Assembly: GCF_000185805.1 (NCBI RefSeq) | Contig: NC_014926.1 | Span: forward strand, 1,482,501-1,546,500 | Origin: Thermovibrio ammonificans HB-1 | Lineage (GTDB): Bacteria > Aquificota > Aquificia > Desulfurobacteriales > Desulfurobacteriaceae | Length of the DNA: 64,000 nucleotides | Reading direction: 5' to 3' | Shown here: positions 1 to 64,000 of the stretch, in pieces | Numbering within the stretch: position 1 is the first letter of the stretch | Layout of the letters: each line of letters opens with the position of its first letter | Program-made: the position numbers and the translations under genes | Notes under the pieces: generated by a model | Database searches by the model: none | Told to the model about the DNA's origin: nothing | What the model saw: the letters and a program-made list of their open reading frames with translations, nothing else

Positions 1-2
1 AG

Positions 3-701
3 TCGGAGAGCTACACCGGCAAAACCTTCGCCCGCTACTGGATTCACAACGGCTTCGTAATGGTAAACAGGGAGAAGATGAGCAAAAGCCTCGGCAACTT
101 CTTCACCATCAAAGAGATTCTAAAGCAGTTCTCGCCCGACACCTTAAGGCTCTTCCTGCTCTCAACCCACTACAGGAGCCCCATAGACTTCACAGTCGAA
201 AGGCTTAAAGAGGCCGAAAGGGCCCTAAAGAGGCTGACAACCTTCATAGAGAGCGTAAAGGCGGTAGAAAAGCTCCCCGAAGAAGGGGAAAAAGGCGAGC
301 CAATAGACGTTGAAAGCGCCAGAAGGGAGTTTGAAGCGGCAATGGACGACGACTTCAACACCGCAAAGGCCCTGGGAGCGCTCTACGAGCTTGTAAAAAG
401 GGCAAACACCTTAAAAGACAAAGCCCTCAAACGGCAGAAGATAACCCCCAGCGAGAGGGAGAGCCTCGTTGATGCGGCCCGGTTCACCGAAAACGCCCTG
501 AAAACTTTAGGCTTTAAGCTCGAAAGGGAGCAGAGCGAGGGCGGACTGGAGGAGGCCCTCATAGAGCTTCTCATCCAGGTAAGGGGAGAGCTCAGGAAGA
601 AAAAGGAGTTCCAGCTTGCAGACCTCATAAGGGACAGGCTGAAAGAGCTCGGAATAACCTTAGAGGACCTTCCGACCGGAACGGTCTACAGGAGAGAGTA
701 G
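3..701 (+). CDS. cysS: Cysteinyl-tRNA synthetase, C-terminal part (5' end outside window)
   Basis: The open frame enters from the left edge and holds the class I synthetase KMSKS loop (VNREKMSKSLGNF), which stabilises the transition state of cysteine activation. It is followed by the helical DALR-type anticodon-binding region (DTLRLFLLSTHYRSPIDFT) and a charged helical C-terminus ending LPTGTVYRRE. The HIGH motif and the Zn-binding catalytic half lie outside the window. The protein charges tRNA-Cys with cysteine in the cytoplasm. The stop codon overlaps by one base the GTG start of the small gene that follows, suggesting coupled translation. The family assignment is secure. Confidence 0.96.
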   Translation, partial: SESYTGKTFARYWIHNGFVMVNREKMSKSLGNFFTIKEILKQFSPDTLRLFLLSTHYRSPIDFTVERLKEAERALKRLTTFIESVKAVEKLPEEGEKGEPIDVESARREFEAAMDDDFNTAKALGALYELVKRANTLKDKALKRQKITPSERESLVDAARFTENALKTLGFKLEREQSEGGLEEALIELLIQVRGELRKKKEFQLADLIRDRLKELGITLEDLPTGTVYRRE

Positions 702-853
702 TGGGACTTTACGACAGAGACTACTACAAAGAGCGTAAACAGGGTGGAAGAAACTGGAGCAGACTCGTTTTCAAGGCCGCATGGTGGCTCGTTGTCTTCC
801 TGTTCGTTGTGGCTTTCGTAGTTTACGTTTTAGCCATCTTCAGCGAGAAGTAA
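701..853 (+). CDS. Small single-pass membrane protein, 50 aa
   Basis: A GTG start overlaps the cysS stop (TAGTG) and opens a 50-residue frame. The N-terminus is hydrophilic (GLYDRDYYKERKQGG) and is followed by one strong hydrophobic helix (AAWWLVVFLFVVAFVVYVL), ending FSEK. The YDRDYY motif recalls the short cytosolic N-terminus that precedes the first helix in some rhomboid-family proteins, but no protease domain is present. The frame's 3' end overlaps the convergent nikO gene by about 24 bp. Close coupling to cysS and the clean membrane topology argue that it is real. No function can be assigned. Confidence 0.6.
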   Translation: MGLYDRDYYKERKQGGRNWSRLVFKAAWWLVVFLFVVAFVVYVLAIFSEK

Positions 854-1486
854 CCGCCCCTCTTTCAGCTCAAGCCGCCTCCACCGGAGGCGGTCTATGA
901 GCTCCCTCTCGTGGGTAACAACCAGAACGCCGCAGTCGGTCTCCCTAAGGAACTCCTCGAGCCTGGCGAGCCTGAAGCGGTCGAGGCCAACGGTGGGCTC
1001 GTCAAGGATAAGGAGCTCGGGCTCCATCGCCAAAACGGCGGCAATGGAGACTATCCTCTTCTCCCCTCCGGAGAGCTTGTGGGTGGGCCTGAGCCTGAGG
1101 TGCTCTATCTTAAAGAGGGAAAGGAGCGACGAGACAATCTCTTCGACCTCCCGGCGGCTCTTTCCGGCAACAAGGGGTGCGAAGGCTATCTCCTCTTCAA
1201 CGGTGGGGCAGAAGAGCTGGTCGTCGGGATTCTGAAACACGTAGCCTACGGTGAGGCGGAGTTTACGCCAGTCGCCTTCGGATTCAACCGGGGAGCCGTT
1301 TAAGAAAATCTGCCCCCTCAAAGGCTTCACAAACCCCATCAGGGTCTCTATGAAGGTGGTCTTGCCGGCTCCGTTATCGCCGGTTAAAAAGAGCTTCTCC
1401 CCCTTTGAGAGGGAGAAATCGACTCCCCTGAGAACCTCTATACCTCCGATTTCAACCCAGAGGTCGGTGGCCTTCAGAACTTCCAC
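830..1486 (-). CDS. nikO: Nickel/cobalt ECF transporter ATPase NikO
   Basis: This 218-residue ABC ATPase powers metal uptake by a group I ECF transporter. The Walker A loop (GDNGAGKTT) is near residue 36, the ABC signature (LSGGEKR) near 138 and the Walker B with catalytic Glu (LLILDEPTVGLD) near 158. A switch His follows in VVTHERE. The length is typical of CbiO/NikO. It is the last gene of a five-gene operon and overlaps the upstream nikQ by 13 bp. Nickel rather than cobalt is inferred from the nikK and nikL genes in the operon, which accompany nickel-type transporters. Confidence 0.9.
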   Translation of the reverse strand: MEVLKATDLWVEIGGIEVLRGVDFSLSKGEKLFLTGDNGAGKTTFIETLMGFVKPLRGQIFLNGSPVESEGDWRKLRLTVGYVFQNPDDQLFCPTVEEEIAFAPLVAGKSRREVEEIVSSLLSLFKIEHLRLRPTHKLSGGEKRIVSIAAVLAMEPELLILDEPTVGLDRFRLARLEEFLRETDCGVLVVTHERELIDRLRWRRLELKEGRLLLAEDG

Positions 1487-2166
1487 AACACGAACACCCC
1501 GTAAAGAGTGGTAAAGACAAGGAAAAGATAGTCCTTAACCGAGGCCTTGAAATGACGGAAAACGGGAAAGTAACCGTTAAACCCCCTGCAGAGCATAGCC
1601 CTGTAAACCCTGTCGGCCTTGTAGTGGCTGTGAACCAAGAGGTTTGCCACAAGGTTGGCGTAAGTCCTGTAGGTGAAGAGGGAGGTTTTAGGCTCAAAGC
1701 CGCGGCAGTAGGCCGATTTAAGGGTAAGGTCGAACCGCTCCTTAACCTCGTAGAGGTACCGGTAGGTTAGGTAGGCCACCTGAAGTAGGGAGTTAGGAAC
1801 TTTAAGGTGGTGAAGGGCGTGAAGTATCTCAAAGAGGGTGCTTGTTGTGAGCAGGGATATAGACAGGAGCAGAATCTCGTTTGAACGCAGGAAAACCTTA
1901 AGGGCCACCTCCGGAGAGCCTAAAAACAGTTGAGTTGCAAGAACGAGAATGAGAAAGGAGTCGGCAAAAAGCAGGAGCTTCCAGAACCTCTTAAAGTGGG
2001 GAAGCGCCGGAAGGGCAACGAGGAGAACAATCGGAAGGAAGGCAAAAATCTCCTTTAAAGACCCCGCCAGGGCTATAGCCCAGGCGAGGGCGAGAAAGGA
2101 GAGAACCTTAAACCGCGGGTCCAGCCTCTTCAGGGGGGTATCAACTTCTGCCAGAACCGCTTCCAT
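1474..2166 (-). CDS. nikQ: ECF transporter T component NikQ
   Basis: A 230-residue integral membrane protein of the CbiQ family, with about five to six hydrophobic segments between residues 25 and 125 and a final one at the C-terminus. The cytoplasmic coupling helices carry the conserved Arg-containing Ala-Arg-Gly type motifs, seen here as SAYCRGFEPK and AMLCRGFNG, which contact the ATPase. It transmits ATP hydrolysis by NikO to the substrate-binding membrane protein NikM. It overlaps nikL upstream by 26 bp and nikO downstream by 13 bp, so the operon is tightly packed. Confidence 0.88.
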   Translation of the reverse strand: MEAVLAEVDTPLKRLDPRFKVLSFLALAWAIALAGSLKEIFAFLPIVLLVALPALPHFKRFWKLLLFADSFLILVLATQLFLGSPEVALKVFLRSNEILLLSISLLTTSTLFEILHALHHLKVPNSLLQVAYLTYRYLYEVKERFDLTLKSAYCRGFEPKTSLFTYRTYANLVANLLVHSHYKADRVYRAMLCRGFNGYFPVFRHFKASVKDYLFLVFTTLYGVFVLWKF

Positions 2167-2740
2167 CCCTTCTCCTGTAGGAAAGGGCCAGAGCCGCTGC
2201 GCCGAATATTCCCATTATCCAGCCCAGGCCTCCCACAACGTCTTTAAAAGAGACCTTGGCGTTCTGCTCTTCAATTTTCAGAAGCTCCCGGTGAATCGGG
2301 TCGAGCTCCTCCCTGATAATCTTCCTGAGCTCCTGTTCGGAAACGGCACAACCCTTAGAGGCCACAGGTTCAGAGACCTTTGAAACCGCAGAGGAGCCGG
2401 AAGGAGAAGAGGGTGCGGGGGGCTGAAGCTCCTCCTTACCTACGGTAAAAGAGGCCTTGGCCCTGTGGCCGAGCTCGGCAATAACAACCGCCGTGTAGGT
2501 TCCGGGCTTTTTCACCTTAAAATCAAACTCTCCGTTCTTGTCGGTTCTGCCGGTCAGAACAACCTTGCCGCTGCTATCGAGAACCTCAACCTTACCGTTC
2601 TTAACGGGCGTTCCGTCGCTGAAGTAAGAAACAAGGTGAACGGTGTTATCCTCAACATCTACAAAGGCGGAAATCTTGTGGGCAAGTGCCGGGGAAAAGA
2701 GTCCCAGAACAAGAACCAGCGTAAGAAGAACCCCTCTCAT
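2141..2740 (-). CDS. nikL: Exported nickel-transport accessory protein NikL
   Basis: A 199-residue protein with an N-terminal signal peptide (LLTLVLVLGLFSPALAH, with a His directly after the predicted cleavage). A beta-rich Ig/carboxypeptidase-regulatory-like domain covers about residues 20-100 (VLTGRTDKNGEFDFKVKKPGTYT). It is followed by a Pro/Ser linker and one C-terminal membrane helix (GWIMGIFGAAALALSY) with a positive tail. This is the architecture described for NikL, which replaces NikN in NikKMLQO transporters. The start ATG overlaps the nikM stop (ATGA). The domain presumably helps deliver the metal to NikM on the outer face of the membrane. Confidence 0.78.
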   Translation of the reverse strand: MRGVLLTLVLVLGLFSPALAHKISAFVDVEDNTVHLVSYFSDGTPVKNGKVEVLDSSGKVVLTGRTDKNGEFDFKVKKPGTYTAVVIAELGHRAKASFTVGKEELQPPAPSSPSGSSAVSKVSEPVASKGCAVSEQELRKIIREELDPIHRELLKIEEQNAKVSFKDVVGGLGWIMGIFGAAALALSYRRRDGSGSGRS

Positions 2741-3339
2741 TTCGCCTCCAGAAGCTCGGGAGCGTTTTTATAGATAAAGAGAAAGACAAAGGCGTTAAAA
2801 ATCGCCTCAACAACGAAAACGGGAATGTGGGCAAGGAAGGCAAGGTAGGCCGTAGACCTAAAGGAGCTTCCCGCCAAATAGAGCTCAACGCTCAGGAAAA
2901 ACGCTGCAACAAAAACGCCGGCAAAGGCGGCAACAACGCCGGCCGCAACAAGCTTCCACTTTGTCGGGTTCCTGAAAAAGGGCCTCGTAAGGTAGTAGGC
3001 CACAACTCCGGCAAAGGCCATGTTAAAAGTGTTAACTCCCAAAACGGTAATTCCGCCGAACTGAAAGAGAATCGCCTGAAACAGAAGGGCTACGAAAAGG
3101 GCCGGGAAAACCGCCCAGCCCAACAGTGCCCCTGCCAAACCGTTCAAGAGCAGGTGAACGCTCGTAACCCCTATGGGGAGGTGCACCAGAGAGGCCACGA
3201 AGAACGTGGCCGAAAGCAGCGCAACCAGCGGGAGCTTCCTCTCGTTTATCTCCCTAAGACCGAGCGCAAGGCCGCCGGCCGTTAAAACCCAACCGGTAAC
3301 AAGCATCCATCCCGGAAGAACGCCCTCTGAGATGTGCAT
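2737..3339 (-). CDS. nikM: Nickel-binding S component NikM (CbiM/NikM family)
   Basis: A CbiM/NikM-family membrane protein with six to seven helices. In this family the N-terminal Met-His forms part of the metal site. The sequence MHISEGVLPGWM gives exactly that end if translation begins at the ATG at 3339 rather than at the GTG one codon upstream. The ATG overlaps the nikK stop (TGATG). A second conserved His lies in LVHLPIGVTSVHLLLNG near residue 55. Together with NikQ and NikO it imports the divalent metal, probably Ni2+ for hydrogenases and other nickel enzymes. Confidence 0.88.
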   Translation of the reverse strand: MHISEGVLPGWMLVTGWVLTAGGLALGLREINERKLPLVALLSATFFVASLVHLPIGVTSVHLLLNGLAGALLGWAVFPALFVALLFQAILFQFGGITVLGVNTFNMAFAGVVAYYLTRPFFRNPTKWKLVAAGVVAAFAGVFVAAFFLSVELYLAGSSFRSTAYLAFLAHIPVFVVEAIFNAFVFLFIYKNAPELLEAK

Positions 3340-4124
3340 CACTTCACCCCGTTCGGCTTGGGATAGGCCTTAACCCACATAACGGCATCCAGCTCAACAG
3401 GGTAAACCTTGCCGTCCTTGTAGCGGCGCTTGCCGCCGTAACCTATGGCGGAAAAGCCCCACCAACCTGCCCAGGGAATCGTATAGTAGAAGTAACCGTC
3501 CTTATCGGTCCTGACAACCTGAGTGATGAAGGGGTCGGCAGGAACCTTGATTCCCTGAGTATTCAGATACTCAACCTCAACCCTAACGTTTGCGGCAGGC
3601 TTACCGTTAAAGTAAACCCTGCCTACAAAGGTATTACCTTCCCACAGTCCGAACGGACGGGTAACCGGAACTATCTCGGCCTTAAGGCCTATAGGTTTGT
3701 TCCAGCCCTCCTCCATACCGTAGGCTTCCACCTCTACCTTAGTTATCTGCCTGATGAACTTCTGCTCTGCAGGCTCGAAGTAGTAGTCGGGCACAAGGTA
3801 GAACTGGTAAACCCCGGGCATCCTGAGCTTCACGTCGGCAGTGTAGTAAGGAACCATCTTGGAGCTTCCGGGCATTGCGGGAATCTCGTGCTTCTGCCAG
3901 TGAACCGGGAGCTTCCTCCCGTTTACAACAATTCCGCTCTTAACGGGCTTAAAGGGCATGTTGGGGCCGCCCTCCATCGGATGGGTGAAACGGGCTTCAA
4001 CCCTTATAGTTTTGGCGTTACTGCCCTCTACAATATCGGTGGAGGGCTTGAGGACCATAAAGTGGGCCTGAGCACTTCCCCCGAGAGCTACCGTCATAGT
4101 GAGGGCCAGAATCGCTCTTCTCAT
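3339..4124 (-). CDS. nikK: Exported DUF4198-type nickel-transport protein NikK
   Basis: A 261-residue secreted protein with signal peptide LALTMTVALGGSAQA and a mature N-terminus HFMVLKPS. It belongs to the DUF4198 beta-sandwich family typical of NikK. The N-terminal His, the RFTHPMEGG segment and other His and acidic residues are candidate extracytoplasmic metal ligands. It is the first gene of the operon, with a strong ribosome-binding site (AAGGAGGAGG) just upstream of the ATG. The 125-bp spacer to the divergent porin gene must hold the promoter, but no convincing NikR operator was seen by eye. Confidence 0.8.
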   Translation of the reverse strand: MRRAILALTMTVALGGSAQAHFMVLKPSTDIVEGSNAKTIRVEARFTHPMEGGPNMPFKPVKSGIVVNGRKLPVHWQKHEIPAMPGSSKMVPYYTADVKLRMPGVYQFYLVPDYYFEPAEQKFIRQITKVEVEAYGMEEGWNKPIGLKAEIVPVTRPFGLWEGNTFVGRVYFNGKPAANVRVEVEYLNTQGIKVPADPFITQVVRTDKDGYFYYTIPWAGWWGFSAIGYGGKRRYKDGKVYPVELDAVMWVKAYPKPNGVK

Positions 4125-4185
4125 ACCTCCTCCTTATGTTGAAAGTTTCAGAATCATCTTATAGAATTTAAAACCGATAATCAAA

Positions 4186-4214
4186 TTACAAACTTTTGTA
4201 TTACCCATTATACA
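4186..4214 (+). promoter_or_regulatory. Sigma-70-like promoter for the porin gene
   Basis: TTACAA at 4186-4191 and TATACA at 4209-4214 are separated by 17 bp in an AT-rich stretch between the divergent nikK and porin genes. The predicted start near 4221 leaves a short leader before the GAGGAGG ribosome-binding site at 4238-4244. Confidence 0.5.
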
Positions 4215-4249
4215 CATTTAAACAAAACTGTGAATACGAGGAGGCGAGC

Positions 4250-5542
4250 GTGGTGAGGAAAGTACTTGCAGCAGCTACACTGGCGGCCCTAGCAACAGTG
4301 CCCGCACAGGCCCAAACCGACCAGGAAGTCCTCAGGGAGCTCCAGATGCTTAAAGAGCGTATCAACAAGCTGGAGCAGGAGCTCAGGGAGAAAAACGCTA
4401 AAGAAGAGAAGGTGGCCAAAGAGGTGGCCCAAATCAAAGAGGCCCTGAGCAGGGTTGAGTTCTCCGGAAACGCCGTAATCTACTACCAGGGAGCTGCGGC
4501 GGGGAAGCTCAACGGAGAAGAAGTTCCCAACCCTTCAGGAACGGGACTCGTTGCCAACCTTGAGCTCACCGCAAAGGTGACACCGGGAGGCATACTCTAC
4601 GGCAGGCTCCACGCAGGCGAGGGAACCGGAGCAGACGCCAACGGCATAGGAGACTCCCTCTTCGCCAACCTGAACACCCTCTCAGACGACAACCCGGGAG
4701 ACGACACCTTCAGGCTCCTCGAGCTCTACTACTCCCAAGAGCTCTTCGGCGGCAACCTCAACCTGATAGTGGGTAAAACAGAACCCTTCATACTCATAGA
4801 TACAAACGAATTTGCAAACGACGAAGTGAGCCAGTTCGTCGGTAAACCCTTCGTAAACAACCCAATGGTAGACCCCGAAGACCACTTTGCCCCGATGGTG
4901 GGAGTGGACTGGAAGCTCACCGATACCCTGTCCTTCCAGGGAGTCGCACAGAGTAACACCGAATCTACAATTTACTGGGACGGCTCCTCCTGGAGCGTTA
5001 AAGAGAAAGACCCTTACCAAGACGCCTTCGACAAACCGGTTCTTGCCGCACAGCTAACCTACTCTCCCGAACTCAACGGCCTTGAGGGGAACTACAGGCT
5101 CTACATCTGGAACGACAGGGCAGACCTTATAAAAATCGGCCAGCAGACAGACAACCCCACCCAGAAGCCCAAAACGGCCAAAGGAGTAGTGGTAGGCATC
5201 TCCTTCGACCAGTGGCTAACAGAGAAGCTGGGAGTGTTCGGCAGGGCGGCAGTAGGAAACAGCGTTTACCCCGACCAGCAGTTCTACTCTTTAGGATTTG
5301 TATACCAAGGCCTCCTTCCTTCAAGACCTAAAGACCTTTTTGCCTTCGGAGCCGCAGCGGCACTGCCAAACAGAGAGGCCGAGTATAAATCCCCCGAGTG
5401 GCACTTCGAAACCTACTACAAAATCCGCCTAACCGACTCCCTCTCTATAACCCCCGACTTCCAGGTGGTTCTCAACCCGGCGGGCAACTCCAACAACGAT
5501 CCGATTTACGCAGGAACAGTAAAGGCGGAGCTCTCCTTCTAA
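4250..5542 (+). CDS. Outer-membrane porin with N-terminal coiled coil
   Basis: An exported beta-barrel protein of about 430 residues. Translation most likely starts at one of two adjacent GTG codons (4250 or 4253), 5 or 8 bp after GAGGAGG, giving a signal peptide VRKVLAAATLAALATVPAQAQ. A heptad-rich coiled coil follows (mature residues about 5-55, ELQMLKERINKLEQELREK). The rest alternates hydrophobic and polar residues with many aromatic girdle positions and ends in a C-terminal Phe (VKAELSF), the usual sorting signal for barrel insertion. The design resembles carbohydrate/anion-selective porins with a periplasmic anchoring coiled coil. The transported solute cannot be told. Confidence 0.75.
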   Translation: MVRKVLAAATLAALATVPAQAQTDQEVLRELQMLKERINKLEQELREKNAKEEKVAKEVAQIKEALSRVEFSGNAVIYYQGAAAGKLNGEEVPNPSGTGLVANLELTAKVTPGGILYGRLHAGEGTGADANGIGDSLFANLNTLSDDNPGDDTFRLLELYYSQELFGGNLNLIVGKTEPFILIDTNEFANDEVSQFVGKPFVNNPMVDPEDHFAPMVGVDWKLTDTLSFQGVAQSNTESTIYWDGSSWSVKEKDPYQDAFDKPVLAAQLTYSPELNGLEGNYRLYIWNDRADLIKIGQQTDNPTQKPKTAKGVVVGISFDQWLTEKLGVFGRAAVGNSVYPDQQFYSLGFVYQGLLPSRPKDLFAFGAAAALPNREAEYKSPEWHFETYYKIRLTDSLSITPDFQVVLNPAGNSNNDPIYAGTVKAELSF

Positions 5543-5557
5543 GGGGGCTCCGCCCCT
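5542..5557. terminator. Short GC hairpin between convergent porin and csx1
   Basis: AGGGG and CCCCT flank a six-base loop directly after the porin stop codon. It lies between two convergent genes and may serve as a weak bidirectional terminator; a T run is lacking. Confidence 0.35.
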
Positions 5558-5565
5558 ACCGATTT

Positions 5566-6831
5566 CTACTCCAAAAGCGCAAACCTCTCCATCTCTTCCC
5601 GAACAAACTTCTTAACAGTCTTCTTCCTATCGGGTCTGTACCGTAAAAGGATTTCTCCCGTAGAACTCCTTTTAAGCTCAACAACATTTCTCTCGAAACC
5701 TGCGTGGGCAAAGAAGTTCCTCTTATCCGGGTGGGCTCTATCTTTCCGTTTATCGTCCGATTCTTTTTGTTCCTGCTTATCAGAATTCGCAAGGTAGTCG
5801 TTGTAAGGAACTCCCTCACCCTCCAGCAAGCGGACAACAGAGCACAAACTCTCAAGAACCGAAAAAGCGAAAACGGCCACCCTAACAGAATCTTGAAATG
5901 TCCCACTCCTCTTTACGGAGAAAGTTCCATCCTCGTAGGTACACTCTGTAAGCCTTCGATAGTCGGAAACGCACCTTTCCAAAACTTCATTCAACCCCTC
6001 GTAAAATCTCTTAATAGAAAGGGCCTCTTCTGCAAGAAGCAGGGGTAAACCAAAAGCTAAAGAGCCGTACAAAATGTACAACTCTTCAAGCTTATTCTCC
6101 CTGCAAGACCTTCTCAGTTCACTGTGATTTGTCTTTACAAAGGATCTTTTATCTTTAAGTGTTCTTTCTAATGAAATTTTCGGAATTAATAACGCCTCTT
6201 CAACAACGTTAATATTTGAATCTGCAACTCCGGTTACTACAGGGTCGGCGTTGTAGGCAACAAATTTCACCTTTCTGAAGTTAGCAAGAAGCGAAAAAAC
6301 TCCTTTAACGCTCTATAGGTAAGGACCGGAACAAAATTTAAACCATGAGCAAGGTCCAACATAACCTCAATTTCATCGTTATCAGAAAACAATCTGTTGT
6401 TCTTAAAGAACTTATAGAGTTCAAACAGGAAAGCGTAAAAGTAATCGGTTGCTTCCCCTTCAACTCGTATAGTAACTCCATTTTCAACTCCTCGAGGCGG
6501 AGGGAAAGTTCCCTTGCCCGGAAGGACAAAAATCTCAATCCTCCCTTCTTCAAGGCCCTGTGCAGATAGAAAACCTTTAACAGACTCCTTTACGTAATTA
6601 ACGTGAGTTTCATAAGTTACCGGCTCCCCTTTAAGGAGAAGTTCCTTCTCTCTGTCATCTAAAAGAGAGTCGGGTACAATGATCGGGTACAATGAGAAGA
6701 ACATAATCCGGCTCAAGGCTGTTCACTAACAATTTCAAAGAGGTTGCCGAACTTTCAGACCTACCATCAAAGTGATAGGTAACCTCGTTCCAGGCCTTAA
6801 AATTACCCCAAGGAGTAATCAACATCCTCAT
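5566..6831 (-). pseudogene. csx1: Csx1 (CARF-HEPN type III CRISPR ancillary RNase), two frameshifts
   Basis: Three consecutive frames together encode a roughly 410-residue Csx1. The first starts at ATG 6831 (MRMLITPWGNF...YVLLIVPD). The second carries the CARF-domain motif LDLAHGLNFVPVLTYRAL. The third has the linker motif YNADPV and the C-terminal HEPN RNase motif R-x4-H in KRNFFAHAGF. The first break is a perfect 13-bp tandem duplication (6670-6695); removing one copy restores IVPDSLLDD. The second lies at a T6 run on the coding strand (6294-6299); adding one T restores KEFFSLLANFRKVKFVAYNADPV. Intact Csx1 is activated by cyclic oligoadenylate from Cas10 and cuts RNA. No cas10 is present in the window. 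Sequencing error at the T6 run is possible but cannot explain the duplication easily. Confidence 0.85.
6670..6695. repeat. 13-bp perfect tandem duplication inside csx1
   Basis: TCGGGTACAATGA occurs at 6670-6682 and again at 6683-6695 with no mismatch. Thirteen is not a multiple of three, so the duplication shifts the csx1 reading frame. Its perfection suggests a recent event or a reversible slippage site. Confidence 0.95.
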
Positions 6832-6860
6832 GCCACTTCCCCCTCAGTTATTTTTTAAGT

Positions 6861-7715
6861 TTAAACTGCAAGTCGCAGTTCCAGGCGCTTGGCATAGGCG
6901 TAAACCCTTTCAAACTCCTCTTCGGTTACCCTCCTGCATATCTCGGGATAGTCGCAGGCCCTGTAGAAGGGGTAGTACTGGTCCATAACGTTAACGTAGG
7001 TGTTCCTGCCCAGGTTCTCAGTTATCCAGTCCAAAACAGCCATACTGTCGTGGGTCCAGCCGGGCATAACAAGGTGACGAACCATAAGACCTTTTTCTGC
7101 AAGGCCGTAGTCGTTAACCTGAAGGTCTCCTACCTGGGAGTGCATTTCAAGAAGAGCTTCCTTAACCACTTCCGGGTAGTTGGGAGCTTTCAGGTACTTA
7201 GAGGCAAACTCTCTACTCAAAGTTTTAAAGTCGGGCATGTAAATGTCAACAAGCCCTTTAAGCTCTTTCAGAACCTCTACGCTCTCATAACCTCCACAGT
7301 TGTAAACTATCGGAACCCTTAGCCCCTTTGTTTTGGCTTCTTCTACCGCTGCAAATATCTGAGGCGTTTGGTGGGTGGGCGTAACAAGGTTGATATTGTG
7401 GCACCCCCTCTCCTGCAGGTGCAGCATAATATCTGCAAGCTCCGAAACCGAAATGTACTCTCCCTCCATAAGGTGAGATATCTGGTAGTTCTGGCAGAAA
7501 ACACACCCTAAATTACAGCCCGTAAAGAATATGGTTCCGCTACCCCCGAAACCCACAAGAACCGGCTCCTCCCCGAAATGAGGGCCAAACGAAGAGACCA
7601 TAGGCCTATCGAGAACTTTACAGAAGCCCGTTTCACCGTTTTTTCTCTTTGAACCGCAGTTCCTCGGACAAAGCCTGCAGGGGGAAAGGAGTGCCTCTAA
7701 CTTCTCTAACGACAA
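6861..7715 (-). CDS. Radical SAM protein, PflX-like (COG1313 type)
   Basis: A 284-residue radical SAM enzyme. The 4Fe-4S motif CNLGCVFC (CxxxCxxC) lies near residue 69 in GTIFFTGCNLGCVFCQNYQ. An N-terminal Cys cluster (CRLCPRNC...GFC, residues 13-32) is typical of the PflX/PflA-like subgroup. A Gly-rich SAM-binding strand (YNCGGYES) and a later VMDQYYPFYRA segment also fit. It resembles glycyl-radical activating enzymes, but no substrate enzyme is encoded next to it and the true target is unknown. It starts with TTG, 9 bp after the truD-like gene, in the folC-truD2-radical SAM operon. Confidence 0.75.
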   Translation of the reverse strand: MSLEKLEALLSPCRLCPRNCGSKRKNGETGFCKVLDRPMVSSFGPHFGEEPVLVGFGGSGTIFFTGCNLGCVFCQNYQISHLMEGEYISVSELADIMLHLQERGCHNINLVTPTHQTPQIFAAVEEAKTKGLRVPIVYNCGGYESVEVLKELKGLVDIYMPDFKTLSREFASKYLKAPNYPEVVKEALLEMHSQVGDLQVNDYGLAEKGLMVRHLVMPGWTHDSMAVLDWITENLGRNTYVNVMDQYYPFYRACDYPEICRRVTEEEFERVYAYAKRLELRLAV

Positions 7716-7724
7716 CTCGCCGCC

Positions 7725-8606
7725 TCACACCTGTATGTGTTTTAAATACATAGTAGCAAATGAACCTTTCGGTAGGTAGAAAAAGAGGTAGTTCCCGGTC
7801 TGTTTCACGTTCCGCGGAACAACGTAAAGCATTCGGTAGTCGCCCTTTATCCTGAGCATTCTAAGAAGGTCTAAAAAGGATTGAATATCAAATCCTTGTT
7901 CCTCCAGCAGTTTTTCGTAGTACGGCCGTGAGTGCAGAAGCTTTTTCTTGTAGCCCAAAATTGTCCAGAATTTGGGAAGTTCCTCGAGAGCACCCTCGAG
8001 CTCAGTAGGAATGAAAAACGACTCTTCCTCGTGGTAAACGTAGTAACCGGCAAAACGTTCCCTGAGGAACATCTCAAGGCTCTTGTTCCACAGGTATGAA
8101 AGGTACGCATCTATAAGGAAGTTCTGGGTCCAGCTCAGTTTCCTCTTAGCCGATGAGCTTAACTGCAGGAGAAACTCCCTTCCCCTTTCCCAGTTTCCGG
8201 AAATCCTCTGAACATCGTAGTAGTTTACAAAAGCTCCCCTAACCCTAAAGGGAAAACCGGAAACGTTAACGGCAAACTTGTTTCCCTTCAACTGCCCCAC
8301 TTTTACCTTTTTACGAACCCTTCCGAGGAACTTCAAAATGAACCAGCTACCGGGAGCAAGCTCTTCTCTCAGGAAATTCCCGAGGAAAGCTTGAGAAGAT
8401 ACCCGCTGAGCGGTTAAGGCGAATTTATCCTTCAAACCGGCATAGGAGAGGTTGTAACGCTTACATACCTCTTTTGTAGTGAGGTTCCTTTTAACAAGCA
8501 GGTAAAGGTAGAACGAACCCTTTTCCTCTAAGGGGAAAGAGGAATCTTCAATTACTATGAAATCCTCCGGAACTCTCCTCTCCCAAAGGAACGGTTTAGC
8601 GTTCAA
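7725..8606 (-). CDS. Short TruD-family pseudouridine synthase paralogue
   Basis: A 293-residue TruD homologue. The catalytic-Asp motif appears as YAGLKDKFALTAQ near residue 55, and the N-terminal segment PEDFIVIED matches the TruD start. A QLKGNKFAV segment corresponds to the LxGNxF motif, and NYYDVQRISGN corresponds to the family's NYFGxQRFG. TruD converts U13 of tRNA-Glu to pseudouridine. A full-length TruD is encoded at 51473-52639, and this copy is about 95 residues shorter with diverged motifs, so it may have another RNA target. It overlaps folC by 11 bp. Confidence 0.75.
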   Translation of the reverse strand: MNAKPFLWERRVPEDFIVIEDSSFPLEEKGSFYLYLLVKRNLTTKEVCKRYNLSYAGLKDKFALTAQRVSSQAFLGNFLREELAPGSWFILKFLGRVRKKVKVGQLKGNKFAVNVSGFPFRVRGAFVNYYDVQRISGNWERGREFLLQLSSSAKRKLSWTQNFLIDAYLSYLWNKSLEMFLRERFAGYYVYHEEESFFIPTELEGALEELPKFWTILGYKKKLLHSRPYYEKLLEEQGFDIQSFLDLLRMLRIKGDYRMLYVVPRNVKQTGNYLFFYLPKGSFATMYLKHIQV

Positions 8607-9801
8607 TAAAACCTCCCAAGTAGAAAGAGCCGGTAATTACTACCGGAAAGTTAAGTTCTTTCAGAGAAATAGAGTCTAAAACCGAAACCCTATCTATACC
8701 CAAAAGACGAGCTTCCGAAACAAGCTCTTCAACGCTTACAGCCCTATCAAAGGGGAGCTGAAAAAGGTAAAGAGAACCTCCGCTCCACCTTAAATACCGA
8801 GCAACTGCCTCTAAATTACGGCCCTGTTCCTTATCCCTAAAACCTGAGTAAACAACGCTCCCCCTTAAACCGAGCTGCCTGAGCAACTTAAAAAGGGCAT
8901 CAAGGGCCTGTTTGTTGTGGGCACCATCAAAAACGGCAAGGGGCTCCTTCCTTAGAACTTCAAAACGGCCCGGCAGTTTACTTTTTAGCTCCTTTGGGAA
9001 AATAAACCGTTTACCGAGAAACCGCTCAGACAGCTGCTGAGCAGCCCTCAGAGCAACCGACACGTTAACAGCCTGATGAAAACCAACAGAAGAAGTTTTA
9101 ACCGGAACCGTGGCCATATAGAAAAATTCAGTTCCGTCAAACTCTACCTTCACGCCGTCTGCCCAGAAGTGTTTGCCGTAGAGGTGAAGCTCCGACACAG
9201 GCCTCCGTTTTAAAACATCAAGAACCGGCCGCTGCTGATTTGCAACAACTGCAACCATTCCGGGTTTCAAAACGGCAGCCTTTTCTACTGCAATAGCTTC
9301 AAGGGAATCCCCAAGATAGTCCCGGTGGTCGAAACCTACCGGCGTTACTACTCCTACTTGATGCTCCAAAACATTGGTAGCATCGAGCCTACCGCCGAGT
9401 CCAACCTCAAAAACGGCACAATCTACCCTCTCCCTCCTAAAAACCTCAAGAGCAAGAAGCAACGAAGCCTCAAAGTAAGTCAAAGAGAACTTTTCAATCA
9501 GCGGACGGACGGAATCAAAAGCCTCATTGAGTAACTGCTCCGAAACCTCCCGGGGACCTATCCTTATACGCTCACTAAACTTGTAAACGTGAGGAGAGGT
9601 AAAGAGCCCACACTTCAAACCGTTCCAAGCCAAAGACTCTGCGGTAGCAAGGGCAGTTGAGCCTTTACCGTTAGTTCCGGCAACAATTACAGAAGGGTAG
9701 TCTTTACCGCCAAACTCCTCAACAGCAGCCCTTACTCTTTCAAGCCCGGGTTTCCAAATAAACTCCTTATTGGCAAAAAACTCCTCAAACTTTAAAACCA
9801 T
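8596..9801 (-). CDS. folC: Folylpolyglutamate synthase / dihydrofolate synthase
   Basis: A 401-residue Mur-ligase-fold enzyme. The P-loop VIVAGTNGKGSTA is near residue 42, followed by the omega-loop region LFTSPHVYKFSERIRI, the acidic metal-binding strand FEVGLGGRLDATNV and a C-terminal ligase domain with VFDGAHNKQALDAL. It adds glutamate to dihydropteroate and to folates in one-carbon metabolism. It is the first gene of a minus-strand cluster and is divergent from the CRISPR adaptation genes, with only 57 bp between. Confidence 0.92.
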   Translation of the reverse strand: MVLKFEEFFANKEFIWKPGLERVRAAVEEFGGKDYPSVIVAGTNGKGSTALATAESLAWNGLKCGLFTSPHVYKFSERIRIGPREVSEQLLNEAFDSVRPLIEKFSLTYFEASLLLALEVFRRERVDCAVFEVGLGGRLDATNVLEHQVGVVTPVGFDHRDYLGDSLEAIAVEKAAVLKPGMVAVVANQQRPVLDVLKRRPVSELHLYGKHFWADGVKVEFDGTEFFYMATVPVKTSSVGFHQAVNVSVALRAAQQLSERFLGKRFIFPKELKSKLPGRFEVLRKEPLAVFDGAHNKQALDALFKLLRQLGLRGSVVYSGFRDKEQGRNLEAVARYLRWSGGSLYLFQLPFDRAVSVEELVSEARLLGIDRVSVLDSISLKELNFPVVITGSFYLGGFIER

Positions 9802-9858
9802 GGCAGAGGAATTCTACAACTTCTATGCTAAAATTGAAAAAAAGCAATAGGATGAAAA

Positions 9859-10677
9859 ATGAAGCTATTTGTCACAGAAAGTGGGGAATTAAAAACCGGC
9901 TGGGGGAAATTAATAATAAAAACCAAAACAAAGGGAAAAGAATTTCCCTTAAGCAAATTAGAGGCTGTCATTTTACTCAATAACTTGCAAATTCCTCAAA
10001 AGGCCATTGAGGATTTCAGAAAACATAATCTGTTAACAGTCCAAGTCAATGACGACCTAATCCGGATAATTACCACCCCTAAGCTTGAAAAGTTTAAATT
10101 CCCTGAACCAAACAGCTATAAATTTTACTCAATGATTCACCTCAAAAAGGAAGAAGCCCTCAGAACACTTCTATCTTTCCGTAGCGCCTCCGGAACCAGA
10201 GAACTACGCCAACAAAACAGAGCTTTCTATCAGAACATACTCAACAAAACCCTAAATGGAAGAGCGGAGTTGGGAAATAGAACAATCGACCAACTTATAA
10301 CGTCGGAGTTTCTAAGATACGTAGACCAGTTTTCCTCAGTTAACCCCAAATCCCCCGAACTGAATAAGTTCGTTCTATTTATAACAGGCTTATCAAGGGC
10401 ACTAACAGCCTACATTATGAAAGGCGAAGGGTACACGCCTGAGGAGGAAATCGTTGAAAAATTGGAGAATCTGCTCCTCCCCCAGAGACTCTTCATATGT
10501 GCCCATATGCTCAACACCGGCCTAATAGATACTGAAGAACTTACACCCAAAGGCCTAACCGAAGCAGGAAAGAAAATAGCCACAAAAATTCTCCTGGAGT
10601 TCACCTATAACGGAGAGTATTTACTCCCTGTCATATTCACAATCAGAAAAATTGTAGGTGAGGGAAAATTTCAATGA
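9859..10677 (+). CDS. Cas1-like protein lacking the usual His/Asp metal ligands
   Basis: A 272-residue protein whose N-terminus matches the Cas1 beta domain (LFVTESGELKTGWGKLII, then EFPLSKLEAVILLNNLQIP). The helical half shows Cas1-like landmarks: NKFVLFITGLSRALTAYI where Cas1 has its N-x-LLS-x-x-Y helix, and a C-terminal LTEAGKKIATKIL like the Cas1 LTxEGR ending. Glu150 (LITSEFLRYV) may align with the catalytic Glu. The GFLH histidine and LALDLME aspartate are absent (GEGYTPEEEIVEKLEN in that place). It is therefore likely inactive or altered as an integrase and may be a structural partner. Its stop overlaps the next cas2 start (ATGA). Homology was judged by eye. Confidence 0.6.
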   Translation: MKLFVTESGELKTGWGKLIIKTKTKGKEFPLSKLEAVILLNNLQIPQKAIEDFRKHNLLTVQVNDDLIRIITTPKLEKFKFPEPNSYKFYSMIHLKKEEALRTLLSFRSASGTRELRQQNRAFYQNILNKTLNGRAELGNRTIDQLITSEFLRYVDQFSSVNPKSPELNKFVLFITGLSRALTAYIMKGEGYTPEEEIVEKLENLLLPQRLFICAHMLNTGLIDTEELTPKGLTEAGKKIATKILLEFTYNGEYLLPVIFTIRKIVGEGKFQ

Positions 10678-10940
10678 TGTATTTAATTACATACGACATA
10701 TCCAATGATAAAACAAGAACAAAAGTGGCAGACATCCTTGAAAAATTCGGCAAAAGAGTCCAATTCAGCTGTTTTGAAGTAGAATGCACTGAAAAAGAAC
10801 TCTCCGAACTTTTCAAACGAATTGACAAACTAATAAATAAACAGACAGACCACGTAATAGCCTATCCGCTAACAAAAAACAGCCTTAAAGGAGAAACAGC
10901 AATATGCGGGAAAAGGGAAGAAAAAACTCCACCTATGTAG
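10674..10940 (+). CDS. cas2: Cas2 (left module, first copy)
   Basis: An 88-residue ferredoxin-like Cas2. It has YLITYDISNDKTRTKVADIL, with the conserved first-strand Asp in YDIS, then FGKRVQFSCFEVE and a C-terminal VIAYPLTKN strand. Cas2 dimers bridge two Cas1 dimers in the spacer-acquisition complex. The start overlaps the end of the Cas1-like gene by four bases, and the 3' end overlaps the second cas2-like gene by 37 bp, so all three are probably translated from one message. Confidence 0.85.
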   Translation: MMYLITYDISNDKTRTKVADILEKFGKRVQFSCFEVECTEKELSELFKRIDKLINKQTDHVIAYPLTKNSLKGETAICGKREEKTPPM

Positions 10941-11233
10941 TTATCTACGACATTTTCAACTTTGAAGAAGAATATCAAGGTGCGTGGGTATCCTCAGACT
11001 ACAGAAGAAGATGCAGAATTGCTAAAGAACTTCTAAAATACGGAGTTAGAATCCAAAGAAGCGTTTTCGAGATAGAAATTTCAAAAACACAAATCCCCAA
11101 ACTCAAAGCAACTATCCAAAAATACTGCTCAAAAAGAGACAAAATCTTTATATACCTACTCGAAGATAAAGTCAAAAGCAGAGTAAAAGAAAAAGGAACA
11201 CCATTTACTCCCAGAGATATCCAAATACTGTGA
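10904..11233 (+). CDS. cas2: Cas2-like protein (left module, second copy)
   Basis: A 109-residue Cas2 homologue distinct from its neighbour. The first strand is YVVIYDIFN, followed by an insertion of about 12 residues (FEEEYQGAWVSS), then RRRCRIAKELLKYGVRIQRSVFEIEIS and a final strand DKIFIYLLED. The start ATG lies inside the 3' end of the upstream cas2, about ten bases after AAGGAG. Two different Cas2 chains encoded together suggest a heterodimer, paralleling the fused double Cas2 of the module on the other side of the array. Confidence 0.78.
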   Translation: MREKGRKNSTYVVIYDIFNFEEEYQGAWVSSDYRRRCRIAKELLKYGVRIQRSVFEIEISKTQIPKLKATIQKYCSKRDKIFIYLLEDKVKSRVKEKGTPFTPRDIQIL

Positions 11234-11284
11234 CGAAATAGAGTTGCTGTAGGAAATTCCTAAACCCCATACAAGGAGAAAACC

Positions 11285-11365
11285 ATGAAATTAATGGATG
11301 TTTTTGTATTCCTAATCATTATGTGGATTATCATCAAAGGTATCATAGACACCTTTAGAGAATAG
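11285..11365 (+). CDS. 26-residue membrane peptide inside the CRISPR island
   Basis: An ATG six bases after AAGGAG opens a 26-codon frame encoding MKLMDVFVFLIIMWIIIKG followed by IIDTFRE. It is almost entirely one hydrophobic helix with a charged tail. It lies 51 bp after the second cas2 and 51 bp before the array, on the same strand as the left module. The good ribosome-binding site and single-helix character make it a plausible small membrane protein, but it is short enough to be chance. Confidence 0.4.
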   Translation: MKLMDVFVFLIIMWIIIKGIIDTFRE

Positions 11366-11416
11366 GTTACAACCTTAACTCTAATTCCATAAATCCCCTG
11401 CTACCAAACCTTTCCT

Positions 11417-11757
11417 GCTGCAATCCCGTCTACTTTTTCGGGCATTTCAACATGAAGATGTGGAGGTTGAAGTATATTGGATATGATAAGTATCGGTCGC
11501 AATCCCGTCTACTTTTTCGGGCATTTCAACTATAACAACAACAATAATAATATACTGAGGGAAGATATTGTAATGTCGCAATCCCGTCTACTTTTTCGGG
11601 CATTTCAACGCAGATCGTAATTGAGATGAAACACAGTGCTGCCTCGTCGCAATCCCGTCTACTTTTTCGGGCATTTCAACATAATGCTTTCTGGGTCATT
11701 CCTACAATACGCTGTAGGAATGGTCGCAATCCCGTCTACTTTTTCGGGCATTTCAAC
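11417..11757 (-). CRISPR. CRISPR array 1: five 35-bp repeats, four spacers
   Basis: Repeats lie at 11417-11451, 11496-11530, 11575-11609, 11646-11680 and 11723-11757, with spacers of 44, 44, 36 and 42 bp. On the minus strand the repeat begins GTTGAAATGCCCG and ends GACGGGATTGCGAC. It can fold through a CCCG/CGGG stem. The leftmost copy differs from the others at two bases near its outer end, which marks the old, distal end. The leader is therefore on the right, and transcription runs on the minus strand from the promoter at 11894-11922. The small size suggests limited recent acquisition. Confidence 0.95.
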
Positions 11758-11893
11758 CCTTGATGGGGAATAGCCATTACAAGCCAAGGTATTCATTTTA
11801 CATTCGGCTTTCATACCATTGGTTCCCAAGGCTTCTCCCCAGTACAGGTTAGGATATACTAACATATTCTCTTCTTTCAAAGACCTTATTAAA

Positions 11894-11922
11894 ATGATAA
11901 CACACTCTCGGCCAATTCACAA
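11894..11922 (-). promoter_or_regulatory. Leader promoter of CRISPR array 1
   Basis: On the minus strand TTGTGA (11922-11917) and TATCAT (11899-11894) are exactly 17 bp apart, followed by an AT-rich leader of about 130 bp up to the first repeat at 11757. The -35 element overlaps the stop codon of the fused cas2 gene. Position and direction fit pre-crRNA transcription from the young end of the array. Confidence 0.55.
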
Positions 11923-12549
11923 GATATCCCTAAATGAAAGGTAGGAGCTTCCTATACGAATAATTTTCTTCTCACTACCCTTATCTATAGGATAGAGATA
12001 GACCTTCAAATTATCATCTATCTCGGCAAACTGCATAGCTAATACTGCTATTCTTGCGATAACATTAGGAGATGCCGGAACCTCAAAGGCGCTAAGCTGA
12101 ACTCTTTCGGAGAACTCCTCCAAAATATCTGAGAATTTTATCCTAATCAAGTTGTCACTAATATCGTAAACCAGAAGATACTTGGAAAATTTACCGCTTT
12201 TTATTTCCATTTCGAGAGTATCTCTTAAAAAATAAAAGAATTTTCTGCGGGTAAGCCTACCTAACTCCTCTTTCCAATCCATCAAATCTTCGTAAATCTC
12301 TCCAAACTTCCGAGGAAAGCGTAATATATAAGAGCGGCAATAATTGCTAATCGGATAAAAGAAAACTCTATCTGTATCGTAGTTAATACGAACCGACAGT
12401 ATAAGTGCAAGTTTTTTAATTATTTCCTGAGAGTAGTTCCCAATTTCAAAACAGCTGTACTGGACACGTTCTCCATACTTTTCGAGGATATTCGCCACCC
12501 GCAAACGCGTTTTGTTATCTCTTATATCATAAACCACAACATACATCAC
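11917..12549 (-). CDS. cas2: Fused Cas2-Cas2 protein
   Basis: A 210-residue protein with two Cas2 domains in one chain. The N-terminal copy covers about residues 1-75: YVVVYDIRDNKTRLRVANIL with Asp8, then ERVQYSCFEIG and the strand RVFFYPIS. A helical linker of about 45 residues follows (YEDLMDWKEELGRLTRRKFF). The second copy covers about 122-205: YLLVYDISDNLIRIKFSDIL with Asp129, then ERVQLSAFEVP and the strand KVYLYPIDKG. A normal Cas2 has about 90 residues and forms a homodimer, so this is a single-chain, asymmetric pseudo-dimer. It follows cas1 without a gap (GTG directly after TGA; an ATG lies one codon later). Confidence 0.88.
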   Translation of the reverse strand: MMYVVVYDIRDNKTRLRVANILEKYGERVQYSCFEIGNYSQEIIKKLALILSVRINYDTDRVFFYPISNYCRSYILRFPRKFGEIYEDLMDWKEELGRLTRRKFFYFLRDTLEMEIKSGKFSKYLLVYDISDNLIRIKFSDILEEFSERVQLSAFEVPASPNVIARIAVLAMQFAEIDDNLKVYLYPIDKGSEKKIIRIGSSYLSFRDIL

Positions 12550-13446
12550 TCAAACAAGCTTCTCCTTCAGCTTTTTAATAAAAGAGTTAGCAGTATTTAA
12601 AACCTTCTTCTTCCTCTGGAACTCTGTTAACAGTAACAGTAAAAACTTGAGCTTATCTTCTCTAAGAGTAATTCCTCTTATAGTTTGCTCAAAATCTTCC
12701 TTTTTAAAAATTTTTGTTTCAAAAAGCTCAAAGACGAAATTCGCTATTTTAGGCCGCACAATTTCTATCACATCCGATGCCAACGAAGCGTGAGTGCCTC
12801 TTCTCCTATGAAAGAAGCCCATATAAGGGTCGAATCCACTGCCAATAACGTTGGCAGTTATAAGGTTGTAAAAATAGGAAAAAGCCAAACTCAAAACAGC
12901 GTTTACCGGGTCGGGAGGAGGATAGTACTCTCGAGACTTAAAAGAAAACTCCCCCAAATCTTTTTGAGAGTAGTAGCCATACATCAACTTCCCTAAGGTG
13001 CCGTCTAAGCCAAGAAGCGTATTTAGCGTATCTGCAACGGGAATTTTTTCCTCAACCTCTGTAATCTTTTCTGATATATCCGGAATAACCTCTTTAAGCT
13101 GATTACATTTTTTTAAAAGAAGCTCTCTAATTAGAGCATTAGCAAAGGCCTCTTCGGGGAAAAGCCTATATTGTGCCGCCCTTAAATTAACCGTAGAGCT
13201 TCCAAAATGCTCCGGGAGACTCACAGATACAACTTTCCCAAATCCGTTAACAAAAATGACAGGCCTATTATGATGAGACAGGAACCGGATTGCAGAAGAG
13301 GTTATAGATACCCCTGGAAAAAGGATTAAAAGTTCTATAACACCTAAAGGTACCGGCTTATTCCTGCCGTTTACACTTACCAACAAACGATTTGCCCTTT
13401 TCGATACCTCTGCTCCGTAGGAAGCAACAACTATCGGTCGCTTCAA
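12550..13446 (-). CDS. cas1: Cas1 integrase
   Basis: A 298-residue Cas1. The N-terminal beta domain (RLLVSVNGRNKPVPLGVIELLI) is followed by the catalytic helical domain. The metal ligands are visible as His213 in FDPYMGFFHRRRG and Asp225 in SLASDVIEIVRP. The third position, normally Glu in the GxEG motif, is Asp148 here (LLGLDGTLGKLMYGYY). PPPDPVNAVLSLAFSYFY is the typical PxDPVNxxLS segment. Translation starts at TTG after GAGGGGG. With the fused Cas2 downstream it should form the spacer-integration complex for the adjacent array. Confidence 0.92.
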   Translation of the reverse strand: MKRPIVVASYGAEVSKRANRLLVSVNGRNKPVPLGVIELLILFPGVSITSSAIRFLSHHNRPVIFVNGFGKVVSVSLPEHFGSSTVNLRAAQYRLFPEEAFANALIRELLLKKCNQLKEVIPDISEKITEVEEKIPVADTLNTLLGLDGTLGKLMYGYYSQKDLGEFSFKSREYYPPPDPVNAVLSLAFSYFYNLITANVIGSGFDPYMGFFHRRRGTHASLASDVIEIVRPKIANFVFELFETKIFKKEDFEQTIRGITLREDKLKFLLLLLTEFQRKKKVLNTANSFIKKLKEKLV

Positions 13447-13475
13447 ATCCCCCTCAATGGTTATTAATGTTTAAT

Positions 13476-13500
13476 AAGGGGGGAGAGCCCCTCCCCCCTT
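13476..13500 (-). terminator. Hairpin terminator upstream of cas1
   Basis: A 9-bp perfect stem (AAGGGGGGA with TCCCCCCTT) around a seven-base loop lies directly after the small CTERM gene's stop codon. On the minus strand it is followed by a T-containing AT stretch. It should separate that gene from cas1. Confidence 0.6.
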
Positions 13501-13751
13501 TAAGCCAATTTCTTCCTCCTCAACAATAAGAACCCAAGAGGTAGAACCATTATAAGCATATTAACAGCAAAATTGGTTTTAGTTGTATTTGAGAAAGAGC
13601 ATCCTCCACCTGAAGACCCCGAACTCTCGTTTATCTCCTCATTTGCAGGCTCCACAGGCTGGAAGACCTGGTCTGAGTAAAGTCTCTCACCAACACTAAA
13701 GCTGTAACTTCCGGTTGTTCCGTTGGCCCCGCTTATACTGGCATACAGCAT
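13500..13751 (-). CDS. Remnant or small exported protein: PPC-like end plus C-terminal anchor
   Basis: The 83 residues start with LYASISGANGTTGSYSFSV, which resembles the last strands of a bacterial pre-peptidase C-terminal (PPC) domain. An acidic Ser/Gly linker follows, then GGGCSFSN, a hydrophobic helix (AVNMLIMVLPLGFLLL) and RRKK, the pattern of a CTERM-type sorting signal. No signal peptide precedes it, so the piece looks like the 3' end of a larger surface protein that has lost its front. It could still be translated, as an ATG sits 11 bp after the upstream gene. Confidence 0.5.
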   Translation of the reverse strand: MLYASISGANGTTGSYSFSVGERLYSDQVFQPVEPANEEINESSGSSGGGCSFSNTTKTNFAVNMLIMVLPLGFLLLRRKKLA

Positions 13752-13760
13752 AGCAAACTC

Positions 13761-14477
13761 TCAAATTTTTTCAAAATTTAACACGTAATAACCATCTTCA
13801 ACCCTTAAAACTTGAGAACACGGAGCTTCACACCAAAACCCCGGCAAATTCAACTCTCCACTTACTTCCACTAAACGGAAAGGACAGTTAAAAGCCTTCC
13901 AAAGAAGTGGGCTACGTCTGAGCTCATCTTTAGTTAAAGAGATGTGAGCAGGTCCGGTATCAACTGGAACAAATTCCAGCCAAAGCCTTCCTTTAGAACC
14001 TTTCACACGCGGAGCACTACGCGTTAACCTGCTCAAATAACGGTAAATTTCTCCATTTATACCGCTAACACAGGCTTCCTTTACAACTCTACCCCTATTT
14101 AAAAAGTAAACGCAGGTAGTAGGATTAACAAAGTCAACTTCAACTTTCTCTTTTTTAGAGGAATTGGTGATTTTTTTACCCTTTCCCATTAAAACTATGA
14201 GCCGTTCCTCTACCCTGGAATAGTCAAAAGCAAGTTTCCCTTGGCTTAAAGAGTCAATGTAACCGTAGCGCTTTCCGTCTTCAACGTAATGCTGAACAAA
14301 ACCCGAAGAGGAGAAGTAGAAAACCTCTCTTCCCAGCAGATTGTTAGGGCCGCCTCTATTAAAAACTACGGAGAAGCTCCTTGAACACCCGAAATCGGCA
14401 GAGGTAACCGCCCGGCACCCCGTTGCCAAAAGGACTACAGAGAGTAAAAGAATCAGGTATAAACCACTCCCCCTCAC
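13761..14477 (-). CDS. Putative lipoprotein of unknown function
   Basis: Using the GTG at 14477 (a weakly spaced GGGGGAG precedes it), the protein begins with a classical lipoprotein signal: GLYLILLLSVVLLATGC, with the lipobox LATGC. Translation from a codon further upstream (14537) is also open but places about 20 extra residues before the signal. The mature part is about 215 residues, beta-rich and contains several Cys residues. It has no family that I recognise. Its position next to a PPC/CTERM fragment suggests a surface-protein context rather than a link with cas1. Confidence 0.55.
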   Translation of the reverse strand: MRGSGLYLILLLSVVLLATGCRAVTSADFGCSRSFSVVFNRGGPNNLLGREVFYFSSSGFVQHYVEDGKRYGYIDSLSQGKLAFDYSRVEERLIVLMGKGKKITNSSKKEKVEVDFVNPTTCVYFLNRGRVVKEACVSGINGEIYRYLSRLTRSAPRVKGSKGRLWLEFVPVDTGPAHISLTKDELRRSPLLWKAFNCPFRLVEVSGELNLPGFWCEAPCSQVLRVEDGYYVLNFEKI

Positions 14478-14562
14478 TTTCGGTACTACTCCCCCTATTT
14501 GTAAATTATGATACCTTATTTTCCGCCCCGTTAACAAGTAGAATACGGTCGGGAGGTTAATA

Positions 14563-15024
14563 GTGCGGAAATTCCTAATGGAACTAATAGCTACGGCCCT
14601 CTACACCGGGAAGTTGCCCAAAATGCCTGGGACTTGGGGCTCTATATTTGCCACTTTGCTCGTTTACTTTTTCTGGCCCCAGAGTTTGAAACTGCAGCTC
14701 TTCATAGTTGCAATAACCTTCCTGCTGAGCGTTATCTCCTCCGACTACCTCTCCAAAGAGCTGAACTCTAAAGACCCCGACCAAGTGGTAATAGATGAAG
14801 TCCTCGGCATATTCATAACTTTCCTCGGTGTAAAGGCGCAACACAACCCAGCAGCTGCCCTGGCGGGCCTCATAATCTTCAGAGCTGTTGATATAATGAA
14901 ACCTCCCCCCATCACCTGGTTTGAAAAACTCCCAGGCGGATGGGGAATAACGGCAGACGATGCAATAGCCGGCGTTGTCTCAAACTTGCTCCTGAGAATA
15001 GTTGGAGGTTTTCTCCATGTTTAA
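14563..15024 (+). CDS. pgpA: Phosphatidylglycerophosphatase A
   Basis: A 153-residue membrane enzyme of the PgpA family, which removes phosphate from phosphatidylglycerophosphate to form phosphatidylglycerol. The characteristic motifs are present: the N-terminal TGKLPKMPGTWGS, the acidic DQVVIDEVLGIF and the C-terminal WGITADDAIAGV. Hydrophobic helices lie between them. It starts at GTG after GGGAGG, and its 3' end overlaps the carboxylase gene by eight bases, giving a pgpA-pycA-pycB unit. Confidence 0.9.
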   Translation: MRKFLMELIATALYTGKLPKMPGTWGSIFATLLVYFFWPQSLKLQLFIVAITFLLSVISSDYLSKELNSKDPDQVVIDEVLGIFITFLGVKAQHNPAAALAGLIIFRAVDIMKPPPITWFEKLPGGWGITADDAIAGVVSNLLLRIVGGFLHV

Positions 15025-16435
15025 GAAGGTTCTGATAGCAAACCGCGGAGAGGTTGCTACAAGGGTCATAAGGGCCTGCAAGGAGCTGGGAATAAAAACC
15101 GTAGCCATTTACTCCGAAGCAGATGTCAACTCACTCCACGTTAAAAAGGCAGACGAGGCCTACCTAATCCACGGAGACCCTGTTAAAGCCTACCTCAACT
15201 ACTACAAAATAGTAGATATAGCCAAAAGGGCAGGAGCAGAAGCTATACACCCGGGCTACGGCTTCTTATCCGAAAGGGCAGACTTTGCCGAGTACGCCCG
15301 CAAAAAAGGAATAGAGTTCATCGGCCCTTCGGTGGAACACCTGAGAATATTCGGCAGCAAAATTGAGTCTAAGAAGCTCATGAAAGAGCTGGGAGTTCCC
15401 GTTGCCGAAGGCAGTGAGAAACCGATAAACGACCTTCAAGAGGCCAAAGAGATAGCCAAGAAAATAGGTTACCCTGTGATGATAAAAGCGGCCCACGGCG
15501 GAGGCGGTAGGGGCCTTAGGGTGGCGAGAAACGAAAAAGAGCTTGAGACCCAGTTTCAGATAGCTGTTAAGGAGGCCGAGGCAGCTTTTGGAAAAGGCGA
15601 GGTTTTCATTGAGAAGTACATAGAGAATCCCAGACACATAGAGATTCAAATAGTGGCCGACAAGCACGGGAACGTTGTTCACCTGGGGGAGAGGGACTGC
15701 TCTCTCCAGAGAAGACACCAGAAAGTTCTCGAAATAGCTCCTTCCCCGGTTCTAACCAGAAGACAGAGGGAGAAGCTTGGAAAGATATGCGTAGAGGCGG
15801 CAAGGAAGATAGGCTACTACGGAGTAGGAACCTGGGAATTCCTCATGGATAAATACGGCAACTTTTACTTTATGGAAGTAAATCCCAGGCTTCAGGTTGA
15901 ACACACAATAACCGAAGAGGTTACAGGAATAGACATCGTTCAGGAGCAGATAAGAATAGCCGCAGGAATGGGCCTCTCATTCTCCCAGAGAAACGTTCAG
16001 CTTCGCGGGTTCGCAATGCAGTTCAGGATAAACGCCGAAGACCCTTCCAAAGATTTCGTCCCGGTTCCCGGAACGATAACCGCCTACTACTCCCCGGGAG
16101 GAATAGGAGTAAGGATAGACGGCGTGGTTTACAAGGGCTACACAATTCCTCCCTACTACGATTCAATGGTGGCCAAGCTGATAGTTTGGGGAAGGAACTG
16201 GGACGAAGTAATCAGACGCTCAAGGAGGGCACTCGGAGAGTTCGTAATAAGAGGTGTGCCCACAACCATTCCCTTCTTTAAGAAGATACTGAACGACCCG
16301 GAGTTTGTTAAAGGGCAGTTCGATACCTCCTTTATCGATAAGAAAATCAAGGAGTTCACCTTTATTCAAGAAACCGACCCAGAGGTGCTGGCCCTTGCTA
16401 TATCTGCAGCAATAGCAGCACACCACGGACTTTAA
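15017..16435 (+). CDS. pycA: Biotin carboxylase subunit (pyruvate carboxylase A type)
   Basis: A 472-residue ATP-grasp biotin carboxylase. It has FKKVLIANRGEVATRVIRA at the N-terminus, the Gly-rich ATP lid AAHGGGGRGLRVA near residue 160, and the catalytic segments ERDCSLQRRHQKVLE and MEVNPRLQVEHTITE. The start is the ATG at 15017, eight bases after GGAGG. It carboxylates the biotin carried by the partner subunit encoded 11 bp downstream. In Aquificota such pairs act as pyruvate carboxylase or 2-oxoglutarate carboxylase, and the sequence alone does not decide which. Confidence 0.88.
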   Translation: MFKKVLIANRGEVATRVIRACKELGIKTVAIYSEADVNSLHVKKADEAYLIHGDPVKAYLNYYKIVDIAKRAGAEAIHPGYGFLSERADFAEYARKKGIEFIGPSVEHLRIFGSKIESKKLMKELGVPVAEGSEKPINDLQEAKEIAKKIGYPVMIKAAHGGGGRGLRVARNEKELETQFQIAVKEAEAAFGKGEVFIEKYIENPRHIEIQIVADKHGNVVHLGERDCSLQRRHQKVLEIAPSPVLTRRQREKLGKICVEAARKIGYYGVGTWEFLMDKYGNFYFMEVNPRLQVEHTITEEVTGIDIVQEQIRIAAGMGLSFSQRNVQLRGFAMQFRINAEDPSKDFVPVPGTITAYYSPGGIGVRIDGVVYKGYTIPPYYDSMVAKLIVWGRNWDEVIRRSRRALGEFVIRGVPTTIPFFKKILNDPEFVKGQFDTSFIDKKIKEFTFIQETDPEVLALAISAAIAAHHGL

Positions 16436-16446
16436 CGGAGGCAGCA

Positions 16447-18303
16447 ATGGGAAGGAAGATAGAGTTCACAGATGTAAGCCTAAGGGATGCCCACCAGTCA
16501 CTCTTTGCCACAAGGATGAAAACAAAAGACATGGTGGAAATCGCCCCCGTAATCGACAAAGCCGGCTTTTGGTCGGTTGAGATGTGGGGCGGAGCAACCT
16601 TCGACGTGTGTCTGAGGTTCCTCAGAGAGGACCCGTGGGAGAGGCTCAAAGTTCTAAGGAAGCTTATGCCCAACTCAAGATTACAGATGCTCCTCAGGGG
16701 CCAGAACCTTGTAGGCTACCGCCACTATCCAGACGACGTTGTCAGGGCCTTTGTGAGAAAGGCTGCCGAAAACGGCATAGACGTCTTTAGGATATTTGAC
16801 GCTCTAAACGACCTGAGGAACGTAGAGGTGGCCGTTGAAACCGCCAAAGAGATGGGGAAAATCGTAGAAGGCGCCCTCTCCTACACCATCAGCCCCGTCC
16901 ATACAGAAGACCTCTACATAGAGCTGGCCCTTGAATTTAAGGAGATGGGAGCCGACATAATCACCATAAAAGACATGGCGGGCTTGCTCTCTCCCGAAAG
17001 GGCCTACTCCTTGGTTAAAGCGCTCAAGGAAGAGGTGGGCCTACCGGTTCACGTTCATACCCACTGCACAAGCGGCATGGCCGAAATGGCACAGTTAAAA
17101 GCAATAGAGGCCGGAGCCGACATAATAGACGTTGCAAGCTCTCCACTTGCCTCCGACACTTCCCACCCGGCAGTGGAGACAATGGCCTATACCTTAGGTG
17201 AGTTCGGATATGAAATCGGGTTCGACAAAGAAGCCCTTAAAAAGATGGCCCAGCACTTTAAAGAGGTAAGAAAGAAATACAAGAAGTACGACATAGACTT
17301 CAAAGGCATAGATGCTGCCGTTTTAGAGCACCAGATTCCGGGCGGCATGATTTCCAACCTCATTAACCAGCTAAAAGAACAGGGAGCACTCGATAAGTTG
17401 GAAGAGGTTCTGAAAGAGGTTCCGAGGGTTAGAGAGGACTTCGGATACCCGCCCCTTGTTACGCCGACAAGTCAGATAGTAGGTACACAGGCCGTCTTGA
17501 ACGTTCTTGCAGGCGAGCGCTACAAGATGATTACCCAGGAGACTAAAAACTACGTAAAAGGACTCTACGGAAGACCTCCGGCTCCGATTAAAGAGGAGAT
17601 TATTAAGAAGGTTCTCGGAGATGAAGAGCCGATAACCTGCAGACCCGCAGACCTTCTTCAGCCGGAGCTGGGAAAGTGTAGGGAAGAGATTAAGGACCTT
17701 GCCAGAAGCGAAGAGGACGTTCTCTCCTACTGCCTCTTCCCGAAAGTGGCAAGGGAGTTCTTTGAGTGGCGCGAAAAGGTTGAGAAGGGAGAGATACCGG
17801 CCATCTCGGAAGAGGACCTACAGGACATGGAGGAGGAGGAGAGGAAGTGCCCACAACCTCTTGCTCCCACCGAGTTTATCGTTAACGTTCACGGCGAGAG
17901 CTACCACGTGAAAATCGCCGGCGTAGGGCATAAGAAGGAGGGTAAAAAGCCTTACTTCATCAAGATAGACGGCAGACTCGAAGAGGTTGTTGTTGAGCCC
18001 CTTGTTGAGGTAGTACCAACCGGAGAAGAGGTTGAAATTGCAGGAGAGTTAACATCCGCCTCCAAGAGGCCGAGGGCCACTAAGGAGGGCGACGTCACCT
18101 CTCCTATGCCCGCAAAGGTGGTTGAGATTAAGGTTAAAGAGGGCGATAGAGTCCAGGAAGGTGACGTTGTTGCCATAGTAGAAGCCATGAAGATGCAGAA
18201 CGAGGTTCACGCCCCCATAAGCGGCGTTGTTAAGGCCATTTACGTTAAACCGGGGGATAACGTGAACCCGGATGAAGCTTTAATGACAATAGAACCCGAA
18301 TAG
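16447..18303 (+). CDS. pycB: Carboxyltransferase-biotin carrier subunit (pyruvate carboxylase B / CfiA type)
   Basis: A 618-residue protein with an N-terminal TIM-barrel carboxyltransferase domain (FTDVSLRDAHQSLFATRM; metal ligands in IKDMAGLL and VHVHTHCTSGMA), a conserved PYC_OADA domain (residues about 290-480) and a C-terminal biotinyl domain. The modified Lys lies in VEAMKMQNEVHAP near residue 583. It transfers the carboxyl group from biotin to the keto acid. With pycA it forms a two-subunit enzyme feeding oxaloacetate or oxalosuccinate into the central carbon pathway, probably the reductive TCA cycle of this autotroph. The exact keto acid substrate is not certain. Confidence 0.87.
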   Translation: MGRKIEFTDVSLRDAHQSLFATRMKTKDMVEIAPVIDKAGFWSVEMWGGATFDVCLRFLREDPWERLKVLRKLMPNSRLQMLLRGQNLVGYRHYPDDVVRAFVRKAAENGIDVFRIFDALNDLRNVEVAVETAKEMGKIVEGALSYTISPVHTEDLYIELALEFKEMGADIITIKDMAGLLSPERAYSLVKALKEEVGLPVHVHTHCTSGMAEMAQLKAIEAGADIIDVASSPLASDTSHPAVETMAYTLGEFGYEIGFDKEALKKMAQHFKEVRKKYKKYDIDFKGIDAAVLEHQIPGGMISNLINQLKEQGALDKLEEVLKEVPRVREDFGYPPLVTPTSQIVGTQAVLNVLAGERYKMITQETKNYVKGLYGRPPAPIKEEIIKKVLGDEEPITCRPADLLQPELGKCREEIKDLARSEEDVLSYCLFPKVAREFFEWREKVEKGEIPAISEEDLQDMEEEERKCPQPLAPTEFIVNVHGESYHVKIAGVGHKKEGKKPYFIKIDGRLEEVVVEPLVEVVPTGEEVEIAGELTSASKRPRATKEGDVTSPMPAKVVEIKVKEGDRVQEGDVVAIVEAMKMQNEVHAPISGVVKAIYVKPGDNVNPDEALMTIEPE

Positions 18304-18346
18304 GCGGTTGAAATTGCCGACCGATTTCCTATATTTACTTGTGCGT

Positions 18347-18423
18347 CGGGGCGTGGCGTAGCCTGGTAGCGCGCTGGCATGGGGGGCCAGAGGTCGCCCG
18401 TTCAAGTCGGGTCGCCCCGACCA
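18347..18423 (+). tRNA. tRNA-Pro (GGG)
   Basis: A 77-nt cloverleaf with acceptor stem CGGGGCG paired to CGCCCCG, an encoded CCA end, anticodon stem CTGGC/GCCAG around the loop ATGGGGG (anticodon GGG) and a TTCAAGT T loop. It lies alone between pycB and a secreted-protein gene. Confidence 0.96.
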
Positions 18424-18457
18424 TTTTCTTTTTAAAGAACAAAAATTCGGCGGTTCA

Positions 18458-18811
18458 GTGAAGGGGGCAGTAAAAACTCTAACTGCTCTGCTAACTCTTA
18501 CAGCAACTTTGTTTCCTTACCTACCCGGGATAGGAGCAGAAACGGGCTGGAAGAGGTTTGATAGAAGCTCCACCTACTTTAAACCATTCGTTACAGTAGA
18601 AAACCCGAAAGATAAGCTCGTAGTGTTCATTACACCATCCGGCAAGGTTTACAAGGGAAGGTGTAGGAAGAGAAAGGCAAAGAACAGATGTAGGGTGTTT
18701 CCGGGGAAAAGGTTTTACTCGCCCGATGAGGCAATCTACTACCTTGTAGTCAGAATCAACCCGCCGAACCCGCCGGAGGTCTTAGAAAGCGGCGTAATAG
18801 GGGAGTATTAG
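18458..18811 (+). CDS. Small secreted protein of unknown function
   Basis: 117 residues starting at GTG, with a signal peptide (LTALLTLTATLFPYLPGIGAE). The mature part is short and basic: VVFITPSGKVYKGRC, then RKRKAKNRCRVFPGK, with two Cys residues that could form a disulfide, and a Pro-rich end (VRINPPNPPEVLESG). No family was recognised. The stop codon overlaps by one base the GTG start of comM, so the two are probably co-transcribed. Confidence 0.65.
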   Translation: MKGAVKTLTALLTLTATLFPYLPGIGAETGWKRFDRSSTYFKPFVTVENPKDKLVVFITPSGKVYKGRCRKRKAKNRCRVFPGKRFYSPDEAIYYLVVRINPPNPPEVLESGVIGEY

Positions 18812-20310
18812 TGGTATCCAAGGTAAAGAGCTTTTCTACCTACGGAGTAGACGCAATAGAGATTACGGTTGAGGTCGACTCCTCCAAAGGGCTGCCGGGA
18901 ATAATAATCGTTGGCCTCCCCGATTCCGCCGTAAAAGAGAGTAAAGAGAGGGTTCGCTCTGCAATAACCAACAGCGGGTTCAGGTTCCCTGGAAAGAAGT
19001 TCACCGTAAACTTGGCACCTGCAGGCGTGAGGAAAGAAGGAACGAACCTCGACCTTCCAATAGCTTTAGGGATACTTGCCTCTCTTGGGGTTGTTAAAGG
19101 TGAAAAGCTCAACAGCTACCTTATAGCAGGGGAGCTCGGCCTTTCGGGGGAGCTTCACCCGGTTAGGGGAACGCTATCGGCGGCCGTTTTGGCAAAGGAG
19201 AAGGGGTTAAAAGGAGTTATAGTCCCTCCGGAGAACGCATCGGAAGCGGCCCTCATAGAAGGGATAGAGGCGATACCGGTAAAAAGCCTAAAAGAGGCAG
19301 TGGAGTTTTTAAACGGAGAGCTTCACTCCCCTCCAGTTAAACACTCTCCACCCGAATACACCGCAAACTACGGCGTAGACATGGCAGAAGTGGTGGGCCA
19401 GCTTCAGGCAAAAAGGGCCCTTGAGATAGCCGCAGCAGGCAAACACAACGTTTACATGGTGGGCCCGCCGGGCTCGGGCAAGACCATGCTTGCAAGGCGG
19501 CTCCCCACAATAATGCCCCAGATGAGCCAAGAAGAAATAATAGAAACGAGCAAAATCTACTCGGTTGCCGGCCTTATCCACCAGGTTCCCGTTGTGCAAA
19601 GGCCGTTTCGCTCACCCCACAGCAGTGCATCTGAGGCCTCCATAATAGGAGGGGGAAGTTCAGTAAAGCCCGGAGAGGTAAGCCTTGCCCACAACGGCGT
19701 TCTTTTCTTAGACGAGCTTCCCGAGTTTAAAAAGAGTGTAATAGAGGCCCTCAGGCAGCCCCTTGAAGACCGTATAGTAACCGTGTCCCGAGCTTCCGGC
19801 TCCTTCACCTTCCCTGCAGACTTCCTCCTTGTAGCGGCAAGCAACCCGTGTCCGTGCGGGTACTACGGTTTTAGCGACGGCGTCCACTACTGCAAATGCA
19901 CTCCTCTCCAGGTAAAGCGCTACAGGTCTAAGGTTTCCGGCCCTATAATGGATAGGATAGACCTCCAGGTAACCGTTCCCGCCGTTAAGCCCGAAGAGTT
20001 CAAAGGAGATAAAGGAGAAAGCTCTGCTAAAATAAAAGAAAGAGTTTTAAAAGCCCGAGAGATACAGAAAAAGCGGTTTAAGGGCTCAAAAATCTCGTTC
20101 AACGGCCAGATGGGAAGAAAAGAAGTTAAAAAGTTCTGCAAGCTTACACCGGAAGCCGAAGAGCTCCTTAACCATGCAGTTTCAACCTTAGGCCTTTCAG
20201 CCAGAGCCTACAACAGAGTTTTAAAGGTTTCCAGAACAATCGCGGACTTAGAGGGTTCGGATAAAATCCTTCCTCACCATGTTGCCGAAGCTCTGAGTTA
20301 TAGGGAATGA
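18811..20310 (+). CDS. comM: ComM/YifB Mg-chelatase-like AAA+ ATPase
   Basis: A 499-residue YifB/ComM protein. The N-terminal ChlI-like domain (GLPGIIIVGLPDSAVKESKERVRSA) is followed by the AAA+ module with Walker A GPPGSGKTML near residue 216 and Walker B VLFLDELPEF near 297. A Cys-rich insertion (NPCPCGYYG...YCKC) and a C-terminal helical domain (ARAYNRVLKVSRTIADLEG) complete it. ComM is a hexameric helicase that promotes branch migration during integration of DNA taken up by natural transformation. A nuclease-like gene follows 10 bp downstream. Confidence 0.92.
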   Translation: MVSKVKSFSTYGVDAIEITVEVDSSKGLPGIIIVGLPDSAVKESKERVRSAITNSGFRFPGKKFTVNLAPAGVRKEGTNLDLPIALGILASLGVVKGEKLNSYLIAGELGLSGELHPVRGTLSAAVLAKEKGLKGVIVPPENASEAALIEGIEAIPVKSLKEAVEFLNGELHSPPVKHSPPEYTANYGVDMAEVVGQLQAKRALEIAAAGKHNVYMVGPPGSGKTMLARRLPTIMPQMSQEEIIETSKIYSVAGLIHQVPVVQRPFRSPHSSASEASIIGGGSSVKPGEVSLAHNGVLFLDELPEFKKSVIEALRQPLEDRIVTVSRASGSFTFPADFLLVAASNPCPCGYYGFSDGVHYCKCTPLQVKRYRSKVSGPIMDRIDLQVTVPAVKPEEFKGDKGESSAKIKERVLKAREIQKKRFKGSKISFNGQMGRKEVKKFCKLTPEAEELLNHAVSTLGLSARAYNRVLKVSRTIADLEGSDKILPHHVAEALSYRE

Positions 20311-20320
20311 GGAGGTAAAT

Positions 20321-20791
20321 ATGAAGGCAAACAACCTACAGACTGTAGCCGAGGAAAAATTTAGAGAGTGGCTGGATAAAATGAACTATCCCTACCTCTA
20401 TATAGAACAAAGCATAAACACCTTCTCCAAGTTCTTTAAAGGAACCTCTAAACGCCCAGACTTCCTCATTATTGTAAAAAACTTCGGCATCATCGCTGTA
20501 GATGTTAAAGAGAAAAAACCTTACGGAGCTAAACTTTCATTTACACTTGATGAAAAAAACGAGGTGGAAAAATACATTGAATTTGAAAGGTTAACACGAC
20601 TACCGGTTTGGTTTGTATTCTGCGCAAAGGGGAATTATGATACTTGGTACTGGATTCCCTTATCAAGGGTCCTCTCGTGTAAGCAAGAAACAAATAACAG
20701 TGACGGTAGCAAGTTCAGAGTCATAGAACACAGTGACTGCATCATCATACAACCTAACAAAAATGACGGCATCTCAAGACTAATAGAATAA
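20321..20791 (+). CDS. PD-(D/E)XK nuclease-like protein
   Basis: 156 residues, noticeably more AT-rich than the flanking genes. The core [24 protein letters not shown] shows the PD...DxK pattern of the restriction-endonuclease fold: Asp in RPDF, then D-V-K on the next strand. A helix with Glu ([14 protein letters not shown]) precedes it and could supply a further acidic residue. A Trp/Tyr-rich strand follows ([14 protein letters not shown]). It has a good GAGGAGG ribosome-binding site and sits behind comM. It overlaps the convergent aroC by 12 bp. Nuclease activity is inferred from the fold motif only. Confidence 0.6.
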
Positions 20792-21928
20792 CAAACGGAG
20801 CTCCTCAAAGCTGTCGGCGGGGTAGCGCTCAAGGAGAGCCGCAGTAATAACTATCGCCAGCATTGCCTCGCCGACAACGGCGGCTGCCGGAACCGCACAC
20901 ACATCCGAGCGCTCAACGGAGGCCTCAAAAGGCTCCTTGGTTTTTATATCTACGCTCCTTAACGGCTTGTAAAGGGTGGGTATCGGCTTCATAGCAGCCT
21001 TTACAACTATCGGCTCACCGTTTGTTATACCTCCCTCTATACCACCGGCGTTGTTGGTAAGCCTGTAAAAGCCCCTCTCTTGGCTGTAGAAAATCTCGTC
21101 GTGAACCTTTGAGCCCGGAAGGCGTGCCGCCTCAAAGCCCAAACCTATCTCAACACCCTTAATCGCCTGGATAGACATTATAGCCTGGGCAATTCTGCCG
21201 TCTAAACGCTTATCCCACTGGGTATGGCTCCCGAGCCCCACAGGAACGCCGGTAGCAAAAACAACGAAAACTCCGCCGAGGCTCTCTCCCTTGGCTTTGG
21301 CCCCATCTATCTCCCTTTTGAACGTCTCTTCAACTTCCGGGTCTGAAACCGGAATTCTGACCTGGGAGTTTTCCGCGTTTTCAAAGAGTTCTTTGAAGCT
21401 CTTACCCTCTATTGCCTCCATCGGCACCTGAGCAGAGCCTATAGATAGAACGAAACTTCCCACCTCTATGCCGAGCCTACGAAGTAGGTCTTTACACAGG
21501 GCCCCTGCTGCTACCCTTCCGGCGGTTTCACGGGCAGAGGAGCGCTCCAGAACGTTCCTCACATCATCGAAACCGTACTTTAAAACGCCGGGGAGGTCTG
21601 CATGGCCGGGTCTCGGGCGGGTAACCTTTTTCTCGGGAGGGAGCTGCCCCGGCTCGGGTCTCATAACCTCTTCCCAGTTCTTGTAGTCCCTGTTCCACAC
21701 GGCCATGAGAATGGGAGAGCCCAAAGTCTTCCCGAGGCGAACGCCGCTTAAAAACTCAACCCGGTCTTTCTCTATCTTCATCCTGCCGCCGCGACCGTAA
21801 CCCTTTTGACGGCGGGCCATCTCCCGATTAATGAAGTCGAAGTCTACGGGGAAGTTGGCGGGGAACCCCTCAAGGTAGGCGAAAATCCCCTTACCGTGGC
21901 TCTCTCCGGCCGTGTAGAACCTAAGCAT
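20780..21928 (-). CDS. aroC: Chorismate synthase
   Basis: About 382 residues. The family signatures are visible: [16 protein letters not shown] at the N-terminus, [12 protein letters not shown] and [15 protein letters not shown] in the middle, and [15 protein letters not shown] near the active site. The enzyme makes chorismate from 5-enolpyruvylshikimate-3-phosphate using reduced FMN, the last step of the shikimate pathway. The ATG at 21928 is chosen over the TTG one codon upstream because it lies five bases after GGAGGAG. Confidence 0.95.
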
Positions 21929-21970
21929 CAAGCTCCTCCGGAAGTTTTGGCAAATTTTAGCCGTTTATTG

Positions 21971-21999
21971 TTGACAGTTCAAACCGTTTTGCCTATCTT
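21971..21999 (+). promoter_or_regulatory. Promoter of tRNA-Arg
   Basis: A consensus TTGACA at 21971-21976 and TATCTT at 21994-21999 are separated by 17 bp, placing the start about five bases before the mature tRNA-Arg 5' end. Confidence 0.75.
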
Positions 22000-22011
22000 T
22001 CCTATTGCCGT

Positions 22012-22088
22012 GCGCCCGTAGCTCAGCAGGATAGAGCGCGAGATTCCTAATCTCGAGGTCGCAGGTTCGAATCCTGCCGGGCGCACCA
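22012..22088 (+). tRNA. tRNA-Arg (CCT)
   Basis: A 77-nt cloverleaf with acceptor stem GCGCCCG/CGGGCGC, encoded CCA, anticodon stem CGAGA/TCTCG around TTCCTAA (anticodon CCT, reading AGG) and T loop TTCGAAT. AGG is a frequent Arg codon in the neighbouring genes. Confidence 0.96.
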
Positions 22089-22097
22089 CTTTCCGTC

Positions 22098-22125
22098 TTG
22101 ACTTTTTTTTATTTTCCCCTACAAT
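22098..22125 (+). promoter_or_regulatory. Promoter of the rplS operon
   Basis: TTGACT at 22098-22103 and TACAAT at 22120-22125 with a 16-bp, T-rich spacer lie just after tRNA-Arg and before rplS. The T run may also help end tRNA transcription. Confidence 0.6.
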
Positions 22126-22164
22126 TTCCCCGCTAAACTTAGGGAAAGCTTAGGAGGTTTTATC

Positions 22165-22539
22165 ATGCTCGGCGGACTCGACGCCCTCATGAAGGCTGTT
22201 CAGGAGAAATACATCAGGAAAGACATACCCGAGTTCAGGGTCGGAGACACCGTAAGGGTTTACGTTAAAGTTAAGGAAGGGGATAAGGAAAGGATTCAGG
22301 CGTTTGAAGGCGTTGTCATCAGGAAAAGGGGCGGCGGAACAGACGCCACCTTCACCGTAAGGAAGGTATCCTACGGTATCGGAATAGAGAGGACCTTCCC
22401 CCTTCACTCCCCGGTTGTTGACAAAATAGAGGTTCTCAAGCGCGGTATCGTAAGAAGGGCAAGGCTCTACTACCTCAGGGAGCGTAAAGGTAAAGCTGCC
22501 CGCATTAAAGAGAGAAAGGAGTGGATGACCAAGAAATAA
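22165..22539 (+). CDS. rplS: Ribosomal protein L19
   Basis: A 124-residue L19 with the typical [21 protein letters not shown], the [16 protein letters not shown] strand and a conserved [16 protein letters not shown]-terminus. L19 sits at the 30S-50S interface. An AGGAGG ribosome-binding site precedes the ATG. It is the first gene of an rplS-rnhB-yraN unit, and its last 19 bases overlap the start of rnhB. Confidence 0.96.
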
Positions 22540-23249
22540 TCTCCATAGAGAAGAGCCTGTGGTCTAAGGGCTACAGGTTCGTTGCCGGAGTTGACGAGGC
22601 GGGGAGGGGCCCGCTGGCAGGTCCGGTTGTGGCGGCCGCGGTGGTTTTCTCCCCCCACGTTAAACCTTTCCTGTTCAGGGACTCAAAAAAATTAACAAAA
22701 CGGGAGAGGGAAAGGTTATTTAGGGAAATCCTCAAGAGCGCATACGCCGTAGGTGTAGGTTTTGCAGATTCTACCGAAATCGATGAGTTAAACATCTACA
22801 GGGCCACCCTGCTCGCAGCGGAAAGGGCCATAGAGGAGCTCCCTTTGAAACCCGACTACCTGATAACCGACTACTTGAAGATTCCGAAGTTTGCAGGCAG
22901 GCTCATCGCGATACCGAAGGGCGACGAGAGGAGCTTCTCCTGCGCCTGCGCAAGCGTTGTGGCAAAGGTGGTTAGGGATTTCATAATGGAGGAGCTTCAC
23001 ACCCTCTTCCCCAACTACGGTTTCAACAAACACAAAGGCTACCCCACAAAGACCCACTACGGCGCCGTTAGGAGCTTCGGACTATCGCCGGTTCACAGGA
23101 GGAGCTTTGGGAAGCTCTCACAGGAGAGGGAAAACGGGGGAAATAGCGGCTTCCCTGCATCTACAGAGGAAAGGCTACTCTATTATCGAGAGAAACTACA
23201 GGTGCTCCTGCGGAGAGCTGGACTTAGTGGCCTACCACAAGGAGAGTAA
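22521..23249 (+). CDS. rnhB: Ribonuclease HII
   Basis: 242 residues starting at GTG inside the end of rplS. The active-site start [15 protein letters not shown], the FRDSKKLT segment, [11 protein letters not shown] and the [15 protein letters not shown] signature identify RNase HII, which nicks RNA in RNA-DNA hybrids. The usual protein ends soon after [10 protein letters not shown]. Here the frame continues for about 45 residues through the start of yraN, giving an overlap of 143 bp. The tail ([17 protein letters not shown]) has no obvious role and may be an overprinted extension. Confidence 0.93.
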
Positions 23250-23472
23250 AACCCTCGTATTCGTAGAGGTCAAGTCGAGGAAGCGGGGAGGCCCGGTAAA
23301 CCCGGAAGAGGCGCTAACGAAAGCCCAGGCAAACCGTATAAAGCGGTGTGCAGAGGCCTTCCTGGCCGAAACTTCCGTCAGCTACGCCGAAGTCAGGTTC
23401 GACCTAATAGCCGTTGAACTCTCGGCAGACGGAACTCCTTTAAACACCGTTCACATCGAGGACGCCTTTTAA
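23107..23472 (+). CDS. yraN: UPF0102 protein YraN (predicted endonuclease-like)
   Basis: 121 residues starting at TTG. The family pattern is clear: [21 protein letters not shown], then [16 protein letters not shown] and LVFVEVKSRKRGG, a Holliday-junction-resolvase-like PD-(D/E)XK core with E-L-D and E-V-K. The biological role of YraN is not established. It overlaps the rnhB reading frame by 143 bp in another frame. The rnhB-yraN order is common in bacteria. Confidence 0.88.
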   Translation: MGSSHRRGKTGEIAASLHLQRKGYSIIERNYRCSCGELDLVAYHKESKTLVFVEVKSRKRGGPVNPEEALTKAQANRIKRCAEAFLAETSVSYAEVRFDLIAVELSADGTPLNTVHIEDAF

Positions 23473-23541
23473 AAAAAGCCAAGATTGATATAATCTGCCA
23501 GCCGTATATATTAAGGCTTAACCGTTTCGGGAGGTTCCGTT

Positions 23542-26181
23542 TTGGCAAGAGTCAGAGTTCACCAACTTGCAAAAGAGCTCGGTATGTCCTCAAAGGAGCT
23601 CATAGAGCGCCTGAAGGAAGAGCTTGATATACACGTTAAAAGCGCCTCCTCCGGACTCGACGAGCGTCAAGTTATGCTCATAAAAGAGTTTATAAAACCC
23701 GTTGAGGTTAAAAAAGAGGAGCCCAAGAAAGAAGAGGCCCCGAAGGCACAAGCTCCAGTCGAAAAGGCCCAAGCGGAGAAAGCAGAAGTTAAGGAAGCTC
23801 CCGCTCAGCCGCAGGCTCAGGCCCAACCGGAGAAGCCTGTAGCCGCCAAAGAGGCTCAACCAAAGCAGGAGAAAAGGGAAGAGCCCCAACAGCCTAAAGA
23901 ACCTCAAAGGGAAGAGAGAAGGGAGGAGCGCAAGAAACGCTCCGACGTGAGGATCCTATCACCCGAAGAGCTTGCAAAGCGCAGGCGCAGAAGGCGCAAA
24001 CCCATAAGGAGAGAAGAAGGCGAAAGAGGCGAAAGGAAAGAGGGCAGACCTTCTCGTGAGAGGAGGGAAAGGCCGAGAAGACCGGAAAGGAGAAGGCCTC
24101 AACAGGAGACAGTTACAAGGGAGCAGCTTGAAAAGCTCGTAGCCTCCACTCAACCCCAGCAACACACAAAAGAGAAAGGGAAACCCAAGAGCGAAGAGGA
24201 GATTCTCGCCCAGAGGAAGCGTGAGCAGAAGGAGCTCGAGGACCAGAAAAAGTTCGAAGAGCTTATGCGCAAAATAGAGGAGAAAAACAGGGCCAAGAGG
24301 AAAAAACGTAAGAAGAAAAAGAAAGAGGACCAAGTAGAAGAGGTTCCCTTCGAGGAGCTCTCTGAAGAGGAGCAGCTCCAAAGGCTCATAGAGGAAGAAG
24401 AGCGGGCGAGAACGGTTGTAATACCGGAAGTAATCTCCGTTAGGGAGTTTGCCGAGAAGCTCGGCGTTGAGCCCAACCAGGTACTCCAGGACCTCATATC
24501 CCTCGGAAAGTTCGTAGCGATAAACCAGCCGATAGACTTTGAAACTGCCGCCAAAGTTGCAGAAAAGTACGACAAAGTTGTGAAGCTGGAAGGGGCAGAA
24601 GAGGAAGAAGCAGCACTTGAGGCAGAACTCGCAGAAACCCCAGACAGAGAGGAAGACCTTAAGCCCCGCCCGCCGATTATCACGGTTATGGGCCACGTAG
24701 ACCACGGAAAGACAACCCTCTTAGACTACATAAGGAACACAAAAGTTGCCGAAAGAGAGGCCGGCGGTATAACCCAGCACATAGGTGCCTCCGTTGTAGA
24801 GGCCCAAACAAGTGAAGGGAAGAAGACCCTCGTATTCTTAGACACCCCCGGCCACGAGGCCTTTACCGCCATGAGGGCAAGGGGTGCCCAAGTTACAGAT
24901 ATAGCCGTTCTCGTTGTAGCCGCAGACGACGGCGTTATGCCCCAAACAATAGAGGCCATAAACCACGCAAAAGCCGCAGGGGTTCCCATAATCGTTGCAA
25001 TAAACAAAATCGACAAGCCGGGAGCAAACCCTGAGAGGGTTAAGCAGGAGCTCACACAGCACGGCCTAATCCCCGAAGACTGGGGCGGAGATACAGTAAT
25101 GGTTCCCGTATCGGCAAAAACCGGAGAGGGCGTAGACGAGCTCCTCGAGATGATTGCCCTTCAGGCCGAGCTGATGGAGCTCAAGGCGAACCCCAACAAA
25201 CCCGCAAGGGGAGTTGTCCTTGAGGCGAAGCTGGACAAAAAGAGGGGACCGGTTGCAACCTTACTGGTTCAACAGGGAACCCTGAAAGTGGGAGATCCGG
25301 TAGTTGCCGGCCTGTACGCCGGAAAGATAAGGGCCATGTTCGACGATAAAGGCAGGCCCGTTAAAGAGGCCGGGCCCTCTATGCCCGTGGAAGTTCTGGG
25401 CCTTGAGAACGTTCCGATGGCCGGAGACAAGTTCTACGTTGTAGAGAGCCTCGAGAAGGCCCGTCAGATTGCCGAAAAGAGGCAAGAGCTTGCAAGACAA
25501 TCGGCCCTTGAAAAGGAGAAGAGGGTATCCCTTGAGGAACTCTTCTCCAAGATGCAGGCAGGCGAGGTTAAGGAGCTCAACATAGTTCTAAAGGCCGACG
25601 CTCAGGGCTCTATAGAGGCGATACGCAAGTCCCTTGAGGAGCTCTCCAACGACGAGGTTAAAGTTCAGGTTATCCACGCAGGAGTGGGCCCGATAACCGA
25701 AAACGACATCATGCTTGCAGCGGCCTCTAACGCCATAGTTATAGGCTTTAACGTCCGTCCGGACTCTGCAGCAAGGAAAGCAGCAGAGAGGGAGAAAGTA
25801 GACGTTAGGACCTACAGGGTCATCTACGACATCGTAGACGAAGTTAAAAAGGCGATGCAGGGTCTCCTTGAACCTGAGGAGAAAGAGGTATACCTGGGCT
25901 CTGCTGAAGTCAGGGCAACCTTTAAGGTTCCGAAGGTTGGAACCGTGGCCGGCTGTTACGTCCGCGACGGCGTAATCAGGAGAAACGCAAATGTAAGGCT
26001 GGTAAGGGACGGCGTTGTAATCTACGAAGGTAAAATCGCCTCCCTCAAGAGGTTCAAAGACGACGTTAAAGAGGTTCAGGCCGGATACGAGTGCGGCGTA
26101 GGACTGGAGAACTTCAACGACATAAAGGTGGGCGACGTTATAGAGTGTTATACTATTGAAAAGGTTAAGCGAGAGCTTTAA
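23542..26181 (+). CDS. infB: Translation initiation factor IF-2
   Basis: 879 residues starting at TTG after GGGAGG. An N-terminal IF2N helical domain ([19 protein letters not shown]) is followed by a long, highly charged Glu/Lys/Arg/Gln-rich linker (about residues 55-285). A second IF2N-like domain ([19 protein letters not shown]) comes next, then the G domain with [14 protein letters not shown] near residue 383, DTPGHEAF and NKIDKPG. Domains II, III and the fMet-tRNA-binding C2 domain follow. It recruits initiator tRNA to the 30S subunit. A TATAAT at 23489-23494 may be its -10 element. Confidence 0.97.
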
Positions 26182-26450
26182 TGGAACGGATAAAGCAAGA
26201 GCTTCAATCCGCATACAACAGGCACCGCAGAGAGGGCCTCTCCCACGAGGAGGCCCTCTCCAGGGCCATTGTTGAGGTAAGGGAGAAGCACGACAGCGAT
26301 AGCTTCAAAAGGGCTCTGGAAGAGTTTTTAAACTCCTTCAAACCGGAAAACCTTACGGAGGCAGACCCGGTTACGGCACTAATAGAGGCGGCCTACGAAG
26401 AGTATGAGCTCCTCTTGCCGAAAGTTAAGGCCCTCTTCAAACGCAAGTAA
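26181..26450 (+). CDS. Small helical protein of unknown function
   Basis: 89 residues whose ATG overlaps the infB stop codon by one base (TAATG), so translation is probably coupled to infB. The sequence is amphipathic and charged: RIKQELQSAYNRHRREGLSHEEALSRAIVEVREKH, with no hydrophobic segment or Cys. It is predicted to be all-helical and cytosolic. No family was recognised. Confidence 0.6.
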   Translation: MERIKQELQSAYNRHRREGLSHEEALSRAIVEVREKHDSDSFKRALEEFLNSFKPENLTEADPVTALIEAAYEEYELLLPKVKALFKRK

Positions 26451-26460
26451 AGAGGTAACC

Positions 26461-27390
26461 ATGATTCTCTCGCTCTGCCCCAACCCCAGCCTCGATGTCT
26501 ACTACTACACCCAAGCCCTCAAAGAGGACGACACAACACGGGTCGAAAACCCATTTCTGTCTCCCGGAGGCAAGGGGGTAAACGCCGCAAGGGTAATTGC
26601 CCGCTTCTGCCAGGACTCCTACCTTGCACTCCCTTTGGGAGGCTGCACCGGCGAGTGTATAAAGGGAATGCTGGAAGAGGAAGGGGTAAACTCGATAATA
26701 GTCGAAACAACATCCACAACAAGGGTTAACACCATACTGGAGCAGAGGGCAAAGGGAAAACACATACTACTTGCAGCAAGGGGAGAGCCCCTTACCCAGG
26801 AGGAGCAGGAGAAACTGAACAGGGCGGTGTGTTGGGAGCTGGAACCCAGGGTTTTAATCTTGGGAGGAAGCGTCCCTCCCCACCTACCGAATACCTACTA
26901 CCGGGAGATAATCCTAAACTACCGGGGCTCCGAAACGAAAATCGTTGTTGACGCAGACGGGGAGCTCTTGAAGAAAGCCGTAGAGGCGGCTCCCTTCGCG
27001 ATAAAACCCAACAAACATGAACTCGAGAGGCTCGTAGGCAGACCCCTCATGGAAACCAAAGACTTCGTTAAAGCCGCAAAAGAGGTGGTAGAGACCGGCC
27101 CCGAAGTGGTAATAGTGAGCCTCGGGGAGTTCGGCGCAATCTGCGTAACCGAGGAAAAAGCCTTTAGGGTAATCCCCCCGAAAGTTGAGGTTAAAAACAC
27201 GGTGGGAGCCGGAGACTCCCTTGTTGGAGGGTTTGCCTACGCGATTTACTCCGGAGAGCCCCTGGAAAGGGCCGTGGCCTTCGGGGTTGCCTGCGGAACG
27301 GCAACAGTTACGAGAGAGGGGACGAAGCTCTGCACCCCCGAGCTAGTAGAGGAAATCCTCAGGAAAACCGCAGTAGAGGAGATAAACTAA
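26461..27390 (+). CDS. PfkB-family sugar kinase, 1-phosphofructokinase type
   Basis: 309 residues from the ATG at 26461, preceded by AGAGG; a longer in-frame start inside the upstream gene is unlikely. It shows the PfkB N-terminus ILSLCPNPSLDVYYYT, the substrate-site FLSPGGKGVNAARVIA and the C-terminal anion hole with the catalytic Asp, KNTVGAGDSLVGGFAYA. This subgroup phosphorylates fructose-1-phosphate, fructose-6-phosphate or tagatose-6-phosphate. No PTS genes are nearby, so a role as a PfkB-type 6-phosphofructokinase is possible. Confidence 0.82.
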   Translation: MILSLCPNPSLDVYYYTQALKEDDTTRVENPFLSPGGKGVNAARVIARFCQDSYLALPLGGCTGECIKGMLEEEGVNSIIVETTSTTRVNTILEQRAKGKHILLAARGEPLTQEEQEKLNRAVCWELEPRVLILGGSVPPHLPNTYYREIILNYRGSETKIVVDADGELLKKAVEAAPFAIKPNKHELERLVGRPLMETKDFVKAAKEVVETGPEVVIVSLGEFGAICVTEEKAFRVIPPKVEVKNTVGAGDSLVGGFAYAIYSGEPLERAVAFGVACGTATVTREGTKLCTPELVEEILRKTAVEEIN

Positions 27391-27408
27391 ACCCTATTAC
27401 GTTAAGCG

Positions 27409-28446
27409 ATGATTGAGGAGTTTGAGTTAAAAGTAAGAGAGAAAGGGTTCATAATATTCTCCGTTTTGGCAATCCTCTTCCTGTCGGCATTCGGTGCCTT
27501 CAACTCCCTCCACTCGAGCCTGCTTGGCCTGTTTGAAATATTGACTGCAACAATCCTGGCCTTGAACCTAACCTTTTTCCTCTTCTCCAAGGACTTCCAG
27601 CTGGCCTCAAACATCTTCCTGGCCACGCTGGTAATATTCTTCCCGCTACTTACCGTAATAAGCGGCACCTACAACACAGGTATCTTCTGGATATACCTCT
27701 TTCCGCTGATAATCTCGTTTTTCAAGCGTCCAAAGGAGGCCCTCAAGTGGATAGGGGCCTTCACGGCGATACTGCTCCTGATACTGGTTCTCAACTACTT
27801 CAGGATAATCAAGCTCCCCTACTCCAGCGAAGCCCTCAACCAGGCCCTTGTGGTCTACTTCGCCGTTTCGATAATTGCCTACTTTCACTCAAAGCTGACA
27901 ACAGAGCTGCTAAACAACATCCATAAAATGGCGGTTAGAGACCCTCTAACAGGGCTTTACAACAGGGCATTTGCCCTCTCCTACCTGAGTCAGGAACTCG
28001 AGAAGCTGAAAAGGGGCGAGCTTCAGAACGTCTGCCTGGCCTACGTAGACCTGGACAACTTCAAACTCGTAAACGACCTCCTCGGCCACCAGGTAGGAGA
28101 CATGGTCCTGAGCGACGTTGCAGACATCCTTCAAAACTCCTTCAGGCGGAGCGACCTTGTGGCCAGGCTGGGCGGAGACGAGTTCGTGGTAATCTGCACC
28201 AACTGCAACACGGAGAAGATAGAGAGCAGACTGAAGAGCGTAAAAAACCACATAGAGGAGCGCTACAGGAAGTTCAACCTCTCGATGAGCTACGGGCTGG
28301 CAAGCGCCCCCCAGGACGGCAAGGAGGCAGAGCACCTCATCAAGATAGCAGACGAGAAGATGTACAGGTTCAAGAAGGAGAACAAGAAGAGGCTCAGGCA
28401 CCACGAAGGCGCTCAGGAGTTAAGGGAAGGGGAGAGCCCCCTGTAA
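27409..28446 (+). CDS. Membrane-bound diguanylate cyclase (GGDEF)
   Basis: 345 residues. The N-terminal half (about 15-165) holds five or six hydrophobic helices and no known periplasmic sensor fold. A GGDEF domain follows from about residue 175 (DPLTGLYNRAFALSYLSQEL), with the intact active-site motif RLGGDEFVVI near 250. This should make cyclic di-GMP from GTP. An RxxD inhibitory site is not evident before the motif. It starts 18 bp after the PfkB gene and ends in a hairpin shared with the convergent nrdB. Confidence 0.88.
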   Translation: MIEEFELKVREKGFIIFSVLAILFLSAFGAFNSLHSSLLGLFEILTATILALNLTFFLFSKDFQLASNIFLATLVIFFPLLTVISGTYNTGIFWIYLFPLIISFFKRPKEALKWIGAFTAILLLILVLNYFRIIKLPYSSEALNQALVVYFAVSIIAYFHSKLTTELLNNIHKMAVRDPLTGLYNRAFALSYLSQELEKLKRGELQNVCLAYVDLDNFKLVNDLLGHQVGDMVLSDVADILQNSFRRSDLVARLGGDEFVVICTNCNTEKIESRLKSVKNHIEERYRKFNLSMSYGLASAPQDGKEAEHLIKIADEKMYRFKKENKKRLRHHEGAQELREGESPL

Positions 28447-28453
28447 ACAGGGG
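28438..28453. terminator. Hairpin between convergent GGDEF and nrdB genes
   Basis: CCCCTG and CAGGGG flank the loop TAAA, which contains the GGDEF gene's stop codon. The position between convergent genes suggests bidirectional termination, without a strong T run. Confidence 0.45.
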
Positions 28454-28457
28454 ACCT

Positions 28458-29516
28458 CTAAATTTCATCCCACCCTTCAACGGCGTTTGCCTGGTTGTAG
28501 CTCGTAACGGTGGCCTCAAAGAAGTTTGCCTTAACGTTTGCCTCTCCGCCCGTATCGGCAATCCTCTCAAGGTGCTCGTAGGGGTTGCCCCTGTCGGGGA
28601 ATATGGGTTCAAGACCGAGGGCCTTAAGGCGCTTATTGGCTATGTAGAAGGTGTAGTCCTCTATAGACTGCTCGTTCATTCCGAGGATTTTGTTCCCTAT
28701 AACCTTCTTGCTGAACCGCTGCTCCTGGTCAACGGCTATCCTGAACATGTCGTAAATCTTGTCCTTCGTCAGGTACTTCTTAAAGCCCTCGTCTGTAAGG
28801 TCTTTCATGAAGTGCTCAAAGAGGATAACGTGGGTAAGCTCGTCCCTGTTTATGTAGCGGATTATGTCGGCAGTTCCCTGCATCAAGTTCCTTGATGCAA
28901 GGTTGTAGAAGAACATAAAACCGTTGTAGAAGTAAAGCCCTTCAAGGAGGTAGTTGCCTATGAGAACCTCTCCGTAGTTCTCAAGGGTGGGTTCCTCGAG
29001 GAACTTCTGGTAGATGTCCGCAATGTATTTATTCCTCTCAAAGAGAATCGGGTCCTTTTTCCACCAGTAGTAAACCTCTTCCCGCTTCTCGGCGGGAACA
29101 ACGCTCTCTATCGTGTAGCCGTAGCTCTGGGAGTGAATCGCCTCCTGGTAGGCGTGTATAGAAAGGTCAATCGTAATTTCGGGGGCCTTAACGTAGGCGG
29201 CTATGTTGGGTATGTTGGTAGTCTGAATGGAATCTAAGAAAACCAGAAAGGAGAGAATCTCATCGTAAGCCTGACGCTCATCGTCGGTCAGCTCTTTATA
29301 GTCTTGAACGTCCTGGGTGAGGTCAACGGTCTCGGGTATCCAGAAGTTGGCCATCATAACCCTGTAGAGCTTCGTGGCCCAGGGGTACTTAATAACGTTC
29401 AGGTTGAAGATGTTCGTGGTGTTCCCCTTGAGGATTCCCCTCTTTGCGGGGTCGTCGTTTCCTTCCGGGTTGAAAATCGGACGGGGTTTCATCAACTCTT
29501 TTCTAAGGTCGGCCAT
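28458..29516 (-). CDS. nrdB: Ribonucleotide reductase small (beta) subunit, class I
   Basis: 352 residues of the ferritin-like R2 fold. The iron-ligand helices are visible: DEILSFLVFLDSIQT, then EITIDLSIHAYQEAIHSQSY (E and H ligands), NYLLEGLYFYNGF and RDELTHVILFEHF. The start is preceded by GGAGG. The protein supplies the radical that the large subunit uses to reduce ribonucleotides. It lies 13 bp after the NYN-domain gene that separates it from nrdA. Confidence 0.94.
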   Translation of the reverse strand: MADLRKELMKPRPIFNPEGNDDPAKRGILKGNTTNIFNLNVIKYPWATKLYRVMMANFWIPETVDLTQDVQDYKELTDDERQAYDEILSFLVFLDSIQTTNIPNIAAYVKAPEITIDLSIHAYQEAIHSQSYGYTIESVVPAEKREEVYYWWKKDPILFERNKYIADIYQKFLEEPTLENYGEVLIGNYLLEGLYFYNGFMFFYNLASRNLMQGTADIIRYINRDELTHVILFEHFMKDLTDEGFKKYLTKDKIYDMFRIAVDQEQRFSKKVIGNKILGMNEQSIEDYTFYIANKRLKALGLEPIFPDRGNPYEHLERIADTGGEANVKANFFEATVTSYNQANAVEGWDEI

Positions 29517-29529
29517 TAGACCTCCGAGG

Positions 29530-30597
29530 CTAGTTTGTAGATCTGAACTTGAATGTCCCTATTATAACCCCGTCTTTCTCTCCTTGGCACTCAAAGACAA
29601 TCTCAGGATGGCGGGGAAGTTCCTCTTCAACAACCTTCTTAAGATATTGATTTGCAGTCATTTCATCTATTCCAAGATTCCATCTTGGCAACCAATTTTT
29701 GATTATAAGACCGGTTTTAGCATAACCATTTTTTACAAGCCAACCCCTAAGCCCCTTAATTAATTTCTCTTTGAAAACAACGTACACATCCCTCTCTCTT
29801 CCATTTCTATTTAGGTTTTTAACTTTATCTATTAGAACCACAAGCTCAGATTTAAGAGAAACCTTCTCAGTCACGATGTTTTTCAAACCCTCCAAATATT
29901 TCAAGTCCTTATCATTAGGATAAGCATTAATATCCCCGTTCTCTATCAAGTTCAAGTAGGCCGAAAGGCCATTTTTCAACGTTCTAATCGTGTAATCGCG
30001 GTTCTCATCCCCATCATTCAAAAACCATATCTCGCCAGAATTAAGAGTCCTCAAGTAGATAGAGTTTATCCTTCCTTCAAAGGAGGCAAGGATAATGGAC
30101 AATCCCGTGTGCTCTTTAAGCCATCTTATTGCAGGATAAAGGTCTATATCACAAGTTGCTATAACAACAGCGTCCACGGGTATCCTCTTTATCAACAAAT
30201 CTTCTATTACCGAAAGGACCAAAGCTACATCTGCTGCATTTTTACCCTTCCCCTTTTTTGAAGAGGGTATAAAAGGATTATGAGTTACGGCTCCAACCTC
30301 TTGTACTATATGTGTTAAAGGAGGGGATATACGAGCTTGATAGGGCAAATTGTGATACTCAGCAAATATTTTGATACATCGCGAGTCTTGGTATATATCC
30401 TCTCCACCTCCTGTAAAAATAATTCCGTTCTTTAATAGTTTTAGGAATTCTGGTATTAATAGTTTCAATAACTGGGCCTGAAAAGGAGAGAGTTCATTCC
30501 TGTCTTTTCCAGGAGCCATTTGATAGATTGAGAGAAGAGCACCATATATATTGTCGAAATCAACGTATATAGCCGTTTTTATTCGTCTTTCTTCCAA
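29530..30597 (-). CDS. NYN-domain (PIN-like) protein inserted between nrdA and nrdB
   Basis: 355 residues. The N-terminal NYN/LabA-type nuclease-like domain (about 1-200) has the first acidic motif IYVDFDNIYG, then KGKNAADVALVLSVIEDL and VVIATCDIDLYPAIRWL, giving the acidic cluster of the PIN superfamily. The C-terminal third (about 275-355) is a separate alpha/beta region with a conserved-looking YAKTGLIIKNWLPRW. The coding sequence is clearly more AT-rich than nrdA and nrdB and starts at TTG after AAGGGGG, which suggests acquisition. RNA cleavage is a family expectation, not shown here. Its substrate and any link to nucleotide reduction are unknown. Confidence 0.72.
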   Translation of the reverse strand: MEERRIKTAIYVDFDNIYGALLSIYQMAPGKDRNELSPFQAQLLKLLIPEFLKLLKNGIIFTGGGEDIYQDSRCIKIFAEYHNLPYQARISPPLTHIVQEVGAVTHNPFIPSSKKGKGKNAADVALVLSVIEDLLIKRIPVDAVVIATCDIDLYPAIRWLKEHTGLSIILASFEGRINSIYLRTLNSGEIWFLNDGDENRDYTIRTLKNGLSAYLNLIENGDINAYPNDKDLKYLEGLKNIVTEKVSLKSELVVLIDKVKNLNRNGRERDVYVVFKEKLIKGLRGWLVKNGYAKTGLIIKNWLPRWNLGIDEMTANQYLKKVVEEELPRHPEIVFECQGEKDGVIIGTFKFRSTN

Positions 30598-30621
30598 ATA
30601 TCCCCCTTTAACAAGAGAGGT

Positions 30622-30727
30622 AAGGGGAGGAGGACCTCCCCTTGCAATGGAGATAACTCCCTACCTAATAGATAATGGTGAGGGGGTGAACCCCTCAACT
30701 GGTAGTGGTGGGGAGGTGAACTCCCCA
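30622..30727. repeat. Cluster of three perfect hairpins upstream of the NYN gene
   Basis: Inverted repeats lie at 30622-30643 (AAGGGGAGG, loop AGGA), 30679-30697 (TGAGGGG, loop GTGAA) and 30709-30727 (TGGGGAG, loop GTGAA). The second and third share the same loop and similar flanks, as if duplicated. They occupy most of the 216-bp gap between nrdA and the NYN gene. Confidence 0.85.
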
Positions 30728-30813
30728 GCTATTGATTTATAGTAGTTTACTCTCCAGCTTCTGCTTTAATAATAACACTAACCATAGAAGCTCATCATTA
30801 AAGTTTTTAAACA

Positions 30814-33108
30814 TCAGTTGGCGCAGGCGATACACTCCTGCTTTTCAAGGGCGGCCTGAGAGTCCCTCTGAACGGTTCTTACGTAGTAAACGGTTTTTAT
30901 GCCCTTCTCCCAGGCGTAGAGGAAGGTTTCGTAAATGTCCCTTGCCCTTATGCCGAGGTTCAGGTTGAACAGAAGCTCCATAGAGATACCGCTGTCTACC
31001 CACTTCTGAATGGTGGAGATAACGTCTATAACTTCCTTCTGGTCCATTGTTTTGCTTTCCCTGTAGAACCAGAACTTCTCCTTCAGGTAGGGCGGGCATA
31101 TGGGAACGGCCTGCTTCTGGTTTTTGTCTATGTAGAACCTGCTGAAAGGCGGAAGAACCCCCGGCGTTGCTCCCTGGAGCAGTCCCGAGCTGGTGTTCGG
31201 GGCTATGGCAAAGAGCTGACCGTTCCTGATTCCGTAAGTTTTGAGCTTCGAGAGGAGCTTCAGCCACTTCTCTTTAAGGGAAGTTTTCTCAAGAAGGTAA
31301 CCGGCGTCTTTACCGATGATTATCCCCTTGCTCCAGTCGGAACCTTCGAAAAGAGGGAAGGCTCCCCTCTCCTTTGCAAGGTTCACGCTTTCGTCGATTC
31401 CGTAGTAGGCGATTTTCTCGTAGAGCTCGTCTATAACGGCAAGGGACTGCCTTCCGTAGGGAATCTCCCTCTTTGCAAGGTAGTCTGCAAGCCCCAGGGT
31501 CCCTATACCTATAGTCCTATAGCGCCTGTTGTGGAGCTCGCTCTCAGGGATAGGAGAGGAGGTGAGCTCTATGGTGTTATCGAGAATTCTCACCGCGGCC
31601 CTTACGGCCTCTTCAAGCTCTTCGTCGTTTTCTATGTTGGCAAGGTTCACAGAGAGCAGGTTACAGGTGTGGACGAGGCCGCACTCCTCAACTTCGTTGA
31701 TGATGCGTTTACCGTCGGTGTAGGTCTTAAACCCTTTAGAGGGCCTGAAGTTTGAGAAGCTCTCCATACAGAGGTTCCCGTTCCCGATGTAGCCGTCGTG
31801 CTTCAAGGGGTTAAGGCGGTTGGCAGTATCTTTGAAGAAGATGTAGGGAAGACCCGTGGCCACCTGGGTTTTCAGAATCTCCTTGAAGAGCTCCCTTGCC
31901 TTTACCCTCTTCTTCAGCCTCAGCTTGTCGCTCTCGGCCTCTACGTGGGTGTAGGCCTTCTCGAACTCGTCCCCCCAGAGCTCGTAGAGCCTGTAGCCGA
32001 ACTTCCGCTCTACCTCGTAAGGGTCAACCAGCAGCCACTCCTGGTTCAGCTTTACCCTCTCCATGAAGAGGTCGGGGATTACAAGCTGGGGGAATATGTC
32101 GAAAGCCTTACGCCTTAAGTCTCCGTTTTCGGTTTTGAGCTCGAGAAAGTCGTAAACGTCTAAGTGCCACACGTCAAGGGCAACCGTTACGGCTCCCGCC
32201 CTTTTGCCCTCTTGGTTAACGGCAACTGCAACGTCGTTGAGGATTTTCACCCAGGGGACAACGCCGCCGCTTGCGCCGAAAACCTTCTTTATCCAGGAGC
32301 CTTGGGCCCTTATGCGGGAGAGGTTAACTCCAACGCCGCCGGCCCTCTTTGAAATCTGGGCAACCTGGTTGGCCGTGTACATTATGGAGTCGAGGTTGTC
32401 GTCCATTGCGGTTATGAAGCAGGAGGAGAGGTTACCGTTCGGGCGGCGCAAGTTTATGAGAATCGGCGTTGCAAGGGAGAGCTTCTTCCCCGCTATAAGG
32501 TCGTAAAACTTCTTAACAAAAGCCATCCTCTTCTCTTTGGGCTCGTTAATGGCCAGCATAAGGGCAATGGTCATGAACATCTCCTGGGGAAGCTCAAAGG
32601 GGGTATCCTCGTAGATGCAGAGGTAACGCCGGGCGAGGAGGTTGGCCCCTGCGTAGTCGTAGAGGAAGTCGTAAGACTGTTTTATGTAGTCGCCCGCCTC
32701 TACGAGCTCTTCCTCGGAGTACTTTTCAAGAAGCTCCTTCGTGTAAAGGCCTTTATCCACAAGGTCTTTAACAACCTTTAAATACTCCTCTCCCCCGCCA
32801 ACGTAGGCGAGCTTACTGGTTCCCCTCTTTATAGAGACCTCCTTGTAGAGGTTGAATATGAAGAGCCTGCCTGCCAGAATCCGCCAGTCGGGCTCCTCGG
32901 GGGTTGTTAGAGAAAGGGCGGTGTTTATAACCGCTTCGTGTATCTGCCTCGTTGTTATGCCGTCGAAGAAGTGGAGCTTGAGCTTGGCCTCCAGCTTCAG
33001 AGTATTAACGGCCAGCCCTTGGGCAGCCCAGTTGATAACCTTCCTGATTTTCTCGATGGAGAGCGGCTCCCTGTCCCCTTTCCGCTTAACTACCGTTATC
33101 CTGGTCAT
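30814..33108 (-). CDS. nrdA: Ribonucleotide reductase large (alpha) subunit, class I
   Basis: 764 residues. An N-terminal ATP-cone (ITVVKRKGDREPLSIEKIRKV) provides allosteric control, followed by the ten-stranded barrel with the redox Cys in NGNLSSCFITAMDD, the central NLCMESFSNF region and the radical-transfer area GIGTLGLADYLA. The C-terminus carries the shuttle pair CIAC (QECIACAN). It reduces NDPs to dNDPs using the NrdB radical and needs oxygen or another oxidant for activation. Anaerobic NrdD/NrdG genes are also present at 39.5-42.3 kb. Confidence 0.95.
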   Translation of the reverse strand: MTRITVVKRKGDREPLSIEKIRKVINWAAQGLAVNTLKLEAKLKLHFFDGITTRQIHEAVINTALSLTTPEEPDWRILAGRLFIFNLYKEVSIKRGTSKLAYVGGGEEYLKVVKDLVDKGLYTKELLEKYSEEELVEAGDYIKQSYDFLYDYAGANLLARRYLCIYEDTPFELPQEMFMTIALMLAINEPKEKRMAFVKKFYDLIAGKKLSLATPILINLRRPNGNLSSCFITAMDDNLDSIMYTANQVAQISKRAGGVGVNLSRIRAQGSWIKKVFGASGGVVPWVKILNDVAVAVNQEGKRAGAVTVALDVWHLDVYDFLELKTENGDLRRKAFDIFPQLVIPDLFMERVKLNQEWLLVDPYEVERKFGYRLYELWGDEFEKAYTHVEAESDKLRLKKRVKARELFKEILKTQVATGLPYIFFKDTANRLNPLKHDGYIGNGNLCMESFSNFRPSKGFKTYTDGKRIINEVEECGLVHTCNLLSVNLANIENDEELEEAVRAAVRILDNTIELTSSPIPESELHNRRYRTIGIGTLGLADYLAKREIPYGRQSLAVIDELYEKIAYYGIDESVNLAKERGAFPLFEGSDWSKGIIIGKDAGYLLEKTSLKEKWLKLLSKLKTYGIRNGQLFAIAPNTSSGLLQGATPGVLPPFSRFYIDKNQKQAVPICPPYLKEKFWFYRESKTMDQKEVIDVISTIQKWVDSGISMELLFNLNLGIRARDIYETFLYAWEKGIKTVYYVRTVQRDSQAALEKQECIACAN

Positions 33109-33316
33109 GGCACCTCCCGATTGTTACCCCATCTATTTAACGGCAGCCGGGGTCTCCTTTTCAAGTGGGGAGCGGAGTAGACCCTGATTCTGGCTGTTAT
33201 TAAGAAGCCGATTAAATTCGCTTTTTAGAATTTTAAATCTATTTCAAAACCTTCCTCTCTTTGTCTTAAGGGCACTTCAGGTTCAACAGGGGGGAGCAGT
33301 AGGGAGGGTTACAAAA

Positions 33317-33343
33317 TTTTCCCGCCCCCTTCAAGGAGGCGGG
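33317..33343 (-). terminator. Terminator of tpx
   Basis: On the minus strand a GC stem (CCCGCC with GGCGGG plus inner pairs) is followed by AAAATTTT, eight bases beyond the tpx stop codon. Confidence 0.7.
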
Positions 33344-33350
33344 GAAGAGA

Positions 33351-33857
33351 TTAAAGAACGCTCTTAAGGGCAGAGAGGACTTCGTCGTAGTTGGGCTCCT
33401 GGGTGATTTCCGGAACCAGCTGCTTGTAGCAGACCTTTCCGCTCTTATCTACGATAAACACGGCCCTTGCAAGGAGTCCCTTAAGGGCACCCTCGGCAAT
33501 GAGAACGCCGAACTTCTCCATGTCGCGGTACCTGAAGTCGGAGGCAACGTCTACGTTGGAGACGTTGAAGCTCTCGCAGAAGCGCTTCTCGGCAAAGGGA
33601 AGGTCCATAGAAACAACGGTAACGTCTACATCAAGGTCCTTGAGCATCTCGTTGAACTTCCTCGTCTCCGTTTCACACACGGGGGTATCGAGTGAGGGAA
33701 CGGTGATGATAAGCTGAACCTTCTCCTTCTTGCCGCCGATTTGCTTCTCCAACAGGTCGCTCTTTACAACGCAGGCAACGGGAGCTTCATCTCCCACGTT
33801 AACAACGGGCCCGGCAAGGGTTACGGGGTTTCCTTTCAAAGTTACAGTTTCGGCCAT
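33351..33857 (-). CDS. tpx: Thiol peroxidase Tpx
   Basis: 168 residues of the atypical 2-Cys peroxiredoxin family. The peroxidatic Cys lies in PSLDTPVCETETRKF near residue 61 and the resolving Cys in EKRFCESFNV near 95; a GLLARAVFIVDKSG segment follows. It reduces hydroperoxides with thioredoxin electrons. AGGAGG precedes the ATG. An antioxidant gene next to the oxygen-dependent RNR genes fits a cell that meets traces of oxygen. Confidence 0.92.
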   Translation of the reverse strand: MAETVTLKGNPVTLAGPVVNVGDEAPVACVVKSDLLEKQIGGKKEKVQLIITVPSLDTPVCETETRKFNEMLKDLDVDVTVVSMDLPFAEKRFCESFNVSNVDVASDFRYRDMEKFGVLIAEGALKGLLARAVFIVDKSGKVCYKQLVPEITQEPNYDEVLSALKSVL

Positions 33858-33949
33858 ACCTCCTCCTCAATCGGTTTTGTTTTCCCGATAACTTTAATAA
33901 AAAAGTTTCGGAGTTTCAAGAGGAAATCGAGCCTTAACGATAACAGTTA

Positions 33950-34738
33950 CTACTTATGAAGCTCCTTCACCAAATACTCCACCCTCGTAGAGCTGGGCTG
34001 CGGCTCGTAGTCTGCCAAAAAGGGGAAGAGCTCCCTAACCCCCTTGTTCACCTTTATAACGACCCTTCGCCTCGCCACCCGCTCTGCTTCCCTGAGAAGC
34101 TCGGGAGTAACAAACCCTTTAGGTGCAACCTCCCTAAACGGCATCATAACGTCGCACTTCCACTTGGGCTTAACGAACATCGGAGAGAAGTAAACAACGT
34201 CGAAGGAGTTATCGGGCTGAGTCTTCAAAAAGATCAGGTTATCAGAGAGCACGGGCTTTACCAGGGAGAAGGCAAACTCCGCCTGCTTGAGCTTCCCTTC
34301 GGGCTTGTAGCTCTTAAGGCCCCTCTTCACTATCTCGTAGATAACCGGGTCTATCTCCACGCCCACAACCGGCCTCTTCGTGACAAAGGCCGAAAGGAGG
34401 GCGTCCTGGGCAAGGCCGAGGTTACAGTCGAGAACCGAGTCTCCCTCCCCTATGCCCATGGCCTCTACCATGGCCTCACGGCCCCCCGAAAGGTAACTGA
34501 GAAGCCTGATTTTAAACAGCCCCGGGTGGAAGAAGAGCTTCTGCCCCTTCAAGGTGTGAAGGGTAAGGTTGTGGTCGTTGCCCACAACGAGAACCGCCCT
34601 GCCGAACTCCCTCCTGATGCTGTTTACCGTTCTGTGCCTGCGCTTAACAAAGGGGGCGTTCAGCCTTTCCGCAAGGGTCTTTGCGTCTTCAACAACTTCC
34701 GGTTTCGGCCTTCGGTCTGTGGTAACTACAACCTCCAT
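33950..34738 (-). CDS. RsmJ-like SAM-dependent methyltransferase
   Basis: About 262 residues from the ATG at 34738, which follows GGAGAGGTG and overlaps the upstream GNAT gene's stop. The Rossmann core shows motif I as DSVLDCNLGLAQDALLSAF and the acidic strand VVGVEIDPVIYEIV. A later segment FDVVYFSPMF replaces the usual NPPY/DPPF loop. An N-terminal extension (RPKPEVVEDAKTLAERLNAPFV) resembles the RsmJ/YhiQ group, which methylates 16S rRNA. The target is not certain. Confidence 0.68.
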   Translation of the reverse strand: MEVVVTTDRRPKPEVVEDAKTLAERLNAPFVKRRHRTVNSIRREFGRAVLVVGNDHNLTLHTLKGQKLFFHPGLFKIRLLSYLSGGREAMVEAMGIGEGDSVLDCNLGLAQDALLSAFVTKRPVVGVEIDPVIYEIVKRGLKSYKPEGKLKQAEFAFSLVKPVLSDNLIFLKTQPDNSFDVVYFSPMFVKPKWKCDVMMPFREVAPKGFVTPELLREAERVARRRVVIKVNKGVRELFPFLADYEPQPSSTRVEYLVKELHK

Positions 34739-35010
34739 CACCTCTCCACTATTAAGTCCGGCCTCTTTCTCTCGAGGAACTTTCTGGTATAGGAGCACAG
34801 GGGGTAGATTCTGTAGCCGTTAGAGTCGGCCCACTTCACAAGCTCGGCGGTAAGTTTTCCGGCTATCCCCTTACCCCTGTGGCTCTCGGGAACAAAAGTA
34901 GTGCTTACAACAACAACTTTTTCACTCTCCTCAACGCCGAAAGTTATAAAGGCCTCCTGTCCGTCCTCCAGGAAGGCGACAACCCTACCCTTCTCAACCT
35001 CTATTTTCAC
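34738..35010 (-). CDS. Small GNAT-like acetyltransferase
   Basis: 90 residues of the short GNAT subgroup. The acetyl-CoA pyrophosphate loop reads ESHRGKGIAGKLTAELVKWA, followed by the strand YRIYPLCSYTRKFLERKRP, as in YidJ/COG2388 proteins. The substrate is unknown. It overlaps the methyltransferase gene downstream by one base. Confidence 0.75.
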   Translation of the reverse strand: MKIEVEKGRVVAFLEDGQEAFITFGVEESEKVVVVSTTFVPESHRGKGIAGKLTAELVKWADSNGYRIYPLCSYTRKFLERKRPDLIVER

Positions 35011-35030
35011 GGCAACCTCCCTGTTAAAAC

Positions 35031-35059
35031 TTGACCGATTGAACCGATAATACTAATAT
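35031..35059 (+). promoter_or_regulatory. Promoter of the 40-aa membrane protein
   Basis: TTGACC at 35031-35036 and TAATAT at 35054-35059 with a 17-bp spacer lie about 40 bp before the ATG at 35101. Confidence 0.6.
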
Positions 35060-35100
35060 AGAATTTGTTAGGCCCTCAACTAAATTCCGACGAGGGGGAG

Positions 35101-35223
35101 ATGTCTTTAACCGCCATATTCTTAATCACACTCTCCTTTACGGTGCTCTGGTACGGTCTTGAAGAGCTCTACGAAGTGCTGGACTCGGTTTTAGAGGAAA
35201 AGAAGAAAAACTTTAAATTTTAG
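35101..35223 (+). CDS. Small membrane protein, 40 aa
   Basis: A 40-codon frame with its own promoter and a GAGGGGGAG sequence immediately before the ATG. It encodes one hydrophobic helix (SLTAIFLITLSFTVLWYGL), then an acidic stretch (EELYEVLDSVLEE) and a basic end (KKKNFKF). The topology suggests a single-pass inner-membrane peptide. No family was recognised. Confidence 0.6.
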   Translation: MSLTAIFLITLSFTVLWYGLEELYEVLDSVLEEKKKNFKF

Positions 35224-35364
35224 TTTTTTAACTAAAATCACATCTCCTCCTCCGCTCCCTCTTTTAACCGCAAAAACGGTGAATCACAAAATTAACCGCC
35301 CTCGCTACTCTCCAATCAGTTTCTTCTATTATCAAATATAAATAGAATCTTTTAAAGTTATCCC

Positions 35365-35393
35365 TACACAATTAAAGAATCAAGGACTATAAT
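35365..35393 (+). promoter_or_regulatory. Promoter of the ODP-MCP pair
   Basis: TACACA at 35365-35370 and a perfect TATAAT at 35388-35393 are 17 bp apart in an AT-rich intergenic region, about 50 bp before the start of the di-iron protein gene. Confidence 0.55.
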
Positions 35394-35441
35394 AGTGAAT
35401 CAAGATTTTTAGATTTTAAGCGAAGAGCTAAGGAGTCTGTT

Positions 35442-36209
35442 ATGGCGCTTCCCAAAAAGCTGAAACCCAACGCAGACGCGGTTCTCTATTCCGACAGCAG
35501 ACACACGGTTGTTTACCTCGGAACGAAGGGAGCACAAGAGGGTTCGGTAGACGTCCTCTCCTACCTGGTTATAAGCGACGGAGAGGGGCTGATAGTGGAC
35601 CCGGGAGGCTACCACCTCTTTCCACAACTGGTTCAGAAGGTTTGTAAGTATACCTCCCTTGAGTCTATAAAGTTCCTCTACTTCTGCCACCAAGACCCGG
35701 ACGTGTGCGGCTCAATCCCCATGTGGAAGGAGGTGTGCCCCCAGGCCAAAATAGCGATAGGGGAGCTCTGGGTTCGGTTCCTGCCCCACTTCGGGGTTGA
35801 GGATATAGAGAAAAACGCCTTTCCCATACCCTCCGAGGGAGCAACCATACCGGTCGGGAAAATAGGGGTTAAAGCTATTCCGGCCCACTACCTTCACTCT
35901 CCGAACCACTTTACCCTTTACGACCCCATAAGCAGGTTCCTCTTCAGCGGCGATATCGGGATAGCGCTCGGCAACTTTAACTACCTTGTGGTTGAAGACT
36001 GGATAAAGCACATGGAGTTCCTCTACGGCCCCCACAAGCTCCTTATGGCAAACAACAAAGCGGTAAGGGCTTGGCTTAAAAGGGTGGAGAAGCTGGAACT
36101 GGAGGCGATTCTGCCCCAGCACGGCGCCCTGATTCCCAAAGAGCACGTTAAAAACTTCTTTAAGTTCTTGGAGAACCTGAAATGCGGAACAGACCTGATA
36201 TCCCTGTAG
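35442..36209 (+). CDS. ODP-type di-iron protein (metallo-beta-lactamase fold)
   Basis: 255 residues with the metallo-beta-lactamase fold of the oxygen-binding di-iron protein (ODP)/FprA family. The metal motif is CHQDPDVCGS near residue 86, with later ligands in KAIPAHYLHSPNHF, the FLFSGDIG Asp and LPQHGALI. There is no flavodoxin domain, so it is unlikely to be a complete oxygen reductase. The next gene encodes a receptor-type signalling domain and overlaps by 28 bp. ODP proteins act as oxygen sensors for chemotaxis in some spirochaetes, and this context supports the same role here. Confidence 0.8.
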   Translation: MALPKKLKPNADAVLYSDSRHTVVYLGTKGAQEGSVDVLSYLVISDGEGLIVDPGGYHLFPQLVQKVCKYTSLESIKFLYFCHQDPDVCGSIPMWKEVCPQAKIAIGELWVRFLPHFGVEDIEKNAFPIPSEGATIPVGKIGVKAIPAHYLHSPNHFTLYDPISRFLFSGDIGIALGNFNYLVVEDWIKHMEFLYGPHKLLMANNKAVRAWLKRVEKLELEAILPQHGALIPKEHVKNFFKFLENLKCGTDLISL

Positions 36210-36934
36210 AGGTACTCGAGGCCCTTTCGGACCTTGAAAGGAGCGTTCTGTCGCTGAGTAAAACTTCCCAAACTGTGAACAAGCTGGTAAGCGATGTGGA
36301 GAGAACGCTCCTGAAAAACAGCGAGAACATGGAGAGGGATATTCAGACCCTAAGCGAAATTTCCCGGAACTTTCAGAAGTTTATGGAAGACTTTAAACCG
36401 ATAGTGGAAGAGCTTTCAAGGGCTTCGGTTGAGTACCGGAAGCTCATAGAGAACATGAGCCACATAAACCGCCAGCTCTATAGCATAGAGAACATAGCCT
36501 CCCACATAGAGCTGGTTGCCATAAACGCCTCTATAGAGGCCTCGAGGGCAGGAGAGAGCGGCAGAACGTTTGCCATTGTTGCCAACGAGATACGGGATAT
36601 GGCAAAGAAAACGTTCAAAATCCTCCACGAGATTAAGGAGCTCGAAAGGGAGATTGAGCCGACGCTGAAGAACATCCAGGGAAACATAGAGGCGATGGAG
36701 GAGGTGAGGAAGAAGCTCGACACCCTCGTTAACGACATCAACCGGGTTATTAAGATATCGGACGAGTTGGGAGAGGTTAACCGGCAACAGAGCGAGATAA
36801 TAAAAGAGTTAAAGGGGCTGTCGGGGATTTCCAAGGCCTTAGAGAGGGTGTTCTCGGTTTTAAGCGGCGCCAAGGAGAGGGTGGCAAAGGGGATTGTAAA
36901 GCTCTCTGCGACTTTAAGGGGGAGGGGAAGTTAG
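36182..36934 (+). CDS. Soluble chemotaxis-receptor-like signalling protein
   Basis: 250 residues, almost wholly coiled coil with no membrane helix. The hairpin tip of methyl-accepting chemotaxis proteins is recognisable at about residues 115-140 (LVAINASIEASRAGESGR, then TFAIVANEIRDMAKKT). The canonical tip is less well conserved and the coils are short. It should bind CheA/CheW-like partners or act as an adaptor. It starts inside the end of the ODP gene, so the two proteins are probably made together as sensor and signaller. Confidence 0.8.
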   Translation: MRNRPDIPVEVLEALSDLERSVLSLSKTSQTVNKLVSDVERTLLKNSENMERDIQTLSEISRNFQKFMEDFKPIVEELSRASVEYRKLIENMSHINRQLYSIENIASHIELVAINASIEASRAGESGRTFAIVANEIRDMAKKTFKILHEIKELEREIEPTLKNIQGNIEAMEEVRKKLDTLVNDINRVIKISDELGEVNRQQSEIIKELKGLSGISKALERVFSVLSGAKERVAKGIVKLSATLRGRGS

Positions 36935-36943
36935 GCCCCTTTG

Positions 36944-36971
36944 TTGCCTTTTACGGAAAACTCTTTAAAAT
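36944..36971 (+). promoter_or_regulatory. Promoter of the metE leader
   Basis: TTGCCT at 36944-36949 and TAAAAT at 36966-36971 with a 16-bp spacer lie just before the riboswitch. Confidence 0.4.
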
Positions 36972-36977
36972 TGACAC

Positions 36978-37150
36978 CGTCACGGGTGAACGGGAAGTCC
37001 GGTGAGAGTCCGGCGCTGTCCTCGCAACCGTGAGCAGGCAAAAACTCGGGGGGTTTAACCACTGGGAAGGAAAGGTGATAAGCCGCCTTCCTGGGAAGGT
37101 TAAACCCTTTAAGAAGCCTGCGAGCCGGGAGACCGGCCCGTGATGGGTAG
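36978..37150 (+). ncRNA. Cobalamin riboswitch
   Basis: Conserved cobalamin-aptamer elements occur in order: the GGGAA and CCGGTGAGAGTCCGG region, TCGCAACCGTGAG, the CCACTG core (near 37060) and the B12 box GCCTGCGAGCCGG...GACCGGCC (about 37116-37137). The perfect hairpin GGGTAGGTG/CACCTACCC at 37145-37163 follows and overlaps the expression platform. A metE leader under B12 control is expected: with cobalamin present the cell can use the B12-dependent methionine synthase and shut off MetE. Exact ends are approximate. Confidence 0.92.
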
Positions 37151-37159
37151 GTGAACACC

Positions 37160-37225
37160 TACCCCTTCGCGTCCTGCGGGGGTTCGGGACGCGGGAAAGA
37201 GAAGGGGTTTCCTTTTTCTTTTTCC
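37160..37225 (+). terminator. Riboswitch expression-platform terminator
   Basis: A long GC stem is built from CCCCTT (near 37162) paired with AAGGGG (near 37203), enclosing GCGTCC/GGACGC. It is followed by a T-rich run (37208-37224). It overlaps the hairpin at the end of the aptamer, so the two can be mutually exclusive. Confidence 0.75.
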
Positions 37226-37238
37226 CGCCGTTGAACCG

Positions 37239-37270
37239 CCTGCAGGCGTTTAAACCCAAAACGCCGCAGG
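37239..37270 (+). promoter_or_regulatory. Hairpin abutting the metE ribosome-binding site
   Basis: CCTGC-A-GGCGTTT pairs with AAACGCC-GCAGG (one bulged A). The 3' arm ends in the first G residues of the GGAGG that serves the metE ATG at 37279. It could modulate ribosome access in addition to the upstream terminator. Confidence 0.5.
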
Positions 37271-37278
37271 AGGTAAGT

Positions 37279-39441
37279 ATGATCAAAACCTACGCTTACG
37301 GCTTCCCGAGGCTCGGGAAGCAGAGGGAGTTCAAGAGGCTCATTGAAGGTTTTTGGGCCGGAAAAGTAACGGAAGAGGAGCTTCTAACCGGCATCGAGAA
37401 GCTCAACAAGAAGAGGGAGGAGAGCTACGCAGCCCACGTAGACAACTTCCCCCGGGGGGAGATGACCCTTTACGACCCCATGCTCGACACGGCGCTCATC
37501 CTCGGGCTTTACAGGGCCGAGAGCCTGGAGGAGTACTTCCAGCTGTGCAGGGGCAAAAACGCCCTGGAGATGACAAAGTGGTTCAACACCAACTACCACT
37601 ATTTGGTTCCGGACTTTGAGGGCAAGCGGCCCCAGTTTAAGGCGACGGTTCCGGTGTGGGACAGGCATAAAGGGGTTAAGAGGAACGCACACCTGATAGG
37701 CCCGCTTACGTTTCTGAAGCTTTCAAAGAACCTGCCCGAGGGGGCCTTCGGGGAGCTCCTTAAAGAGGTTGCAAAAACCCTCGTTGACTACGCCGTAGAG
37801 AGGGGATTTGAGTCGATTCACCTCGACGACCCGGCCTTCGTTCTTGAGCTAAGTAAAGAGGAGTGGAAGGCTGTAGAGGAAGCCTACGGCGAGTTTGAGA
37901 GGTTCCCCGGAGATGTAAACCTCTTCACCTACTACGACAGCGTAGATAACCTTGCCGGGCTGTTTGAGCTTCCCGTCTCCGGCGTAGGCGTTGACCTTGT
38001 CCACGACCGCGGAGAGAACCTAAAGCAGCTCAAAACGGTAGAGCCGGGCGGCAAGAAGCTCTTTGCCGGGGTTATAGATGGAAGAAACGTCTGGAGGGCA
38101 GACCTCACCGCTAAAAGGGCCCTTTTAGCGGAGCTTGCCGAAAGGTTTGAGGTTGTTGCAACAAACGCCGCCCCCCTCTTTCACCTGCCGGTGAGCCTCG
38201 CCGGAGCAACGCTGCCCGAAGGACTCCTTGAAAAAGTTGCCTTCGCAGAGGAGAAGCTGAAAGAGCTCAGCCTTATAGCTAAGGGAAGCGACCAGGAGCT
38301 TAACAGCTGGAGCAAAGGCGTAGGAAGCTCTTTCGGCGAGCTCAAAGAGGTGAGGGAGAGGGTTCAAAACCTCAAGGAGGAGGACTTCGAGAGGAAGCCC
38401 GCCTACAGCGAGAGGGTGAAGAAGCAGCAGGAGGTCCTGAAGCTCCCCCTCTTCCCAACAACCACAATAGGCTCCTTCCCCCAAACGGAGGAGGTAAGGA
38501 GGGTAAGGCTCCTCTACAGGAAGGGGAAGCTCTCCCAAGAGGACTACGACACCTTCATCAGGGGTGAAATCGCAAAGGCCATACAGATTCAGGAAGAGCT
38601 GGGACTGGACGTTTTCGTCCACGGGGAGTTTGAAAGGACCGACATGGTTGAGTTCTTCGCCGAGAAGATGAAGGGCATAGCAACAACCGGCAACGGCTGG
38701 GTAATCTCATACGGAACCAGGTGCTACAGGCCTCCAATCATCTACGGAGATGTAGACAGAGAAGGTCCTATGACTATAAAGGAGATTGCCTTTGCCCAGA
38801 GCCTCACCGATAAACCGGTGAAGGGAATGCTCACCGGACCCGTAACGATAATCGCCTGGAGCTTCGTAAGGGAAGACATCCCCACCGAAGAGGTAGCCTA
38901 CCAGATAGCCCTCGCCCTTAAAGACGAGATAGCCGACTACGAAAAGGCGGGAATAAAAATCGTTCAGATAGACGAGCCCGCCATAAGGGAGAAGGCCCCG
39001 ATAAAGAGACGCAACTGGGATGACTACTTCAGGTGGGCGGTCAGGTCGTTTAGGCTCTGCCACAGCTCGGTTAAGCCCGAAACCCAGATTCACACCCACA
39101 TGTGTTACTCGGAGTTTGGCGAAATTATGGAGTACATACTCCAGATGGACTTCGACGTTATCTCGATAGAGGCCACCCGCTCTAAGGGCGACATAATAGA
39201 GGCATTCGAGAAGGTGAACTTCGACAGGCAGATAGGCCTCGGGGTGTGGGATATCCACTCACCCTACGTCCCCACCGTTGAGGAGATGAAGGAGATAGTG
39301 GAAAGGGCTCTCAAAGTCATCCCCAAAGAGAACTTCTGGATTAACCCCGACTGCGGCCTGAAAACAAGGCGCTGGGAAGAGGTTATACCGGCTCTGAGGA
39401 ACCTTGTAGCCCTTGCAAAGGAGCTGAGGGAAGAACAATAA
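37279..39441 (+). CDS. metE: Cobalamin-independent methionine synthase
   Basis: 720 residues from the ATG at 37279, after GGAGG. The duplicated barrel structure is evident: the N-terminal half starts with YGFPRLGKQREFKRLIEGFW and the C-terminal half with LPLFPTTTIGSFPQT. Zinc and substrate ligands lie in IHTHMCYSEF near residue 606 and NPDCGLKTR near 691. It transfers a methyl group from methyl-tetrahydrofolate polyglutamate to homocysteine. The upstream cobalamin riboswitch indicates repression when B12 is available. Confidence 0.96.
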   Translation: MIKTYAYGFPRLGKQREFKRLIEGFWAGKVTEEELLTGIEKLNKKREESYAAHVDNFPRGEMTLYDPMLDTALILGLYRAESLEEYFQLCRGKNALEMTKWFNTNYHYLVPDFEGKRPQFKATVPVWDRHKGVKRNAHLIGPLTFLKLSKNLPEGAFGELLKEVAKTLVDYAVERGFESIHLDDPAFVLELSKEEWKAVEEAYGEFERFPGDVNLFTYYDSVDNLAGLFELPVSGVGVDLVHDRGENLKQLKTVEPGGKKLFAGVIDGRNVWRADLTAKRALLAELAERFEVVATNAAPLFHLPVSLAGATLPEGLLEKVAFAEEKLKELSLIAKGSDQELNSWSKGVGSSFGELKEVRERVQNLKEEDFERKPAYSERVKKQQEVLKLPLFPTTTIGSFPQTEEVRRVRLLYRKGKLSQEDYDTFIRGEIAKAIQIQEELGLDVFVHGEFERTDMVEFFAEKMKGIATTGNGWVISYGTRCYRPPIIYGDVDREGPMTIKEIAFAQSLTDKPVKGMLTGPVTIIAWSFVREDIPTEEVAYQIALALKDEIADYEKAGIKIVQIDEPAIREKAPIKRRNWDDYFRWAVRSFRLCHSSVKPETQIHTHMCYSEFGEIMEYILQMDFDVISIEATRSKGDIIEAFEKVNFDRQIGLGVWDIHSPYVPTVEEMKEIVERALKVIPKENFWINPDCGLKTRRWEEVIPALRNLVALAKELREEQ

Positions 39442-39461
39442 CAACAGTCCCTTACTGCCGA

Positions 39462-39489
39462 GGAGGTCCTTCGCGGGGCCTCCCTTTTT
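39462..39489 (+). terminator. Terminator of metE
   Basis: An eight-base-pair stem (GGAGGTCC with GGGCCTCC, one G-U pair) is followed by CTTTTT, about 20 bp after the metE stop. Confidence 0.85.
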
Positions 39490-39540
39490 CAGATATTCAG
39501 TGTTAAATTAATATCTCATCAACCCATCCCAGGAGGAGCG

Positions 39541-40200
39541 GTGGCTTCCTCCCCGTTCGTCAAAACCGACATTCCCACATCGTTTAAAGACCATCCCGGG
39601 GTCCTGTCGGCTCTACTCTACACCCCTTTAAGGCTGTGTAACCTGAACTGCTACCACTGCCACAACAAACACCTGGCACCGAAAGAGTACGAGAGGTTTA
39701 ACTACGGGGAGTTGGAGGAGAAGCTCTCCCTCTGTAAACTGCTCGGGGTGGAGCTGGTAATAGTTTCCGGAGGAGAGCCCACCCTTGAGCCCCGACTCGA
39801 GGAGGGGTTAAAGTTCATAAAAGAAAAAGGCTTCCCCGTAAGGCTCGACACAAATGGAACAGAGCCCGAGAGGGTTGAAAAACTGGCCCAAAATAGGTTA
39901 ATAGACGGCGTGGCCCTCGATGTTAAGATTCCCCTCCTCGATGAGTATACCCCTCACCAGCTCAAACGCTTTAAGAGAGTGCTTTTTTCGAGGGAGGATT
40001 TAGAGGATTCAGAAGTTTACAACTATGTGAATAGAGTGAAGTTAACAATAGAGGTCTTAAAGCGATACTCGTTGCCCTTCACGCTCCTGCGCACCGTTGA
40101 ATACCCCCTGCTAACCGACGAGGACAAGGAGCTGATAAGGGGAAGTCTAAAATCTTTCCCGCACCAGTTTAACCCTTTCTACCCTGTGGAGGCGGAATGA
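39541..40200 (+). CDS. nrdG: Anaerobic ribonucleotide reductase activase
   Basis: 219 residues starting at GTG after CAGGAGGAG. The radical SAM motif is CNLNCYHCHN (CxxxCxxC) near residue 33, with the SAM-binding VIVSGGEPTLEP and LDTNGTEPERV segments. It generates the glycyl radical on NrdD under anaerobic conditions. Its stop overlaps the nrdD start (ATGA), giving an nrdG-nrdD-nrdD' operon. Confidence 0.9.
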   Translation: MASSPFVKTDIPTSFKDHPGVLSALLYTPLRLCNLNCYHCHNKHLAPKEYERFNYGELEEKLSLCKLLGVELVIVSGGEPTLEPRLEEGLKFIKEKGFPVRLDTNGTEPERVEKLAQNRLIDGVALDVKIPLLDEYTPHQLKRFKRVLFSREDLEDSEVYNYVNRVKLTIEVLKRYSLPFTLLRTVEYPLLTDEDKELIRGSLKSFPHQFNPFYPVEAE

Positions 40201-41750
40201 ACAAGTACTTCAAGCTGATAGACCTCTTCATCGATAACGACGACATCTCGAGGAACAACGCAAACTTCGTCCGCGGAATACCGGTTCTGGAGCACGTTGT
40301 AGTCGGCGAGGTTATGAAGGACTACCTCTTCGACGTTATCTACAAGGGACTCCCGGTTAGAATCCACCACGAGGAAGGGTGGGCCTATCAACACCAAACC
40401 TACAGGCTCAGCGCCTACTGCATAGGGCTCTCGGCAAAAGACATCGCCTACTACGGACTCCAGAGCAACGCAAAGAACGAAAGGAGGGCAGCACCCCCAA
40501 AAAGGCTGGAAACGCTCTTTATGCAGTGTGCCAACCTCATCTGCCTCATAGCACAGGAGGTCTCGGGGGCAACCTCTCTGAACGACCTCTCCACGGTGGC
40601 TGCAGGTTACCTCTACTACCTGGAAAAGGAGGGTAAAAAGAGCTACTCCGACTACGAGCTTGAAAACCTGTGGCAGGAGTTTCTGTACAACATCAACCTG
40701 CCCTTCAGGAGCGGTAACTCTCCGTTTTCAAATATCACCCTCGATTTTGGTAAGCCCAACAGCAGGCTCAAAGACGAGCCGGTGGTTTACGCCGGGAAGC
40801 TCCTTAACTACACCTACAGCCAGATTCCGGCCCACTATTTCGACCGGGTAAACATCGCCTTTATAAAAGCGATGAGAAAGGGAGATGCCGACGGCAATCC
40901 CTTTACCTTTCCCCTGATAACGGTAAACGTAACAGAGGACTTCGACAGGAACAACCCGGCCTGGAAGATGCTACTTAAAGAGAGCGAGTACTTCGGAGGC
41001 TTTTACGTTCAGAACTACTTAAAAGAGCCGTTCACCAAGCCCTCAAAGTACAAGGAGAAAAACCCCTACATAAAGCCCTTCGACGAGGGGATGATTTACA
41101 GCAACTGCTGCAGAATGCTCTTCGACATCTCCCAGGTTGAAGCTGTAACCGGCTCAAACCCCTTCCACTCGGGAAGCGGAGTAGGCGGCATAGGCGTTTA
41201 CGCCATAAATATGAACAGGCTCCTGTTCCTGGCAAAGGACAACTTCGACTTTCTGAAGAGAATGATAGATTACACAATGGAGGTTGGGGCAAAGGCCCTA
41301 CAGAGGAAGAGGGAATGGCTCAGGAAACACTGGAAAGACCTCTTCCCCTACCTCTCCTTCTACCAGAAGGACGACCGTTCGCTGTTTAACATATTCTCGG
41401 TTGTGGGCGTGCACGAAGGTATGATAAACGCAGGCTTCAAAGATGGACTCTTCAACGAGGAGGCCAAGGATTACGCCCACCAGATAGCCCAGTACCTTTA
41501 CGAGAAGCTCTATCAGTTTATGGAGAGGGACAAGGTCCTCTACTCCCTTGAGTACGCACCCAGTGAGAACGCCGCCTGTAAGATGGCACAGAAAGACCTC
41601 GCCTTTGCAAAGGCCCTTGAAGAGGTTATAAACGGAGATAGAACGCCGGATATATCGGGCGACCCTAAACTCAACGAGTTTATCCGGGAAGCAGTTAACG
41701 CATTCGGAGAAGAACTCTTTTTAAGGGTGGAGGTTCCAGATGAAGTGTAA
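40197..41750 (+). CDS. nrdD: Anaerobic ribonucleotide reductase, large chain (catalytic barrel)
   Basis: 517 residues covering most of the class III reductase barrel. Recognisable parts are NNANFVRGIPVLEHVVVGEV, the Cys region YSNCCRMLFDISQ near residue 306 and a GSGVGGIGVYAINMNRLL segment. An N-terminal ATP-cone is absent. The frame ends after EELFLRVEVPDEV, before the Zn-binding and glycyl-radical parts, which are encoded in the next gene. The two overlap by 11 bp in different frames. The enzyme makes deoxynucleotides without oxygen. Confidence 0.85.
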   Translation: MNKYFKLIDLFIDNDDISRNNANFVRGIPVLEHVVVGEVMKDYLFDVIYKGLPVRIHHEEGWAYQHQTYRLSAYCIGLSAKDIAYYGLQSNAKNERRAAPPKRLETLFMQCANLICLIAQEVSGATSLNDLSTVAAGYLYYLEKEGKKSYSDYELENLWQEFLYNINLPFRSGNSPFSNITLDFGKPNSRLKDEPVVYAGKLLNYTYSQIPAHYFDRVNIAFIKAMRKGDADGNPFTFPLITVNVTEDFDRNNPAWKMLLKESEYFGGFYVQNYLKEPFTKPSKYKEKNPYIKPFDEGMIYSNCCRMLFDISQVEAVTGSNPFHSGSGVGGIGVYAINMNRLLFLAKDNFDFLKRMIDYTMEVGAKALQRKREWLRKHWKDLFPYLSFYQKDDRSLFNIFSVVGVHEGMINAGFKDGLFNEEAKDYAHQIAQYLYEKLYQFMERDKVLYSLEYAPSENAACKMAQKDLAFAKALEEVINGDRTPDISGDPKLNEFIREAVNAFGEELFLRVEVPDEV

Positions 41751-42267
41751 AGTGAAGGCAAGGATGTTCGTTAACGGCGACCCCCAGACCGGCAGGGTGT
41801 TTCTGACTTCGGGCTTTCAGGCTCCCTTCCAGGAGGGAGACCTTCTGAAACAGATAGACGTAAACGCCCACTTCCAGAGCTACGCAACCGGCGGCAGCAT
41901 AATGCACCTGTTTACCGCCGAGGAGATGGAGCCTCACGAGCAGGAGAGGCTCATTTTCGGCATCATAAAGAACTTCCCGATTCAGTACCTAACGAAAACC
42001 CCGTTCCTGACAACTTGCAACTCCTGCGGACACAAAATGGTGGGGAAGAAGAGGGAGTGTGAAAGGTGCGGCTCCGACGATGTAACGCTCTGGTCTCGCC
42101 CAATCGGCTACTTCAGGCCGGTAATGAGGGGGAAGGTAAGCAAAGACTTTAAAAACGCCCAACACCTGTTCTGGCTCTCTTCGAGAATAGAGGACTTTGC
42201 AACGAGAAAAGAGGTAACAAAGCAAGACCTTGAAGAGATAGTAGACGAGCTTCACTCCATTATTTAA
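41740..42267 (+). CDS. nrdD: Anaerobic ribonucleotide reductase, glycyl-radical chain
   Basis: 175 residues corresponding to the C-terminus of ordinary NrdD. It contains FVNGDPQTGRVFLTSGF, a GGSIMHLF segment, the four-Cys zinc site CNSCGHKM...CERCGSDD (about residues 89-108) and the glycyl-radical-type motif SRPIGYFRP with the candidate radical Gly near residue 118. It begins with its own ATG inside the large chain's end. A split of this kind needs the two chains to assemble before NrdG can activate them. A frameshift of a single gene is less likely because the overlap is clean and both proteins have sensible ends. Confidence 0.83.
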   Translation: MKCKVKARMFVNGDPQTGRVFLTSGFQAPFQEGDLLKQIDVNAHFQSYATGGSIMHLFTAEEMEPHEQERLIFGIIKNFPIQYLTKTPFLTTCNSCGHKMVGKKRECERCGSDDVTLWSRPIGYFRPVMRGKVSKDFKNAQHLFWLSSRIEDFATRKEVTKQDLEEIVDELHSII

Positions 42268-42279
42268 AAACCCTTCAAC

Positions 42280-42331
42280 CCTCCAGCCCTCCTTCCGATA
42301 AAATAAGAGCGCAGGAAGGAACGGCTGGAGG
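42280..42331 (+). promoter_or_regulatory. Long inverted repeat covering the ldt ribosome-binding site
   Basis: CCTCCAGCC at 42280-42288 pairs with GGCTGGAGG at 42323-42331, and inside it TCCTTCC (42290-42296) pairs with GGAAGGA (42314-42320). The outer 3' arm contains the GGAGG used by the gene starting at 42339. The loop is AT-rich with a GATAAAAT stretch that could be a -10 element. Confidence 0.65.
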
Positions 42332-42338
42332 CACCAGT

Positions 42339-43406
42339 ATGTTAAGAGCCATTCTCTTGGCCCTCCTGATTACGCTAACAGCTCTTTCGCCGGGAAGGGG
42401 AACAACCCTTACGGAAATAGTGGAAAACTTAGGGGTTTGGTCCGTTCCCAAACTTGAGCAGGAGATAAGGAAGCTCCCCCAGGAAGAGAGACTCAAACTT
42501 CAACTCCTGCTCCTAACCTACGCCGGAGACAGCAAAAAGGCGAAGGAGCTCCTCTCCAAGCTTTACAACACAAAGCTGGTGGCAAACGTCCTTGAGCTCC
42601 CAAGAGACCTTCACGCCATTGTTGTAGATAAGACAAACGAGGTCCTCTACGTAATAAGAATGGAAAACGGCGTCCCCTTTATAGTCAGGAAGTTCCCCTG
42701 CATAACCGGAAAGCGGCCGGGAGATAAGCTCGAAGAGGGAGACCAGAGAACCCCCGAAGGAATTTACTTTCCGATGTACTGGGAGACAAACCTCCCGCCG
42801 ATATACGGCATAGGCGCCTTCCCCCTCAACTACCCCAACCTTCTCGATAGGAAAATCCTGAAGAGGAACGGACACGGCATCTGGATTCACGGAACGAACA
42901 ACCCCAACCGTCCGCCCCACAGCACAAACGGCTGCATCGTTCTGAAGAACGAGTACCTGCGGGAGCTCAAAAAACTGATAGTTCCCAAGAGAACCCCCGT
43001 AGTTGTTGTCTCCCACCTTGCCTACGCAACAAAGCCCGAGTTCCTCAAAGAGCAGAGGTCGATAATAAACTTCGTCCTGAAGTGGAAAAGGGCCTGGGAG
43101 AACACCCCCAAAAGCTTAAAGCCCTACTTTGAGTGCTACTCCAAACACTTCGTTTGGGAAAGGGGCGGCTTAAAGGAGTGGATAGCCCACAAAGAGCGGG
43201 TAACAAAACATAAAAGGTGGATAAAGATTTCAATCTCCGACCTGTGTGCAATGAAAGACGGAAGGCTACTCCAATTTGGTAATCTATATGTAGTGAGGAT
43301 GCGGCTGAAGTACCGCTCCAACAACTACAACTCAATAACCAACAAGGTGCTATACATAATCAAGGAAGGTGGAAGATGGAAAATCCTGGGAGAAGAGAAC
43401 TTGTAA
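42339..43406 (+). CDS. YkuD-fold L,D-carboxypeptidase/transpeptidase with NTF2-like domain (Csd6/Pgp2-like)
   Basis: 355 residues with a signal peptide (LLALLITLTALSPGRG). The YkuD domain (about residues 90-225) carries the catalytic motif HGTNN...HSTNGCIVLKN with the nucleophilic Cys near residue 199. A C-terminal NTF2-like domain (about 245-355, KWKRAWENTPKSLKPYFECY) follows. This domain order is that of Helicobacter Csd6 and Campylobacter Pgp2, L,D-carboxypeptidases that trim peptidoglycan tetrapeptides to tripeptides and affect cell shape. The next gene encodes an M14-type partner like Csd4/Pgp1. Transpeptidase activity cannot be excluded. Confidence 0.82.
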   Translation: MLRAILLALLITLTALSPGRGTTLTEIVENLGVWSVPKLEQEIRKLPQEERLKLQLLLLTYAGDSKKAKELLSKLYNTKLVANVLELPRDLHAIVVDKTNEVLYVIRMENGVPFIVRKFPCITGKRPGDKLEEGDQRTPEGIYFPMYWETNLPPIYGIGAFPLNYPNLLDRKILKRNGHGIWIHGTNNPNRPPHSTNGCIVLKNEYLRELKKLIVPKRTPVVVVSHLAYATKPEFLKEQRSIINFVLKWKRAWENTPKSLKPYFECYSKHFVWERGGLKEWIAHKERVTKHKRWIKISISDLCAMKDGRLLQFGNLYVVRMRLKYRSNNYNSITNKVLYIIKEGGRWKILGEENL

Positions 43407-44464
43407 AGGGCCTAATCTTTAGCGTCCCGTTGCTCGCGGCCCTTAAAAGTGAGGCACTTGCGTCCCCAGGAAGGGGAGCACTCATAGAGCTTCCCCCCTT
43501 CCCCTTCCAGGAGACGCACCTACAGGGGGAGAGAAAAGGGGGCCGCATCCTGGTTGTAGGAGGCATCCACGGAAACGAGCCGGGGGCCTACACTGCGGCC
43601 GAAATCCTCCGAACCGTTAAGGTGAAAAGGGGTGAGCTTTTCATCGCCCCGAGGAGCAACTTCGTCTCGATTCTCGCCGACAAAAGGGGCTACAACGGCG
43701 ACATGAACAGGAAGTTCGGCCCCTTATCGAAAAAAGACCCAGACTACAAAAGGGTCCAAGACCTAAAAGAGTTCATAGGGAACGTTAAACCCGACATACT
43801 CCTAACGCTCCACGACGGGTACGGCTTCCACTCTGTGAACCCGAGAGCCTGGGGCCAGTGCATAGTCATAGACGCCGAAGAGCACAACGGCTTCCCCTTA
43901 GGGAAAGAGGCAAGGGCCGTTTCAAAGGCCGTTAATAGGTCCATACACAAAAGGGAGTGGCGAATCCCCGTTTACAACACCAGGACCTTTGCCGCAGACA
44001 CAAAACACCCGGAGCAGAGGCGCTCCCTCACCTACTACTGCCTGACAAAGCCGAAAGTTCCAGCCATCTGCCTCGAGGTCTCAAAGCAGCTGCCGAACCT
44101 TGAAACGAAGGTAAAGTTCCACCTTATGATGCTAAAGGAGTTCTTCAAACTCCACGGCGTAGAGATTGAGCCGAGCTTCGACTACCTCATAGCAAATGTA
44201 GAGCGACTCGTTAACCCGAAACGCACCTACACGGTAGACCTCCTGATAAACGGAAGGCACGTATCCGTAAGCTCTTCAAGGACCTTTAAAGTACCGAAGG
44301 GCAGCCGAGTAAAGTTCTTAAGCTTCCACGGCAGCGACGGAACAAACGCCGTTTCGTTCGACGTAAACCTGAACCTGAGAAGAGTGGCAATAAGGAGAAG
44401 AATAGCCTTTACGGTTAAAGACGACTTTAGAAAAGTATTCTCGGTTCGCTTCGAAGTTGTTTAG
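43376..44464 (+). CDS. M14-family zinc carboxypeptidase (Csd4/Pgp1-like)
   Basis: 362 residues. The N-terminal signal has a twin-arginine-like pattern (GRRELVKGLIFSVPLLAAL). The zinc site is visible as VGGIHGNEPGAYTAAEI (His and Glu of HxxE) near residue 60 and LTLHDGYGFH near 145. A beta-rich C-terminal region (about 270-362, YTVDLLINGRHVSVSSS) follows, as in Csd4. Csd4/Pgp1 act as D,L-carboxypeptidases that turn muropeptide tripeptides into dipeptides. The gene overlaps the YkuD gene by 31 bp, so sequential trimming by the two products is likely. Confidence 0.78.
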   Translation: MENPGRRELVKGLIFSVPLLAALKSEALASPGRGALIELPPFPFQETHLQGERKGGRILVVGGIHGNEPGAYTAAEILRTVKVKRGELFIAPRSNFVSILADKRGYNGDMNRKFGPLSKKDPDYKRVQDLKEFIGNVKPDILLTLHDGYGFHSVNPRAWGQCIVIDAEEHNGFPLGKEARAVSKAVNRSIHKREWRIPVYNTRTFAADTKHPEQRRSLTYYCLTKPKVPAICLEVSKQLPNLETKVKFHLMMLKEFFKLHGVEIEPSFDYLIANVERLVNPKRTYTVDLLINGRHVSVSSSRTFKVPKGSRVKFLSFHGSDGTNAVSFDVNLNLRRVAIRRRIAFTVKDDFRKVFSVRFEVV

Positions 44465-44465
44465 A

Positions 44466-44486
44466 AAGGGGGCCTACCGGCCCCTT
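44466..44486. terminator. Hairpin between convergent M14 and thioesterase genes
   Basis: AAGGGGGCC and GGCCCCTT flank the loop TACC (one bulged G), followed by CTT. It sits between two convergent stop codons. Confidence 0.55.
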
Positions 44487-44487
44487 C

Positions 44488-45048
44488 TTAGTTATCCTTC
44501 CCCTCCGTTCTCTCGATTATGAAGTTCTTCAGCTTCTGAGTCACATCCTCCTGAGGCTGGGCCTGCTGGGGCTGCTGCTGTCCCTCCTCGTCTTTGGGGG
44601 GCTCCCCGGTGATAACACCCTTCTCCTTTAAGATGTTAAACACCTCCTTTCCGAAGGAAACGGGCCTGCCCTGAGGGTCTATGAAGATGTGCTGGGTAAA
44701 ACCGACAGCCAGAACAACGTCGTCTCTGAGCACCCTGTAGTCGAACCTTATGCCCCTTGTGCCGATATTGGTGATGGCGGTCTCAAGGGTTATGAGGTCG
44801 TCGTAGACAACGGGAGCCATGTAGCGACAGGCCGCCTCAACAACCGGCATGAGTATCTGCTTCTGCTGGAGAATCTGCCTGTACTCAATACCGAGGGCCC
44901 TGAAAAGCTCTGTTCTTCCCCTCTCAAAGAGCTCGAAGAACCTGGAGTAGTACATAACGCCGTAGGCGTCAACTTCGGCCATAGAAACCCTGTAGGGCAT
45001 ACTTCCCACAACAACTTGAGGCTGCTGTTCCTTCTTCTCCTCGGCCAT
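44488..45048 (-). CDS. YbgC-like acyl-CoA thioesterase (hot-dog fold)
   Basis: 186 residues. The 4HBT hot-dog domain has the active-site segment EVDAYGVMYYSRFFELFERG near residue 25; the position often occupied by Asp in YbgC (DxxGxVYxxxY) is recognisable. A C-terminal extension of about 45 residues is Gln/Pro/Glu-rich (EEGQQQPQQAQPQEDV) and probably disordered. It hydrolyses acyl-CoA or acyl-ACP thioesters. The start overlaps the carB stop by one base. Confidence 0.8.
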   Translation of the reverse strand: MAEEKKEQQPQVVVGSMPYRVSMAEVDAYGVMYYSRFFELFERGRTELFRALGIEYRQILQQKQILMPVVEAACRYMAPVVYDDLITLETAITNIGTRGIRFDYRVLRDDVVLAVGFTQHIFIDPQGRPVSFGKEVFNILKEKGVITGEPPKDEEGQQQPQQAQPQEDVTQKLKNFIIERTEGKDN

Positions 45049-48000
45049 TACTTCCCTCCGTAGTAGTCTTGAAGTGGTTTAACGTTGAGGCTACCCTTCC
45101 TCATGGCGGAGATGGCCCTTACGGCCATTTCTGCACCACGAACAGTTGTGTAGTAGGGAATTCCGTAGTTAACCGCAAGACGCCTTATACTGTAGGCGTC
45201 CCTCTTGGAGCGGGTGCCGGTGGGGGTGTTTATTATGAGGCACACCTCTCCGTTCTTAATGAGGTCGCCTATGTTGGGCCTCCTGCCCTCCTGCAGCTTG
45301 TAAACCAGCTCAACGGGTATCCCCTTCTCCCTGAGGAACCTGTAGGTTCCCTCGGTGGAGACAATTTTAAAGCCCATATCTGCAAGCTGTTTGGCAACGG
45401 AGTAAATTTTGGGCTTGTCTTTGTCTTTTACGCTTATGAAGACCTTACCGCAGGAAGGGTCGAGGGGAAGCCTTGAGCCGGCGGCAAGCTGGGCCTTGTA
45501 AAAGGCTATACCTACGTCGGGGTCTATTCCCATCACCTCGCCGGTGGACTTCATCTCCGGCCCCAGAACGGGGTCGACTTCGGGGAAGCGGTTGAAGGGG
45601 AATACCGCCTCCTTTACCGAGTAGTACTCGGGCTCAACCTCTTTAACGCCCAGTTCCCTGAGCTTCTTACCCATGGCAACTTTTGTTGCCACCTTCGCAA
45701 GGGGAATACCGGTTGCCTTACTGACGAAGGGAACGGTTCTTGAGGCCCTGGGGTTAACCTCTATTATGTAGATTTCGCCGTCTTTAACGGCAAACTGTAT
45801 GTTGATAAGCCCCTTAACGTTCAGCTCAAGGGCTATTTTGCGGGTTATCTCCTTGATTTTCTCAACGATGTCCCTGCTCACGGAGAAGGTGGGCAGAACG
45901 CAGGCGCTGTCTCCGGAGTGGATGCCGGCCTCCTCTATGTGCTCCATAACGCCGCCTATAACAACCTCTTCACCGTCGGCAACGGCGTCTACGTCGAACT
46001 CAACGGCGTCTTCAAGGAATTTGTCTATGAGAACCGGCTTTTCCTCGGAGACCTCTACGGCCTCGGCCATATACTGGCGAAGCTCCTCCATAGAGTAAAC
46101 GATTCTCATGGCCCTCCCGCCGAGAACGTACGAGGGCCTCATGAGGACGGGAAAGCCTATCTCCTGGGCAATCTTCTCGGCCTCCTCAAGGGAGCGGGCA
46201 ATCCCGGAAGGGGGCTGCTTGAGGCCGAGGCGGTTGAGAAGCTCCCTGAAACGCTCCCTATCCTCCGCTATATCTATGCTCTCGGAAGAGGTTCCCAGTA
46301 TCTTAACCCCTTCCCTCTCAAGGGGAACAGAAAGCTTCAGGGGCGTTTGCCCGCCGAACTGAACAACAACTCCTAAGGGCTTCTCCTTTTCCACAACGTT
46401 AAGGGCATCTTCAAGGGTAAGGGGTTCAAAGAAGAGCTTGTCGGAGGTATCGTAGTCGGTAGAAACGGTCTCGGGGTTACAGTTAACCATGTGGGCCTCG
46501 TAACCGAGCTCCCTGAGCGCCCAAACGGCGTGAACGCAGCAGTAATCGAACTCAACACCCTGACCTATCCGGTTGGGCCCCGAGCCGAAAACGGTAACCT
46601 TCTCCTTCTTCGACGGGTTGGCCTCACACTCCCTGCCGTCGTAGGTGGAGTAGTAGTAGGGGGTGTAGGCCTCAAACTCGCCTGCACAGGTGTCAACGGT
46701 TTTGTAAAGGACGGGAGCAAGGCTCTTTCTCTTCTCCCTAACGGCCTTCTCGGTGGTCCCCAAGAGAGACGCTATCTCCCTGTCGGAGAAGCCCCACTTC
46801 TTGGCCCACTTTAAAAGCTCCCCGGGAACAGTATCTACGGTGTGCTTCTTAAGCTCCCCTTCAAGCTCTACAAGCTGCCTGATGTTGTGGAGGAACCACC
46901 TGTCTATCCTGCTGAGCTCGTAGAGTTTCTCCAGGCTCCAGCCCCGCCTGAAGGCCTCGGCTATGTACCAAATCCTGTCGGCGTTGGGAACGGCTATCCT
47001 GCTCTCAAGCTCTGAGTCGGAGAGCCTCTCCACCCCCTTCATGGTCAGGCCGTAGCGGCCTATCTCAAGGGAGCGAACGGCCTTAAGTAGAGCCTCCTTG
47101 AAGGTCCTGCCTATGGCCATAACCTCGCCCACCGACTTCATCCTGGTGGTGAGGGTGGAGTCGGCCTCGGGGAACTTCTCAAAGGCCCAGCGGGGGAACT
47201 TAACAACGCAGTAGTCTATCGCCGGCTCAAAAGAGGCGGGGGTTTTCTTCGTTATGTCGTTGGGAAGCTCGTCGAGGGTGTAGCCGACTGCCAACTTCGC
47301 GGCGATTTTCGCAATAGGGAAGCCCGTCGCCTTAGAGGCAAGGGCAGACGAGCGGGAAACCCGGGGGTTCATCTCTATCACTATAACCCTGCCGTTTTCA
47401 GGGTTAACCGCAAACTGAACGTTTGAGCCGCCGGTTTCAACGCCTATCTCCCTGATTATGGCGATGGCGGCGTCCCTCAGAACTTGGTACTCCTTATCGG
47501 TAAGGGTTTGGGCCGGAGCAACCGTTATGGAATCCCCGGTGTGAACCCCCATAGGGTCAACGTTCTCTATGGAACAGATGATTACAACGTTGTCGTTGAG
47601 GTCCCTCATGACCTCAAGCTCATACTCCTTCCAGCCGAGAACGCTCTCCTCGATGAGGATTTCGCTTACAGGTGAGGCGGCAAGACCCTTTTTGGCAATC
47701 TCCTTAAACTCCTCGATGTTGTAGGCAACACCTCCTCCCTCGCCCCCGAGGGTGAAGGCGGGGCGGATAATTGCCGGAAGTCCCACCTCTTTAACAACTT
47801 CAAGGGCCTCCTCAAGGGTGTGGGCGGTTCCGCTCTTCGGAACCTCAAGGCCGATTTTGAGCATGGCCTCTTTAAACAGCTCCCTGTCCTCGGCCTTCTT
47901 TATCGCCTCTACCTTTGCCCCTATCAGCTCAACGCCGTACTTTTCAAGAATACCGGCCTCGTGGAGTTTAACGGCCAGGTTCAGCGCCGTCTGGCCTCCA

Positions 48001-48269
48001 ACGGTCGGAAGGAGAGCGTCGGGCCGCTCTTTCTCTATAATCTTCTCAAGGACTTCAACGGTTAGGGGCTCTATGTAAGTCCTATCGGCTATGTCGGGGT
48101 CGGTCATAATTGTTGCAGGGTTTGAGTTTACGAGGACTACCTGGTAGCCTTCTTCCTTTAAAGCCTTGCAGGCCTGGGTTCCCGAATAGTCGAACTCGGC
48201 AGCCTGACCTATGACTATGGGCCCGGAGCCGATTATCAGAATCTTCCTGAGGTCGGTTCTCTTAGGCAA
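45048..48269 (-). CDS. carB: Carbamoyl-phosphate synthase large subunit
   Basis: 1073 residues, the full length of bacterial CarB. Two homologous ATP-grasp halves are clear: [20 protein letters not shown] at the N-terminus and [20 protein letters not shown] near residue 555, each with PSYVLGG or PAFTLGG loops and ENPR/VNPR-type metal sites ([24 protein letters not shown]). The allosteric MGS-like domain follows at the C-terminus ([19 protein letters not shown]). It makes carbamoyl phosphate for pyrimidines and arginine. The 70-bp divergent spacer contains CAGAGT...ACTCTG arms that could be an operator. Confidence 0.97.
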
Positions 48270-48339
48270 GGGCGCCCTCCAGAGCAGAGTTTGAGTGTAA
48301 TTTTATACTCTGAAGACTAAGCTTAAGAGAGGTAAAGGG

Positions 48340-48858
48340 TTGAGAATCACCATTACCGGCACCCCGGGAACCGGCAAAAGCACCGTTGCAAAGCTGCTGG
48401 CAGAAAGGCTGAAACTGCCGCTGTTTGAGCTCTCCCGACTCGTAAGGGAGGAGAAGCTCTACAGCGAGCTGGACGACGAGCGCAACGCCTTGGTTGTAGA
48501 CCCCGAAAAACTGAAAAGTTACTTTGAAAACAGAAACGCCTTCATAGCCGAGGGGCTCGTTGCCCACCTTATACCTGCAGACCTCCTTGTGATACTGAGG
48601 GCCTCTCCGGAAACGGTAAGGAAGCGGCTGGCTCCGAGGAACTACCCGCCGGCCAAGGTAGAGGAGAACGTAGAGGCGGAGAGGTTTGCCGTAATAGCAA
48701 CCGAAGCCCTTGAGAACCCGCTGGCGGAAAGGGTTATCCACATAGACACCACAAACAGAATCCCCGAGCAGGTGGCAGAGCTCATAGAGCGGGCAGTAAA
48801 GGGAGAGGAGATATTTGAAGATGTTGACTGGCTGGAAACAGAGGGAAATAGCGGTTAA
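48340..48858 (+). CDS. AK6-like nucleotide kinase
   Basis: 172 residues starting at TTG. The P-loop ITGTPGTGKSTVAKLLAERL is followed by the short LFELSRLVREEKLY segment and a DTTNRIPEQVAELI end. This is the compact adenylate-kinase-6/Fap7-like group found mostly in archaea and eukaryotes, where it serves ribosome biogenesis as an NMP kinase or ATPase. Here it precedes and overlaps rsmB, a 16S rRNA methyltransferase gene, which also suggests a ribosome-assembly context. Confidence 0.78.
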   Translation: MRITITGTPGTGKSTVAKLLAERLKLPLFELSRLVREEKLYSELDDERNALVVDPEKLKSYFENRNAFIAEGLVAHLIPADLLVILRASPETVRKRLAPRNYPPAKVEENVEAERFAVIATEALENPLAERVIHIDTTNRIPEQVAELIERAVKGEEIFEDVDWLETEGNSG

Positions 48859-50158
48859 GGTCCTAAACGCCTTCGAGAGAGACAAAAAGCTGAGGGAGCA
48901 CCTGGAGGCCCTAACGGCGGCCCTGACCCCGCAGGAGAGGGCCTTCCTACGGGAGCTGGTGAACGGAACGGTAAGGTTCCTAAGGCTCCTTGACTTCTCG
49001 GTAGAGCGGGCAAGCGGCAGGAGACTTGCAAGCCAAAAACCTACAGTGAGAAACGCCTTGAGACTGCTTGCCTACCAGCTCTTTTTCACCGGCGTTCCCC
49101 CTTACGCCGCGCTGAACGAAACGGTTGAGGTTGTAAAGCAGCGGCTCGGAAAGGGAGCCGCCGGCTTTGTAAACGCCGTAGGGAAAAAGCTTTTAAACTT
49201 CAACTACCGAGAAGAGGTAGAGAGCATTAAAGACCCCCTCGAAAGGCTTGCAACCTTACACTCCTTTGAAACCTGGATGGTTAAAAGGTGGGAGAGCTTC
49301 TACGGCCCCCGCGAGCTCCCCCACCTCCTCGAAGGCCTCAACAAGGTGGCGCCCCTCTTCATAAGGGTAAACCTCATAAAAACCCAACCCCAAGAGCTTC
49401 TAAACCTCCTGAAAAGCGCCGGCGTAGAGGCAGAGCCCCACCCGTTCCTCAAAGAGATGATAAGGATAAAGGGGAGGGTGAACCTCCCCGAGCTTCCGGG
49501 CTTCAAAGAGGGGCTCTTCTACATCCAAGACCCTGCCTCCTACCTGGCGGCCTACCTTCTACAGCCAAAACCGGGGGAGCTGATACTGGACGTTGGGGCG
49601 GCCCCCGGGGGCAAAACAACGGCAATAGCTTCGCTGACCGGAAACGGCGCGAAAATCGTTGCCGTAGACGTAAACAGAGAGCGGGCCGAGCTCCTGAAGG
49701 AGAACCTGCGGAAACTGGGAGTGGAGAATACAGAGGTTGTAATCACGGACATCGCCCGAGACCCAAACTTCCTGAACAGGTTCAGGGGAAAGTTCGACAG
49801 AATCCTCATAGACGCCCCGTGCTCGGCAACCGGCGTTATAAGGCGCCACCCGGAAGGCAAGTGGAACAAGAGTCTGAGCCTAATAAAACACAACCAAACC
49901 ATCCAAAGGAGCCTCTTAAAGGCGGCAAAAGAGCTCCTAAAGCCCACAGGAACGCTCCTATACAGCGTCTGCTCCCTCGAGAGGGAGGAGGGAGAGGAGA
50001 ACAGCGCATTTGCAAGGAGACTGGGCTACACACCGCTCCCGCTAACCGGGCTGCCGGAATACCTTAAAGAGAGGGAGCAGGAGGGCAGCCTGAGGCTCTT
50101 TCCCCACAAAGACAACGCAGACGGTTTCTACTACCAGAAACTTACGCTTAGAGGTTGA
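48821..50158 (+). CDS. rsmB: 16S rRNA cytosine-5 methyltransferase RsmB
   Basis: About 445 residues. An N-terminal NusB-like domain (AVKVLNAFERDKKLREHLEAL) is joined to a Rossmann methyltransferase. The latter has the SAM-binding LILDVGAAPGGKTTAIASL near residue 245 and the catalytic IDAPCSATGVIRRHPE and YSVCSLEREEGEE motifs with the two conserved Cys residues of m5C enzymes. It modifies C967 of 16S rRNA. The ATG at 48821 is preferred, although a TTG two codons upstream is also possible; both lie inside the kinase gene. Confidence 0.92.
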   Translation: MLTGWKQREIAVKVLNAFERDKKLREHLEALTAALTPQERAFLRELVNGTVRFLRLLDFSVERASGRRLASQKPTVRNALRLLAYQLFFTGVPPYAALNETVEVVKQRLGKGAAGFVNAVGKKLLNFNYREEVESIKDPLERLATLHSFETWMVKRWESFYGPRELPHLLEGLNKVAPLFIRVNLIKTQPQELLNLLKSAGVEAEPHPFLKEMIRIKGRVNLPELPGFKEGLFYIQDPASYLAAYLLQPKPGELILDVGAAPGGKTTAIASLTGNGAKIVAVDVNRERAELLKENLRKLGVENTEVVITDIARDPNFLNRFRGKFDRILIDAPCSATGVIRRHPEGKWNKSLSLIKHNQTIQRSLLKAAKELLKPTGTLLYSVCSLEREEGEENSAFARRLGYTPLPLTGLPEYLKEREQEGSLRLFPHKDNADGFYYQKLTLRG

Positions 50159-50159
50159 G

Positions 50160-50801
50160 ATGAAAGAGCCGAAAATCTCGCGAACGGTGCTTCTAAGGCT
50201 CATAAAAGCCCTTATGGAGGAAGAGGAGCTCTCTACGGTGGCCGAGATAGCCTCGGCAGACCCCAACCTTGCGGCAAAGCTCCTCCAATTTGCAAACTCT
50301 GCCTACGCGGGGCTGAAGCGGAGAATCTCCTCAATAAAGGACGCAATAGCCTTCATCGGGCTTAAAAAACTCAAGGAGATTGCCGTAACGCTCCTTGCCA
50401 CCTCGCTCCTAACCGAAAAAGACCCGACAAAGCTGAAAGAGCTCCTGAGAACGGCCTACATAATGAAAATGGCCGCCAAGAGGCAGGTTCCCTCCCTGGC
50501 CGAAGAGGCCTTTATGGTGGGGATACTCTACCCGGTTTACAGGGAAATGGGGCAGGAGCTTTTAAATATGCTGAAAGAGGCCTGCGTCTCAGAAGAGGTG
50601 GTAGAGGGCCTGACAAACCCCCACTCCCCGCTGGGAATACTCCTGAAGTTTGCCCTCGCCTTTAACCCTTACTGCAGGAAGATTATCGAAGGGGAGGAAA
50701 AGGAGTTCCCCCTGCTGGTGGGCGGTTTCAAGAAGGAGTTCCTGGTAAAGGTCTGCTTCGACGCCGACATAGAGGCCGAGAAAGTGGTTCAACTGCTATA
50801 A
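50160..50801 (+). CDS. HDOD-domain protein (first of a tandem pair)
   Basis: 213 residues with an HDOD domain. ADPNLAAKLLQFANSAYAGLKRRISSIKDAIAFIGLKKLKEIAVT matches the typical HDOD start (DPxLxxxLLxxaNSaxY). The His-Asp residues of true HD hydrolases are absent, as usual in HDOD. Such proteins act as signalling scaffolds, often with cyclic di-GMP or chemotaxis proteins. It starts just after rsmB (TGAGATG). Confidence 0.8.
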   Translation: MKEPKISRTVLLRLIKALMEEEELSTVAEIASADPNLAAKLLQFANSAYAGLKRRISSIKDAIAFIGLKKLKEIAVTLLATSLLTEKDPTKLKELLRTAYIMKMAAKRQVPSLAEEAFMVGILYPVYREMGQELLNMLKEACVSEEVVEGLTNPHSPLGILLKFALAFNPYCRKIIEGEEKEFPLLVGGFKKEFLVKVCFDADIEAEKVVQLL

Positions 50802-50832
50802 TGAATTCTGAATCACGAGTGAGGGAGGAGCA

Positions 50833-51483
50833 ATGTCCAGCATAGAAAAGCTCGAACTTAAACGGGAAGTGCTATTAAAACTGATAAAGGCGCTCCTTGA
50901 GGGGGAAGAGCTCGACGAAATAGCCAAAATAATCAGCATGGACCCGAACCTTTCGGCAAAATTATTAAAATTCATTAACTCACCTTACTTCGGCCTCAAA
51001 AAGGAAATCAAGTCTATCGTTCAGGCAATAGCCTATTTGGGATACAGGAACTTAAAAGACTACGTTTTCCTCCTCCTCACCTCCTCTATGCTCAAAAACG
51101 CCAATAAAGACGAAATAAAAAGAACCCTCAAGCTGGCATACCTGATGAGGGAGCTTGCAAAGAGGCTGATGCCCGAGCACGACGACGAAGCCTACATGGT
51201 GGGAATCCTCGAGCAGGTAAGGGAGGAGATAGGAGAGGAAATCAGGGAAATCCTTGAAAAGGCCGGCGTTTCGGAGTACGTGGTTAACGGCCTGCTCAAC
51301 CCCGAGAGTAAGCTTGGGAAGCTCAAAGAGGCTGCAAAGAGGCTCCTTGAAGAGTGCGACAGGCTCAACGAGGGAGCCGAGGTTGAACTCCCCCCGGAAC
51401 TCTCCCTCCTGTCGCGGGAGGAGCTGATAGAGAGCTGTTTAGTGGCGGAAGACAGCGCCCAGTCCATTCTGGCTACACTTTAA
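50833..51483 (+). CDS. HDOD-domain protein (second of a tandem pair)
   Basis: 216 residues, clearly paralogous to the preceding gene: SMDPNLSAKLLKFINSPYFGLKKEIKSIVQAIAYLGYRNLKDYV at the same position, and the later EEAYMVGILEQV-like helix (DDEAYMVGILEQVREEIGE). It lies 31 bp downstream with its own GAGGAG site. The two genes probably arose by duplication. The 3' end overlaps the convergent truD by 11 bp. Confidence 0.8.
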   Translation: MSSIEKLELKREVLLKLIKALLEGEELDEIAKIISMDPNLSAKLLKFINSPYFGLKKEIKSIVQAIAYLGYRNLKDYVFLLLTSSMLKNANKDEIKRTLKLAYLMRELAKRLMPEHDDEAYMVGILEQVREEIGEEIREILEKAGVSEYVVNGLLNPESKLGKLKEAAKRLLEECDRLNEGAEVELPPELSLLSREELIESCLVAEDSAQSILATL

Positions 51484-52639
51484 GGAGAAAGCGCAGAAGT
51501 ATGGTTGCGTAGGAGCCCGACGGGAGCGTGAAGGTGAGCTTCACGCTCCTTTTCGTCTTCTCGAGCACCTTAAACCCTTCCGGAAAGACAACGGCCCTGC
51601 GGAGGCCGTCGGTCATAACCGCCATACCTCCTACCTGGGCGTCGAACCACTCCTCCTTCACGCCGTAACGCCTGAAAACCCGGCTCATAGCCTTTTTAAG
51701 AACCGGGTCTTCGGGAGGGTACTCCTTGCCGGTGTAGGGGATTTGAAGCTCCTTAAGGTAATCGATGTCGTGAACCTCGAGGTAGTAGGAGAGCTTCCAG
51801 TTGTTTATAAAAGGCACCCGCACAAAGGGGTATTTAGCCTCTACGTACTCCCTGAGAACTTCGTTCCAGAGGAAGCTCTGATAGGCGAAGTTGAACATAA
51901 GCCGAACGTTTTTGGGCAGAATCCTGAAGGCCTTTTCGGCAGTCAGCCCCCTCATGAGCCCCCTTATGAGGTCCTTCTCGTACTCCTCAAGGGTGGGTGA
52001 GAGGGTCTTGTAGAGCTTCCGCCAATCTCCCCAGAAGTCTATAGAAGACTTGCCGAAGAAGTAGCTCCTGAGGGCGCCGTCGAAGTCTCCCCTCAGCAGG
52101 TAGCGGAGAACGAAGTCGTCGCGGCTCTTAACGCTGCCGAACCGCTGCTCGCCGAAGTAGTTGGGAAAGCCGTAGCGCTTTACAACCTCGTAGTTACGGT
52201 AGAACCTCTCCCTCAGGTTCTTCTCGAAGTTCCTGATAACCACAGTGAACCTGTTCCCCTTTAAGTCCCCCAACGTAAGCGGCCTGTTAACTCTACCCAG
52301 CGGCTCAACGCAGAAGCCCATTCCGGTAAAGTCGAAGGCCTCTACTTCAACCCACCTGCCGTTCCTGAACTCAAAGCACCAGTTTCCCACCTCAAACTCA
52401 ACGGGCACCGTAAGGTACTGAACAGTAACGGCAAAACGGTCCTTAAGGCCGGCAAAGCCAATTTTCTTCAAGGGTATTTTTTTAAAGCGGGATATAACCC
52501 TGAGGGCTTCAAGAGTTGAAGTGTTCCGCTTTTTGAGCTTCAAAAGCCAGAACTTCCCCTCGTTCCCGGGCTTTAGGGTGGGAAGCTCTTCCACAACAAA
52601 ATCTTCAGGCCTTGTCTTTATCCGAGAGTAGAGCTTCAT
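51473..52639 (-). CDS. truD: tRNA pseudouridine-13 synthase TruD (full length)
   Basis: 388 residues. The N-terminal PEDFVVEELP, the catalytic Asp motif FAGLKDRFAVTVQYL, the GDLKGNRFTVVIRN segment and the NYFGEQRFGS motif are all present, with a complete TRUD insertion domain between residues about 160 and 300. It modifies U13 in tRNA-Glu. It is the canonical member of two TruD paralogues in this window. Its start overlaps the 3' end of gmhB by 35 bp. Confidence 0.93.
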   Translation of the reverse strand: MKLYSRIKTRPEDFVVEELPTLKPGNEGKFWLLKLKKRNTSTLEALRVISRFKKIPLKKIGFAGLKDRFAVTVQYLTVPVEFEVGNWCFEFRNGRWVEVEAFDFTGMGFCVEPLGRVNRPLTLGDLKGNRFTVVIRNFEKNLRERFYRNYEVVKRYGFPNYFGEQRFGSVKSRDDFVLRYLLRGDFDGALRSYFFGKSSIDFWGDWRKLYKTLSPTLEEYEKDLIRGLMRGLTAEKAFRILPKNVRLMFNFAYQSFLWNEVLREYVEAKYPFVRVPFINNWKLSYYLEVHDIDYLKELQIPYTGKEYPPEDPVLKKAMSRVFRRYGVKEEWFDAQVGGMAVMTDGLRRAVVFPEGFKVLEKTKRSVKLTFTLPSGSYATILLRFLLKV

Positions 52640-53132
52640 CTCCTCCTCCGACTATAAACCTGGCGGCGTCGAGGAAGGTTTTAAAGGGTTCCCTTCCCAC
52701 AATCAGCCCGCCCCTGCAACCGGCGTTGAAGGCGAGCATAAGGTCGGAGTCCCTGTCGCCTATAACGAAGCTCTCCGAGATGTCTATTCCCCACTTTCGG
52801 GCCGCCTCAAAAACCAGGCGCGGAGAGGGCTTCCTGCAGTCGCAGTTCTCGTCGGGCCTGTGGGGGCAGAAGAAAAAGTCCTCTATCTGAACCCCGTGGG
52901 GTGCCAGAAGCTTGTTGAGCCTTGCGTTAACCGCCCAGAACTCTCTCTCTGTAAAGTAGCCCCTGCCGATGCCCGACTGGTTGCTGATAACCACCGGCAG
53001 AAAGCCGGCCTCTTTAAGGAGCTTCAACCCCTCAACAACCCCTTCAAGGAGCCTGACCTTTTCAGGCTCGTGGATAAAGCCGGGGTCGTAAATGAGGGTG
53101 TTATCCCTGTCGAGGAAAACGGCCCTTCTCAA
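52605..53132 (-). CDS. gmhB: D,D-heptose 1,7-bisphosphate phosphatase
   Basis: About 175 residues from a TTG at 53132 that follows GGGAGG; a longer open frame upstream has no family match. The HAD motif FLDRDNTLIYDPGF has the catalytic DxD, followed by VISNQSGIGRGYF, the zinc-binding CPHRPDENCDCRKPSPR and GDRDSDLMLAFNAG. It removes the C7 phosphate in ADP-heptose synthesis for the lipopolysaccharide inner core, in line with the outer-membrane porin elsewhere in the window. Confidence 0.88.
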   Translation of the reverse strand: MRRAVFLDRDNTLIYDPGFIHEPEKVRLLEGVVEGLKLLKEAGFLPVVISNQSGIGRGYFTEREFWAVNARLNKLLAPHGVQIEDFFFCPHRPDENCDCRKPSPRLVFEAARKWGIDISESFVIGDRDSDLMLAFNAGCRGGLIVGREPFKTFLDAARFIVGGGDEALLSDKDKA

Positions 53133-53142
53133 AAAACCTCCC

Positions 53143-53172
53143 TTGAAATCCGTAGGGCTCAAGTGGTATGGT
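53143..53172 (+). promoter_or_regulatory. Promoter of the 72-aa gene
   Basis: TTGAAA at 53143-53148 and TATGGT at 53167-53172 with an 18-bp spacer lie upstream of the small gene starting at 53200 and divergent from gmhB. Confidence 0.4.
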
Positions 53173-53199
53173 TTGACAAAACAAATATAGGGGGAAAAG

Positions 53200-53418
53200 A
53201 TGAACTTTGGAGACCTCAGGAAGCTTGCAGGAGCACTCGGAGGCGGCTCGGAGCTCAACGCGGAAACGGTGCTGAAGCTCCTAAAAGGCCTACTCAACCA
53301 GCCCGAGAAGGGAAAAGAGATTGTGGGAACGGTAGAGCAGGAAACCTCCGCCGACAGCAACCCGTTAGAGGTGGTTATGAAGCTCTACTCCTACGCCAAA
53401 AAGGCTGGAATACTGTAG
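53200..53418 (+). CDS. Small cytosolic protein, 72 aa, unknown
   Basis: 72 residues with an AGGGGG site before the ATG. It is soluble and mostly helical: FGDLRKLAGALGGGSELNAETVLKLLKGLLNQPEKG, ending MKLYSYAKKAGIL. No signal peptide, metal motif or known domain was recognised. It has its own promoter and a GC hairpin after its stop codon, so it appears to be an independent gene. Confidence 0.6.
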   Translation: MNFGDLRKLAGALGGGSELNAETVLKLLKGLLNQPEKGKEIVGTVEQETSADSNPLEVVMKLYSYAKKAGIL

Positions 53419-53443
53419 GGCCCCTGCAAAGCGGGCGGGCCCC
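53419..53443. terminator. GC hairpin between convergent genes
   Basis: GGGCCC arms enclose CTGC/GCGG with an AAA turn, in the short gap between the 72-aa gene and the M23 peptidase gene. It probably ends transcription from both sides. Confidence 0.5.
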
Positions 53444-54265
53444 TTAAAGCTGCTCCTTCAGAACCAGCATGGGGTCTGCCTTTACATCGTCAACGTAAAA
53501 GCCGAAGTGCAGGTGCGGTCCCGTGCTCCTACCGGTCGACCCCACCCTGCCGACAACCTGTCCCCTCTTTACAAACTGTCCCTCTTTAACGGTTATCCTC
53601 GACAGGTGGGCATAGAGGGTATGAATCCCCAAGCCGTGGTCTATAACAACCGTGTTGCCGGTAAAGTAGAGCTTCCTGGCCAGAACCACCCTGCCCGAAA
53701 GGGCTGCGTAAACCGGAGTGCCTCTTTTGGCCCTGAAGTCGGTTCCCCAGTGGATAGAGCGCTTCTTCCTGTTAATAATCCTCTTGGCTCCAAAGGGCGT
53801 AGAAACCACCAACCTCGGAAGGGGAGGGTGAAGCTTAGAAGAGCGAAACTTCTTAGGAGTAACCTGAGAGAAGATACGCCTCAGCAGCCTGTTCTCCCGA
53901 ATAACCCTCCTCAGAAGGGCCCCCTTCAAAGGCCTCGTTTTTACCCAAATCCGTGAAACCCTGAACCTTTTAGGGGAAACCCTCAAAATCCGCGAGAAGA
54001 CCTCCCGCCTTCCCCGGTAGAGGGAGAGCTTGAACCGCCCCTTAAGCCCGTATGGAACAACAAAGTAAACCTTACTGCTTCCCTCTACCCCCTTAAACAC
54101 CCAACTCCTGCCGGCCCCGGAAACTACAACCTTGTAAGGACTCTTCGGGTTTACCTTAAAGTAGCCCAAAGAGCCGGGATACCTGTAAGGCAGGTAAAGG
54201 GAGGCGGAAGTTTTTGCAGCGGCCGCAGAAGCCAAAAACAGAAGCAGGAAGAGAACCCTCAACAT
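53444..54265 (-). CDS. M23 (LytM-type) peptidoglycan endopeptidase
   Basis: 273 residues with a signal peptide (LRVLFLLLFLASAAAAK). An N-terminal beta-rich region (about 20-150) precedes the M23 domain, whose zinc ligands are visible: His in RSIHWGTDFRAKRGTPVYA (HxxxD), and HLHFGFYVDD near the C-terminus with TLYAHLSRI between. All catalytic residues appear intact, so it should be an active endopeptidase that cuts peptide cross-links in the cell wall. In helical Campylobacterota M23 enzymes act with Csd4 and Csd6, whose likely homologues lie 9 kb away. Confidence 0.85.
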   Translation of the reverse strand: MLRVLFLLLFLASAAAAKTSASLYLPYRYPGSLGYFKVNPKSPYKVVVSGAGRSWVFKGVEGSSKVYFVVPYGLKGRFKLSLYRGRREVFSRILRVSPKRFRVSRIWVKTRPLKGALLRRVIRENRLLRRIFSQVTPKKFRSSKLHPPLPRLVVSTPFGAKRIINRKKRSIHWGTDFRAKRGTPVYAALSGRVVLARKLYFTGNTVVIDHGLGIHTLYAHLSRITVKEGQFVKRGQVVGRVGSTGRSTGPHLHFGFYVDDVKADPMLVLKEQL

Positions 54266-54286
54266 ACTTCCATAATGTAGGCCCCG

Positions 54287-54309
54287 AAAAAGCGGGGCAC
54301 AAGCCCCGC
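54287..54309 (-). terminator. Terminator of the carbonic anhydrase gene
   Basis: On the minus strand GCGGGGC-TTGT-GCCCCGC is followed by TTTTT, directly after the stop codon. A competing stem (GCCCCG/CGGGGC, 54281-54298) shares one arm. Confidence 0.85.
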
Positions 54310-54314
54310 CGGAA

Positions 54315-55058
54315 CTACTTCATAACCTTCCTTGCATTAAGGGGCTGAACCGGCCTGTTGTTGTCAAAGCCCATAACTTTCCTGAACTTCTCAAGCTGCT
54401 CCCGAGACATCTCAACCGGCTCTTTAAACACAATCCACCTAACCCCTTCCGAGCAGGGCGGTGTGGTGAGAGAGCCGGAGTATCTGTAGTAGTCCCTGTT
54501 CTCGGGCAAGAGCTTCTCCGGGTCGATTCTTGCGGTAAGGTGTCTCTTCTGACCCGGCTCCTCGGGCATAACACGCCACACCTTCTCAAGCTCGGGGTTT
54601 TCCTTCCCAACCTTAAAGAAAACGCCAAGGACCGTTATGTTCCCGTTTTTATCAAGGTGGACGAAGTGGGCTTCAAAGGGGTAGTGCTTGCCGTTAACGG
54701 TGTGCTCGCTGGGGGCGTGAAAGTGGAACTGCTTCAGGTAAAAGCGCTTACCGTCAACAACCACGTAACCCCTTCCCCCCATAACAACCTTAATTGTGTG
54801 GCCGTTGTTAACAACGTACTTTGCGTCTGAAACGTAGTAGACGCTAACGGGAGCAAGACACGCCTTAACCGCATCGGCGCTGTTAATATCTATGGGCGAT
54901 TGGTTCTTACCGATTTTACACATAAGGTATTCGGGGCTTAAATCTCCCCAGTGCTCCGGCCCGATGCTGCCGGAATAACCCCAGTGGGCTCCTCCACCTG
55001 CAACCGCGCCCGTTGCAAGTGCTGCAACAGCCCCGAGGGTAACCAATACTCTCTTCAC
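54315..55058 (-). CDS. Secreted alpha-carbonic anhydrase
   Basis: About 247 residues. Translation probably starts at the GTG at 55058, five bases after GGAGG; the ATG at 55070 lies in that site. A signal peptide (VLVTLGAVAALATGAVA) is followed by the alpha-class fold. The zinc ligands are the two His of KQFHFHAPSEH and the His of EAHFVHLD, and the substrate-pocket SLTTPPCSEGVRW is intact. Cys43-type and Cys-in-PPC residues can form the usual disulfide. It interconverts CO2 and bicarbonate in the periplasm. The mature sequence agrees with the thermostable Thermovibrio ammonificans enzyme as I remember it. Confidence 0.95.
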   Translation of the reverse strand: MKRVLVTLGAVAALATGAVAGGGAHWGYSGSIGPEHWGDLSPEYLMCKIGKNQSPIDINSADAVKACLAPVSVYYVSDAKYVVNNGHTIKVVMGGRGYVVVDGKRFYLKQFHFHAPSEHTVNGKHYPFEAHFVHLDKNGNITVLGVFFKVGKENPELEKVWRVMPEEPGQKRHLTARIDPEKLLPENRDYYRYSGSLTTPPCSEGVRWIVFKEPVEMSREQLEKFRKVMGFDNNRPVQPLNARKVMK

Positions 55059-55087
55059 GTTTACCTCCACACTATTTTATTTCCTCC

Positions 55088-55093
55088 ATTATA
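55088..55093 (-). promoter_or_regulatory. -10 element of the carbonic anhydrase gene
   Basis: A perfect TATAAT on the minus strand lies 30 bp upstream of the start codon. No good -35 element was found 16-18 bp away, so another feature may help recognition. Confidence 0.35.
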
Positions 55094-55152
55094 CTCCATC
55101 TTTTCTAAGATTAGTGATTCTTAATTATTGAAACCGCCTTCCGAGGAGTAGA

Positions 55153-56799
55153 ATGGAGGTAGGGAGGTGGAAGGTGAAAACGGTAATTGAAGGGAAGGTA
55201 TACGACCCCCTAAACGGGAAGGTTTTTAACGGCCGAATCACCGTTGAAAAGGGCAAGATAAAGAGGGTAGAGCCCGGAGGAACGGGAAGAGAGATAATCA
55301 CTCCACCGTTTATCGACTCCCACGTTCACATAGAGAGCTCCCTGCTGACACCGGCACAGTTTGCCGCAGCCCTCGCCCCTTTCGGCGTAATCTCGGCGGT
55401 TGCCGACCCCCACGAGATAGCAAACGTTCTGGGAACTGAGGGCGTGAAGTTTATGGTAGAGAACGGTAAAAGCGTGCCGGTGAAGCTCTTCTTCGCCGCA
55501 CCCTCGTGCGTCCCGGCCTCTCCGCTCTCGAAGGCCGGTGCCGTGCTCGGCGTTAAAGAGGTTGAAGAGCTCTTAAAGCTCAAAGAGGTGAAATCGCTGG
55601 GAGAAGTGATGAACTTTCCCGGAGTAATTAATAGAGAAGAAAAAGTTATGGCGAAAATAGAGGCGGCAAAAAGGGTGAAAAAACCGATAGACGGTCACGC
55701 CCCGGGTTTAAAAGGGGAAGAGGCAAGAAAATACTTCGAAGCCGGAATATCTACCGACCACGAATCGACAACACTGGAGGAGGCAGAGGAGAAAATAAAA
55801 CTGGGAGTTTACATACAGATTCGGGAAGGCTCTGCCGCAAGGAACTTCCGGAAGCTCTTTCCGCTAATAGAAAAATACCCCGAAAAAGTTATGCTCTGCA
55901 CCGACGACCGCTCCCCCGACGACCTTACCTCCGGAACCATAAACAGACTTGTAGAAACGGCAATAGAAGAGGGCATATCCCCCCTAAAAGCCCTAAGAGC
56001 CGCCTCTGTAAACCCGATAATCCACTATAAACTACCGGTGGGTCTGCTTCGGCCCGGAGACCCGGCAGATTTTCTAATACTGGAAAGCCTAAAACCCCTA
56101 ACAGTAAAAAGCGTTTACTGCAACGGCCGGAAAATAGCCCACAACGGCACGCCTCTATTTGTGCCACCGGCCATTTCCCAAACACTAAACAATTTCCAGG
56201 CAGAGAAAATAACAGAAGAGGAAATCAGAATTACAGCATTAAGAGAGTTTGTAAAAACCATAATCGCCACAGACGGGGAATTAATAACAGACAAAGCCTG
56301 TTTAAAGGCCAGGAAAATCAAAAACAACCTCTGTTCAGATACCGATAACGATGTTCTCAAACTTGTAGTTGTTAATCGGTATGGAGAGAAGAGAATAGGC
56401 GTAGGCTTCATAAAAGGCTTCAACCTTAAAAGGGGAGCCTTGGCAATGTCGATAGCCCACGACCACCACAACATAATAGCCCTGGGAGCTTCCGACCGGG
56501 AAATAGTTCAAGCAGTTAACCGGGTAATAGAAGTCGGTGGCGGCATAAGCTTACACGCCGGAAACCGCAACATAACAATTCCCCTACCCATTGCGGGCCT
56601 TATGAGCAACTCAAACGTTAAAAGCTTAGCCGCTAAAGTGACCGAAATAAAAACCGAGCTTCAAAACCTCGGCTGCCGGCTGAAAAACCCCCTAATAACA
56701 CTGTCTTTCATGGCTCTTGAAGTGATTCCAAAACTCAAACTAACCGACAAAGGCCTTTTCGACTCAGAAAGGTTTGAATTAACTTTCCTCTACTGCTGA
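55153..56799 (+). CDS. ade: Adenine deaminase
   Basis: 548 residues of the Ade amidohydrolase family. The metal site is in PFIDSHVHIESSLLTPAQF, with ADPHEIANVLG, IDGHAPGL and STDHESTTLEEA following. The C-terminal Ade domain contains IAHDHHNIIALGAS and VEVGGGISLHAG-type segments. It converts adenine to hypoxanthine in purine salvage. The ATG at 55153 and a GTG at about 55174 (after GGAGGTGGAAG) are both possible starts. The gene ends 65 bp before the second CRISPR array. Confidence 0.92.
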   Translation: MEVGRWKVKTVIEGKVYDPLNGKVFNGRITVEKGKIKRVEPGGTGREIITPPFIDSHVHIESSLLTPAQFAAALAPFGVISAVADPHEIANVLGTEGVKFMVENGKSVPVKLFFAAPSCVPASPLSKAGAVLGVKEVEELLKLKEVKSLGEVMNFPGVINREEKVMAKIEAAKRVKKPIDGHAPGLKGEEARKYFEAGISTDHESTTLEEAEEKIKLGVYIQIREGSAARNFRKLFPLIEKYPEKVMLCTDDRSPDDLTSGTINRLVETAIEEGISPLKALRAASVNPIIHYKLPVGLLRPGDPADFLILESLKPLTVKSVYCNGRKIAHNGTPLFVPPAISQTLNNFQAEKITEEEIRITALREFVKTIIATDGELITDKACLKARKIKNNLCSDTDNDVLKLVVVNRYGEKRIGVGFIKGFNLKRGALAMSIAHDHHNIIALGASDREIVQAVNRVIEVGGGISLHAGNRNITIPLPIAGLMSNSNVKSLAAKVTEIKTELQNLGCRLKNPLITLSFMALEVIPKLKLTDKGLFDSERFELTFLYC

Positions 56800-56863
56800 C
56801 TTTAAGAGAGCAGCAGCAATATAAAGCGGAAGTGCCTCCCAAGTAAAGCTAAATGCTTTTAAC

Positions 56864-57479
56864 GTTTAAATCCCACTTGTTCAGATAAAACTAGATATTG
56901 GGGGTAAGCAAATTCAAATAAATCAATGGTTTAAATCCCACTTGTTCAGATAAAACCACGAAGAGGAGATGAGATATTTCCACATCTACTACAGTTTAAA
57001 TCCCACTTGTTCAGATAAAACTTCTTGTCCTGAAAGAGGCCATTGAGAACGCCCTCAAAGGTTTAAATCCCACTTGTTCAGATAAAACTTGGCGTAGCTA
57101 TTCACAAAAGCCAGCTCTATCGTGGGTTTAAATCCCACTTGTTCAGATAAAACTTAGGAGCTTCTGCCTGAGTTTCTCTATTTTGTTGGTTTAAATCCCA
57201 CTTGTTCAGATAAAACCGGGGGAGGAGATGAACTTGCGTTCCCTATATGACGACGTTTAAATCCCACTTGTTCAGATAAAACGGCGACCTTGAGACCGTA
57301 AGGGAGTTCTTAAAGAAGAGGTTTAAATCCCACTTGTTCAGATAAAACGATTACGAATACGAGGTTACCACCGCCACCTTTGAGGGTTTAAATCCCACTT
57401 GTTCAGATAAAACGAGCAGGAATAGAACTCAAGAGAGAAAGGCCGTTTTAGGTTTAAATCCCACTTGTTCAGATAAAAC
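56864..57479 (-). CRISPR. CRISPR array 2: ten 28-bp repeats, nine spacers
   Basis: Repeats start at 56864, 56929, 56994, 57061, 57126, 57189, 57255, 57321, 57386 and 57452, each 28 bp. On the plus strand they begin GTTTAAATCCCAC and end GATAAAAC. All ten read as identical. Spacers are 35-39 bp. The reverse complement (GTTTTATCTGAAC start) resembles type I-B repeats, which together with the promoter at 57527-57556 suggests minus-strand transcription with the leader on the right. No cas genes are adjacent. The repeat differs from that of array 1. Confidence 0.97.
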
Positions 57480-57734
57480 CAACCTTTGGCCATATTCTCA
57501 AGTTAAAGAACTGCAATGCTTTTCTCATTATAGCAAATTGGTGAAGAGAGGGTTAAGTGCAGCGGACCTCCATTAAGTTTATGATAATAATCTAATATAA
57601 ATCCTGAAGGGCTTGCAGCCCAAGCTACAAGCCCAACTTTGAATATTTTATGATGGAATGCAGTAAGTTTTCTAAAACTATATTTTAGATACAGGAACTC
57701 CGAAATACAGGATAGAGCGGAACCGAAGTTAAAT
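57480..57734. other. AT-rich leader and noncoding gap right of array 2
   Basis: No gene is supported in this stretch. The first 80 bp next to the array hold the probable leader and its promoter. Further on, GGGCTTG...CAAGCCC (57609-57634) and TCTAAAA...TTTTAGA near 57675 form inverted repeats of unknown role. Confidence 0.5.
57527..57556 (-). promoter_or_regulatory. Leader promoter of CRISPR array 2
   Basis: On the minus strand TTAACC (57556-57551) and a perfect TATAAT (57532-57527) are 18 bp apart. Transcription would start about 40 bp before the first repeat at 57479. Confidence 0.55.
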
Positions 57735-57762
57735 AAAAAAGGCGGGGCTTAAAGCCCCGCCT
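57735..57762 (-). terminator. Terminator of rpoBC
   Basis: On the minus strand GGCGGGGCTT pairs with AAGCCCCGCC, followed by TTTTTT. It lies 21 bp after the rpoC stop codon and is a textbook intrinsic terminator. Confidence 0.95.
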
Positions 57763-57783
57763 TCCGGTGTTTCACTTCAGCAC

Positions 57784-62256
<4,473 letters not shown>

Positions 62257-62282
62257 AGTTGAGTCCTCCTAAGGGGGTTTAA

Positions 62283-62302
62283 GCGGGGGCAGGTGCCCCC
62301 GC
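62283..62302 (-). promoter_or_regulatory. Hairpin between rpoB and rpoC
   Basis: A perfect GC stem (GCGGGGGC with GCCCCCGC around a four-base loop) lies just after the rpoB stop codon. On the minus strand it is followed by TTAAACC rather than a T run, so it may be a partial terminator or RNA-processing site. Confidence 0.5.
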
Positions 62303-62312
62303 GGAAACGGCT

Positions 62313-64000
62313 TTAGTGAGCGTTTTCAGGGTTTTCAGATTCGCCCTCTTCCTCTTCGAGTTCCTTGATGAACTTAACGTCGAGGGCAAGGGCCTTAAGC
62401 TCCCTAACGAGAACGTTGAAGGACTCGGGGAGTCCGGGCTCAAAGGAGTACCTTCCCTTAACAATGGCCTCGTAAACCCTCGAACGGCCCTCAACGTCGT
62501 CGGACTTAACGGTGAGCATCTCTTGGAGGGTGTAGGCGGCACCGTAAGCCTCAAGAGCCCACACCTCCATCTCTCCGAACCTCTGACCGCCGAACTGGGC
62601 CTTACCGCCGAGCGGCTGCTGAGTGATAAGGGAGTAAGGTCCGGTAGAGCGGGCGTGAATCTTGTCGTCTGCAAGGTGAATGAGCTTCAGCATGTACATG
62701 TAACCCACGGTAACGTCCTGGTCGAACGGCTCACCTGTAAGGCCGTCGTAAACCGTAAGCTGGCCCGTTTCGGGCAGGCCGGCCCTCTTAAGGAGCTCTT
62801 TAATCTCCTCTTCCTTGGCTCCGTTAAATATCGGAGATTCAAACCTGATGCCGTTGGCAAGCTTCTTGGCAACTTCGCGAAGCTCGTCGTCGGAGAGGGA
62901 GTCGATAAGCTTGCTCACCTGCTCGTCGTTGTAGATTGCCTTAATCTCCTCCCTCACCTTCTCAAGGCCTACCTTCATGAGCTCCTCAATCTTCTTACCG
63001 AGAGCCTTGGCGGCAAGCCCCAGGTGAACCTCAAGAACCTGACCGATGTTCATACGGGACGGAACGCCCAGCGGGTTGAGGACAATGTCTATCGGTGTTC
63101 CGTCTTCAAGGAAGGGCATATCCTCAACGGGCCTAATCTGAGAGATAACACCCTTGTTACCGTGGCGACCGGACATCTTGTCACCAACGGTGAGCTTCCT
63201 CTTGGTCGCTATGTAAACCTTCACCTTCTTGTTAACGCCTGCCGGAAGGTCGTGCCCCATCTCAAGGGCCGCCTTCTTCTCCTCGTAGATGTGCTCAACG
63301 AGGGCAATCTTGTCAACGGCCTTGAGCCTTATCTTCTTCAGCTCCTCGGCAACCTGCTCGTCGTCGATGATTGAGGGCTTCCTGAGGGCGAAGAAGACAA
63401 GCTGCTCAACCTTATCCTCGGTTATCTCCTCTCCGGCGGAAATGAGCAGGTTACCCGCACCGTCGTAAACGTCTTCCTTCACCTTCTTGCCCAGGATAAG
63501 CTCTGCCGCTTTCCTGTCGCGGTCCTTCTTGATGAGGTTAATCTCCTCCTGCTTCTCCCTCTCGAGCTTGAGCTTCTCCTCGGCCTCTATCAGCTGGGTT
63601 CTCGGGTCCTTCGCCTCGCCCTTACGGGAGAGAATCTTAACGTCTATAACAACTCCCTCTACGCCGTGGGGAACCCGTAAGGAGGTATCCTTAACCCCTT
63701 TGGCCTTCTCGCCGAATATCGCCTGAAGGAGCTTCTCCTCGGGGGTAAGAACCTGCTCTCCCTTAGGAGTAACCTTTCCTACCAGAATGTCTCCCGGCTT
63801 AACGTAGGTTCCTATACGGACAATACCCGACTCATCAAGGTTCCTCAGAGCCGCCTCGGACACGTTGGGGATATCGCGGGTTATCTCCTCACGTCCGAGC
63901 TTCGTCTCAACGGCCTCACACTCAAACTCCTGAATGTGAATGGAGGTGTAAACGTCGTCCTTCAAGAGCCTTTCGCTGACCAGGATGGCGTCCTCAAAGT
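62313..64000 (-). CDS. rpoB: RNA polymerase beta subunit, C-terminal part
   Basis: The frame runs off the right edge, so only about 560 C-terminal residues are here. Conserved landmarks include [38 protein letters not shown], the [16 protein letters not shown] segment and the C-terminal clamp motif [19 protein letters not shown]. It contains much of the binding path for nucleic acids. It precedes rpoC in the usual order. Confidence 0.98.

What the first reader, a model, noticed from the sequence alone, without database searches (positions are those of the whole stretch)
9859..13446. Two opposed Cas1/Cas2 modules around one five-repeat array
Seen directly: a left module (Cas1-like, Cas2, Cas2-like) reads right towards the array, and a right module (Cas1, fused Cas2-Cas2) reads left towards it. 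Each module pairs one Cas1-family protein with two different Cas2 domains. No Cas4, reverse transcriptase or effector gene lies nearby. Inference: the left module may be a divergent paralogue of the right one that works as an accessory or regulator of spacer integration, or it may give a mixed, asymmetric complex. I know of no described system with this arrangement.
Basis: partly seen in the sequence, partly recalled or inferred. Interest (0 to 1): 0.88.

Follow-up and report, generated by a model that had tools for sequence, protein, structure and literature searches.

The report
Dead Cas1 module beside CRISPR array
Beside an ordinary spacer-inserting gene set of a heat-loving bacterium's CRISPR immune system lies a second, strongly altered copy whose main enzyme has lost its active site; because the copy is kept intact in a related species, and similar dead copies sit in one operon with live ones in another family, some of these bacteria may build their memory-writing machine partly from inactive parts.

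Summary
The right module (Cas1 + fused Cas2-Cas2, minus strand) and the five-repeat array form one ordinary adaptation unit: the 35-nt repeats read on the minus strand, and the sequence right of the array is the leader of two other arrays in this genome. The left module is a separate unit at the leader-distal end. Its 272-aa protein is a real, full-length Cas1 homologue (profile-profile E 5e-8; shuffled controls fail) that lacks the catalytic His/Asp block and probably the catalytic acid: a dead Cas1. A congeneric genome keeps the same three-gene module, with saturated silent sites, in the same slot before pgpA but without array or right module; the right-type module lies elsewhere there. So the opposed layout is incidental, while the left module is conserved. 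'One Cas1 with two Cas2' is not special: Cas2 A/B pairs, tandem or fused, are common in this family and occur elsewhere. What appears undescribed (limited literature search) is a dead Cas1 kept with a Cas2 A/B pair and, in a second family, a dead Cas1 in one operon with an active Cas1 and two Cas2. Best reading: a non-catalytic subunit or regulator of an asymmetric integrase. Function is inferred, not shown.

The parts
9859..10677 (+). Cas1L, 272 aa: full-length Cas1 homologue without the catalytic His/Asp block and probably without the catalytic acid (dead Cas1)
   Evidence: profile-profile prob 94.9, E 4.7e-8; alignments; shuffled/reversed controls; AF2 + Foldseek with canonical Cas1 in the MSA
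10674..10940 (+). Cas2 of A type, 88 aa; ATGA overlap with Cas1L
   Evidence: Pfam Cas2 6e-23; tree; overlap
10904..11233 (+). Cas2 of B type, 109 aa, with an insertion (GAW...DYxRR) after the first strand
   Evidence: Pfam Cas2 1.6e-16; B-type group in the tree; alignment
11417..11757 (-). CRISPR array, five 35-nt repeats GTTGAAATGCCCGAAAAAGTAGACGGGATTGCGAC read on the minus strand; altered (leader-distal) repeat at the left end
   Evidence: same repeat family in 15 of 22 genomes of the family
11758..11890 (-). leader of the array, between array and Cas2-Cas2
   Evidence: alignment with the upstream flanks of two other arrays of this genome: scores 66 and 37, shuffled maximum 19; the left flank of the array gives no match. 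The 11890 end is approximate
11917..12549 (-). fused Cas2-Cas2, 210 aa: N half A type, C half B type
   Evidence: two Cas2 stretches; domain tree
12550..13446 (-). Cas1R, 298 aa, canonical, with D/H/D at the catalytic positions (Glu replaced by Asp)
   Evidence: Pfam 1.3e-51; catalytic columns
14563..18303 (+). pgpA and two biotin-carboxylase-type genes: flank that marks the conserved slot of the left module (not part of the system)
   Evidence: same order after the left module in G135 (L033); folC and pgpA directly adjacent in L221-L223

Best explanation
Two adaptation modules of different status lie side by side. Shown by sequence: the right module (Cas1R plus a covalently joined Cas2A-Cas2B) with its leader and array is a complete spacer-integration unit. 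Shown by sequence: the left module encodes a Cas1 homologue without an active site (Cas1L), with its own Cas2A and Cas2B. Inferred: Cas1L-Cas2A-Cas2B still forms a Cas1-Cas2-like complex that can bind prespacer ends, and works with the active Cas1 in trans. Dead subunits would take the non-catalytic Cas1 positions, or one half, of the integrase, giving an asymmetric complex in which only one end or one protomer cuts and joins. This would set the order or orientation of integration, or hold back integration. Most likely role: non-catalytic subunit or regulator of spacer acquisition for the type III systems of this genome.
For: Full-length Cas1 homology with loss of the His/Asp block in both known Cas1L. 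In G135 the motif LDGxLxKxxYGY of Cas1R reads LNGYLDKALYGY. Intact three-gene module with coupled start/stop (ATGA) in two genomes of the genus at 30/51/48% protein identity although four-fold sites are saturated (about 40% identical in flanking genes); an open frame of 272 codons would survive by chance with p about 2e-6. Same slot before pgpA in both. Both genomes with Cas1L also carry the active Cas1 + fused Cas2 module; the two congeners without Cas1L have no cas2 at all. Parallel case: in family f4 a dead Cas1 (p290: catalytic His replaced by Asn in every copy that reaches that site) lies in the operon p290-cas2-cas1-cas2 with an active-looking GIEG Cas1; cas2 and cas1 adjoin p290 in all 9 loci whose flanks are held, the second cas2 too in the 7 whose flank reaches it; 9 genomes carry p290. 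Another dead Cas1 (302 aa) stands next to cas1 and two cas2 in L080. The fused Cas2A-Cas2B suggests that the A/B pair works as a heterodimer unit.
Against: No experiment and no complex model. In G135 the two modules are unlinked, so interaction is inferred only from co-occurrence in two genomes. The left module has its own Cas2 pair and could act alone. The acid-site loss depends on alignment register (one search puts N140 there, one search puts A136; E137 is close). p290 and Cas1L do not match each other, so the parallel may be convergent rather than homologous.
Confidence: 0.42

Rival explanations
1. The left module is a free-standing pseudo-integrase: a Cas1L-Cas2A-Cas2B complex that binds DNA ends or leader/repeat DNA without chemistry and limits spacer acquisition as a decoy or competitor, without entering the active complex.
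For: It has a complete set of its own Cas1-like and Cas2A/B chains, and in G135 it stands alone without array. Loss of catalysis with a well-modelled N-terminal domain.
Against: The f4 operons put the dead Cas1 directly with the active one. No leader-like sequence on its side of the array.
Confidence: 0.22
2. The left module is a decaying remnant: an old adaptation module that lost catalysis after the right module took over, now drifting.
For: Cas1L is the fastest-evolving gene of the set (30% identity against 41% for Cas1R, 62% for PgpA, 93-95% for the next genes); absent in two congeners; restricted to two genomes of 136 in the phylum.
Against: Intact frames and coupled starts in two genomes at saturated silent divergence; Cas2A and Cas2B still about 50% identical; slot retained.
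Confidence: 0.2
3. The left module is repurposed for something outside CRISPR adaptation, for example DNA-end binding in repair or a Cas2-based nuclease/toxin unit.
For: In G135 no array lies within the 20 kb examined around it.
Against: Cas2A/B pairing is the same as in adaptation modules; present only where an active-looking adaptation module with fused Cas2 is present.
Confidence: 0.1
4. Cas1L is still an active integrase with a rearranged active site.
For: Conserved acids between the two copies (D144, E190, E195, E197, E200).
Against: No conserved histidine; the His loop is deleted in both copies.
Confidence: 0.06

Closest known systems
Canonical Cas1-Cas2 adaptation module (Cas1 dimer - Cas2 dimer - Cas1 dimer)
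   Same: Right module: Cas1, Cas2 fold, leader and array in the usual order. In known complexes one Cas1 of each dimer is non-catalytic by position (PMC8102632 names Cas1a catalytic, Cas1b non-catalytic).
   Different: Two different Cas2 (A and B, here fused) instead of a homodimer; Asp instead of Glu at the catalytic acid; the left copy encodes a Cas1 that is dead by sequence.
Tandem-cas2 adaptation modules (cas1-cas2-cas2') of Desulfurobacteriaceae, Desulfurellales, Spirochaetes and RT-Cas1 loci
   Same: Same gene order cas1-cas2A-cas2B, same A/B split for Desulfurobacteriaceae and Desulfurellales, same repeat family within Desulfurobacteriaceae.
   Different: Their Cas1 keeps the catalytic residues and, in the family, their array follows on the same strand; the left module has neither.
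   Same: A catalytically dead Cas1 homologue kept with an active-looking Cas1 and two Cas2.
   Different: One operon rather than two modules; p290 keeps the Asp and has a His-to-Asn change rather than a deletion; p290 and Cas1L profiles do not match each other.
Accessory partners of other adaptation complexes (Csn2 in type II-A, Cas4 in type I)
   Same: Idea of a non-integrating partner that shapes spacer capture or orientation (own knowledge).
   Different: No Csn2 or Cas4 in these two modules; the partner would be a Cas1 paralogue.

Membership tests
Cas1 family (protein 9859-10677) | sequence homology over both domains | tested here: met
   hhalign prob 94.9, E 4.7e-8 over 257 columns; shuffled max 0.9%, reversed 0.2%. 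Single-profile searches reach only aa 3-61 and stay under the Pfam and NCBIfam cut-offs
Cas1 family (protein 9859-10677) | catalytic Glu/Asp, His, Asp | tested here: not met
   His loop and Asp replaced or deleted in both copies; acid replaced, register uncertain
Cas1 family (protein 9859-10677) | Cas1 fold | tested here: inconclusive
   AF2 without canonical Cas1: pLDDT 40.9, many of the top Foldseek hits Cas1 but E at best 0.03. With canonical Cas1 in the MSA: pLDDT 66.9, all 50 best PDB hits Cas1 or casposase, prob 1.00, but TM at most about 0.5 and the MSA favours this
Functional CRISPR adaptation module (right module) | Cas1 with acid/His/Asp, Cas2, adjacent leader and array | tested here: met
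   D/H/D motif, two Cas2 domains, leader shared with two other arrays
Functional CRISPR adaptation module (left module) | catalytic Cas1 and leader-adjacent array | tested here: not met
   dead Cas1; no leader match on its side; array polarity belongs to the right module
Cas2 family (three proteins) | Cas2 profile above curated cut-off | tested here: met
   Pfam 81, 61 and 90 bits, cut-off 23.8
Adaptation for type III systems | crRNAs used by a type III effector | not testable with these tools
   type III-A- and III-B-like operons are in the genome without cas1 or cas2 beside them; use of this array's crRNA cannot be tested here
Active-plus-dead heteromeric integrase | physical complex of both Cas1 types | not testable with these tools
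   only co-occurrence and operon linkage shown

The most novel reading that the evidence does not exclude
Part of the Aquificota phylum builds obligately asymmetric CRISPR integrases: a Cas2A/Cas2B heterodimer core carrying a catalytic Cas1 and a catalytically dead Cas1 paralogue, so that polarity of spacer integration is built into the enzyme. The left module of Thermovibrio is the split-off, trans-acting version of the dead half.
Probability: 0.25. Interest if true: 0.85.

Novelty: new variant of a known kind. Interest (0 to 1): 0.62.

Why it matters
The Cas1-Cas2 integrases known to me use one Cas1 gene product in two roles, and how spacers are oriented without Cas4 or a PAM (as in type III) is open. 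A natural dead Cas1 retained with adaptation genes, in two families of one phylum and in different gene arrangements, makes the non-catalytic role of Cas1 separable by genes and testable. The Cas2 A/B pair, fused in the right module, gives a natural covalent Cas2 heterodimer for structural work. It also warns annotators: profile libraries miss the dead Cas1 of the window or see only its N-terminal 60 residues.

Tried and rejected
(1) 'Array shared by both modules': rejected by leader and repeat polarity. (2) 'One Cas1 with two Cas2 is unique': rejected, widespread. (3) 'Spurious Cas1 resemblance in 9859-10677': rejected by hhalign with shuffled, reversed and neighbour controls. (4) Phylogenetic place of Cas1L: unresolved; long branches, four AU tests with p 0.15-0.38 reject nothing. 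(5) Cas1L against the Cas1 of other phyla gives only prob 12, against 94.9 for the Aquificota set, which hints at a local origin but proves nothing. (6) AF2 with the two Cas1L alone: low confidence. (7) Cas1L in viral contigs, plasmids or GTDB genome contigs: none found by those scans; G135's contig came back through Cas2B. p290 in viral contigs: none. (8) Weak phylum hits of Cas1L at E 0.005-0.01: the G072 hit lies in a cas2/cas1 cluster whose Cas1-like gene appears broken (L036); the hits in G124, G126, G032, G059 and G062 were not followed. (9) Ten literature searches, most of them aimed at this question, found no report of tandem cas2 pairs or dead Cas1 paralogues; the library lacks most subscription papers, so this does not prove novelty.
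Full report
Source. The window lies in a 1,682,965-base contig of a 1.76-Mb genome; this is exactly the chromosome length published for Thermovibrio ammonificans HB-1 (PMC5441870).

Observation. The three Cas2 proteins and the right Cas1 are plain members of their families. The left protein, Cas1L, hits Cas1 models only at residues 3-61 and below the Pfam and NCBIfam cut-offs. Comparing a profile of Cas1L plus its congener homologue with a profile of canonical Cas1 proteins from this phylum gives prob 94.9, E 4.7e-8 over 257 columns. Controls: column-shuffled profiles reach at most 0.9%, the reversed one 0.2%; of 212 CRISPR-neighbour proteins only one exceeds 1.7%, and that one is itself a divergent Cas1 (L080, 302 aa). 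An AF2 model with canonical Cas1 in the alignment matches only Cas1 and casposase among its 50 best PDB hits; a model without them is too poor to count.

The right module and the array are one unit. Repeats are 35 nt, GTTGAAATGCCC...GGGATTGCGAC. In the sister loci of the family with an array just after the module, the repeat reads in this direction on the strand of cas1-cas2-cas2 and follows those genes. In the window this orientation fits the right module only. The roughly 130 bases between the array and the fused Cas2 align with the upstream flanks of the two other arrays of this genome (scores 66 and 37; shuffled maximum 19), while the left flank matches nothing; the altered repeat is at the left end. 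So the leader is on the right, and the left module abuts the trailer.

The left module is conserved, the layout is not. In congener G135 (found again as L110, MAG Desulfurobacteriaceae 4571-419) the same three genes lie before pgpA and the two carboxylase genes, as in the window, but with no array or right module beside them. A right-type module (cas1 + fused cas2-cas2) is on another contig (L042). In other genera folC and pgpA are direct neighbours (L221-L223), so the cas genes are an insertion there. The two other congeners have neither Cas1L nor any cas2. Between the two species flanking silent sites are saturated (about 40% identical at four-fold sites) and yet all three left frames are intact; Cas1L, Cas2A and Cas2B are 30, 51 and 48% identical, Cas1R 41%. 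This argues against simple decay, though Cas1L changes fastest.

Cas1L is dead by sequence. The full-length canonical Cas1 of the set have acid/His/Asp, with two cyanobacterial exceptions. In both Cas1L the stretch with the catalytic His and Asp (GFFHRRRGTHASLASD in Cas1R) is deleted or replaced. At the acid, G135 reads LNGYLDKALYGY where Cas1R reads LDGTLGKLMYGY; in the window N140 aligns there, but A136, so the acid site is less certain than the His/Asp block. Side finding: the Cas1 of Desulfurobacteriaceae and Desulfurellales with Cas2 pairs carry Asp instead of Glu at this site.

Two Cas2 with one Cas1 is a common trait. The modules found in this family by the Cas2 search are cas1-cas2-cas2' or cas1 plus fused cas2-cas2, and tandem cas2 also occurs in Desulfurellales, Spirochaetes, Desulfovibrio, Nitrospirae and RT-Cas1-sized fusions. 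In a tree of Cas2 domains the left Cas2-like protein, the C half of the fusion and the third genes of the triads group together (93/84), apart from the A-type Cas2 (few columns, moderate support). The fusion is thus a covalent A-B pair, and A-B heterodimers are the simplest reading for all of them.

Dead Cas1 elsewhere. In family f4 of the same phylum (probably Hydrogenothermaceae, my inference) a gene of 283-299 aa, p290, precedes cas2 and cas1 with overlapping frames in all 9 loci whose flanks are held, and a second cas2 follows in the 7 whose flank reaches that far; 9 genomes carry p290. p290 is a full-length Cas1 homologue by profile comparison (prob 93.8, E 1.8e-7). Its catalytic His is Asn in every copy that reaches the site, while the Cas1 beside it keeps GIEG and the SDxME Asp motif. 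A third form, 302 aa, stands beside cas1 and two cas2 in L080, and a seemingly broken one in L036. p290 and Cas1L do not match each other, and trees cannot tell one origin from several.

Mechanism. Shown: a complete, probably active right module; a left module with dead Cas1 and A/B Cas2; dead Cas1 linked to active-looking Cas1 in f4. Inferred: the dead protein fills non-catalytic Cas1 positions or one half of the integrase, giving polarity or restraint. In the Cas6-RT-Cas1-Cas2 structure the Cas1 dimers hold one catalytic and one non-catalytic protomer (PMC8102632), so a dedicated non-catalytic chain is reasonable. Interference would come from the type III-A- and III-B-like operons elsewhere in the genome, which have no cas1 or cas2 beside them; that they use this array is not shown.

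Verdict. A new variant of the known Cas1-Cas2 adaptation module.

Noticed in passing
window 5566-6716 (-): csx1 split into a CARF ORF (6267-6716) and a HEPN ORF (5566-6270) with a 4-base overlap: a frameshift-split or two-subunit Csx1.
   Followed up: partly
L005 9721-10533 (G000:C2:1579748-1580560): The Cas1 gene next to cas4-like and cas2 genes in what looks like a type I-B locus has an in-frame TGA that cuts the protein short; in G135 (L043) it is full length (321 aa).
   Followed up: partly
window 56864-57487: A further CRISPR array of 10 repeats of another kind (28 nt, GTTTAAATCCCACTTGTTCAGATAAAAC).
   Followed up: no
L111, L115, L118, L123, L130 and the family loci: Catalytic Glu of Cas1 replaced by Asp (GxDG) in Desulfurobacteriaceae and Desulfurellales, all with Cas2 A/B pairs.
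   Followed up: partly
L176, L183, L184, L188: RT-Cas1-sized fusions (675-737 aa) followed by two tandem cas2 genes.
   Followed up: partly
L141 4821-5879; L159 4867-5928: Cyanobacterial (Laspinema) Cas1-like proteins lacking the GxEG acid, next to cas2; in L141 a 666-aa Cas1 fusion lies upstream.
   Followed up: no
L128 3597-5967: Two different Cas1 genes followed by one cas2 in Microcystis.
   Followed up: no
L036 9166-10081: A Cas1-like gene that appears broken into two ORFs, between cas1 and two cas2 (G072).
   Followed up: partly

Follow-up and report, generated by a model that had tools for sequence, protein, structure and literature searches.

A Cas1-family protein predicted to lack catalysis, encoded with two different Cas2s in Thermovibrio ammonificans, points to possible lopsided CRISPR integrases in which one Cas1 subunit would be purely structural

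The genome of the hot-vent bacterium Thermovibrio ammonificans HB-1 (1,759,526 bases in two contigs) carries an operon in which a Cas1-family protein that has lost its catalytic triad, designated here dCas1, is encoded together with two different Cas2 proteins. The data presented below are consistent with dCas1 being a non-catalytic Cas1 that has been selected for a structural and DNA-binding role within a Cas1-Cas2-type complex assembled on the two Cas2s, a reading for which acceptance and doubt are, in our judgement, evenly balanced. The region analysed, referred to as the window, is a stretch of 64,000 nucleotides (NC_014926.1, positions 1,482,501 to 1,546,500) and the location of the relevant features is given in Table 1. 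The plus-strand dCas1-Cas2a-Cas2b operon is named the dead module and the facing minus-strand locus, composed of a Cas1 and a fused Cas2-Cas2, is named module B.

Co-translation of dCas1 with two Cas2-type proteins, as proposed in the initial annotation, is plausible since the dCas1 stop overlaps the start of Cas2a and since Cas2a in turn overlaps Cas2b, both products being clear Cas2s. The co-occurrence of cas1 and cas2 in one operon, by which a CRISPR adaptation module is recognised, is thus found in the dead module, with two Cas2s, and no live Cas1 is encoded within the operon itself.

Table 1. Location of the dead module, of the putative former catalytic positions of dCas1 and of the neighbouring array and module B (window positions)
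Feature	Position	Strand	Remarks
dCas1, Cas1-family protein without catalytic triad, 272 aa	9859..10677	+	intact ORF, ATG 9859 to TGA 10677
Asn133 codon (LNG), column of catalytic Glu/Asp	10255..10257	+	hhalign, three modes; congener also Asn
Pro194-Glu195, site of the missing 11-residue loop that bears the catalytic His in live Cas1s	10438..10443	+	profile alignment
Lys201 codon, column of catalytic Asp	10459..10461	+	hhalign
Cas2a, 88 aa	10674..10940	+	Pfam PF09827 E 6e-23; start overlaps dCas1 stop
Cas2b, 109 aa, second and different Cas2	10904..11233	+	Pfam PF09827 E 1.6e-16; overlaps Cas2a
CRISPR array, 5 repeats (GTTGAAATGCCCGAAAAAGTAGACGGGATTGCGAC on minus strand)	11416..11757	-	trailer end faces dead module
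Array leader, module B side	11758..11917	-	common to two other arrays of the genome
Fused Cas2-Cas2 of module B, 210 aa	11917..12549	-	two PF09827 stretches; N-terminal half falls in the Cas2a group
Live Cas1 of module B, 298 aa: Asp148, His213, Asp225	12550..13446	-	PF01867 E 1.3e-51

Curated models score dCas1 too low to assign it to a family: Pfam Cas_Cas1 matches residues 3-61 only (E 0.0042), with 16.7 bits for a cut-off of 22.3, and the NCBIfam score is 15.2 for a cut-off of 71.7. Profile-profile comparison with live Cas1s aligned dCas1 over its whole length (ca. 250 columns, probability 96%), with E-values of 3e-9 to 8e-9 that apply to a single comparison. An AlphaFold2 model displayed a mean pLDDT of 63, with ca. 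80 in the N-terminal domain and less than 50 in residues 82-159, a region that includes Asn133; because the underlying alignment is small and was seeded with Cas1s, this model supports the fold but is no proof alone. Its best structure match is 2yzs of Aquifex (Z 17.1, 233 residues), and the best 50 matches listed all correspond to Cas1 or casposase. A model built from the two dCas1s alone reached a pLDDT of 41 and was set aside. Overall, the profile alignments and the model indicate that dCas1 has a full-length Cas1 fold, with an N-terminal beta domain followed by a C-terminal helical domain, in agreement with the initial annotation, which had recognised both the beta domain and a Cas1-like C-terminus. 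It therefore resembles canonical Cas1 (PF01867 / TIGR00287), the CRISPR integrase, in its full-length fold, domain order and association with Cas2 in an operon, but differs by the absence of a Glu/Asp-His-Asp site, by the deletion of the His loop and by falling below the Pfam and NCBIfam cut-offs.

To map the catalytic columns, dCas1 was compared with 31 live Cas1s in three hhalign modes, all of which gave the same columns. Asn133, a deletion and Lys201 were found at these columns in T. ammonificans, and Asn, a deletion and Leu in the dCas1 of a congener (see below). The His and the Asp, as well as the flanking Arg, Pro and Asn, occur in all 31 live Cas1s, while these flanking residues are not kept in the dCas1s. 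The profile alignments thus bear out the earlier proposal that the catalytic ligands are missing. That proposal had described the His and Asp motifs as replaced; there is indeed no matching His or Asp, but the His has been deleted with an 11-residue loop rather than substituted. An earlier alignment, based on a smaller profile, aligned Met/Leu, and no gap, with the His column; neither version has a His there. Glu150, previously suggested as a remaining ligand, lies past the catalytic column in all profile alignments and was ruled out. The loss of three metal ligands in two species thus supports the prediction that dCas1 is non-catalytic.

Glu195, Glu197 and Glu200 are invariant across both dCas1s, as might be expected if the protein were still a nuclease or integrase with relocated ligands, for instance Glu200. 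As the latter immediately precedes the Asp column, a one-residue register shift there is a minor possibility. Such relocation is nevertheless considered highly improbable, given that the Glu/Asp has become Asn in both proteins, that the His loop is deleted and that the flanking Arg, Pro and Asn of live Cas1s have been lost.

The same dCas1-Cas2a-Cas2b operon was detected in one congener, Desulfurobacteriaceae MAG 4571-419 (JAMOTD010000017.1), where it occupies the same neighbourhood as in the window, upstream of a pgpA-like gene and of biotin-carboxylase genes. Two of the four genomes of the genus do not have it at that site, the neighbouring genes being in place. No further dCas1 relative was found beyond the congener locus in genome contigs, viral contigs, plasmids and phages, and the family comprises two members only, one of which comes from a MAG. 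Two cyanobacterial matches to the Cas2b profile turned out to be ordinary Cas1-Cas2 loci.

The two dCas1s are 27-30% identical with both frames intact, and their alignment score stands far above that of shuffled sequences (z 11.8); identity over aligned residues was unusable as a homology test, shuffled controls averaging 0.25. The sole relative being too diverged for dN/dS, the survival of the frames was considered instead, and dN/dS was measured on an analogous second Cas1-like family of other Aquificota (see below). Between the two species, 4-fold sites of neighbouring conserved housekeeping genes are only ca. 0.4 identical. In neutral simulations, the probability that no stop occurs was 0.0003 at 0.3 substitutions per site, and none of 4000 runs stayed open at 0.6 or more. 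Cas2a and Cas2b are also intact in both species, with 47-51% identity. The ratio of identity in the catalytic segment to that in the N-terminal domain is 0.84 for the dCas1 pair, compared with at least 1.16 (mean 1.57) for 48 non-independent pairs of live Cas1s with a comparable overall identity. Constraint in dCas1 has thus shifted away from the catalytic segment and towards the N-terminal domain. Intact frames despite such silent-site divergence, together with this ratio, point to a coding capacity that has been selected and to an active-site segment that has lost its privilege. These comparisons support the initial view that dCas1 is not a product of random decay, as neutral decay would have broken the frames at such divergence.

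In a milder form of decay, the operon would be of use for its Cas2 pair, for example as nucleases, and dCas1 would be a drifting remnant under relaxed selection and on its way out. The faster divergence of dCas1 relative to its Cas2s (ca. 30% vs 47-51% identity) fits this scenario, as do the lack of an array (see below) and the absence of the operon from half of the genus genomes. We regard it as unlikely, since the frames have remained intact in both species while silent sites diverged far, the alignment score lies well beyond that of shuffles and the coupled gene ends have been kept.

Live modules of the Desulfurobacteriaceae occur in two forms, composed of either Cas1, Cas2a and Cas2b (A) or Cas1 and a fused Cas2-Cas2 (B). 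Cas1 normally carries a catalytic Glu at the first ligand column. An Asp is found there in all 15 Cas1s of the two-Cas2 modules of this family, including that of module B, with the His and Asp intact, while a Glu occurs in the 16 of 16 homologues aligned from other Aquificota. Cas2-Cas2 fusions were identified in five genomes, namely in the window (module B, Table 1) and at L070:13061-13696, L079:4334-4972, L080:3007-3624 and L074:7101-7715; their halves represent different Cas2 lineages, as the N half groups with Cas2a. As regards a link to type III CRISPR adaptation, Cas10 was found within ca. 15 kb of several A or B modules in relatives, but at C2:830 kb in the T. ammonificans genome.

The dead module shares its gene order with live modules of the family and its Cas2a groups with the Cas2a of the live A modules (support 92/92). 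The live Cas1s nearest to the dCas1 profile in HMM searches are A-type Cas1s of one genome, G017 (E 3e-8 to 3e-7). Based on this grouping and on these best matches, the dead module would most simply derive from an A module by loss of Cas1 catalysis; long branches make the position of dCas1 in a tree untrustworthy. The live A and B modules differ in having the Asp-His-Asp site and, for most of them, a same-strand array directly after the operon, the dead module having neither.

The CRISPR array located between the dead module and module B was considered as a candidate array of the former. Most live modules of this family have their array immediately after the Cas2s, with GTTGAAAT... read on the operon strand; in the window, GTTGAAAT... 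is read on the strand of module B. Two other arrays of the genome have leaders similar to the 160 bases that separate this array from module B, with local alignment scores of 104 and 66 for shuffle maxima of 26 and 24, and the opposite flank of this array, on the dead-module side, is without resemblance to those leaders. Repeat orientation and the shared leader on the module B side therefore assign this array to module B and rule it out as that of the dead module. No array occurs in the 18 kb surrounding the dead module of the congener either, and in neither genome does the dead module have its own array.

A live Cas1 accompanied by a fused Cas2-Cas2 co-occurs with the dead module in both genomes. 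In T. ammonificans, the type I Cas1 (C2:1579748-1580560, L001) is interrupted at codon 271 by an in-frame TGA, beyond which the frame runs for 53 codons; module B therefore holds the only uninterrupted catalytic Cas1 found in the genome. Other CRISPR-related features of the window include Csx1, which occurs on the minus strand (5566-6716) as two ORFs, a CARF part (6267-6716) and a HEPN part (5566-6270), that overlap by 4 bases in different frames and correspond to either a split gene or a frameshift. A second CRISPR array (56864-57479) has 10 repeats of a different sequence, GTTTTATCTGAACAAGTGGGATTTAAAC.

The Aquificota were further searched with a profile of the family Cas1s and the flanks of the matches were then read. 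The two-Cas2 arrangement is general across the phylum. At 8 loci from 7 genomes, the operon comprises a second Cas1-like protein followed by Cas2, Cas1 and Cas2, with two of these loci ending at a contig edge before the last Cas2. The second Cas1-like proteins (L153-L158, L161 and L163, e.g. L156:2343-3200) are encoded just upstream of Cas2-Cas1-Cas2, are 283-299 aa long and have no Pfam or NCBIfam match above cut-off; their profile aligns with that of live Cas1 over 254 columns (probability 93%) and matches 10 loci in 9 of the 136 genomes. The His is replaced by Asn in all eight, the Asp is kept, and the Glu column is occupied by Asn in six cases and by Asp in two. With this Asp, the family could retain some activity. 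Pairs of these genes display dN/dS values of 0.13-0.21, similar to those of the adjoining live Cas1, which is indicative of purifying selection. Like dCas1, these proteins are divergent, have no catalytic His and belong to a module with two Cas2s; unlike dCas1, they keep the Asp and lie beside a live Cas1 at the loci read.

No specific relation was detected between the dCas1 of the window and this second family (hhalign probability of 0.1 in both directions), the profile of which has no match in the T. ammonificans genome, and orthology between the two is unsupported by sequence. Another divergent Cas1-like protein, in genome G052 (L164:7036-7944), has Asn, Ile and Leu at the catalytic columns, is located beside a live Cas1 and is unrelated to the His-to-Asn family. 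Since none of them is specifically related to dCas1, these proteins are best viewed as analogues. Eight further loci contain divergent ORFs of 211-257 aa beside or within Cas2-Cas1-Cas2 (L165:7161-7874, L166, L168, L171, L172, L169:1513-2286, L170:1969-2628 and L162:7533-8168). No family match was obtained for them, and one group shows at its start a weak resemblance to the Cas1 N-terminal domain. They were not counted as Cas1s, the best comparison with a live Cas1 giving 28% over 57 columns near the start. Overall, the analogues show that selection has retained, in Aquificota, double-Cas2 modules with a second Cas1 that is probably non-catalytic.

Known integrases consist of a Cas2 dimer with a Cas1 dimer on either side, and only one of the two protomers in each Cas1 dimer is catalytic (PMC8102632; PMC6895254). 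By analogy, dCas1 would dimerise and bind Cas2a/Cas2b in the manner of an ordinary Cas1 and would take the place of the non-catalytic Cas1b protomer, and a live Cas1, here most likely that of module B, would carry out strand transfer. A division of labour that normally takes place within one dimer would in this case be fixed in separate genes. Like Cas1b in Cas1-Cas2 hexamers, dCas1 would provide structure and DNA contacts without chemistry; Cas1a and Cas1b are the product of one gene (PMC8102632), whereas dCas1 is encoded by a separate gene and its product is without ligands. This role for dCas1 is supported by the loss of ligands, the signs of selection, the retained operon and the co-occurring live Cas1, as well as by analogy with the operons in which a dCas1-like gene precedes Cas2-Cas1-Cas2 and evolves at a low dN/dS. 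The idea raised in the initial annotation, that dCas1 forms a structural half of the integrase, is thus rendered plausible by analogous operons that include a live Cas1, but the operon of dCas1 itself has neither a live Cas1 nor an array and dCas1 has no specific sequence relation to these analogues. Against the mixing of subunits, module B has its own Cas2s and no obvious need of the dead module, and the two lie on different contigs in the congener. The small size of the dCas1 family, with two members, and its patchy occurrence in the genus also weigh against a structural subunit.

The main rival explanation is that the dead module forms a non-integrating Cas1-Cas2a-Cas2b particle of its own, which would bind DNA (prespacers, leaders or repeats) and act as a regulator, a decoy or a dominant-negative brake on the live module, with no mixing of subunits. 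This fits the self-contained operon, with its own two Cas2s and with no array or live Cas1, almost as well as a structural subunit does, and agrees with the separate location of module B in the congener. The inclusion of a live Cas1 in analogous operons elsewhere favours joint assembly, and we hold a separate particle to be rather unlikely.

CRISPR integrases have been described as Cas1 homodimers on a Cas2 homodimer, with one Cas1 per dimer performing the chemistry. In the literature searched, which covers the field in part, neither a natural dead Cas1 partner nor a heterodimeric or fused Cas2 was found to be described. Second Cas1-like proteins are likely to be missed by current annotation because they have no Pfam or NCBIfam match above cut-off. 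The operons described here, with dead and working Cas1s, suggest lopsided CRISPR integrases having a purely structural Cas1 subunit. More tentatively, and with somewhat less belief than doubt, we propose that Aquificota possess asymmetric integrases made of two different Cas2s and two different Cas1s, only one of the Cas1s being catalytic and the other having a purely structural role. The structural Cas1 would have arisen at least three times (as the Thermovibrio-type dCas1, as the nine-genome His-to-Asn family and as the protein of G052); this would represent a recurrent, selected inactivation of one half of the complex, possibly fixing the orientation of spacer integration. If true, live and dead Cas1 genes accompanied by two distinct Cas2s would make the four Cas1 positions genetically separable, and would bear on how the integrase distinguishes the leader end from the spacer end.
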